NCBI GenBank assembly: GCA_012798565.1
Contig: JAAZMX010000034.1
Coordinates: 1-35,260 of the forward strand
From: Candidatus Kuenenbacteria bacterium
Lineage (GTDB): Bacteria > Patescibacteriota > Patescibacteriia > UBA2196 > GWA2-42-15
Direction of reading: 5' to 3'
Length of the DNA: 35,260 nucleotides
Below, piece after piece: positions 1 through 35,260 of this stretch (position 1 is the first letter of the stretch; each line of letters begins with the position of its first letter). Below the pieces are notes generated by a model. That model did no database searches, had not been told where the DNA came from, and worked only from the letters and a program-made list of their open reading frames with translations. The position numbers were made by a program, and so were the translations under genes.

Positions 1-137
1 CAAAGATCAAGACATATTAAACCGCGTTCCTGGTAATTTCTCATAAGATAAAATACATTAGAATTAACCTTTGATTTTACCCAAAACTTTTACTTTGGGC
101 AATTTATGGGTGTTACCTATGTATCTCATCTTCTGCA
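1..137 (+). mobile_element. Terminal 137-bp repeat, left copy (probable IS end carrying the tail of a truncated ORF)
   Basis: Positions 1-137 are the exact reverse complement of 35121-35257. Frame 2 encodes a C-terminal tail KDQDILNRVPGNFS* (2-46). The inner edge, read into the element, begins TGCAGAAGATGAGATACATAGGTAACACCC, which resembles IS3/IS481-type ends (family from memory, not checked). Confidence 0.6.
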
Positions 138-197
138 GAGAGAAGTAAGGGAGGCGAAACAACCCAAAGCCTGGGCTGCGGATCAATTTAATAAAGG

Positions 198-218
198 AAG
201 GCACCCTTTGGGCGCCTT
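198..218 (-). terminator. Intrinsic terminator downstream of the 225..470 ORF
   Basis: AAGGCgCCCaaaGGGtGCCTT hairpin followed on the minus strand by CCTTTATT. Confidence 0.6.
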
Positions 219-224
219 CATGTT

Positions 225-470
225 TTATTTTATACCGTTAAGTTCCTTTAATGTTTGCCAAAATTTTTCCCAATATTCATCGGGCGATACCCCTCTTCCA
301 CGAGAATGATCCAAGCTGGTAATGTCATCGAGGCTTCTTTGACAACGGTGACAATTGCTCAAATGTTTTTTGAGCCGAGAAAATTTAGGGTTGTCGTCCT
401 TGTCATTTGCTTCAACATATTCCCGAAGCTGTTGATGGCTAGGGTGCCTTGTTCTTTTCTGAGTAGGCAT
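225..470 (-). CDS. Small zinc-finger protein, anti-sigma-factor-like HxxxCxxC motif
   Basis: 81 aa with KKHLSNCHRCQRSL (H-x3-C-x2-C, zf-HC2-like); ATG start and adjacent terminator. Confidence 0.6.
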   Translation of the reverse strand: MPTQKRTRHPSHQQLREYVEANDKDDNPKFSRLKKHLSNCHRCQRSLDDITSLDHSRGRGVSPDEYWEKFWQTLKELNGIK

Positions 471-557
471 ACAGAGTCCCTCCTGGTTAAAAGTTTTTTG
501 GTTTTTGGGATCTATGATGGGGTCGCTTACTGTTCGTTTTATATTTATTAAGGAAAG

Positions 558-1484
558 CTAGATAATTTTGATCGCTTCGCCAGCGACTGATTCCAGGAAA
601 TGGAAATGATAAAAGGCGGCCAGAAGTCCGAGGCCGATGACGAAGAGGCAGTGGATGATGATCGGTTTATGCTGGATTTTGATGCGGATGAAAATAGTCA
701 GGAGCAGGTTGATAGCGACAAAGACCAGAAGGAGAAGAAAGATTTTTTCCGCATAGTAAACAACAGTAGCGGTCAGGCCATGCTGGGTATCTTGGAAAGC
801 GACTTCCACTGTTTTGCCGCCGCTGACTTCGGTGACACCAGCTACGGCCGGCGCGACAGCCGTAGAGCCTTTGGCAAACTGTTCTTGGCCGGAACCAACA
901 TAGCTTTTGCCGAAGTGCTGGACGACAATAGTTGTTTCTCGGCCATTGATTTTGCCGACGGCAACGGCAATGCCGATTTCGGCGTAATTGCTATTCATGA
1001 TATTGGCTTTGTGTGTCGGGCTGTTCATCCAGGCAGTCATCGCTTCTTCGGCTTCGGAAAAATTCATAGCGAGGTTTTCGCCAGCGTAGGTATAGTTGTA
1101 GCCGGTCTGCTTGAACCATTCCCAAGGAGTGATGCCAGCGGGAGAATCATGGGCAAAGTAGTCATTAGCCAGCATATCCTTGGCTTTGAGGCTGGCGGAG
1201 TTATCCAAAGCGGTGTTGTGCATAAAGACAGGCAGACCAGCGGCAGCTCGTTCTTTGTTGGTGAGTTCGATGAGGCGGTTGGCAGTGACAGTAGAGAATT
1301 CGGCTTGGCTCGGAAAAGTGATAAAGAGCAGAACCGTGGTAAGAATTTTGCCAAATAAAATTAAGCCACTCAAAAAATTCAGGCTTTTGTGGCGCACCAG
1401 GTGCGGCTTATGGCCATTGGCTTCACAGGGGATGAAATAGTGATGCGTCTTTTTTTTGGGTTGACTCAAGAAATTTACTGACAC
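558..1484 (-). CDS. CAP-domain (SCP/PR-1-like) secreted or membrane protein
   Basis: LIELTNKERAAAGLPVFMHNTALDNSASLKAKDMLANDYFAHDSPAGITPWEWFKQTGYNYTYAGENLAMNF...HKANIMNSNYAEIGIAV is typical of CAP; N-terminal hydrophobic segment and C-terminal TM helices. Confidence 0.9.
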   Translation of the reverse strand: MSVNFLSQPKKKTHHYFIPCEANGHKPHLVRHKSLNFLSGLILFGKILTTVLLFITFPSQAEFSTVTANRLIELTNKERAAAGLPVFMHNTALDNSASLKAKDMLANDYFAHDSPAGITPWEWFKQTGYNYTYAGENLAMNFSEAEEAMTAWMNSPTHKANIMNSNYAEIGIAVAVGKINGRETTIVVQHFGKSYVGSGQEQFAKGSTAVAPAVAGVTEVSGGKTVEVAFQDTQHGLTATVVYYAEKIFLLLLVFVAINLLLTIFIRIKIQHKPIIIHCLFVIGLGLLAAFYHFHFLESVAGEAIKII

Positions 1485-1535
1485 AGTGGCGGTTGATTAG
1501 TTGATTGTTTTTATTATAACACAAAAATAGAAAAA

Positions 1536-1769
1536 CATCAAAGCACGAGAACATTTAAGCATTTAAACATTTAAGCATTTAAACATTTAAGCACTTAAAC
1601 ACTTAAACACTAGAACATTAAATCATTAAAGCACTAAAGCACTAGAACATTAAAACATTAGGACACGAGAACATTTAAACATCTAAACATTTAAACATTA
1701 AAGCACAAAAACATAGAAATACTAGAACATAGAGCATAGAACACTAAAACATTAAAACATTAAAACAAA
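1536..1769. repeat. Degenerate octamer tandem array (consensus CAYTWRAR), 27 octamers plus 2 heptamers
   Basis: Can be parsed unit by unit: catcaaag|cacgagaa|catttaag|catttaaa|catttaag|catttaaa|...|cactaaaa|cattaaaa|cattaaaa|caaa. Confidence 0.9.
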
Positions 1770-1785
1770 TAGATAAAAGTAATTT

Positions 1786-2907
1786 TTATATTTTCATGGA
1801 GAAGATTTTTTGCTGCGGTATATTTTGAGTCAGATTGGCAATATAGTTTTTAATTTGCTCTTCGAAACGCTTGGTAGAAAATTGCGAGGCATGGTCTTTG
1901 ATCAGCGCGGGGCGGTATTTTTCCGGCTGAAAACGAAGCAGACGATAAGCGAGGGATTCCCAGGTCTGCTCTTCAAAAAATTCGCCGGTCTGGCCGGGGA
2001 TGATCGTTTCCAGAGCGCCACCGGCTGCGAAAGCGATCACCGGCCGGCCACTAGCCATGGCTTCAACAGCCGTGATGCCAAAATCCTCTACCTGCGGATT
2101 GAGATAGGCGAGACAATCGGCATAAAGATTTTTTTTGATTTGGTCATCGACCGGACCGAGAAACTCAATATTTTTGAAGGCCATTTTTTGGAGTCGCTGT
2201 CTTTCCGGGCCGTCGCCGAAGATTTTCAGGGGCAGGCCGAGTTTATTGAAAGCGCGGATAGCCAGATCGTATTTTTTGTAAGCGACGAGGCGGCCGCCAG
2301 CGAGGTAATAGTTGCCGGGCTGGTTGGAAATAGCAAAGAAGTCGGTGTTGACCGGCGGATAGATGACCACGCTGTCGCGCTGGTAATATTTTTTGATGCG
2401 TTCCTGGACTACCCGGGAGTTGGCGATAAAATAGTCAATTTTTTGAGCGGCCAGAAAATCGAGGTGGCGGAGGCGCGGCAGAAATAAGGGGATGATTTTT
2501 TTGATGAAGCGGGGGTAATTCAATTCCTCAACATAAGAATCGGCATCGTGCCAGAGAAAGCGGGTGGGCGTGTGGCAATAGCAGATATGCAGGGAGTCCT
2601 CGGAGACCTGGATGTTTTTGGCAAAAGAGGAGGCGGAGCTGATGACGATGTCATAGTTTTTCAGGCGGTGGCGGCTGGCGGCCCAAGGCATTAGCGTCAA
2701 ATACCATTGGTAGTTGCGGTGGGACAAGGGCAGGTATTGGAGCCAAGTAGAATGGATTTTGTGTTCTGGAAAAATATCCCCAGCTTTGTTTTTATTATAG
2801 AGCAAAACAAAGATCGGGCTATTGGCATAAACCCGCTCCAGGCTGGAGAGCACTTTTTCAGCTCCGCCCAGTTGGATGAGATAATCATGGACGAGCGCGA
2901 TAGACAT
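1786..2907 (-). CDS. Glycosyltransferase, GT4/group 1 family
   Basis: MSIALVHDYLIQLGGAEKVL...GGRLVAYKKYDLAIRAFNKLGLPLKIFGDGPERQRLQ...EDFGITAVEAMASGRPVIAFAAGGALETI. Confidence 0.92.
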   Translation of the reverse strand: MSIALVHDYLIQLGGAEKVLSSLERVYANSPIFVLLYNKNKAGDIFPEHKIHSTWLQYLPLSHRNYQWYLTLMPWAASRHRLKNYDIVISSASSFAKNIQVSEDSLHICYCHTPTRFLWHDADSYVEELNYPRFIKKIIPLFLPRLRHLDFLAAQKIDYFIANSRVVQERIKKYYQRDSVVIYPPVNTDFFAISNQPGNYYLAGGRLVAYKKYDLAIRAFNKLGLPLKIFGDGPERQRLQKMAFKNIEFLGPVDDQIKKNLYADCLAYLNPQVEDFGITAVEAMASGRPVIAFAAGGALETIIPGQTGEFFEEQTWESLAYRLLRFQPEKYRPALIKDHASQFSTKRFEEQIKNYIANLTQNIPQQKIFSMKI

Positions 2908-2920
2908 GGCCTCATCTTAA

Positions 2921-2976
2921 CACAAGAATATAAAAACACAAGAACATTTAAGCATATAAACATTTAAGCACTATAA
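2921..2976. repeat. Seven-unit octamer array, same family as 1536-1769
   Basis: cacaagaa|tataaaaa|cacaagaa|catttaag|catataaa|catttaag|cactataa. Confidence 0.85.
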
Positions 2977-2977
2977 C

Positions 2978-3005
2978 AAAAAGGCCCTTTGGGAGGCCGT
3001 TTTTG
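2978..3005 (-). terminator. Intrinsic terminator for the 3029..3545 genes
   Basis: Minus strand: ACGGCCTCCCAAAGGGCCTTTTTG, a GC stem followed by T5. Confidence 0.65.
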
Positions 3006-3028
3006 GGGGGAATGATAAAATAGTAAGA

Positions 3029-3340
3029 TTATTTTTTGGTTGGTAGGCCGAGGGATTCATAGATAGCTTTTTGGGCGAATTCTTCAGTAATATTTTTTTC
3101 TTTGATAATTTGTTTGGCTAGGTTTCTAGCCTGCCAAGATTCTATTTTGTGGGGGCCACTTTCTTTGACCATTTTTATAATTTCTTGACGTTTATCGGGC
3201 GTTAGACAATGATAATCGTGTTTATTTAAGGATTCTTCAAAGGTTTTTGGGGTTACTATTGGGGGAGTTGTTTTTTGGGCTGACTGGGGAGCGGATTTAG
3301 AATTTGAGTCATTTTTTGGGTTTATTAAGGGTTGGGTCAA
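3029..3340 (-). CDS. Hypothetical protein, possibly the 3' part of a frameshifted gene with 3309..3545
   Basis: Only a TTG start; begins inside the upstream ORF in a different frame. Confidence 0.5.
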   Translation of the reverse strand: MTQPLINPKNDSNSKSAPQSAQKTTPPIVTPKTFEESLNKHDYHCLTPDKRQEIIKMVKESGPHKIESWQARNLAKQIIKEKNITEEFAQKAIYESLGLPTKK

Positions 3341-3545
3341 GTAGACCTAGGACTTGAGTGGTGAATTTTTTTTGGTGTTTTGTTTGGCTATAGAGTCTTT
3401 CCAAAAAATTGCGCTGGCGAGGTTTTGTTGTCGCCTGCTGGGGGTTTAGCCGGTCGGGAAATTTTTGACCAGGAGGCTGATTAGTTTGAGATTTAGAGGG
3501 CATGCCACCCTTTAGAATTAGGTTGGATACTTGAAGGTGATCCAT
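3309..3545 (-). CDS. Hypothetical basic protein, possibly the 5' part of the same gene
   Basis: 78-aa ORF ending at ...CCC AAA AAA TGA, overlapping the next ORF. Confidence 0.5.
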   Translation of the reverse strand: MDHLQVSNLILKGGMPSKSQTNQPPGQKFPDRLNPQQATTKPRQRNFLERLYSQTKHQKKFTTQVLGLLDPTLNKPKK

Positions 3546-3563
3546 ATTATTTTTTTAGATTAA

Positions 3564-4712
3564 TTATTTTTGGCCGACGATTTCGCGCCAGTAGGCGACG
3601 ACATTTTTGACGCTGGTGTCCCAGTCGTATTTTTGCCAAACATGCTGGTAGGCGTTGGCGCCCATTTGACGGGCGAGATTATCATCAGAGAGGAGTAGGA
3701 TTATTTTTTCCACCAGGCGTTTGGCATTATTGACGGGGGCAAGCCAGCCGGTTTGTCCGTTTATGATGATCTCTTTGGCGCCGGTGGTGGCGGAAGCGAC
3801 AGTCGGTTTGCCGGCGGCCGCAGCTTCCAAGATGACTTTACCAAAACTTTCATGGCGCGAGGGCAGGACAAAGATATCGGCGGCGTGAAAGTAATTTAAC
3901 AGCCCCTGATAATTTATTTGTCCGAGTAATTTGACATTATTGGCCAATTGCCGGGCAGTGATTAATTTTTCAAGCTGGCTTTTTTCCGGGCCGTCGCCGG
4001 CGATAAGGAGAGTGGTCCGAGGGTAATGACGGACTACATTTTGGAAACATTTGAGCAGGGAGGGTAGATTTTTTTCGGTGGTGAGCCGACCGACAAAGAG
4101 CAGAATTTTTTGGCCGGCAAATTCATTTCTAATACTCAAAACAGCTTGGCTGTCCGGGGTTTTAAAATTTTCCAGATTGACTGGGGTGGGGATAACAGCA
4201 ATAGGCAGATCAAATCCGGCGCGAAGTAACTTTTTCTTGATACCTGAAGAAACCACGCGCAGGGCATCGGCCTTTTTGATGGTTAGTTTGCTCAAAGCCA
4301 AGAGGCCGAGACGCAAGGGATTTTCCTGAAGCCAGTAAGGATTGGCCCAGAAGTCGCCATGAAAATCAATAAGCAGCTTGGAGCCGTATTTTTTTTTGAG
4401 ACGATAGCCGGCTAGGCCGGTAAAGAAAGGATCCTGGCAAACGATAAGGTCGTAGTGATTGCCTCGGAAAAGGTCGGTAGCCACGGCGAGGATATTTTTG
4501 GGATAAGAGTAGGCCCAGGCAGAGGCTTTGGTGGGATAGCTAGAGACCCGGGGCGAGAGAGCCAGGGGTTGAAAGTTTCCTTTTTTTACTAAAACAATAA
4601 TGGACAATCGTTCGATCAATTGTCCATAAGCGCAGTGGCGAGAGACAGTATCGCCAGTGCTGGTTTTGGCCCCCAGAAGGGCGAGATCATTGGAGAGTAG
4701 CAAGACTTTCAT
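3564..4712 (-). CDS. Glycosyltransferase, GT4/group 1 family
   Basis: ILLFVGRLTTEKNLPSLLKCFQNV...LLIAGDGPEKSQLEKL...ADIFVLPSRHESFGKVILEAAAAGKPTVAS. Confidence 0.92.
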   Translation of the reverse strand: MKVLLLSNDLALLGAKTSTGDTVSRHCAYGQLIERLSIIVLVKKGNFQPLALSPRVSSYPTKASAWAYSYPKNILAVATDLFRGNHYDLIVCQDPFFTGLAGYRLKKKYGSKLLIDFHGDFWANPYWLQENPLRLGLLALSKLTIKKADALRVVSSGIKKKLLRAGFDLPIAVIPTPVNLENFKTPDSQAVLSIRNEFAGQKILLFVGRLTTEKNLPSLLKCFQNVVRHYPRTTLLIAGDGPEKSQLEKLITARQLANNVKLLGQINYQGLLNYFHAADIFVLPSRHESFGKVILEAAAAGKPTVASATTGAKEIIINGQTGWLAPVNNAKRLVEKIILLLSDDNLARQMGANAYQHVWQKYDWDTSVKNVVAYWREIVGQK

Positions 4713-4714
4713 AA

Positions 4715-5083
4715 TTAGGCCAGAGATTTTATTTTTTCTACCAAATCGGAGATGCTATAGTCAATTTTGGTCAGATAGTCTTTGGCGCCCAATTCCAAGC
4801 CTTTTAGGCGGCTATCATCATCGGACAGATTGGAGATGATGACGACGGGAATATTTTTGGTGGCTTTGTTGGCTTTGATTTTTTTGAGCAGTTCCCAGCC
4901 GTCTATTTTGGGCAGGATAATATCCAAGACAATAATATCCGGTTTTTCCTTGAAGATTAAAGGCAGGGCTTTTTCGCCATCGGCGGCGGTCATAGTTTCC
5001 ATCCCGGCGACGCTCAATTGCGACTGCAGGGCGTATAAGAGCGAGGCCTCATCTTCGATGATGAGTATTTTTTTGCGGTTCAT
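4715..5083 (-). CDS. Response regulator receiver (CheY-like) protein
   Basis: KKILIIEDEASLLYALQ...DIIVLDIILPKIDGWELLKKIK...VVIISNLSDDDSRLKGLELGAKDYLTK. Confidence 0.92.
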   Translation of the reverse strand: MNRKKILIIEDEASLLYALQSQLSVAGMETMTAADGEKALPLIFKEKPDIIVLDIILPKIDGWELLKKIKANKATKNIPVVIISNLSDDDSRLKGLELGAKDYLTKIDYSISDLVEKIKSLA

Positions 5084-5164
5084 AGGCGTAGTATTATTTA
5101 AAGATCAATTTAACTATAGCATTTTTTTACCAAAAATAAAATATATGATATACTAATTACAGTT

Positions 5165-6163
5165 ATGAAAAAAATGGAAAAAGAAACAATTAAGCCTGAG
5201 AGTAGCGAGGGGCTACCCTCGCCTGAGCGCCTACCGGCCGAGGTAGAAAAGACAAAGTTTTGGGAAAACCCATCTTTTTTATTTGTGGCAATGGGCGTTT
5301 TGACAATGACCGCCATGATCGGCACTTATTTTGTGGCACAGAAATATAATGACCCGATTATTGTGATTGGCAGCGTGTCTCTGGTGGCTGGCATCACTAT
5401 TCTGATTGGCGGCATGGCCATTAAAGCGATGGAGCAGCTGTCCGCGGCCAATCGGATGAAAACCGAGTTTGTGTCAATTGCTTCGCACCAGCTTCGAACT
5501 CCCCTGTCGATTATCAAATGGTATGTGGAATTCTTGGCCCAAAAGAACAAGCAAGCCAATTTGACGCCGGAACAGATAAATTACCTAAAGATTATCAGTG
5601 ATTCCAACCAGCGGATGATCAGATTGGTCAATGATTTATTGGATATTTCTAGGATAGAGGGGAAGCGTATCCAGATTCACCCGGAGAAGGTCAGTCTGGT
5701 GGAGTTGAGCAAGAATATTATTCAAGAGAATCAACCCTTAGCGGATAAAAAGAATATCAAGGTAAGCATCAAAAGCGATGATAATATTCCTCTGCTTTTT
5801 GTCGATCCCAAAAGAATCAGCATGGTAGTGGAAAATCTTTTTTCCAACGCGGTGAAATATATAAAAGAAGAGAATGGCGGGACAATTTCCGTGGAGATTT
5901 TCCGGGAAGATAGTAAGATTATTTTCAGTATCGCCGACAACGGGGTAGGTATCCCGGACAAGGACAAGAAGAAGATATTTAAAAAGTTTTTCCGGGCGGA
6001 GAATACCATGAAACTGCAGACCAGCGGGACAGGCCTGGGCCTATTTATTGCCAAAGCGATCATAGAGTCGCATAAAGGCACAATGTGGTTTGTGTCCAAA
6101 GAGGGCGAGGGGACGACGTTTTATTTCAAATTGCCGATCAAGAGCCGGGGGTTTGAAGAGTAG
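5165..6163 (+). CDS. Membrane sensor histidine kinase
   Basis: Two TM helices; H box SIASHQLRTPLSIIKWYVEFL; N and G boxes NLFSNAVKYIKEE, ADNGVGIPDKDKKKIFKKFFRAE, GTGLGLFIAKAI. Divergent from the response regulator. Confidence 0.93.
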   Translation: MKKMEKETIKPESSEGLPSPERLPAEVEKTKFWENPSFLFVAMGVLTMTAMIGTYFVAQKYNDPIIVIGSVSLVAGITILIGGMAIKAMEQLSAANRMKTEFVSIASHQLRTPLSIIKWYVEFLAQKNKQANLTPEQINYLKIISDSNQRMIRLVNDLLDISRIEGKRIQIHPEKVSLVELSKNIIQENQPLADKKNIKVSIKSDDNIPLLFVDPKRISMVVENLFSNAVKYIKEENGGTISVEIFREDSKIIFSIADNGVGIPDKDKKKIFKKFFRAENTMKLQTSGTGLGLFIAKAIIESHKGTMWFVSKEGEGTTFYFKLPIKSRGFEE

Positions 6164-6197
6164 AAAAGGAAAGTCTAATTTGATTTTTATTATAATA

Positions 6198-6231
6198 GAA
6201 AATACCCGAGCCGAAGCCAGGGTATTTTTTT
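6198..6231 (+). terminator. Intrinsic terminator of the histidine kinase gene
   Basis: AAATACCC...GGGTATTT followed by TTT. Confidence 0.7.
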
Positions 6232-6237
6232 ATTAAC

Positions 6238-6282
6238 TAAAAAATGCTTATTGGGCAAGCGAGCTTAATAAGCATTTTTTAA
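6238..6282 (-). terminator. Bidirectional terminator at the end of the ribosomal/secY operon
   Basis: AAAATGCTTATT...AATAAGCATTTT stem (12 bp) flanked by A and T runs. Confidence 0.75.
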
Positions 6283-6308
6283 GTTACAGTTTGGTTTTTT
6301 GAATCAAT

Positions 6309-7589
6309 TTAGAATTCGTCGTAGTTGCGCATTTCCAGCTGAGATTCAATCTGTTTGACGGTTTCAATGACCACGGAAACGACGATTAAAAGCGAGGCGC
6401 CGGAAACAACCATGCTGCTGACGCCGGTTAGGGGGCCGATGATCAAAGGCAAAACAGCGATGAGGCCCAAAGACAATGAGCCGGCCAACATAATACGATT
6501 GCTGACACTACCCAAATATTCAGCGGTTTGGCGGCCGGGACGCATGCCAGGTACGAAACCACCTTGTTTTTGGAGGTTATCAGCAATTTGTTGGGGGTGG
6601 AAGATAACAGCCGTGTAGAAGTAGGTGAAACCAACAACCAGAAAGAAATAAAGCAATCCGTAAAATATTTGGTTTTGGAAGGCTCGGCCAATAAATTCGG
6701 CCACAGAAACGATGAGGTGGTTGCTGGATCGACTGGCCAACTGGGCGATGAGGTTGGGGATCATGATTAAAGAAACCGCAAAGATGATCGGGATCATGCC
6801 TGCTTGGTTGACCTTGAGGGGCAGATGACTGTCAAAACCGCCATACATCCTGGTGCCGCGGACACGTTTGGCATAGGAAACAGGAATATTTCTCTGCGCT
6901 TCCGTGATATAGACGACACCGGCAACAGTAGCTATGGCGATTACCAAGAAAACAGCGATGTTCAAGATTTGTTCCATTTGAAAAGTGGCCAGAGTGCGCT
7001 GGACGGCTGAGGGCATGCCGGAAACGATGCCGGCGAAGATAAGCAGAGAAATGCCATTGCCGATTTTTTTCTCAGAGATCAGCTCGCCGAGCCACATCAG
7101 AAAGATGGTGCCAGCGGTAAGAATGGTAATGATTGTCAGATAGTCGGCGGTTGACAGGACGGGCAAAATATCGCGCGAAGATTGCTGTAAGAGCTTGATA
7201 GTGCTGTAGCCTTGCAGAAAAGCCAGAGGAACAGTTAAAAGCCGGGTGTACTGGTTGATTCTTTTTTGTCCAGATTCACCTTCTTTCATCATTTCTTCCA
7301 AGCTGGGGACGATCATCGCCAAAAGCTGAAAGATAATGGAAGCGGTGATATAAGGGCCGATACCCAGAGCGACAATAGAGAAGTTGGATAGGCCGCCGCC
7401 GGAAAAGATATTTAAAAGTCCTAAAACTTCATTGTCGGCAAAAAAGTTTTTTAGAGCGATGGCGTCAACGCCAGGAATGGGAATATGGGCGGAGATCCGG
7501 AAGACAACTAAAAGACCGAGAACAAAGAGGATTTTTTTTCTCAATTCTCGATCTTTGAAGATTCGGATTAGCTTTTCCGCAAATTTCAT
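6309..7589 (-). CDS. secY: Preprotein translocase subunit SecY
   Basis: MKFAEKLIRIFKDRELRKKILFVLGLLVVFRISAHIPIPGVD...GIGPYITASIIFQLL...; internal start at 7589 preferred over 7628. Confidence 0.97.
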   Translation of the reverse strand: MKFAEKLIRIFKDRELRKKILFVLGLLVVFRISAHIPIPGVDAIALKNFFADNEVLGLLNIFSGGGLSNFSIVALGIGPYITASIIFQLLAMIVPSLEEMMKEGESGQKRINQYTRLLTVPLAFLQGYSTIKLLQQSSRDILPVLSTADYLTIITILTAGTIFLMWLGELISEKKIGNGISLLIFAGIVSGMPSAVQRTLATFQMEQILNIAVFLVIAIATVAGVVYITEAQRNIPVSYAKRVRGTRMYGGFDSHLPLKVNQAGMIPIIFAVSLIMIPNLIAQLASRSSNHLIVSVAEFIGRAFQNQIFYGLLYFFLVVGFTYFYTAVIFHPQQIADNLQKQGGFVPGMRPGRQTAEYLGSVSNRIMLAGSLSLGLIAVLPLIIGPLTGVSSMVVSGASLLIVVSVVIETVKQIESQLEMRNYDEF

Positions 7590-7633
7590 AGGCAGGTTAG
7601 TAGTAATAAAAGAAACAACGGCCCCCAAAGGGC

Positions 7634-8119
7634 TTATTGGGTTGCTGGGGCGGTTTTTTTGACGGTTTTTTCTTTGGCGACCGGCAAGAGGATCTCGCCA
7701 CCGGCTTTTTTGATTTTTTCGGCGGCCGCGGCGCTGGCGAGACAGTCGGCTAATTTAATTTTAATATTAAGCTGGCCATCAGACAAGACCTTGGCCCGGT
7801 TTTGGGCGCTGGGGATAATCTTTTTGGCAGCCAAACTGGCCGGAGAAACAGTATCGTCGTTTTGAAAATTTTTATTGATTATTGATAAAGAAACAATGGC
7901 GGGTTTTTTGACCAATGATTGAAAGCCGCGGAGTTTGTGAGTGCGTTCCATGAGCTGGCGCAGGCCGAGTCTTTTTAGGCCGCTTTTGCCACCAGAGCGG
8001 GCTTTTTGGCCTTTCATGCCACGGCCAGAATAACTACCGCGTTTGCCGCCACGGCCGATGGTTTTGGCGCGGCGTTTGGAACCCGGGGCTGGTTTTAGGT
8101 TGGATAAATTGAGAGCCAT
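7634..8119 (-). CDS. rplO: 50S ribosomal protein L15
   Basis: LSNLKPAPGSKRRAKTIGRGGKRGSYSGRGMKGQKARSGG; position in spc operon. Confidence 0.95.
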   Translation of the reverse strand: MALNLSNLKPAPGSKRRAKTIGRGGKRGSYSGRGMKGQKARSGGKSGLKRLGLRQLMERTHKLRGFQSLVKKPAIVSLSIINKNFQNDDTVSPASLAAKKIIPSAQNRAKVLSDGQLNIKIKLADCLASAAAAEKIKKAGGEILLPVAKEKTVKKTAPATQ

Positions 8120-8129
8120 AGGAATAAGA

Positions 8130-8621
8130 TTATTGATTCATTTTTTTCAGAGCGTAATAAACCGCTTTCACATTGTTGACTTTATTGTGCGAACCGATAA
8201 TTTTGGCGACCACATCGCGATAGCCAGCCAGTTCGAGAACAATGCGGACCACGCCGCCAGCAATAATCCCGCGGCCTTTTCTGCCCGGGCGAATCATAAC
8301 TTCAGCGGCCTTAAATTTTTCTTGGACGGCATAGGGGATAGTGCCGGTTTTAATATTAATTTTGAGCATTCTTTTTTTGGCTTGAGCGACAGCTTTATTG
8401 ATGGCAATGGTAGTATCAGCACCTTTGGCAACGCCAAAACTCACTTGCCCGGCTTTGTCGCCGATGACGATACAGGCGCGAAAGTTCATGCGTTTGCCGC
8501 CCTTGGTCACGCGGGTAACGCGCGCTAAATCAACTAGCTTTTGATCCAGGTTGGAATCTTCCTCGGGTTTTCTTTTGCGCGGTCGCGGCCCATTATTTTT
8601 GTGCTCTGTTTTAGGATTCAT
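8130..8621 (-). CDS. rpsE: 30S ribosomal protein S5
   Basis: LVDLARVTRVTKGGKRMNFRACIVIGDKAGQVSFGVAKG. Confidence 0.97.
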   Translation of the reverse strand: MNPKTEHKNNGPRPRKRKPEEDSNLDQKLVDLARVTRVTKGGKRMNFRACIVIGDKAGQVSFGVAKGADTTIAINKAVAQAKKRMLKINIKTGTIPYAVQEKFKAAEVMIRPGRKGRGIIAGGVVRIVLELAGYRDVVAKIIGSHNKVNNVKAVYYALKKMNQ

Positions 8622-8639
8622 AGGATTAAATCAATTTAC

Positions 8640-8999
8640 TTAAAATTTTAAACCACCTTGTCTGGCGCCATCAGCCACTGCTTTTATTCGACCATGATAT
8701 TGGCGGCCGCCGCGATCAAAGACGCAGGTAGTGATACCCTTGGCCAGGGCTTTTTGGGCCAGGTTTTCGCCAGCGGTAAAAGCAATGGCGGTTTTGGTAG
8801 CCTTTTGGGCAAGGGTTTTACTATGAAGACTGATGAGGGTGCGTCCAGTTTGGTCATCAATCAGCTGTAAAAAGACACTCTTTAGACTTTTAGAGACTGA
8901 CAAACGGGGTCGATCCGCAGTGCCAAATATTTTGGCCCGGACACGTTTCTGGCGGCGGGCGAGTGAGGCTTGTTTGATTTGCTGGTAGTTCTTTTTCAT
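8640..8999 (-). CDS. rplR: 50S ribosomal protein L18
   Basis: RRQKRVRAKIFGTADRPRLSVSKSLKSVFLQLIDDQTGRTL. Confidence 0.96.
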   Translation of the reverse strand: MKKNYQQIKQASLARRQKRVRAKIFGTADRPRLSVSKSLKSVFLQLIDDQTGRTLISLHSKTLAQKATKTAIAFTAGENLAQKALAKGITTCVFDRGGRQYHGRIKAVADGARQGGLKF

Positions 9000-9020
9000 A
9001 TTTAATAAAATTAGAGGGTG

Positions 9021-9566
9021 CTAGCTGGATGATTTAACTTGTTTGCCGGCTTTTCTCAAGACTACTTCGTCAATATATCTAATACCTTTGCCTTTATAGG
9101 GCTCAGGCTTTCTAACTTTTCTGATGTTGGCGGCGGTTTCACCAAGCAATTCTTTATTAATAGATTCTAGGGTGATAATATTTTTGTCAACCGAGCCAGT
9201 GATGCCGACCGGCAATTTGAATTCCACCGGATGGGAATAGCCCACAGAAAGCACTAGGATTTGGCCTTTTATTTCTGCTTTATAGCCAACGCCTTTGATT
9301 TCGAGCTGTTGGCGATAACCGACGGAAACGCCAGTAATAGTATTGGCGACAACCTGTCTCATGGTGCCCCAAAGGGCGCGATCGGTTAAATTGTTTTTGT
9401 CGGTAATCGATAAGACAATCTCATTATCTTTTTGTTTAATCTGAACACGAGGATTGACACGATATGATAATTCACCTTTGGGGCCTTTGGCCTTGAAGTC
9501 GTGTCCCAGGAGGGTGACGGTAACGCCGGTGGGAATAGTAATTGGTTTTTTGCCGATGCGGGACAT
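9021..9566 (-). CDS. rplF: 50S ribosomal protein L6
   Basis: MSRIGKKPITIPTGVTVTL...GPKGELSYRVNP; start trimmed to MSRIGKK. Confidence 0.97.
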   Translation of the reverse strand: MSRIGKKPITIPTGVTVTLLGHDFKAKGPKGELSYRVNPRVQIKQKDNEIVLSITDKNNLTDRALWGTMRQVVANTITGVSVGYRQQLEIKGVGYKAEIKGQILVLSVGYSHPVEFKLPVGITGSVDKNIITLESINKELLGETAANIRKVRKPEPYKGKGIRYIDEVVLRKAGKQVKSSS

Positions 9567-9576
9567 AGAGGTATGA

Positions 9577-10008
9577 TTAGTAAATTTGGCAGATAACTTC
9601 GCCGCCGATTTTTTCCTTACGCGCTTCACGGTCGCTCAAAAGTCCGCGCGAAGTGGAGATAATTGCGAGACCTTTACCATTGAGAACATAAGGGATATTT
9701 TCCTTATTGGCATAAACACGACGACCCGGTTTGCTGATTTTTTCCAGTTTGGATATTTTAGGACGCTGACCATCGGCGCTATAGCGTAAAACAATTTTAA
9801 TGGAAGCGAAACGGCCGGCAGTGGAGCCTTTTTTGATCAGTTTGCCGGTCAGGGCTTCAATTTTTTCTGCGCTTTGAAGCCAACCTTCCTTGACGAGAAG
9901 CTCTGTGATGTTCATTTTCAATTTGGAGTATGGCAAAACCACCTCGCTTTTTTTTATCATTTGAGCGTTTCTTATCCGAGTTAGCATGTCAGCGATAGGA
10001 TCGGTCAT
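9577..10008 (-). CDS. rpsH: 30S ribosomal protein S8
   Basis: MTDPIADMLTRIRNAQMIKKSEVVLPYSKLKMNI...IISTSRGLLSDREARKEKIGGEVICQIY. Confidence 0.97.
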   Translation of the reverse strand: MTDPIADMLTRIRNAQMIKKSEVVLPYSKLKMNITELLVKEGWLQSAEKIEALTGKLIKKGSTAGRFASIKIVLRYSADGQRPKISKLEKISKPGRRVYANKENIPYVLNGKGLAIISTSRGLLSDREARKEKIGGEVICQIY

Positions 10009-10039
10009 ATTTTACAATAAATCAGTTTAATAAATTTAA

Positions 10040-10225
10040 TTACCAGCTGGACTTGGTTACACCGGGGAGATCACCTTTATTGGCCAGTTCGCGAAAGCAG
10101 ATGCGGCAAAGGTTAAATTTTCTGAGATAGCCTTTATTGCGGCCGCAACGCCAACAGCGCCGGACAACTCGAGTGGAGTACAGCGGTTTCTTTTTACTTT
10201 TGGCAATTTGTGCTTGTGTAGCCAT
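10040..10225 (-). CDS. rpsN: 30S ribosomal protein S14, zinc-binding type
   Basis: 61 aa, [38 protein letters not shown]. Confidence 0.97.
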
Positions 10226-10239
10226 AAAATCTTTTCAGT

Positions 10240-10824
10240 TTATTGGTGTTTACTTTTTTTATCTTTTTTGCCTTCTCCGGGATCTTTTTCGGCAAAAGGA
10301 AAACCAAGATATTGGAACAGGGCCAAGCCCTCGCGACTACTCTTGGCGGTAGTGGACAAACAGACTTCCAGACCATGGATATTTTCCACTTCATCAGGGT
10401 TGATTTCCGGGAAAGCAAGGTGTTCCTTGAAACCGAGGGTGAGGTTGCCATTGATATCAATACTTTTTTTGCTCAAGCCACGGAAATCCCGAACTGAAGG
10501 CAGGGCAAGATTAATCAACTTATCAATAAACTCATACATGCGTTCACCGCGCAAGGTGACTTTGGCCCCGACAACCTGTCCTTCTCTGGTTTTGAAAGAA
10601 GAAATGGATTGTTTAGCTTTGGTCAAAACCGCTTTTTGACCACTGATGCGGGCTAGGGTTTTTTCCACCAATTCAATAAATTTAGTTTCGCCTTTGGCGC
10701 TAGGGATACCCACATTAAGAGTCAGCTTGGTGATTTTGGGGACAGCCATTTTGTTGACGTAACTAAAATCAGCTTCCAATTTGGGGACGACTTCGGTTTG
10801 ATATTTTTGATAAAGTCTATTCAT
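10240..10824 (-). CDS. rplE: 50S ribosomal protein L5
   Basis: MNRLYQKYQTEVVPKL...MAVPKITKLTLNVGI; start trimmed. Confidence 0.96.
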   Translation of the reverse strand: MNRLYQKYQTEVVPKLEADFSYVNKMAVPKITKLTLNVGIPSAKGETKFIELVEKTLARISGQKAVLTKAKQSISSFKTREGQVVGAKVTLRGERMYEFIDKLINLALPSVRDFRGLSKKSIDINGNLTLGFKEHLAFPEINPDEVENIHGLEVCLSTTAKSSREGLALFQYLGFPFAEKDPGEGKKDKKSKHQ

Positions 10825-10838
10825 AGGTTGATTAGGAT

Positions 10839-11186
10839 TTAGATGACCGCTTTGCATTTTTTGCAGATTCTTTGCTTGATAATTTTCTTTTTGGCGGTTT
10901 CATTTTGATTATTTATTTTTTGATAACCGACTTTGGCGGTTTGCCCACATTTGGAGCAGACAAGAGCGGCATTGGAGATATTCAGGGGATAAGGGAACAT
11001 AATGCGTTGCCCTTTCTCGCGCTCGTTTTTTGGACGGACATGTTTGTATTTCAGATTTAGGCCCTCAACGACTATGCGGGCTTTGGCCTGGGGATTTTTA
11101 GGGGCGATAACATGTAAAACTTTGCCGGTTTTGCCCCGGTCTTTGCCAGTGATTATTTTTACAGTATCATTGATTTTAATTTTCAT
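10839..11186 (-). CDS. rplX: 50S ribosomal protein L24
   Basis: MKIKINDTVKIITGKDRGKTGKVLHV; KOW motif. Confidence 0.96.
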   Translation of the reverse strand: MKIKINDTVKIITGKDRGKTGKVLHVIAPKNPQAKARIVVEGLNLKYKHVRPKNEREKGQRIMFPYPLNISNAALVCSKCGQTAKVGYQKINNQNETAKKKIIKQRICKKCKAVI

Positions 11187-11195
11187 AAGGGTGGA

Positions 11196-11567
11196 TTATA
11201 AAACTTCAGGGGCCAAAGAAATAATCTTGGTAAAGCCCAGAGAACGTAATTCTCTGGCGACCGGGCCAAGGATGCGAGTGCCTTTGGGCTCTTTGTTTTT
11301 TTTGTCAATGAGAACAGCAGCATTATCATCGAAACGGATATAGATGCCGCTTGGCCGGCGGATTTCTTTTCTGGTGCGGACGATGACAGCGTGAGCAACC
11401 GTGCCTTTTTTTATTTGAGTGTGTGGCTCCGCTTCTTTGACAGCGACAGCAACGATATCACCCAGGCGGGCGTATCTTTTTTTGTAGCCACCAAAAACTC
11501 TAATCACCTGGAGTCTTTTGGCACCAGAATTATCCGCTACTTTAAGGATGGAACGATGTTGAACCAT
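11196..11567 (-). CDS. rplN: 50S ribosomal protein L14
   Basis: [24 protein letters not shown]. Confidence 0.97.
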
Positions 11568-11584
11568 AGGATTAGATCATTTAA

Positions 11585-11827
11585 TTAGGCGGATAAAACA
11601 CGCCATCTTTTATCTTTAGACAGGGGGCGGCATTCCATAAAGCTGACCTTGTCGCCGAGTTTATAAAGACCTTTTTCATTATGAACTTTGTATCTTTTAC
11701 TGGTTTTATAACGTTTCTGATATTTGGGGTGGATTTTAGTACGTTCAACCAAAACCACAATCGTTTTGGCCATTTTGATGGAAACCACTTGACCAGTTAA
11801 AATTCTTTTTTTGTTTGTCGTGGCCAT
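11585..11827 (-). CDS. rpsQ: 30S ribosomal protein S17
   Basis: LTGQVVSIKMAKTIVVLVERTKIHPKYQKRYKTSKRYKVHNE. Confidence 0.96.
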   Translation of the reverse strand: MATTNKKRILTGQVVSIKMAKTIVVLVERTKIHPKYQKRYKTSKRYKVHNEKGLYKLGDKVSFMECRPLSKDKRWRVLSA

Positions 11828-11834
11828 ATAATAA

Positions 11835-12041
11835 TTACTTGTCAGTTGATTGATTCTTCCGCGCTTGGTTTATAATTGTAGCCAACCGAGCAATGGCGCG
11901 GCGGTTATTTTTCAGTTCGTGGACTTTTTTTAACTGGCGCTGAGCGACCTTGAAGCGCATAACCCGAAAAAGCTCTCTTTTTTCAGCGAGCGATTTCTGT
12001 AATTCAGCCAGTGATTCTTTTTTTGTTTCCTGATTATTCAT
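11835..12041 (-). CDS. rpmC: 50S ribosomal protein L29
   Basis: ESLAELQKSLAEKRELFRVMRFKVAQRQLKKVHELKNNRRAIARLATII; start trimmed to MNNQETKK. Confidence 0.92.
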   Translation of the reverse strand: MNNQETKKESLAELQKSLAEKRELFRVMRFKVAQRQLKKVHELKNNRRAIARLATIINQARKNQSTDK

Positions 12042-12045
12042 GTGA

Positions 12046-12456
12046 TTATTTTTTGACAAATTTAGTTTTGACGGATAATTTATGGCCGGCCATAATAAGG
12101 GCTTCCCGAGCTTGCTTTTCCGGAATACCAAACATTTCAAAGAGTATCATGCCGGGCAGGACAGAAAAAACATAGTGATCAACAGCACCTTTGCCTTTGC
12201 CCATGGGCACTTCAGACCCCTTCATGCTAACCGGCTTATCCGGGAAGATGCGAGTCCAGATTTTGCCGCCTTTTCTGATATATCTGACCAAGACGCGGCG
12301 GGCAGCTTCAATCTGACGAGCAGTAACCCAGCAGCTTTCGGTTGATTTTAGGCCATAGGTACCAAAGGAAACATCGGTCAAGCGTGAAGCTTTGACCCCG
12401 GAGGTGCCGGCTATTTTGTGCCATTTTCTGTGTTTTACTTTTTTGGGTGCCAACAT
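12046..12456 (-). CDS. rplP: 50S ribosomal protein L16
   Basis: MLAPKKVKHRKWHK...WVTARQIEAARRVLVRYIRKGGKIWTRIFPDKPVSMKG. Confidence 0.97.
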   Translation of the reverse strand: MLAPKKVKHRKWHKIAGTSGVKASRLTDVSFGTYGLKSTESCWVTARQIEAARRVLVRYIRKGGKIWTRIFPDKPVSMKGSEVPMGKGKGAVDHYVFSVLPGMILFEMFGIPEKQAREALIMAGHKLSVKTKFVKK

Positions 12457-12462
12457 AATTGC

Positions 12463-13119
12463 TTATTTATTATTTTCCTCAGTATTAAAGACGTCACCTT
12501 TATAGATCCAGACCTTGATGCCGATAGCGCCATAGGTAGTATGGGCAGCCAGACGAGCGTAGTCAATATCAGCTCTGAGGGTGTGCAGGGGGATTTTGCC
12601 TTCGGCTAGATTTTCACGTCGGGCGATTTCCGCTCCGCCCAAGCGGCCGGAACAGGTAATTTTGACGCCCTGACCGCCAGCTTTCATCACTTGCTCAATG
12701 TATTTTTTCATAGTTTTACGGTGCGGAATTCTTTTTTCCAGATCAAGGGCGATGTTTTGAGCGATGATTTTTGCGGAAAGATTGGGTTTGGACACTTCTT
12801 TGATATTGATTTGAATTTTAGCCTTATTAGTTCGGATAATTTTTTTGGCAATGTGATTTTTCAGTTCCTCAATAGACGCACCACCTTTGCCGATAATCAT
12901 GCCGGGTCGGGCGGTAAAAATATTAATTTCAAGAGCCTCAGCCGTCCGATCGATCAGGACACTGTCCACGCTCGCTTCTCTAAATTTTTTTTCCAGAAAT
13001 TTCCTAATCTTGACATCGTTTTCCAGTTTGGCAGCATAATTTTTGTGCGAATACCATTTGGAATTCCAAGTTTTGGTAGTACCGATGCGGAAAACTCGTG
13101 GATTAACTTTTTGTCCCAT
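12463..13119 (-). CDS. rpsC: 30S ribosomal protein S3
   Basis: MGQKVNPRVFRIGTTKTWNSKWY...GMIIGKGGASIEELKNHI; start trimmed from 13200. Confidence 0.97.
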   Translation of the reverse strand: MGQKVNPRVFRIGTTKTWNSKWYSHKNYAAKLENDVKIRKFLEKKFREASVDSVLIDRTAEALEINIFTARPGMIIGKGGASIEELKNHIAKKIIRTNKAKIQINIKEVSKPNLSAKIIAQNIALDLEKRIPHRKTMKKYIEQVMKAGGQGVKITCSGRLGGAEIARRENLAEGKIPLHTLRADIDYARLAAHTTYGAIGIKVWIYKGDVFNTEENNK

Positions 13120-13226
13120 ATATATATTAAAAATTAAGCCCGCCCAATTATCATCACCGGAGAATTTTATTTTCTGCATCGGCGGGTGCCCTAAGGGCAA
13201 AACTAAGAAAATGAATTAATAATTTA

Positions 13227-13787
13227 TTAGCCAGACTTGCGGCTGAAAAATCTTTTTTTGCCTTTTTGGGCCGGTGATTTTGGGCCTCTTTGCCCGTAAC
13301 CGGCCTCTTTTTCATGTTCATGCTCATGTTCGTGCTCGGTATCTTTTTCATCATCTAAAATTGATTGTTTAACGTCTGAGAGGGAGTTGACTATCTTGGC
13401 AGCGGGGAGTCGAGTTTCTTTTTCGTCGTGGCTGATTTTTTTATCAACAGTTGGTTTTAATTCGCCAAGAACAATGGTGATATGGGAGGTTTCTTTTCTA
13501 ATACCAGAGGCACGCCCAAAAGCGCGCGGTTTCCAACGTTTGAGAGCTGGGCCCATATCAACACGGATTTCTTGGATAAAAAGATTATCTTTTTTCATTT
13601 TAAAATTATGTTCAGCATTGGCGACAGCGGAATTCAGGAGTTTTAAAAGCGGAACCGCAGCATATTGCGGAGCAAATTTAAGCTTGGATTCAGCTTTCAA
13701 AACAGCTAAACCCCGAATGGCGTCAGCGACGAGGCGGACTTTTCTTGGTGATTGTCTAAGATATCTTAATTTAGCAAAGGCTTCCAT
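13227..13787 (-). CDS. rplV: 50S ribosomal protein L22 with long acidic/His-rich C-terminal extension
   Basis: LRYLRQSPRKVRLVADAIRG...RWKPRAFGRASGIRKETSHITIVL; tail ...DTEHEHEHEHEKEAGYGQRGPKSPAQKGKKRFFSRKSG. Confidence 0.95.
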   Translation of the reverse strand: MEAFAKLRYLRQSPRKVRLVADAIRGLAVLKAESKLKFAPQYAAVPLLKLLNSAVANAEHNFKMKKDNLFIQEIRVDMGPALKRWKPRAFGRASGIRKETSHITIVLGELKPTVDKKISHDEKETRLPAAKIVNSLSDVKQSILDDEKDTEHEHEHEHEKEAGYGQRGPKSPAQKGKKRFFSRKSG

Positions 13788-13792
13788 AGTGA

Positions 13793-14128
13793 TTATTTTT
13801 TAGATTCATTTTTGGCCGGAGCGGCAGCGGCAGTAGCTTTGGCAGCAGCAGCTTGTTCTTCCTCGCGCTGTTTTTTACCGCCATGCTTGATAAATTTTCG
13901 AGTCGGTGAGAATTCTCCCAATTTATGACCAACCATATTTTCCACCACAAAGACAGGGAGATGTTGTTTGCCATTGTGGACGCCAAAGGTAAAGCCGACC
14001 ATTTCTGGAGTAATCGTGCAGTCACGGGACCAAGTTTTGACTATGCCAAGATCGGCCGGTTTTTTGCCGGTGATTTTGGCTAATAGTTTGTGATCCACAT
14101 AAGGACCTTTTTTTAGTGAACGGCTCAT
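13793..14128 (-). CDS. rpsS: 30S ribosomal protein S19
   Basis: [19 protein letters not shown]...[20 protein letters not shown]. Confidence 0.97.
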
Positions 14129-14143
14129 AAGAATTTATAAAAA

Positions 14144-14995
14144 TTATTTGACTTTTTTGCGACTGGCGCGGCGGCGAGTAAGAATCATTTTATTGGACCA
14201 TTTTTTGGGTTTTCTGGTTTTAACACCAAGGGCGTGTTTGCCCCAAAGAGTTTTGGCATAAGGCATGCCGATGGGATGACGACCCTCGCCACCACCATGG
14301 GGGTGATCACAGGGATTCATCGCTTTGCCTCTAACGGTCGGCTTGATGCCACGGTGGCGGGAACGACCGGCTTTGCCGTATCTAACCAAGCCATGGTCAG
14401 GGTTGGAAACCTGGCCAATGGTGGCTAAACATTCTTTTTTGACCAAGCGAATTTCACCCGATGGCATTTTTAGTTGAGCGAATTTTCCTTCCACGGCTTG
14501 AACCAAGACGCCGTTACCGGCGGAACGGGCAATAATACCACCAGCGCCCGGTTCTAGCTCAATATTATGAATCATAATACCCAAAGGAATAAATTCCAGG
14601 GGCATACGATTGCCGATTTTAACATCTATTTTTTCTCGAGAAGACATAATCTGATCGCCGACTTTCAAGTTATTGGCGGCAATAATATATGATTTTTGGC
14701 CATGAGGATAAGTCAGAAGCGCTAGGCGGGCAGAACGGTTGGGGTCGTATTCAATAGCAGAAACAATGGCTGGCTGATCAAAATAATTTCTTTTAAAATC
14801 AACAACGCGAAGACGTCTTTTGGCTCCGCCGCCGCGATGACGGACGGTGATTTGGCCGCTATGGTTGCGTCCGCCAAGCTGCTTTCTAGGCAGGGTTAAT
14901 TTTTTTTCTGGTTTGTTTTTGGTCAAATCAGAAGAAGAGACCACGGAAGTGTGGCGTCTGGCGGGGGTAGTTGGTTTGTAAAGTTTAATAGCCAT
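14144..14995 (-). CDS. rplB: 50S ribosomal protein L2
   Basis: MAIKLYKPTTPARRHTSVVS...KAMNPCDHPHGGGEGRHPIGMPYAKTLWGKHALG. Confidence 0.98.
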   Translation of the reverse strand: MAIKLYKPTTPARRHTSVVSSSDLTKNKPEKKLTLPRKQLGGRNHSGQITVRHRGGGAKRRLRVVDFKRNYFDQPAIVSAIEYDPNRSARLALLTYPHGQKSYIIAANNLKVGDQIMSSREKIDVKIGNRMPLEFIPLGIMIHNIELEPGAGGIIARSAGNGVLVQAVEGKFAQLKMPSGEIRLVKKECLATIGQVSNPDHGLVRYGKAGRSRHRGIKPTVRGKAMNPCDHPHGGGEGRHPIGMPYAKTLWGKHALGVKTRKPKKWSNKMILTRRRASRKKVK

Positions 14996-15003
14996 AAGAT
15001 AAG

Positions 15004-15441
15004 TTAACCTTCATAAACATCAATTTTTTGGCCGGCGGGCAGGGTAATGATTGCTTTTTTCCAATTTTTTAGATAGCCGGTGGTGTTTTTGCCGGTACGC
15101 ACCTTTTTACCGCGTTGATTAGCAATCATTATTTTCGTCGGTTTGACATTGTAAATATCTTCAATCGCTTTTTTGATAGCGGTTTTGGTGGCGGATTTGG
15201 CAACAGAAAAAACATATTGATTATAAGCGCCGAGTAAGGAAGATTTTTCAGTGATGAGAGGATGAACCAGCTGGTGGTAGGCTAGACTATGGACGCGCAC
15301 CAGAGAAGATTTTTTGGATTTATTTTCTGTTTCACGATTTGGCTTGGAGGAATTATCGGTTGCAACCACAAAATCGTCAGCCTTTTGGGTGGTGGTCTCT
15401 TTTTTATTTTTTTCGTTTTTGCCTAAGCCGAATAAAGCCAT
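15004..15441 (-). CDS. rplW: 50S ribosomal protein L23 with charged N-terminal extension
   Basis: LVHPLITEKSSLLGAYNQYVFSVAKSATKTAIKKAIEDIYNVKPTKI. Confidence 0.94.
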   Translation of the reverse strand: MALFGLGKNEKNKKETTTQKADDFVVATDNSSKPNRETENKSKKSSLVRVHSLAYHQLVHPLITEKSSLLGAYNQYVFSVAKSATKTAIKKAIEDIYNVKPTKIMIANQRGKKVRTGKNTTGYLKNWKKAIITLPAGQKIDVYEG

Positions 15442-15445
15442 ATGA

Positions 15446-16174
15446 TTAGTGGAGATAAGTTTTTTCGATTACGGACAAGCTGTCTTCAGATAAAAGCAGA
15501 TTTTTAGCATCAAGAATATCGATTACATTCAGGGAATTGGCCCCAAGCACTTTGACGCCCGGGATATTGCGGGCAACTCTGGAGACGGATTTGGTATTGG
15601 CGCCAGCGACAACCAAAAGAGAAAGTCGGTAATTTTTTAGGTCTTCTTTTCTGGTCGTGGTTGATTTTTTGGTTTTCTTTTCATCGTCGTCAGCGCTGGA
15701 TTTAGTTTTAGCTGAAGATAATCTGAGAGCGTCTTTCAAATTTAAAATTAATTGGGTAAAATTTTTAGTTTTCCATTCAGGCAGATTGAGCTCGTCAACT
15801 AAAATAAGAGCTTGGTCTTTGGCACGGTCAGTCAGACAGGAGAAAAGAGCTTGGCATTTCATTTTTTTATTAATCTTTTGAGAAAAATTACGGGTGTTTC
15901 TCGGACCAAAAGTGACGCCACCACCGACCCAGAGAGGAGAACGAGAGGAGCCATGGCGAGCACGGCCAGTGCCTTTTTGGCGCCAAGGTTTTTTGCCGCC
16001 CCCACGTACTTCATCTTTGGTTTTGGTATGGGCCAAGACTGGTCGAGCATTGGCCATTTGGGCGACGGCGGTTTGGTGAACAAGCTCGGGATTAATTTTC
16101 ACATCAAAGACAGCCGGATTGAGATTGACTTCTTTCACGACAGATCCAGATTGATTGTAGACTGGGTATGACAT
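15446..16174 (-). CDS. rplD: 50S ribosomal protein L4
   Basis: ARPVLAHTKTKDEVRGGGKKPWRQKGTGRARHGSSRSPLWVGGGVTFGPRNTRNFSQKINKKMK. Confidence 0.96.
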   Translation of the reverse strand: MSYPVYNQSGSVVKEVNLNPAVFDVKINPELVHQTAVAQMANARPVLAHTKTKDEVRGGGKKPWRQKGTGRARHGSSRSPLWVGGGVTFGPRNTRNFSQKINKKMKCQALFSCLTDRAKDQALILVDELNLPEWKTKNFTQLILNLKDALRLSSAKTKSSADDDEKKTKKSTTTRKEDLKNYRLSLLVVAGANTKSVSRVARNIPGVKVLGANSLNVIDILDAKNLLLSEDSLSVIEKTYLH

Positions 16175-16179
16175 AAAAA

Positions 16180-16899
16180 TTAAGCGTTTTGATTGTCAGT
16201 TGATTTGGGTGATTCGGCATTAGCCGCTTCAATCGTGGCTGGTTGCTGTTCTGTAGCAGTTGTGGCAGTTGGTTGAAGGACATTTAATTGACCAGGGCCG
16301 GAAATAATCAGCAGTCCGTTTTTGGCTCCAGGCACGGCACCTTTGACATAGAGCAAATTGGCGCTAGCGTCAATTTTGGCGATTGTTAAATTCTTTACAG
16401 AAACTTTTTCGGCGCCCATGTGGCCAGGCATGCGGACGCCGGGGAAAACGCGAGCTGGTTCGCAGGGACTAATCGAACCGGAAGTGCGGACCTGATCTTT
16501 GGTACCATGGGTTTTGTTGTGACCGTGAAAGCCATGTCTTTTGACGACACCCTGAAAACCTTTGCCTTTGGAAAAGCCAGTTATTTTTACTTTATCACCG
16601 ACAGCAAAAGCTTCCACGGAAATATTATCACCGGGATGCAAATCAACCAATTCATCAGTGCGGAATTCTTTTAAATATTGTAAATTACCGAAGCCACCAG
16701 TTTGACCAAGCTCTCTTTTTTTGAGCTTTTTAACACCAGGCAAACCCAAAAGAGCGGCGTTGTAACCGTCCGGACTGTCGGTCGTTTTAATTTTAACAAT
16801 CGGGCAAGGCTTGGCTTCGATAATCGTTACCGGGGTAACGTTGCCTTCGTCGGAAAAGATTTGGGTCATGCCTTTTTTAAGCCCTAGGATGAATTTCAT
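16180..16899 (-). CDS. rplC: 50S ribosomal protein L3
   Basis: MKFILGLKKGMTQIFSDEGNVTPVTIIEAKPCPIVKIKT...GKGFQGVVKRHGFHGHNKTHGTKDQVRTSGSI. Confidence 0.97.
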   Translation of the reverse strand: MKFILGLKKGMTQIFSDEGNVTPVTIIEAKPCPIVKIKTTDSPDGYNAALLGLPGVKKLKKRELGQTGGFGNLQYLKEFRTDELVDLHPGDNISVEAFAVGDKVKITGFSKGKGFQGVVKRHGFHGHNKTHGTKDQVRTSGSISPCEPARVFPGVRMPGHMGAEKVSVKNLTIAKIDASANLLYVKGAVPGAKNGLLIISGPGQLNVLQPTATTATEQQPATIEAANAESPKSTDNQNA

Positions 16900-17089
16900 A
16901 TTTTAGGCTAGTATAAAACAAAAATCCGGTCATAATAAACCAGATATAAAACATAAAATCGAGTCAGTTTTATAGTCTCTTATCTAATTTATTATTATCT
17001 CTTTCTACCTCGCCTTAAGAATCAGCAAATGGTTTCCCCAAACAGGGATCTTATTTGGTTTCCTAAACGATTTATTATTTTGTTATTTT

Positions 17090-17118
17090 AAATTACACTA
17101 AATGATGTTTTTTGTCAA
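17090..17118 (-). promoter_or_regulatory. Candidate sigma70 promoter between rpsJ and rplC
   Basis: Minus strand TTGACA-N17-TAATTT. Confidence 0.45.
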
Positions 17119-17130
17119 ATAGGACAAAAA

Positions 17131-17490
17131 TTACATTTTGATTTCGATATCTACACCACTTGGCAGAGCCAGATTGGTCAGGTCATTAATAGTCGTGCCT
17201 TTGGGGTCATAGATATCAATCAATCTTTTATGAACGCGCATCTCAAACTGTTCGCGGGAATCTTTGTGCACAAAAGTGGAGCGATTGACAGTGTATTTGG
17301 TCTTTTCGGTGGGCAGGGGTACCGGGCCCTTGATCTGGGCTTGGCTTCTTTTGGCAGTGTCAATGATAGTTTTGGTGGCCCGATCAATGATTTTATGATC
17401 AAAAGCTTTTACCTTGATTCTGATTTTTGGTTTGACATCCTCCTCGGTTGAGGTGGGCTTGATATTGTTTTTTTTGTTAACTTCGACCAT
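17131..17490 (-). CDS. rpsJ: 30S ribosomal protein S10
   Basis: [75 protein letters not shown]. Confidence 0.97.
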
Positions 17491-17542
17491 ATGGGCTAAG
17501 AGCTTATGATAATTAGATAAATAAAATTTTTAAACAATCAAA

Positions 17543-17566
17543 CCCCGCTCTTCGCGAAGGGCGGGG
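17543..17566 (-). terminator. Hairpin between tuf and rpsJ (partial terminator or attenuator)
   Basis: Minus strand CCCCGCcCTTCGCGAAGaGCGGGG followed by TTTGATTGTTT. Confidence 0.55.
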
Positions 17567-17572
17567 TGAAGA

Positions 17573-18775
17573 TTATTTAAGAATCTTGGTGATGGCACCG
17601 GCACCAACGGTCTTGCCGCCCTCGCGGATAGCAAAGCGTTGCTGTTCTTCCAGTGCGATCGGATGAATCAAAACGACTTTTAAAGTAATGGTGTCGCCAG
17701 GCATAACCATTTCCGTGCCTTCTGGCAGGATAACTTCACCAGTGACATCAGTAGTGCGGATATAAAACTGTGGTTTATAGCCCTTGAAAAATGGGGTATG
17801 ACGGCCACCTTCTTCTTTGCTCAAGATGTAAACCTGGCATTCGAATTCGGTATGTGGAGTAACAGAACCGGGTTTGGCTAAAACTTGGCCGCGCATAACA
17901 TCTTCTTTTCTGGTGCCACGGAGTAAAAGACCGGCGTTATCACCAGCTTGGCCTTCATCTAGCTGTTTGTTGAACATTTCAATACCGGTAACAACCGTTT
18001 TTTGGGTGTCTTTCAAACCGATTATTTCCATTTCTTCATTTAACTTGACGATGCCCCTTTCTATTCTACCTGTAACGACAGTGCCGCGACCTTCAATGGT
18101 AAAAATGTCTTCAACCGGCATCAAAAATGGCTTGTCAGTTGTTCTAATCGGATCGGGAATGTATTCATCCAATTTATTCAAAAGTTCCCCAATAGCTTTG
18201 AAATTCTCATCTTCCTTGTTGCCAGCTTGGGCGGCTTCCAGAGCTTTCAAGGCAGAGCCTCTGATGATAGGCGTAGTATCGCCAGGGAATTCATATTTTT
18301 TGAGCAGGTCACGGATTTCTTCTTCGACCAAGTCAATCAATTCTTTGTCATCAACCTGATCGACTTTATTCAAGAAAACAACGATGTAAGGCACGCCGAC
18401 CTGGTGGGCCAAGAGAATGTGTTCTCTGGTTTGGGGCATGGGGCCGTCAGCGGCGGAAACGACCAGAATGGATCCATCCATTTGGGCGGCGCCGGTGATC
18501 ATATTTTTGATATAATCAGCATGGCCAGGACAATCAATATGGGCATAATGTCTTTTGGCGGTTTCATACTCCACGTGAGTAGTAGCAATGGTAATACCAC
18601 GCTCTCTTTCTTCTGGAGAGTTGTCGATTTGGTCGACCGATTTGTCTTGAGCCGTACCGCCAGTCGCTTTGATATAAGAAAGGAGAGCAGCGGTCAAGGT
18701 TGTTTTGCCGTGATCAACGTGGCCGATAGTGCCAACATTGACATGAGGCTTGATTCTTTCAAATTTACCAGCCAT
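17573..18775 (-). CDS. tuf: Elongation factor Tu
   Basis: [32 protein letters not shown]...[43 protein letters not shown]; start trimmed. Confidence 0.98.
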
Positions 18776-19026
18776 AGTGTAGCCTATGAATTTTAGCGGC
18801 CCCAGTGCTGCCCCAGAGGGGAAAGTCAAGGGTTATATACCAGCCGCTAATATTAATTTATTAGTTATTTTTTCAAATATGCCCAACCTCAGAAAACCCA
18901 TGGTTTTCCGGGATGAACAGAATTTATTAGATTGGTTTGTTTTATAGTATATCAATTTTTGGGAATATGTCAAATTGGAAATAATCAAGTTGCTTTGTTT
19001 GCTGTTTTGAGTTAAAATTGAGATAT

Positions 19027-19593
19027 ATGAAGGAAAATCAAAAAAATAAAGAAATAGAAGAGATCAGTACTTATAACACTTTTAAAGTTTTTGAGGATAT
19101 TTATCGAGAGGAAGGAGAAAAAGAAGATTATTGGCAGATAAAAGCCCCGGCTAAAAAAAGAGGAATGGGTGCAACCAGCCGGTTTTTGATTTTTGTTTTT
19201 ATTTTGTCAGTTTTGGGACTGGGCATTTATCCGGTTTTGGCATATTTTTTGAAGACGCCATATCCTTTGGTTGTGGTGGCGGAGGATAATTTGGCACCGG
19301 TAGTGGAGAAAAATGATCTGGTTTTGGTGCGCGGGCTGGTTGACAAGACAGAAATAGAACCCAATGATTTGGTGGTTTATGCCAGTGATATGACAGATAA
19401 TTCTAATTTATTGGTACAGAAAGTGGTAGATATAAACAGAGAGAAAGGGTTACTCATGGTCAAGGGCGAAGCAGCAGAATCAGCCGGCGAAGCAGTGGAA
19501 ATGAAGCAGGTGATGGGCAAGGTGGTGGGAGACGAAAAACCTTTCAGAGTGCCTTTTATGGGACAGTTGATTGGGTATCTGGCAGGGAAGTAG
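19027..19593 (+). CDS. Signal peptidase I (S26)-like membrane protein lacking apparent catalytic residues
   Basis: One TM, then VVVAEDNLAPVVEKNDLVLVRGL...IEPNDLVVYASD...LLVQKVVDINREKGLLMVKGEAAES parallels the S26 pattern SGSMEP..GDlv.V ... DvV ... tHRvv ... KGDaN. Confidence 0.65.
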   Translation: MKENQKNKEIEEISTYNTFKVFEDIYREEGEKEDYWQIKAPAKKRGMGATSRFLIFVFILSVLGLGIYPVLAYFLKTPYPLVVVAEDNLAPVVEKNDLVLVRGLVDKTEIEPNDLVVYASDMTDNSNLLVQKVVDINREKGLLMVKGEAAESAGEAVEMKQVMGKVVGDEKPFRVPFMGQLIGYLAGK

Positions 19594-19595
19594 AG

Positions 19596-19635
19596 CATGA
19601 AGTCATTAAAGCATTAAAGCATGAAATCATTAAAG
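19596..19635. repeat. Octamer array, 5 units
   Basis: catgaagt|cattaaag|cattaaag|catgaaat|cattaaag. Confidence 0.85.
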
Positions 19636-19769
19636 CATCCGCCTGCCGTTGGCGTCGCCTCAGGTGAATGGCGGGCAGGTTTGAACACTAGAATATTAGA
19701 TATTTAGATTAGAGGCGGATAATTAGGAATTACGATTTAGAAAAAGATTATTAAATAAGTTTTTAATAT

Positions 19770-20234
19770 ATGGGAGATAAATATGGGGTAACGCCGGGTG
19801 ATTGGGTAAATCAAGTTGAGAATGGAGGCAACTTTATGAAAGAAAGCGCGCAGGCTGAGTGGTTTGAAAAGTTTGAGGTAAAAACGACAGCAGATTGGAA
19901 AGCTTTGTTATTAACAGAGCCAGCCAAAGCCAAAGAAGCTTTACAATATGTGATTGATAACAGAGATCATTTTCTACAGTATAATGATGGTTGGGTAAGG
20001 GATAGACATAAAGAATTGGGTAAGGCTAAGTTGAAAGCGGAGTTTGGAATAGCGGATACGGGAGAATTTCAGCAGGCGCTGAAAGAAGGAAAAATAGAGG
20101 GTGCCAAAAAGTGGCTAGAAGGCGTGATTAGATGTCATGAACAGAATGATCCAATAGTTGGTCATTATGGAGCAACTTGGGACAACTGGTTACGAGATAG
20201 AGAAGAAGAGCTGGAACAGGTTGAGAATAAATAA
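19770..20234 (+). CDS. Hypothetical soluble protein with internal duplication
   Basis: Clean ORF; DGWVRDRHKELGK and DNWLRDREEELEQ repeated. Confidence 0.6.
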   Translation: MGDKYGVTPGDWVNQVENGGNFMKESAQAEWFEKFEVKTTADWKALLLTEPAKAKEALQYVIDNRDHFLQYNDGWVRDRHKELGKAKLKAEFGIADTGEFQQALKEGKIEGAKKWLEGVIRCHEQNDPIVGHYGATWDNWLRDREEELEQVENK

Positions 20235-20478
20235 TCAGGTTATTAAACCTATCCCGAGCCCCGCATGGGTTTGCGGGGTGAGGGATCCCGTTTAGGCTAG
20301 TACTTATTAAAATCTAAGTTAGAATAAATAAATACGGGTTCCCTCGGCTTGGAACAGCCTAGTTTATTAATTAGTAGTTAAGCAGTATTTTTTGCCTGTT
20401 GAGTAAGTGAGTGAGCGAAGTCGCTCGGGACAGGTTGCTGCAATAGCATTATTTATGCAAGAAAAAGAATTAACTAAG

Positions 20479-21849
20479 ATGGATAAATTGATTTCCCTTG
20501 CTAAGAGGCGGGGTTTTGTTTTTCAATCCTCGGAGATTTATGGTGGTTTTGGCAGTTGTTATGATTACGGACCTCTGGGCGTGGAATTGATTAACAATAT
20601 AAAGAAAGCCTGGTGGCAGGCGATGGTGCAAAAAAGGGATGATGTGGTCGGTTTGGATAGCGCGATCATCATGCATCCGAAAGTGTGGGAAGCATCGGGC
20701 CACGTGGAAAGCTTTGCTGATCCTTTGGTGGATTGCAAGAAATGTAAGAAGAGGTTCCGGGCGGATCATTTACTCGAAGCCGTTAGTATGAAACCGGATC
20801 TAGAAGCGCACAAAGAGCCGCCCAAAAGTATCAAAGATATTGTCTGTCCCGAATGCGGTGGGGAATTGACCGAGCCGAGAAATTTTAATTTGTTAATGAA
20901 AACATTTATTGGCGCGGTGGAAGACGCGACCTCGTTGGCATATTTACGAGGCGAGACCTGTCAGGGTATTTATGTAAATTTCAAGAATATCCTGGACAGT
21001 TCCAGACAAAAATTACCTTTTGGCATTGCCCAAATCGGTAAGGCCTTTCGGAATGAAATCACGCCGGGGAATTATATTTTCCGCACGCGTGAATTTGAGC
21101 AGATGGAGATGCAGTTTTTCGTGAATCCCAAAGAGGCGGATAAATGGTATGACTATTGGAAAGAGCAGAGGATGAAATGGTACAAAGATTTGGGTATGAA
21201 AGATGAATTTATCCGTTGGCGGCGGCACAGCAAGGAAGAATTGGCGCATTATGCCAAAGCGGCCTGGGATATTGAATTTGATTCGCCCTTTGGCGGCTGG
21301 AAAGAATTGGCTGGGGTGCACAATCGGAGTGACTGGGATTTGAGCCGGCACTCGCAGTATTCGGGAGTGGATTTGAGTTATATTGATCCAGTGACTAATG
21401 AAAAGTATGTGCCTTATATTGTAGAAACATCAGACGGAGCGGGTCGGGCGATGTTGGCGTTTCTCTTGAATGGCTATGAAGAAGTAGAGACGCGTTCGGG
21501 TGATGAGGAAGCCAAGCACGAAAAAGAAGTCGTTTTGCATTTGCATAAAAGTTTGGCGCCGATCAAGGTGGCGGTTTTGCCGTTGAGTAAAAAAGAAGAA
21601 TTACAAAGAGTGGCGCATGAGATTAAAGATAATTTGGCGGAAAATTGGATGACGCAGTATGATGAGACTGGCTCGATTGGCAAACGTTATCGGAGGCAAG
21701 ATGAAATTGGCACGCCATATTGCGTGACCGTTGATTTTGAAACCGCCAATGATAAAAAGGTGACGGTGAGAGATATTCTGACGATGGGACAGGAACGGAT
21801 TGCTATTGGTGAATTAAAAGATTATCTGCGAGAGAAGCTGGAGAAGTAG
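20479..21849 (+). CDS. glyS: Glycyl-tRNA synthetase, single-chain class II
   Basis: MDKLISLAKRRGFVFQSSEIYGGFGSCYDYGPLGVELINNIK...GNYIFRTREFEQMEMQFFV...VPYIVETSDGAGRAMLAFL; start trimmed from 20407. Confidence 0.96.
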   Translation: MDKLISLAKRRGFVFQSSEIYGGFGSCYDYGPLGVELINNIKKAWWQAMVQKRDDVVGLDSAIIMHPKVWEASGHVESFADPLVDCKKCKKRFRADHLLEAVSMKPDLEAHKEPPKSIKDIVCPECGGELTEPRNFNLLMKTFIGAVEDATSLAYLRGETCQGIYVNFKNILDSSRQKLPFGIAQIGKAFRNEITPGNYIFRTREFEQMEMQFFVNPKEADKWYDYWKEQRMKWYKDLGMKDEFIRWRRHSKEELAHYAKAAWDIEFDSPFGGWKELAGVHNRSDWDLSRHSQYSGVDLSYIDPVTNEKYVPYIVETSDGAGRAMLAFLLNGYEEVETRSGDEEAKHEKEVVLHLHKSLAPIKVAVLPLSKKEELQRVAHEIKDNLAENWMTQYDETGSIGKRYRRQDEIGTPYCVTVDFETANDKKVTVRDILTMGQERIAIGELKDYLREKLEK

Positions 21850-21893
21850 CTAGTAACTTGTAACTAGTAAAAGGAAAAAATTATTAAATTGCT

Positions 21894-21915
21894 TCCGCCG
21901 GCTGGCGGATTGTTT
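21894..21915 (+). terminator. Terminator-like hairpin after glyS
   Basis: TCCGCCggctGGCGGA followed by TTGTTTT. Confidence 0.6.
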
Positions 21916-21944
21916 TATTGTTGCTGGACGTGGCGCGTGAGCGT

Positions 21945-21967
21945 CCCCTCCTCAGTCGAGGAGGGGG
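21945..21967. repeat. Palindromic element core CCCCTCCTC-agtc-GAGGAGGGGG
   Basis: Same stem core as the palindrome inside mnmA at 27127-27147. Confidence 0.7.
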
Positions 21968-22020
21968 TAGGGGGTGGTGCTGATTAATAAATATTTGGTT
22001 CAATCTGCAGGATTGAACCA

Positions 22021-23091
22021 ATGAAGATGATTTATATGAGTATTGAAACATCAGAGTTTCATCCAGGTTTCCCGCCCATGAAAGATGTACGGGAGATTGA
22101 GCCAATCGCAGAGAGCGGCCGGCAGGAAAATCAACCTGTTTATGATAGAAATACTATTAAATCTCCTGATGAGAGAAGGAGAGAGATTGATGATACGGTG
22201 AAGGAGTGTATAGATAAGTCATTTAGCAGACCAGAGGTTGAAAGATATGTAGGGGAGTTCGACCAAGTATATAAAACTATTAGAATTATGCAGGGGGAAG
22301 CGATTAAATTTGACTCCACTGATCCTGATGAGAGGATATTGGCAGCAGTAGAACAGGGAGATTTAAATAATTTGAATGCTTTGCTATCAGAAGGCCGACC
22401 GGAAGATTTACGAGAAGCAGATTTTATTATGGGTAATTTGCTCCATGGGCAGGCTTATCGCAATATAAGTAGACGTATTTATGATAAATTTGGAGATGGT
22501 TCTTACGCCGTTGTCTTCGCCTCTGACATATTAGAGAAAACAAGAAAAATGGGTGAAATTCTTCGATCTAGTGAGAACGGTAGGACTGCAAAGATCTTTG
22601 CTTTGTATGAGCAAGTAGAATCTGATATTGGACAGATAGAAAAAACCCTTGGTTCACAGACAGATCAGCGAGAAAAGGGACAGGGAAGCACTGGAGGGCA
22701 AAGAACACCGATCTCAAATCAAGAGCAGGCGGTCGGTGGGCTAACTGAGGAAGAAATCAAGGCGGGACGGGAAAAGATTGAGAGGTTGATGTCTACTGTT
22801 ACAAATGAAAAAGGGGAACAGAAAGAAGAAGATCCAAATCAATTAAAGTTTAATCATTATTTGGGTTTTTTTGAAGAACGAGTTGGCTTGATTCCGGGGT
22901 TTGGAAATTTAGCGCAAGCCTTTGGTAGCTTGTATGGTCGTGGGGCAAAGACTACACCGGAACAGTGGGAAAGGGCAGCTAATCAAATTGCTGAATTATA
23001 CTCAAGATACAGCCAGGACAAAAGATTGAGAAGCGTAAAGAATCAGGAATGGCTAAAAAGGTTGGAAGAATTAAGTAAAAAGACTTTTTGA
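22021..23091 (+). CDS. Hypothetical protein (start may be 22036)
   Basis: 356-aa ORF; charged and low-complexity linker EKGQGSTGGQRTPISNQEQ; no family recognised. Confidence 0.6.
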   Translation: MKMIYMSIETSEFHPGFPPMKDVREIEPIAESGRQENQPVYDRNTIKSPDERRREIDDTVKECIDKSFSRPEVERYVGEFDQVYKTIRIMQGEAIKFDSTDPDERILAAVEQGDLNNLNALLSEGRPEDLREADFIMGNLLHGQAYRNISRRIYDKFGDGSYAVVFASDILEKTRKMGEILRSSENGRTAKIFALYEQVESDIGQIEKTLGSQTDQREKGQGSTGGQRTPISNQEQAVGGLTEEEIKAGREKIERLMSTVTNEKGEQKEEDPNQLKFNHYLGFFEERVGLIPGFGNLAQAFGSLYGRGAKTTPEQWERAANQIAELYSRYSQDKRLRSVKNQEWLKRLEELSKKTF

Positions 23092-23270
23092 TTTCTTAAG
23101 GTGGATTTAAGGGGCACGTTATCAGAGTCCATTTTTGGGAGATTCCGACGGGGTGAAATAATCATGTGTCAAATATTTGTCTATATAATCAGGATTCGCG
23201 CCGGAGAAAGAAATCTGGCGCGGTTTGATTTTGGGCGATGCAATAAATAGAGTATAATAAATAAGTATTT

Positions 23271-23381
23271 CTTCTGTCATTTTCGAGTTTGACTCGAGGA
23301 TCCACGCCTCATTATTTTTGCTAGCTTATTTCTCTTTATTTTTTTGTTTGGATTCCCGCTTCCGCGGGAATGACAGAGAAG
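23271..23381. repeat. Inverted pair of REP-like elements (CTGTCATT-hairpin-GGAWCC)
   Basis: Left ctTCTGTCATTttCGAGTttgACTCGaGGATCC (23271-23303); right GGATTCCCGCttccGCGGGAATGACAGAGaag (23350-23381) in opposite orientation. Confidence 0.75.
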
Positions 23382-23423
23382 GGAAAAGAGAGAGATAAAA
23401 TTAAAATTTAGAATTATTGAATT

Positions 23424-24692
23424 ATGTATAAATTGACCCAACTGAAAAACGGAATCAAAGTCATTACTCACAACATGCCCGCGGCGCATGGGGTGACGAC
23501 GAGTATTTTTTGGGGTGTAGGTTCGCGCTATGAAAATCAAAAGGTAGCTGGGGTGTCACATTTTTTGGAGCATATGTTTTTTAAGGGAACCAAGGATAGG
23601 CCGCGGCCGGAGGATATTGCCAGAAGCATTGAAGGCGTAGGCGGTTATTTGAATGCGTTTACCAATCAAGGCCATACTGTTTACTACAATCGCATACCAA
23701 AAGAACATAGTGGCCGGGCCTTGGAAGTACTCGCCGATATGATGAATAATTCTTTATTTGACGCGGCGGCGATGGAACGTGAGCGTGGTGTTATCCTGGA
23801 GGAATTGAACATGTATTTAGATACGCCAGTGCGTTATATTTATGACTTGATGATGAATTTATTATTTAGCGACAGTACGTTGGGCCGACATATTCTTGGC
23901 ACCAGGGAAAGTTTGCAGCAGATGCGGCGCGCTGATTTGCTAAATTATATCAAGCGATATTATCAACCGCAAAGAATGGTGGTGAGCATCGCCGGCCGAG
24001 TGGATCATAATCGGGCAGTCAAACAGGTGGAGAAATATTTTGGCCAGTGGCGGCGAGTAGGACAGCCAAAATTTAAAAAGGTGGTCGGCGGTCAGAAGGG
24101 ACCGAAGATTTTGATTCACCATAAAAAAACAGATCAAGTGCATTTAGCTTTGGCGGTTCGGGCTTTGCCATACAATCATAAACAAATACCAGTTTTGACT
24201 CTACTCGATACAATACTTGGCGGGGGCATGAGTTCCAGATTATTTTTGAATATCCGGGAAAAGCTGGGTTTATGTTATTACATCAATTCTAACGCTGAGC
24301 AATTCGAGGATACGGGCTTATTTGCAGTGACGGCTGGTTTGAATACGGAAAAAATAGAATTGGCAATAAGATCAATTTGGTCGGAACTCCAGGAGACAGT
24401 TAACCATCAAGTCAAAGCAACAGAACTGGCCGAAGCTAAAGAATATTTGCGCGGCGGCGTCAGCCTGGAGAGCGATAACACGGATACGATGGCGATTTGG
24501 TATGGGACACAGGCGATGTTTGGCCGAGAGGTAAAGACACCAGAGCAGAAAATACGGGAATTGTTGGGGGTGAAGGAAAGTGATATAATGAAATTAGCCA
24601 AACAGCTGTTGGCCAGAGAACGATTGAACTTGGCGCTGATCGGTCCGTTTGAGGAAAAGCAAAAAAATAATTTTTTAAAAATTTTAAAATAA
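23424..24692 (+). CDS. M16 family (insulinase/processing peptidase) zinc protease
   Basis: GVSHFLEHMFFKGTKDRPRPEDIARSIEGVGGYLNAFTNQGHTVYYNRIP; HxxEH motif. Confidence 0.95.
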   Translation: MYKLTQLKNGIKVITHNMPAAHGVTTSIFWGVGSRYENQKVAGVSHFLEHMFFKGTKDRPRPEDIARSIEGVGGYLNAFTNQGHTVYYNRIPKEHSGRALEVLADMMNNSLFDAAAMERERGVILEELNMYLDTPVRYIYDLMMNLLFSDSTLGRHILGTRESLQQMRRADLLNYIKRYYQPQRMVVSIAGRVDHNRAVKQVEKYFGQWRRVGQPKFKKVVGGQKGPKILIHHKKTDQVHLALAVRALPYNHKQIPVLTLLDTILGGGMSSRLFLNIREKLGLCYYINSNAEQFEDTGLFAVTAGLNTEKIELAIRSIWSELQETVNHQVKATELAEAKEYLRGGVSLESDNTDTMAIWYGTQAMFGREVKTPEQKIRELLGVKESDIMKLAKQLLARERLNLALIGPFEEKQKNNFLKILK

Positions 24693-24698
24693 AAACAT

Positions 24699-25754
24699 AT
24701 GCTTAGCAAAAGCAACGCCAGCGCGGCAGCGATTTCCTACAAATCAATCATGCGGGTGGTTTGGGTTTTATTTTTATTGTTTTTTGTTTATCTGATCAGG
24801 GACATACTGGCGCTATTGTTCGTGTCGGTAATTTTTGCGGCGGCGATTGACCCTTGGGTTGATTGGCTGCAAAAATATAAGGTGCCGAGAGCGGTTTCTA
24901 TTTTGGTGATTTACGTGGTGTTGTTGGCGATGTTCAGTTTGATTGTGGTGATGCTCGTACCGGCAATGACCGAACAGATATTACAGATGATCAATAACAT
25001 CCCTGATTATTACGAAAAAATATCAGTGGGTATCCATACTTTGCAGCAGAATAGTAACGAGGGATTGACAACAGTCAGCAGTGATTCGGTGGTGACAACT
25101 TTGCAGACTTTGAGTTCCACCTTGGCGCAGGCGACCAAAAGTATCTTTGTGACAGTGGCCAGTATTTTCGGCGGCATTTTGTCGTTGTTCGTGGTTTTGG
25201 TGATGACTTTTTATATCACCGTGGAAGAAAGCGGGCTGAAGAGATTTCTAAAACATTTGGTACCGCCCAAACATCGGGAGTATATAATGGATTTGGTGGG
25301 CAGAATGGAAATGAAAGTGGGTTTGTGGCTCCGCGGACAATTGCTTTTGTGTTTTATCGTGGGAGTGATGGTTTATTTTGGTTTGTTGTTTCTGGGGGTG
25401 GAGTATGCTTTGCTCTTGGCTTTGGTAGCCGGTATTTTGGAAATTATTCCTTATTTCGGTCCATGGCTGTCGGGCTTGATCGCGGTTCTGGTGGTGTCGT
25501 CCGATTCCTGGACCAAGATTATTTTCGTGGCGGCCTGGTACTTTATCGTACAGCAATTGGAAAATCAGATTATCGTGCCCAAGTTGATGCAGAAAGTCGT
25601 GGGACTAAATCCGATTATTGTGATTATGGTGATTTTGATCGGCGCGAGGATCGGCGGTATTGTGGGCGGGCTTTTGGGCGTGCCGGTAGCGGCGGCTATC
25701 GCGGTGTATTTTGAGGATATGTTGAAGGAAAAACAAAAAGCGGAGAAAAGTTGA
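24699..25754 (+). CDS. AI-2E family transporter (PerM-like permease)
   Basis: Multi-TM; ILEIIPYFGPWLSGLIAVLV...VQQLENQIIVPKLMQKVVGLNPIIVIMVILIGARIGGIVGGLLGVPVAAAI. Confidence 0.93.
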   Translation: MLSKSNASAAAISYKSIMRVVWVLFLLFFVYLIRDILALLFVSVIFAAAIDPWVDWLQKYKVPRAVSILVIYVVLLAMFSLIVVMLVPAMTEQILQMINNIPDYYEKISVGIHTLQQNSNEGLTTVSSDSVVTTLQTLSSTLAQATKSIFVTVASIFGGILSLFVVLVMTFYITVEESGLKRFLKHLVPPKHREYIMDLVGRMEMKVGLWLRGQLLLCFIVGVMVYFGLLFLGVEYALLLALVAGILEIIPYFGPWLSGLIAVLVVSSDSWTKIIFVAAWYFIVQQLENQIIVPKLMQKVVGLNPIIVIMVILIGARIGGIVGGLLGVPVAAAIAVYFEDMLKEKQKAEKS

Positions 25755-25767
25755 TATAGTAATTAAA

Positions 25768-25797
25768 TTGACAGAAGAGATAAAGGTAGTATATAAT
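25768..25797 (+). promoter_or_regulatory. Sigma70-type promoter of the tRNA-Asn unit
   Basis: TTGACA (25768-25773), 18-nt spacer, TATAAT (25792-25797). Confidence 0.85.
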
Positions 25798-25806
25798 AAC
25801 CACATT

Positions 25807-25866
25807 ATGCAAAGATTAACCAACAATTTCAATAATAACAATAATAACCGCTGGCGGGTTGGTTAG
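25807..25866 (+). CDS. Asn-rich leader peptide MQRLTNNFNNNNNNRWRVG*
   Basis: ATG CAA AGA TTA ACC AAC AAT TTC AAT AAT AAC AAT AAT AAC CGC TGG CGG GTT GGT TAG; 8 of 9 successive codons are Asn; ATG lies about 10 nt after the -10 box. Confidence 0.75.
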   Translation: MQRLTNNFNNNNNNRWRVG

Positions 25867-25896
25867 TTTTGAAATAGAAAGACTGACGAACCCGCC
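25853..25896 (+). promoter_or_regulatory. Predicted antiterminator hairpin
   Basis: GGCGGGTT-g-GTTAGTTTT (25853-25870) pairs with AAGACTGAC-g-AACCCGCC (25879-25896): 17 pairs including two G-T wobbles and one G-G mismatch, 8-nt loop. Confidence 0.75.
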
Positions 25897-25915
25897 CAAA
25901 GAGAGGCGGGTTTTT
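25889..25915 (+). terminator. Intrinsic terminator immediately upstream of tRNA-Asn, mutually exclusive with the antiterminator
   Basis: AACCCGCC (25889-25896) / GGCGGGTT (25905-25912) then T run to 25915; the 5' arm is shared with the antiterminator. Confidence 0.8.
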
Positions 25916-26020
25916 AAATCCCTAGTCGTGCTCCTCTGTAGTTCAAAGGTAGAACGCTACGCTGTTAACGTAGATGTTGTAGGTTCGAGTCCTACCGGAG
26001 GAGCAGGACGAGGGATTTTT
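25916..26020 (+). terminator. Extended pre-tRNA stem that also looks like the 3' terminator
   Basis: AAATCCCT (25916-25923) pairs with AGGGATTT (26011-26018) flanking the tRNA, followed by TT; the 3' arm ends in T5. Confidence 0.6.
25932..26003 (+). tRNA. tRNA-Asn (anticodon GTT)
   Basis: TCCTCTG TA GTTC AAAGGTA GAAC G CTACG CTGTTAA CGTAG ATGTT GTAGG TTCGAGT CCTAC CGGAGGA G; all arms pair; close to E. coli tRNA-Asn; CCA not encoded. Confidence 0.98.
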
Positions 26021-26089
26021 GATAATGGTTATTTGTGAAAATAGTTTATTTGGGATAAGATGAAATTAAAGGATATTAAGCTATTTATT

Positions 26090-26650
26090 ATGGAGTTTAA
26101 AAAATTGGAATTAAATAATTTGGAAGATATTCTTGAGATGGAAGAAAAAATGTATTGGCAGGGTAAAGAATGGCAGAAGCTTTGGCAAAAAGAGGCTAGG
26201 GATAAATTTAAGGAATTGATAAAAGATTATTTAATTAATTATCCCAATGGGTGCTGGGGGTTATTTAATACCACCGGGGAACTATTGGCAGTAGTAATTT
26301 TTACTAGGCTGAATAAGGTTAAGGCAATTCCTTATTTTCACAGGTTTAGTAATTATTTTGAGACGGCTGGTAAAATTATTTATGTACAAGTGTTTGCTGT
26401 AAAAAACAGTGAAAGTGAAGATAATTTAGCGGAGAAGATTTATGAGCAACTAGAGAGGGTGGCCAAGCATATTGGTGGACAAAAAGTAGCAGTATTAATT
26501 TATTCATCATTTTTGGAAGAAAAGATACTAAATAAGTTGGGTTATAAAATTGAGTACAATAATTTACAGTGGGAGATATATCCAGATAAGTTTGTGAATT
26601 GTAAAATATATACACGAACAGTAGATCAACGAGAAAACAATATTCATTGA
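26090..26650 (+). CDS. GNAT-like N-acetyltransferase
   Basis: MEFKKLELNNLEDILEMEEKMYW...GELLAVVIFTRL...YVQVFAV...LEEKILNKLGYKIEYNNLQWEIY. Confidence 0.65.
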   Translation: MEFKKLELNNLEDILEMEEKMYWQGKEWQKLWQKEARDKFKELIKDYLINYPNGCWGLFNTTGELLAVVIFTRLNKVKAIPYFHRFSNYFETAGKIIYVQVFAVKNSESEDNLAEKIYEQLERVAKHIGGQKVAVLIYSSFLEEKILNKLGYKIEYNNLQWEIYPDKFVNCKIYTRTVDQRENNIH

Positions 26651-26708
26651 TTGATATTTTAAAAACGGGATCTTCTATCGCAATCTCCTCAAGATAAAAT
26701 TATTTTTT

Positions 26709-27872
26709 ATGAAAATAGCAGTACTTGCATCAGGCGGCGTGGACAGCTCAGTGGCTTTGAGATTACTCAAAGACCAAGGCCATGAGCTGACGGCTTTTTA
26801 TATTAAAATTTGGATGGAGGATAAATATTCTTTTCTGGGCAAATGTCCCTGGGAAGAAGATTTGGGTTATTTAGAAAAGGTTTGCAAGCAGGCGAAGGTG
26901 CCCTTGGAAATAGTGCCATTGCAAAAAGAATATTGGGCGAGAGTGGTGGCTGAAGCCATTAAAGAGGTCAAAGCCGGGCGGACACCCAATCCGGATATTT
27001 TGTGCAATCAATTTATAAAGTTTGGGGTGTTTTATGATTATATTGGTAAGGATTTTGAAAAGGTGGCAACGGGGCATTACGCGCAAGTAGAGGAACACCA
27101 CCCTGTCCCTCGGCGAGCTCGGGTCACCCCTCCTCAGAGAGGAGGGGAAAACCTCCCACCTCCTCCCTCCCCGATATTAATCGGGGAGGACTCCCCCTCG
27201 GGCAGGGGGAGAAAATTTTATTTAAAATGTTCACCGGATAAAATCAAAGATCAGACATATTTTTTGGCGCGCTTGAACCAGGAGCAGTTGGCGCGAGCGA
27301 TATTTCCCATTGGCCAATATACCAAAGAGGAAGTGAGAAAATTGGCCAGAAAATATAATTTACCAAACAAAGACCGCAAAGACAGCCAGGGGATTTGTTT
27401 TCTGGGCAAGATAAAATATCGTGATTTTTTGGAAGCGCATTTGGGGAAGAAAGAGGGTGATTTGATTAATATTAAAACCGGAGACAAGATGGGAGAGCAC
27501 GAAGGATTTTGGTATTATACGATTGGTCAAAGGAAGGACATCAAATTGTCGGGCGGACCGTGGTACGTGGTCAAAAAAAATATCAAGAAAAATATTATTT
27601 ATATTGGGCGCGAGAGCGAGGTAGTCGAGAAACGAAGAGATGAATTCACGGTTGGTGATGTCAAGTGGATTTTGGGCCGCTGGCCGGGAAAGAAAAATTT
27701 AAAAGTGAAGATCCGACACGGGAAAAATTTTTATCAGTGTTGGCTGACCTTTGGCCAAAAAGGAAAAATTAAGGTAAAATTAGAGCAAGCAGACGCCGGT
27801 ATCGCGGCCGGGCAATACGCGGTTTTTTATGACGACGGATACTGTTTGGGCGGAGGAATAATTGAAGAATAA
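26709..27872 (+). CDS. mnmA: tRNA-specific 2-thiouridylase MnmA, with an in-frame palindrome-derived insert
   Basis: MKIAVLASGGVDSSVALRLLKDQGHELTAFYIKIW...TPNPDILCNQFIKFGVF...KVATGHYAQVEE[insert]KFYLKCSPDKIKDQTYFLARL. Confidence 0.95.
   Translation: MKIAVLASGGVDSSVALRLLKDQGHELTAFYIKIWMEDKYSFLGKCPWEEDLGYLEKVCKQAKVPLEIVPLQKEYWARVVAEAIKEVKAGRTPNPDILCNQFIKFGVFYDYIGKDFEKVATGHYAQVEEHHPVPRRARVTPPQRGGENLPPPPSPILIGEDSPSGRGRKFYLKCSPDKIKDQTYFLARLNQEQLARAIFPIGQYTKEEVRKLARKYNLPNKDRKDSQGICFLGKIKYRDFLEAHLGKKEGDLINIKTGDKMGEHEGFWYYTIGQRKDIKLSGGPWYVVKKNIKKNIIYIGRESEVVEKRRDEFTVGDVKWILGRWPGKKNLKVKIRHGKNFYQCWLTFGQKGKIKVKLEQADAGIAAGQYAVFYDDGYCLGGGIIEE
27094..27212. repeat. Palindromic repeat cluster inside mnmA: three consecutive perfect hairpins
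   Basis: CCCCTCCTC-aga-GAGGAGGGG (27127-27147), CCTCCCCGAT-atta-ATCGGGGAGG (27166-27189), CTCCCCCT-cgggc-AGGGGGAG (27191-27211). Confidence 0.85.
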
Positions 27873-27919
27873 AGAGGTAAGTAAACCAAACGAAGAGGAA
27901 GTGGCGATTTATCTATACA

Positions 27920-27949
27920 CAATAAACAATTAGCAATAAACAATAAATG
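27920..27949. repeat. Heptamer tandem repeat (CAATAAA)4, degenerate
   Basis: caataaa|caattag|caataaa|caataaa|tg, abutting the ATG of the next gene. Confidence 0.7.
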
Positions 27950-28549
27950 ATTTTATTTTTTGGAAAAGATAAAAATCTAAAAGAGAAGATCGCTTATGTT
28001 ATTTCTAGAATATTTGAGCCGCTTTTGTGGTTGGGGCTACTTGGGGTGGCAGTGATATCGTCGCCAGCTATGGATGGCCATAGCCGAACTATGTGGTCAG
28101 CGGAACTTTTGGTTTTTTTGGTTGGCTTGCCGCTTTTGACTTTGTGGCTGGCTTTTAAAAAGGGCAAGATTACCGATATTGATTTTACCAAAAAAGAAGA
28201 GCGCACGCCGTATTTGTTGGCAGTGATTTTTTATTGGGCCTTGGGTATGATTTTGACTTGGGGACTAGGCGGACCAAAGATTATTACCAAACTATTATTG
28301 GTAGCGGTGATTCTGGGAATAATGATGTTGGTGATAAATTTTCGCTATAAAGTGAGCGGGCACGCTTTGGGCTATACGATCGCGGTTTTGTTGATGAATG
28401 AATTTTATAATTGGCAATATTGGTGGTTGATTATTTTGGTGCCCGTGGTGTGGTGGTCGCGCCAAGCGCAAAAGAAACACACTTGGGGACAGTTAGTTTT
28501 GGGATCGCTTTTGGCAGTAGCTGGGTGGATGATTTGGCGAATATTTTAA
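27947..28549 (+). CDS. PAP2-superfamily-like membrane protein
   Basis: Six-TM-like ORF with KVSGHALGYTIAV and WWSRQAQKKHTWGQLVLGSLLA, a PAP2-like SGH and SR..H pattern. Confidence 0.65.
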   Translation: MILFFGKDKNLKEKIAYVISRIFEPLLWLGLLGVAVISSPAMDGHSRTMWSAELLVFLVGLPLLTLWLAFKKGKITDIDFTKKEERTPYLLAVIFYWALGMILTWGLGGPKIITKLLLVAVILGIMMLVINFRYKVSGHALGYTIAVLLMNEFYNWQYWWLIILVPVVWWSRQAQKKHTWGQLVLGSLLAVAGWMIWRIF

Positions 28550-28554
28550 AATTT

Positions 28555-28597
28555 AAAAATCAAAAATCAAAATTTTGGTATCCCGCTGGCGCGGGAT
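28555..28597. repeat. A-rich/TTGGTATC/hairpin element, copy 1
   Basis: aaaaatcaaaaatcaaaattttggtatc then ATCCCGC-tggc-GCGGGAT. Confidence 0.75.
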
Positions 28598-28623
28598 GTT
28601 TATGATTTTATTATCTGCATTTT

Positions 28624-28647
28624 AAAATACCCCGTGAGGGGTATTTT
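28624..28647. terminator. Bidirectional terminator between convergent genes
   Basis: AAAATACCCC-gtga-GGGGTATTTT, perfect 10-bp stem. Confidence 0.85.
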
Positions 28648-28659
28648 TGGTGAGGAAAT

Positions 28660-30705
28660 TTATTCCAGAATAACTTTGATGTCCACAATTATTGGCGGTT
28701 GATCAGGATAGAAGATGATGGGATTGAGGTCGAGCTCTTTAACCGTAGGGTTTTCCAGGGCGAGAGCGCTGACAAGTTTTAGATTTTCAATTACCAAGTG
28801 GAGATCTATTTTTTGTTTGGCCAAGAGACGACCAAGAGGTGAGTTTGTAATTTTTTCTTTGAAGTATTTTGGTGTGCCCTGGGGTGAGAAAAATATTTTG
28901 GTGTTGAAAATTTCCGTAGCGATGCCGCCGAGGGCGAGCATGATGACTGGACCGAAGTTATTGTCACGCTTTAGGCCGATAATCAGCTCGAGGCCGGATT
29001 CGATTTGCGGCTGAACGATAAGATCGGTTTGGGGGAATTTGGTTTGGAGGATTTTGGCTGAGCTTAGTAATTGTTCGGGACTTTTGATATTAAGAATCAG
29101 ACCACCTTCTTTGTTTTTGTGAAGAATTTTATCGCTGTCTATTTTCAGGACGGTAGGATAGCTGATTTTTTGAGGATCAAGAGAATTAAAGCGTGGAGCG
29201 GGCAGAATATTGAGGTGATATGATTGGCCAAGGTAGAGAGCTTCGCTAAAAAGAAGAATAGAGCGCTGGCGATTTTTTATCTGCTCCAGATAATGGTTAT
29301 TTTTTTTCTGGCGCGTTGATATTTTCACTGGTTGAGTCAAAGCAATATTAATATTTTTTTTATTCTGCCAGAGATAATATTTTTCCAGCGACCGGACGGC
29401 GTAGAGCGGGTCGTCAAAATTGGACAGCTGGGTGTCGGGGGCGATGGATTTGGCAATAATCGCGCTCATAATAACCGGTACGACCGGGAAATGACAATAT
29501 TTTTGGGCGGAGATGATGGTTTGCCAGATGGCGGGGGGGTTGGTCTGAACTTGAGCAGTGGCGAGGACGATAAGCGAGCCAATTTTTTTATTTTTTGAAA
29601 GTTCTTTTATGGCAGCTTCATAGCGGACATGGTTGGCGTCGCCACGCAGGTCCAAGGGATTGCCAAAAGAGCTGGCTTCTGGCAATTGTTTTTGGAGATA
29701 AAATTTTTCCGCCGTGGAGAATTCATGGAGATTCAGGATTTTGCTTTTGGCTACCAAATCAGCGGCGATAATACCCGGGCCGCCGGCATTGGTGACAAGG
29801 GCGACAGTATTATTGGCGGGAGCTTTGAAATAAGAGAATATTTTGAGATAACCGAGAAATTCACCAAGGCTATGAGCAATGATGCCACCGCAGTCAGCGA
29901 TCAGAGATTCGGCTACCTCTTCATCACCAGCCATGGCGCCAGTGTGTGAGATGATAGCGGCTTGGGTTTTTTCCGTAACACCAGCTTTGATGATGATAAC
30001 TGGTTTTTGGGGGCAGATTTTTTGAAGGGCAGCCAGAAATTCAGGGCCGCGTTTGATATTTTCCAGATAAAGACCAATGACCTTGGTTTGTTTATCAGAG
30101 GCATAATAGGCCAGGAAGTCGGTTTCATCAAGGACAGTTTTATTACCAATAGTGGCCAGCGAGGAAAAGCCAAGATTTTCTCTTTTGCCAAGATCAAGGA
30201 GGGCGGCGGCAAAAGCACCGGATTGAGAAATCAAACCAATAGAACCGGAGAGAAAATTATTGGGAGCGAAAGAGGCATTGAGGCCGTTTTGGGTATTGAT
30301 AATACCGAGACAGTTGGGGCCGATGATTTTCAGATTATATTTTTGGGCCAACTCGGAGATTTGCTGTTCCAGTTTTTGGCCGGCAGGTCCAGCCTCGGAA
30401 AAACCGGCGGAAATAATGATAAAGTTTTTGAGGGGTTTGGGAAGGGTGGCGCATTCACTCAAGATGGCCGGGACAGTGGGCGCTGGCGTGGCGATGAGAC
30501 ACAAATCAATTTCTTTTTTTATTTCTTTGACGGAAGGATAACATTTCAGATCTTTGATTTGCTGGTATTTGGGATTGACTGGATAGATTTGGTCTGGGAA
30601 GCGGTTGGCAAGAAGATTATTCAAAATAATACCGCCAATTTTTTCCGTTTTGGTGGAAGCGCCGATGATGGCGATGGAATGGGGAGAAAAAAAAGTTTTT
30701 AACAT
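28660..30705 (-). CDS. Acetate/acyl-CoA ligase (ADP-forming), fused alpha-beta type
   Basis: FFSPHSIAIIGASTKTEKIGGIILNNLL...IIGPNCLGIINT...GLISQSGAFAAALLDLG...VALVTNAGGPGIIAADL; C-terminal ATP-grasp-like part. Confidence 0.9.
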   Translation of the reverse strand: MLKTFFSPHSIAIIGASTKTEKIGGIILNNLLANRFPDQIYPVNPKYQQIKDLKCYPSVKEIKKEIDLCLIATPAPTVPAILSECATLPKPLKNFIIISAGFSEAGPAGQKLEQQISELAQKYNLKIIGPNCLGIINTQNGLNASFAPNNFLSGSIGLISQSGAFAAALLDLGKRENLGFSSLATIGNKTVLDETDFLAYYASDKQTKVIGLYLENIKRGPEFLAALQKICPQKPVIIIKAGVTEKTQAAIISHTGAMAGDEEVAESLIADCGGIIAHSLGEFLGYLKIFSYFKAPANNTVALVTNAGGPGIIAADLVAKSKILNLHEFSTAEKFYLQKQLPEASSFGNPLDLRGDANHVRYEAAIKELSKNKKIGSLIVLATAQVQTNPPAIWQTIISAQKYCHFPVVPVIMSAIIAKSIAPDTQLSNFDDPLYAVRSLEKYYLWQNKKNINIALTQPVKISTRQKKNNHYLEQIKNRQRSILLFSEALYLGQSYHLNILPAPRFNSLDPQKISYPTVLKIDSDKILHKNKEGGLILNIKSPEQLLSSAKILQTKFPQTDLIVQPQIESGLELIIGLKRDNNFGPVIMLALGGIATEIFNTKIFFSPQGTPKYFKEKITNSPLGRLLAKQKIDLHLVIENLKLVSALALENPTVKELDLNPIIFYPDQPPIIVDIKVILE

Positions 30706-30908
30706 AAAAAAGAGACTAATTGTCTGGTAAGAATATTATAACATAAAGGTTAAAGAGAGGTAAATAATACGAATTACAAATCTATTACAAATATACAAAT
30801 AAATTCCAAAGTTTGATGATTTGAATGGGAAAGTTAAAATATAAATAAGAATTATTTGTATATTGGTAAATATTTGTAGATTTGTATTGATATGGTAAAA
30901 TGGGGGAT

Positions 30909-32615
30909 ATGACAAAAAAGTGGATTATCAAAGATAAATATAACGGAGAGTGGGCGGATAAATTTCCGGAGATAAATTTGGTTGTTTTGCAGCTGCTTTT
31001 CAATCGGGATTTGGATACTCAAGACAAGATTGACCAATTTTTGGGACCGGATTATTTGCGAGATCAAGGAGAGCCGTTTTTATTTAGGGAAATGAAGGTG
31101 GCGGTGGAGAGAATTTTTCAGGCCTTGGACAAACAGGAGAAAATTGTCATTTATGGGGATTATGACGCAGACGGAGTGACGGCCACGGCAGTGATGTTTT
31201 TGACTTTACAAAGGCTCGGAGCGAGAAATTTAAAAGTATATATTCCCAACCGCTTGACTGAAGGCTATGGCATGAACGAGGAAGCGGTAGAAGAGCTGGC
31301 CAAGAGCGGAACAAAACTGATCATCACAGTGGACTGCGGTATTTCCAATAAAAAAGAGGTAGCTTTGGCCAAAGAAAGAGGTATGGAAGTGATCATTAGC
31401 GATCATCATTTGGAGCCGGCGGAAATACCGGAAGCCTTGGCGGTGATTTGTCCAACATTGAAAAAAGAGAAATATCCTTTCAAAAAATTGGCCGGGGTGG
31501 GAGTAGCGTTTAAATTGGCGCAAGCATTATTGCGCAGTGATAAAAAACAAAATAACGATGCTTTCGAGAAATGGTTGTTGGATTTGGTGGCCATCGGTAC
31601 GATTGCCGATGCGATGCCGCTTTTGGAGGAGAACCGGACATTGGTGAAGTGGGGTCTGATTGTTTTGAACAAAACACAGCGTTTGGGCTTGAGAGAATTG
31701 ATGGGTTTGGCCCAAGCGAGTGAATTGGATACCCATGGGGTGGCTTTCCAGATCGCGCCAAGGTTGAATGCCGCCGGCCGGATGGATCACGCCAATACAG
31801 CTTATGAGCTTTTGGTGACCGGAGATGAGGCCGACGCTTTGGCGATTGCTAATGACTTGAATCAGAAAAATCAAGCACGTCAGAAGGCAACCGAAGAAAT
31901 GTTAAAGATATCCTGGGAACAGATTGGAGAGCCGAGTGAAAAAGAGAAAATATTGTTTAGTACCTATGATGGTTGGTCGCCAGGCTTGGTCGGACTGGTG
32001 GCGGGGAAGCTGTGCGATAAGTTTAATCGGCCGGTGATTGTTTTTGGCAAGTCCGGGAACGAGTACGTGGCTTCGGGCCGGAGCGTGCCGGAATTCGATA
32101 TTACCGGAGCGTTGAATCAGTGCCGTGAATTTTTGGCGGAATTTGGCGGGCACGAGCAGGCGTGCGGTTTGACGATTATCGGAGAAGAAAATTATGAAAA
32201 ATTTAAAACTAAAATCGGGCAACTCGCGGAAGATAAATTAGCCGGGGTGGAATTAATTCCAAGCATTTTTATTGAGACGGAAATGACCCTAAAAGAAGCC
32301 AGCTGGGAGATCATTGATGCGTTGGAAAAATTTGAGCCGTTTGGCGAGGGCAATAGGGAGCCATTATTTATAACCAAAAATCTGCGCGTGGAAGAGATAA
32401 ATACAATGGGCACAATGGGGCAACATTTGCGATTTGCTTTGAGTGATACGAATACCAAGCTGACCAGGAAATTTGTGGGCTTTGGGTTGAGCGGTGAATG
32501 GATTGAAAAAATCAAAGTTGGCGACCGGGTAGATGTGGTATATGAATTTGGAGTGAATGAGTGGAACGGGAATAGAGAATTGCAGTTTAAGATTGTGGAT
32601 TTAAAGCTCGTTTAA
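30909..32615 (+). CDS. recJ: Single-stranded-DNA-specific exonuclease RecJ
   Basis: VIYGDYDADGVTATAVMFLTLQRLGA...LIITVDCGISNKKEVALAKERGMEVIISDHH...FQIAPRLNAAGRMDHANTAYELL. Confidence 0.95.
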   Translation: MTKKWIIKDKYNGEWADKFPEINLVVLQLLFNRDLDTQDKIDQFLGPDYLRDQGEPFLFREMKVAVERIFQALDKQEKIVIYGDYDADGVTATAVMFLTLQRLGARNLKVYIPNRLTEGYGMNEEAVEELAKSGTKLIITVDCGISNKKEVALAKERGMEVIISDHHLEPAEIPEALAVICPTLKKEKYPFKKLAGVGVAFKLAQALLRSDKKQNNDAFEKWLLDLVAIGTIADAMPLLEENRTLVKWGLIVLNKTQRLGLRELMGLAQASELDTHGVAFQIAPRLNAAGRMDHANTAYELLVTGDEADALAIANDLNQKNQARQKATEEMLKISWEQIGEPSEKEKILFSTYDGWSPGLVGLVAGKLCDKFNRPVIVFGKSGNEYVASGRSVPEFDITGALNQCREFLAEFGGHEQACGLTIIGEENYEKFKTKIGQLAEDKLAGVELIPSIFIETEMTLKEASWEIIDALEKFEPFGEGNREPLFITKNLRVEEINTMGTMGQHLRFALSDTNTKLTRKFVGFGLSGEWIEKIKVGDRVDVVYEFGVNEWNGNRELQFKIVDLKLV

Positions 32616-32616
32616 A

Positions 32617-32648
32617 CATATAAATATTTAAGCATTAAAACAAGATAT
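32617..32648. repeat. Octamer array, 4 units
   Basis: catataaa|tatttaag|cattaaaa|caagatat directly before the RNase H ORF. Confidence 0.7.
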
Positions 32649-33065
32649 ATGCATAAGCATGAAAGTCTTACTATTTTTACTGACGGTGGAGCGAGAGGCA
32701 ATCCGGGGCCGGCAGGCGTGGGCTTGGTGATATTTGACGAGAGCGGAGAGAAATTATTGGCTACGCATAAAAAATATATCGGCGAGGCGACCAATAATGT
32801 GGCCGAGTACAGCGCGGTGATTCTGGCGATGGAAGAAGCAAAAAAAATGGGCGCTGAAGAATTGGGTTTTGTCTTGGACTCGGAATTGGTGGTGAAACAG
32901 TTAAATGGTGAGTACAAGGTAAAAAATGAAGATCTGGGAAAATTATTCATTAAGATTTATAACCTCAGACAGCAATTTCGCAAAGTGACTTTTCGGCACG
33001 TGCCGCGCGAACAGAACAAATTGGCGGACAAATTGGTGAATGAGGCGATAGACAGTAGAAATTAA
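32649..33065 (+). CDS. RNase HI-like protein
   Basis: LTIFTDGGARGNPGPAGVGLVIFDESGEKLL...NVAEYSAVILAMEEAKKMG...LVVKQLNGEYKVKNEDL. Confidence 0.93.
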   Translation: MHKHESLTIFTDGGARGNPGPAGVGLVIFDESGEKLLATHKKYIGEATNNVAEYSAVILAMEEAKKMGAEELGFVLDSELVVKQLNGEYKVKNEDLGKLFIKIYNLRQQFRKVTFRHVPREQNKLADKLVNEAIDSRN

Positions 33066-33071
33066 AAAATC

Positions 33072-33113
33072 AAAAATCAAAAATCAAAATTTTGGTATCA
33101 CCCTTCGGGTGAT
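33072..33113. repeat. A-rich/TTGGTATC/hairpin element, copy 2
   Basis: Same 28-nt aaaaatcaaaaatcaaaattttggtatc, then ATCACCC-ttc-GGGTGAT. Confidence 0.75.
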
Positions 33114-33164
33114 GATTTATGTCAATAGCTTGATTTACTGAGCTAGTTTTGTTAAGATTTTTAT

Positions 33165-35039
33165 ATGATTACTGCCAAAGAATTACGACAAAAGTATATA
33201 GATTTTTTTAAAGCCAAAGGGCACACGCCAATACCCAGCGCGTCTTTGATGCCGGAAAATGATCCGTCGGTTTTGTTTACCACGGCGGGTATGCACCCTT
33301 TGGTGCCGTTTCTTTTGGGCGAAAAGCACCCAGCCGGCGCTAGATTGGTTAATTCACAAAAATGTATCCGCACCGGTGATATTGATGAGGTGGGTGATAA
33401 AATTCACCATACTTTTTTTGAAATGTTGGGACATTGGTCACTCGGTGATTATTTTAAAGAAGAGGCAATAAAGATGAGTTATGAATTTTTGACCAATGGG
33501 CTGGGGTTGGATAAAGGCAGACTAGCATTTACTGTTTTTGCCGGTGATGACAATGCTCCAGTGGATGAAGAGGCGGCTAGTGTTTGGCGGTCGCTGGGAA
33601 TAAAAAAAGAAAGGATAGTTTATTTGCCGAAAGCGGATAATTGGTGGGAGCCGTCTGGCTCTGGCGGGCCGTGTGGGCCATGTACTGAGATGTTTTATTG
33701 GTCGGATAAGGAAACGTCAGTGCCAGAGTCATTTGAGCCGAGCGATAAAAGATGGGTGGAGATCGGCAACGATGTTTTGATGCAGTATGAAAAGAAGGGT
33801 GAGAATAATTATATATTGGCTCATCAAAAGAATATTGATAATGGTACTGGGCTAGAGAGAAATTTGGCGATCTTGAATGGTTTTGACGATAATTATTTGA
33901 TAGATCTTTTTTGGCCGATAATTTTGAAAATTGAGGAGTTGAGTGGTAAGAAATACCTCATCCCGGTCTTATCATTAGAAAAGAGAGGAGGAGATGAAGA
34001 TGATACTCCTCTGTCCGCAGTAGCGGACACCTCCCCTAAGTTAGGGGAGGATGTAAAGAGGTCGATGCGGATTATTGCCGATCATCTGCGGGCGGCGGTG
34101 ATGATTATGGGCGATGATCTGGGTATCGCACCATCTAATGTGGATCAGGGTTATGTGGTCAGAAAATTGATTCGCCGGGCGATTCGCCATGGCCGGATGA
34201 TTGACATTCAAGAAAATTTCACGGATAAAATTGCCGCAGTGGTGATAGAAATAATGGGTGAGGCTTATCCGGAATTGGAACGAAACAGGAAATTTATTAT
34301 GGATAATTTAGTGGCAGAGGAAGAGAAGTTCGGGAAGACATTGCAGGAGGGGCTGAAAGTTTTTCATGAAAGCATTAAAACATTAAAGCATGAAAGCAAA
34401 AATGCAGTGGATGGGAAGTCGGCATTTGATCTTTATCAGTCATATGGGTTTCCGTTGGAGTTGACAAAAGAATTGGCCAAAGAAAATGGTTTGGAAGTTG
34501 ATGAGGTTGGCTTTGAGGAAGAATTTAAAAAGCACCAAGAGTTGTCGCGCACTGCGGCGGCGGGAAAATTTAAAGGCGGACTGGCCGATCATTCAGAAAA
34601 AGTGACAGCGTATCATACGGCGACGCATCTTTTGAACGCGGCCTTGAGACAAGTTTTGGGCGAGCACGTTTTTCAGAAAGGTTCTAATATTACAGAAGAG
34701 CGTTTGCGATTTGATTTTTCCCATCCGGAAAAAATGACGGCTGAGCAGATTAAACAAGTGGAAGATTTAGTGAATGAAATAATCCAAAAAAATGTGGCCG
34801 TGGAATGCGCGGAAATGACGGCCGAGGAAGCCAAAGTCCGAGGCGCTATTGGGGTATTCGCGGATAAGTATGGAGAAAAGGTAAAGGTGTATTCCGTGGG
34901 TGGTGGGGATATTTGTTTTTCCAAAGAGATTTGCGGCGGGCCACATGTGGAGAGGACAGGGGGGATGGGACATTTTAGAATCATAAAAGAGGAAGCTAGC
35001 TCGGCGGGAGTTCGACGTATTAAAGCAGTATTAGAATAG
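33165..35039 (+). CDS. alaS: Alanyl-tRNA synthetase ending after the editing domain, with repeat-derived inserts
   Basis: KARFTTAGMHPLVPFLLGEKHP-type N-terminus (VLFTTAGMHPLVPFLLGEKHPAGARLVNSQKCIRTGDIDEVGDKIHHTFFEMLGHWSLGDYF), HTATH and CGGPHV editing motifs; stops at RRIKAVLE. Confidence 0.96.
   Translation: MITAKELRQKYIDFFKAKGHTPIPSASLMPENDPSVLFTTAGMHPLVPFLLGEKHPAGARLVNSQKCIRTGDIDEVGDKIHHTFFEMLGHWSLGDYFKEEAIKMSYEFLTNGLGLDKGRLAFTVFAGDDNAPVDEEAASVWRSLGIKKERIVYLPKADNWWEPSGSGGPCGPCTEMFYWSDKETSVPESFEPSDKRWVEIGNDVLMQYEKKGENNYILAHQKNIDNGTGLERNLAILNGFDDNYLIDLFWPIILKIEELSGKKYLIPVLSLEKRGGDEDDTPLSAVADTSPKLGEDVKRSMRIIADHLRAAVMIMGDDLGIAPSNVDQGYVVRKLIRRAIRHGRMIDIQENFTDKIAAVVIEIMGEAYPELERNRKFIMDNLVAEEEKFGKTLQEGLKVFHESIKTLKHESKNAVDGKSAFDLYQSYGFPLELTKELAKENGLEVDEVGFEEEFKKHQELSRTAAAGKFKGGLADHSEKVTAYHTATHLLNAALRQVLGEHVFQKGSNITEERLRFDFSHPEKMTAEQIKQVEDLVNEIIQKNVAVECAEMTAEEAKVRGAIGVFADKYGEKVKVYSVGGGDICFSKEICGGPHVERTGGMGHFRIIKEEASSAGVRRIKAVLE
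34012..34050. repeat. Two palindromes inside alaS
   Basis: TGTCCGC-agta-GCGGACA (34012-34029) and CCTCCCCTAA-g-TTAGGGGAGG (34030-34050). Confidence 0.85.
34365..34404. repeat. Octamer array inside alaS, 4-5 units
   Basis: catgaaag|cattaaaa|cattaaag|catgaaag|caaaaatg, translated HESIKTLKHESKNA. Confidence 0.85.
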
Positions 35040-35087
35040 ACACGGGATCCTTCCCCCGATGTCCTCGGGGAAGGATAAATTTTTTTA

Positions 35088-35110
35088 AACAGGCTTTTAG
35101 CCTGTTTTTT
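35088..35110 (+). terminator. Intrinsic terminator of alaS
   Basis: AACAGGCT-ttt-AGCCTGTT followed by TTTT. Confidence 0.8.
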
Positions 35111-35120
35111 GGTTTTGCGG

Positions 35121-35257
35121 TGCAGAAGATGAGATACATAGGTAACACCCATAAATTGCCCAAAGTAAAAGTTTTGGGTAAAATCAAAGGTTAATTCTAA
35201 TGTATTTTATCTTATGAGAAATTACCAGGAACGCGGTTTAATATGTCTTGATCTTTG
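35121..35257 (-). mobile_element. Terminal 137-bp repeat, right copy, inverted
   Basis: Exact reverse complement of 1-137. Confidence 0.6.
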
Positions 35258-35260
35258 GCG

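Follow-up and report, generated by a model that had tools for sequence, protein, structure and literature searches.

A probable ribosome-mediated attenuator that targets the gene of the tRNA-Asn it would sense in Patescibacteria

The window (the whole 35,260-nucleotide stretch of DNA analysed here, which is contig 65 of a Candidatus Kuenenbacteria genome of 1.06 Mb and an estimated completeness of 100%) carries a short, asparagine-rich open reading frame (ORF) and two competing RNA hairpins in front of a tRNA-Asn gene. We interpret this arrangement as a ribosome-mediated transcription attenuator that controls production of the very tRNA it senses, a reading to which we assign a probability of about 0.87. 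Its parts are conserved among relatives, the pairing arms covary, the geometry of the leader stop is maintained, and the whole is linked exclusively to one type of tRNA-Asn. A wider proposition, which we also hold to be probable, is that of a closed homeostasis loop in which the decoding rate of a tRNA's own codons controls its gene through a leaderless peptide, across much of one class of Patescibacteria and for Asn only. Some genomes have no second gene for this isoacceptor, which makes the attenuated one essential. Such is the case in the source genome, where one of 43 tRNA matches (42 above the gathering score) is a tRNA-Asn and no other was found, as well as in the one-contig genome G148.

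All features of the window described below lie on the forward strand. A sigma-70-type promoter, TTGACA-N18-TATAAT (25768-25797), agrees with the consensus at 12 of 12 positions in a promoter scan and ranks first of five promoter-like sites within 2 kb; its -35 box (25768-25773) and -10 box (25792-25797) are separated by an 18-nt spacer. The leader peptide ORF, MQRLTNNFNNNNNNRWRVG (25807-25866; ATG 25807-25809, TAG 25864-25866), starts only 9 nt past the -10 box, making it essentially leaderless, and lacks a Shine-Dalgarno motif. Eight of its 19 codons encode Asn, and the run proposed as the sensor (25822-25848; AAC AAT TTC AAT AAT AAC AAT AAT AAC) has Asn at eight of nine consecutive codons. 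The tRNA-Asn(GUU) gene itself (25932-26004; ARAGORN; Rfam RF00005, 70 bits), which has what we term a type B D-arm, begins 16 nt after the U-tract of the terminator described below and 19 nt after its stem. A 21-nt inverted repeat found by inverted-repeat search (25916-25936/25998-26018) extends the acceptor stem of the tRNA and is followed by T5 (26016-26020), the whole spanning 25916-26020. Together these probably form a terminator or processing structure, at which a monocistronic tRNA transcript would end near 26020. An AI-2E family transporter gene lies upstream of the leader, and a 196-aa ORF (26060-26650), followed by mnmA, lies downstream of the tRNA. This ORF has no match in Pfam and, by eye, resembles a GNAT-type acetyltransferase.

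Between the leader ORF and the tRNA, three RNA arms allow two alternative structures. Arm 1, GGCGGGTT (25853-25860), overlaps the end of the ORF and was recognized both by folding and by its covariation with arm 2 across loci; it is the 5' arm of a predicted antiterminator hairpin (25853-25896; arms 25853-25870 and 25879-25896; -28.6 kcal/mol). Arm 2, AACCCGCC (25889-25896), can pair either with arm 1 or with arm 3, a second copy of GGCGGGTT (25905-25912), the latter pairing giving an intrinsic terminator of the form AACCCGCC-loop-GGCGGGTT plus a U-tract (25889-25915, U-tract 25911-25915; predicted -15.4 kcal/mol). Antiterminator and terminator thus share an arm and are mutually exclusive, one of the criteria by which attenuators are recognized. 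The predicted folding energy of the leader RNA is -35.4 kcal/mol, whereas dinucleotide shuffles average -18.8 (z=-5.4) and none of 200 reached the native value; the full leader is predicted to adopt the antiterminator form. The terminator is missing from the output of a generic terminator scan, while the hairpin is nonetheless plain in the sequence and in the inverted-repeat listing; apparently, the loop-length and T-count rules of the scan rule out a stem in which the final U's are paired with A's. At the gathering score, Rfam has no match in the leader region, the tRNA being its sole match in the window, and the T-box covariance model (RF00230) likewise has no match there. The preliminary description of this DNA had proposed the promoter, the 19-codon ORF and its Asn run, all of which we recovered in identical positions, and its antiterminator-type hairpin, intrinsic terminator and tRNA-Asn(GTT) 16 nt further on were confirmed by folding, ARAGORN and Rfam.

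Genes for tRNA-Asn in related genomes were gathered by similarity or by an anticodon-arm pattern, the leader playing no part in the selection; loci from the pattern list were chosen on the tRNA sequence alone, their upstream regions being unseen at that point. The D-arm divides these genes into type A (GTAGCTCA..GAGC) and type B (GTAGTTyA..rAAC). An ATG-started Asn-run leader precedes 37 of 39 type B genes, as against 0 of 44 of type A (Fisher p=1.4e-21), and in the two remaining type B loci, L106 and L124, the ORF that holds the Asn run begins with a start codon other than ATG. Genomes holding both types (G014, G039, G241, G276, and G072) have the leader on type B only. The earlier suggestion that Asn-run ORFs might precede the tRNA-Asn genes of relatives is thereby borne out for type B. 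That the type A genes of close relatives manage without a leader was counted against the attenuator reading.

The leaders of type B occur in about 17 families (by family handle) of one Patescibacteria class; these leader-bearing Patescibacteria, tiny and largely uncultured bacteria, belong to lineages of ABY1 type. When GTDB species genomes were scanned for the combined pattern of leader and tRNA, 39 stretches were returned, about 30 of which have the full architecture of ORF and terminator. These are nearly all Patescibacteria (Magasanik-, Falkow-, Kuenen-, Komeili-, and Kerfeldbacteria), as well as two WS6 genomes which carry a different tRNA-Asn. In a phylum-wide sample, L184 (MVLFNLNSNNNLNSSV with a terminator) represents one more probable case outside the class, and L183 is again of a WS6 type; three cases elsewhere in the phylum, beyond the roughly 17 families, are considered likely. 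Scan matches in Klebsiella, Bacilli, Erysipelotrichaceae, Chitinophagaceae, Legionellales, and one Saccharibacteria genome were without the architecture and were discarded as chance. One genome, G288, has two copies of the unit of leader and type B tRNA-Asn (L134/L239 and L135/L238), with the peptides MKNLRNNNSNNNRLQKIG and MKNLRNNNSNNNCLLKIG.

Inside the Asn runs of 55 loci, we counted 328 AAY codons versus 2 AAR, with 59 AAR outside the runs, and AAT and AAC are mixed within them. A run of cognate codons in a short, promoter-proximal ORF, a further criterion for an attenuator, is thus conserved before tRNA-Asn. Such selection at the level of codons lends indirect support to the proposal that the leader would be translated and that ribosomes would stall on its Asn codons when charged tRNA is scarce. 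The preliminary description had also raised the possibility of cognate-codon runs before other tRNA genes, and this was not borne out in the source genome and two relatives. Among the 40 tRNA genes analysed in the source genome, no other has a cognate leader with a terminator, and 79 further tRNA genes, nearly all from G148 and G042, yielded no credible cognate leader. One ORF with Leu codons (LLLNCLIL) and a weak, U-rich hairpin, located before a tRNA, was dismissed as a chance match, and N-rich ORFs before other tRNAs were limited to three weaker ones among 73. Genome-wide checks in the source genome, performed by pattern search, found no second short ORF with both an Asn run and a strong terminator.

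Two further peculiarities of the tRNA genes were observed. In the source genome, an ORF ends directly 5' of the tRNAs Leu(caa), Gln(ttg), Glu(ctc), Val(cac), Ser(gga), Trp(cca), and Ala(ggc). By eye, the ORFs before these roughly seven genes look like GIY-YIG endonucleases, suggesting that endonuclease genes may settle beside tRNA genes in this genome. The other peculiarity is nesting: between inverted repeats, often CCTGCCCGCC/GGCGGGCAGG-like, an intact tRNA lies within a second tRNA gene of the same kind, which is split at the D-loop or anticodon. Nested tRNAs were seen at L037 and L038 among the tRNA-Asn genes of relatives and, in the source genome, at L004 (tRNA-Ile), L005 (tRNA-Thr), and L002 (tRNA-Ala); at L005 inserts resembling hairpins interrupt the outer tRNA-Thr in its D, anticodon, and T loops. 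A palindromic element that enters tRNA loops would seem to be at work.

The sequences of the pairing arms vary widely among loci (GGCGGGTT, GACCGGTC, TGACTGGCC, GCGAGCT, and others). Across 56 loci, the duplex of a locus's own arms 1 and 2 averages -14.2 kcal/mol, versus -8.7 kcal/mol with the arms permuted (z=-15.8, a value which overstates significance since only exact duplicates were removed and kinship between loci remains). The signal is gone at -44 to -14 from the stop (z=-1.2). When arm 1 was sought from -60 nt onward, 55 of 56 loci had it between -14 and +8 relative to the stop. The front of a ribosome reaches 12 nt from its A-site codon; by this measure, a ribosome positioned on the stop would overlie 98% of arm 1 on average and no less than 60% in any of the 55 loci, and every locus has three or more Asn codons at which a ribosome would leave arm 1 free. 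This calculation limited arm 1 to -14 to +16, a limit which the wide search shows to matter little. A third criterion for an attenuator, a stop codon so placed as to block arm 1 while the Asn codons spare it, therefore describes all 55 measurable loci, in keeping with the earlier proposal that a ribosome at the TAG would rest on the antiterminator arm. The conservation asked about in the preliminary description is likewise evident: Asn run, frame, three competing arms, and stop geometry are kept while the sequence changes, even in distant loci.

The gap between terminator stem and tRNA is usually 6-23 nt across loci, so short that no other promoter fits there in the window and most loci; gaps are longer at L032, L036, L125, L128, and L134, which could accommodate a further promoter. 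In many loci a terminator directly follows the tRNA, so that these units would yield nothing else. The method used found no antiterminator at L118, and L036 has no nearby terminator.

A promoter with at least 9 of 12 consensus matches accompanies 54 of 59 leader loci, a proportion far above that of a shuffled control, and in 48 of the 59 such a promoter ends 5-12 nt 5' of the ATG. Motifs resembling a Shine-Dalgarno sequence are present in just 3 of 59. Given this spacing and the rarity of such motifs, the leader ORF is probably translated as a leaderless mRNA. The leader stops of these 59 loci comprise 28 TAG, 18 TAA, and 13 TGA, a share of TAG that appears large given the AT-richness of these genomes. 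The start of arm 1 frequently falls within or just past the stop, which may favour TAG.

Judging from this architecture, we propose the following mechanism. The transcript would start at, or a few nucleotides before, the leader ATG, with a ribosome trailing the polymerase. Where Asn-tRNA-Asn is ample, the ribosome would pass the Asn codons, reach the stop, and cover arm 1, leaving arms 2 and 3 to pair and the polymerase to terminate before the tRNA gene. Where it is scarce, the ribosome is expected to stall on the early Asn codons with arm 1 free; arms 1 and 2 would then form the antiterminator, the polymerase would read through, and tRNA-Asn would be made. We thus infer that the leader is translated, that stalling depends on Asn, and that scarcity of Asn-tRNA raises transcription of tRNA-Asn. 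In the window, the absence of translation should favour the antiterminator (-28.6 versus -15.4 kcal/mol predicted), so that the default would be ON, arguably a sensible setting for an essential tRNA. The net effect would be a negative-feedback homeostat for tRNA-Asn. Scarcity may arise from a shortage of the tRNA, from insufficient charging, or from damage to the tRNA, and more synthesis would directly answer the first and the last of these. Extra uncharged tRNA would be of no help if asparagine is limiting, a point against the attenuator reading, and the signal may therefore be tRNA supply or decoding rate, not amino-acid supply. Most likely, the cell measures the reading of Asn codons and makes more tRNA-Asn when that reading is slow.

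Several other explanations for this arrangement may be considered. The attenuator might sense overall translation of the leader, through leaderless initiation or under antibiotic or other stress, the Asn codons serving as unstructured, A-rich filler. The run is indeed A-rich and unstructured, the untranslated state is likewise predicted to be ON, and uORFs sensing general translation stress are known (e.g. PMC12121999). However, the equally A-rich AAA and AAG are nearly excluded from the runs and common outside them, type A tRNA-Asn genes are without Asn runs, and, apart from the three weaker N-rich ORFs, no such run precedes any other tRNA surveyed. We consider sensing of this general kind unlikely. 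Very unlikely, in our estimation, is a scheme in which the hairpin simply ends transcription of the upstream gene or of a small RNA, the tRNA is expressed from a downstream promoter of its own, and the Asn ORF is incidental. The terminator does stand between a gene at 24699-25754 and the tRNA, and the few loci with long gaps would suit such an arrangement, but a consensus promoter separates the upstream gene from the ORF, the U-tract is only 16 nt from the tRNA, and ORF, antiterminator, and terminator are kept together over some 17 families with covarying arms.

Still less plausible is a leader built for the gene of asparaginyl-tRNA synthetase (AsnRS), with the tRNA simply carried along in a leader-tRNA-asnS operon. 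Such an operon would be consistent with G129, G288, and G259, where the unit of leader and tRNA lies directly 5' of asnS. Against this, asnS in the window's genome is on a separate contig without an Asn leader, the upstream regions of asnS inspected directly in type A and type B genomes have none, and at L238 a promoter-like sequence apparently belongs to asnS itself. Most units of leader and tRNA stand outside asnS operons, and many terminate right after the tRNA. An Asn leader belonging to asnS was rejected, being absent from the asnS upstream regions inspected directly and seen only where tRNA-Asn happens to precede that gene. Also rejected was the idea that type B genomes are without AsnRS and form Asn solely on the tRNA, through GatCAB: AsnRS is above the cut-off in 35 of 37, and the two without it are 80-87% complete. 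GatB occurs in nearly all type B genomes. We give next to no credence to a chance or mutational artefact, namely an AAT microsatellite beside an unrelated hairpin. Although a pattern of four Asn codons is matched 19 times in the source genome and 16 times by its reversed control, the association with type B (p=1.4e-21) refutes this, and the runs mix AAT with AAC while start, stop, and arm register are conserved across divergent loci.

If the attenuator reading is correct, a single tRNA gene is regulated by the reading speed of its own codons, a way to match one tRNA to demand, and amino-acid-specific leader-peptide attenuation extends to Patescibacteria, on seemingly leaderless ORFs. The question would then arise as to why asparagine alone is so treated. 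Bacterial tRNA genes are usually regarded as being under the control of growth rate, the stringent response, and processing, while leader peptides rich in cognate codons control biosynthesis operons, synthetases, and transporters. In the open-access literature we found neither a tRNA gene controlled by a leader peptide of its own codons, which agrees with the preliminary description, nor a leader-peptide attenuator in candidate phyla. On this provisional basis, the target (a tRNA gene, by way of a leaderless ORF) appears undescribed. The "new regulatory class" which had been suggested as a possibility is thereby narrowed to a new kind of target; the mechanism is classical ribosome-mediated attenuation, with a leaderless ORF, three arms, a self-sensing loop, and restriction to Asn as its new details.

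The type B signature of the D-arm is shared by gammaproteobacterial tRNA-Asn genes (e.g. at the Klebsiella locus L151), which have no upstream Asn leader or attenuator, and the leader hence does not follow from the tRNA type in general. T-box riboswitches (RF00230) also answer the charging state of a specific tRNA by transcription antitermination. They bind uncharged tRNA through a specifier loop and T-box bulge, whereas here the coding run of Asn would be the sensor. The leader attenuators of Actinobacteria, such as the three-hairpin model for Corynebacterium ilvBNC (PMC11857589), are likewise non-Proteobacterial and resemble our candidate in hairpin logic, but control biosynthesis operons. 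His leaders of hisS/hisZ have been described in Bacilli, such systems having earlier been shown, to the knowledge of those authors, only in Proteobacteria and Actinobacteria (PMC2965389). With these, and with trp, his, leu, thr, ilv, and pheST of Proteobacteria, the Asn system has in common a short ORF in which cognate codons abound, an antiterminator and a terminator that exclude one another, an arm 1 at the stop codon, and an output tied to the amino acid sensed. It differs from them in its putatively leaderless ORF, in its occurrence in Patescibacteria, and in having three arms and no protector hairpin, from which expression is predicted to be ON when the leader is not translated. Their output is an enzyme or transporter, while the Asn system would regulate the tRNA itself.
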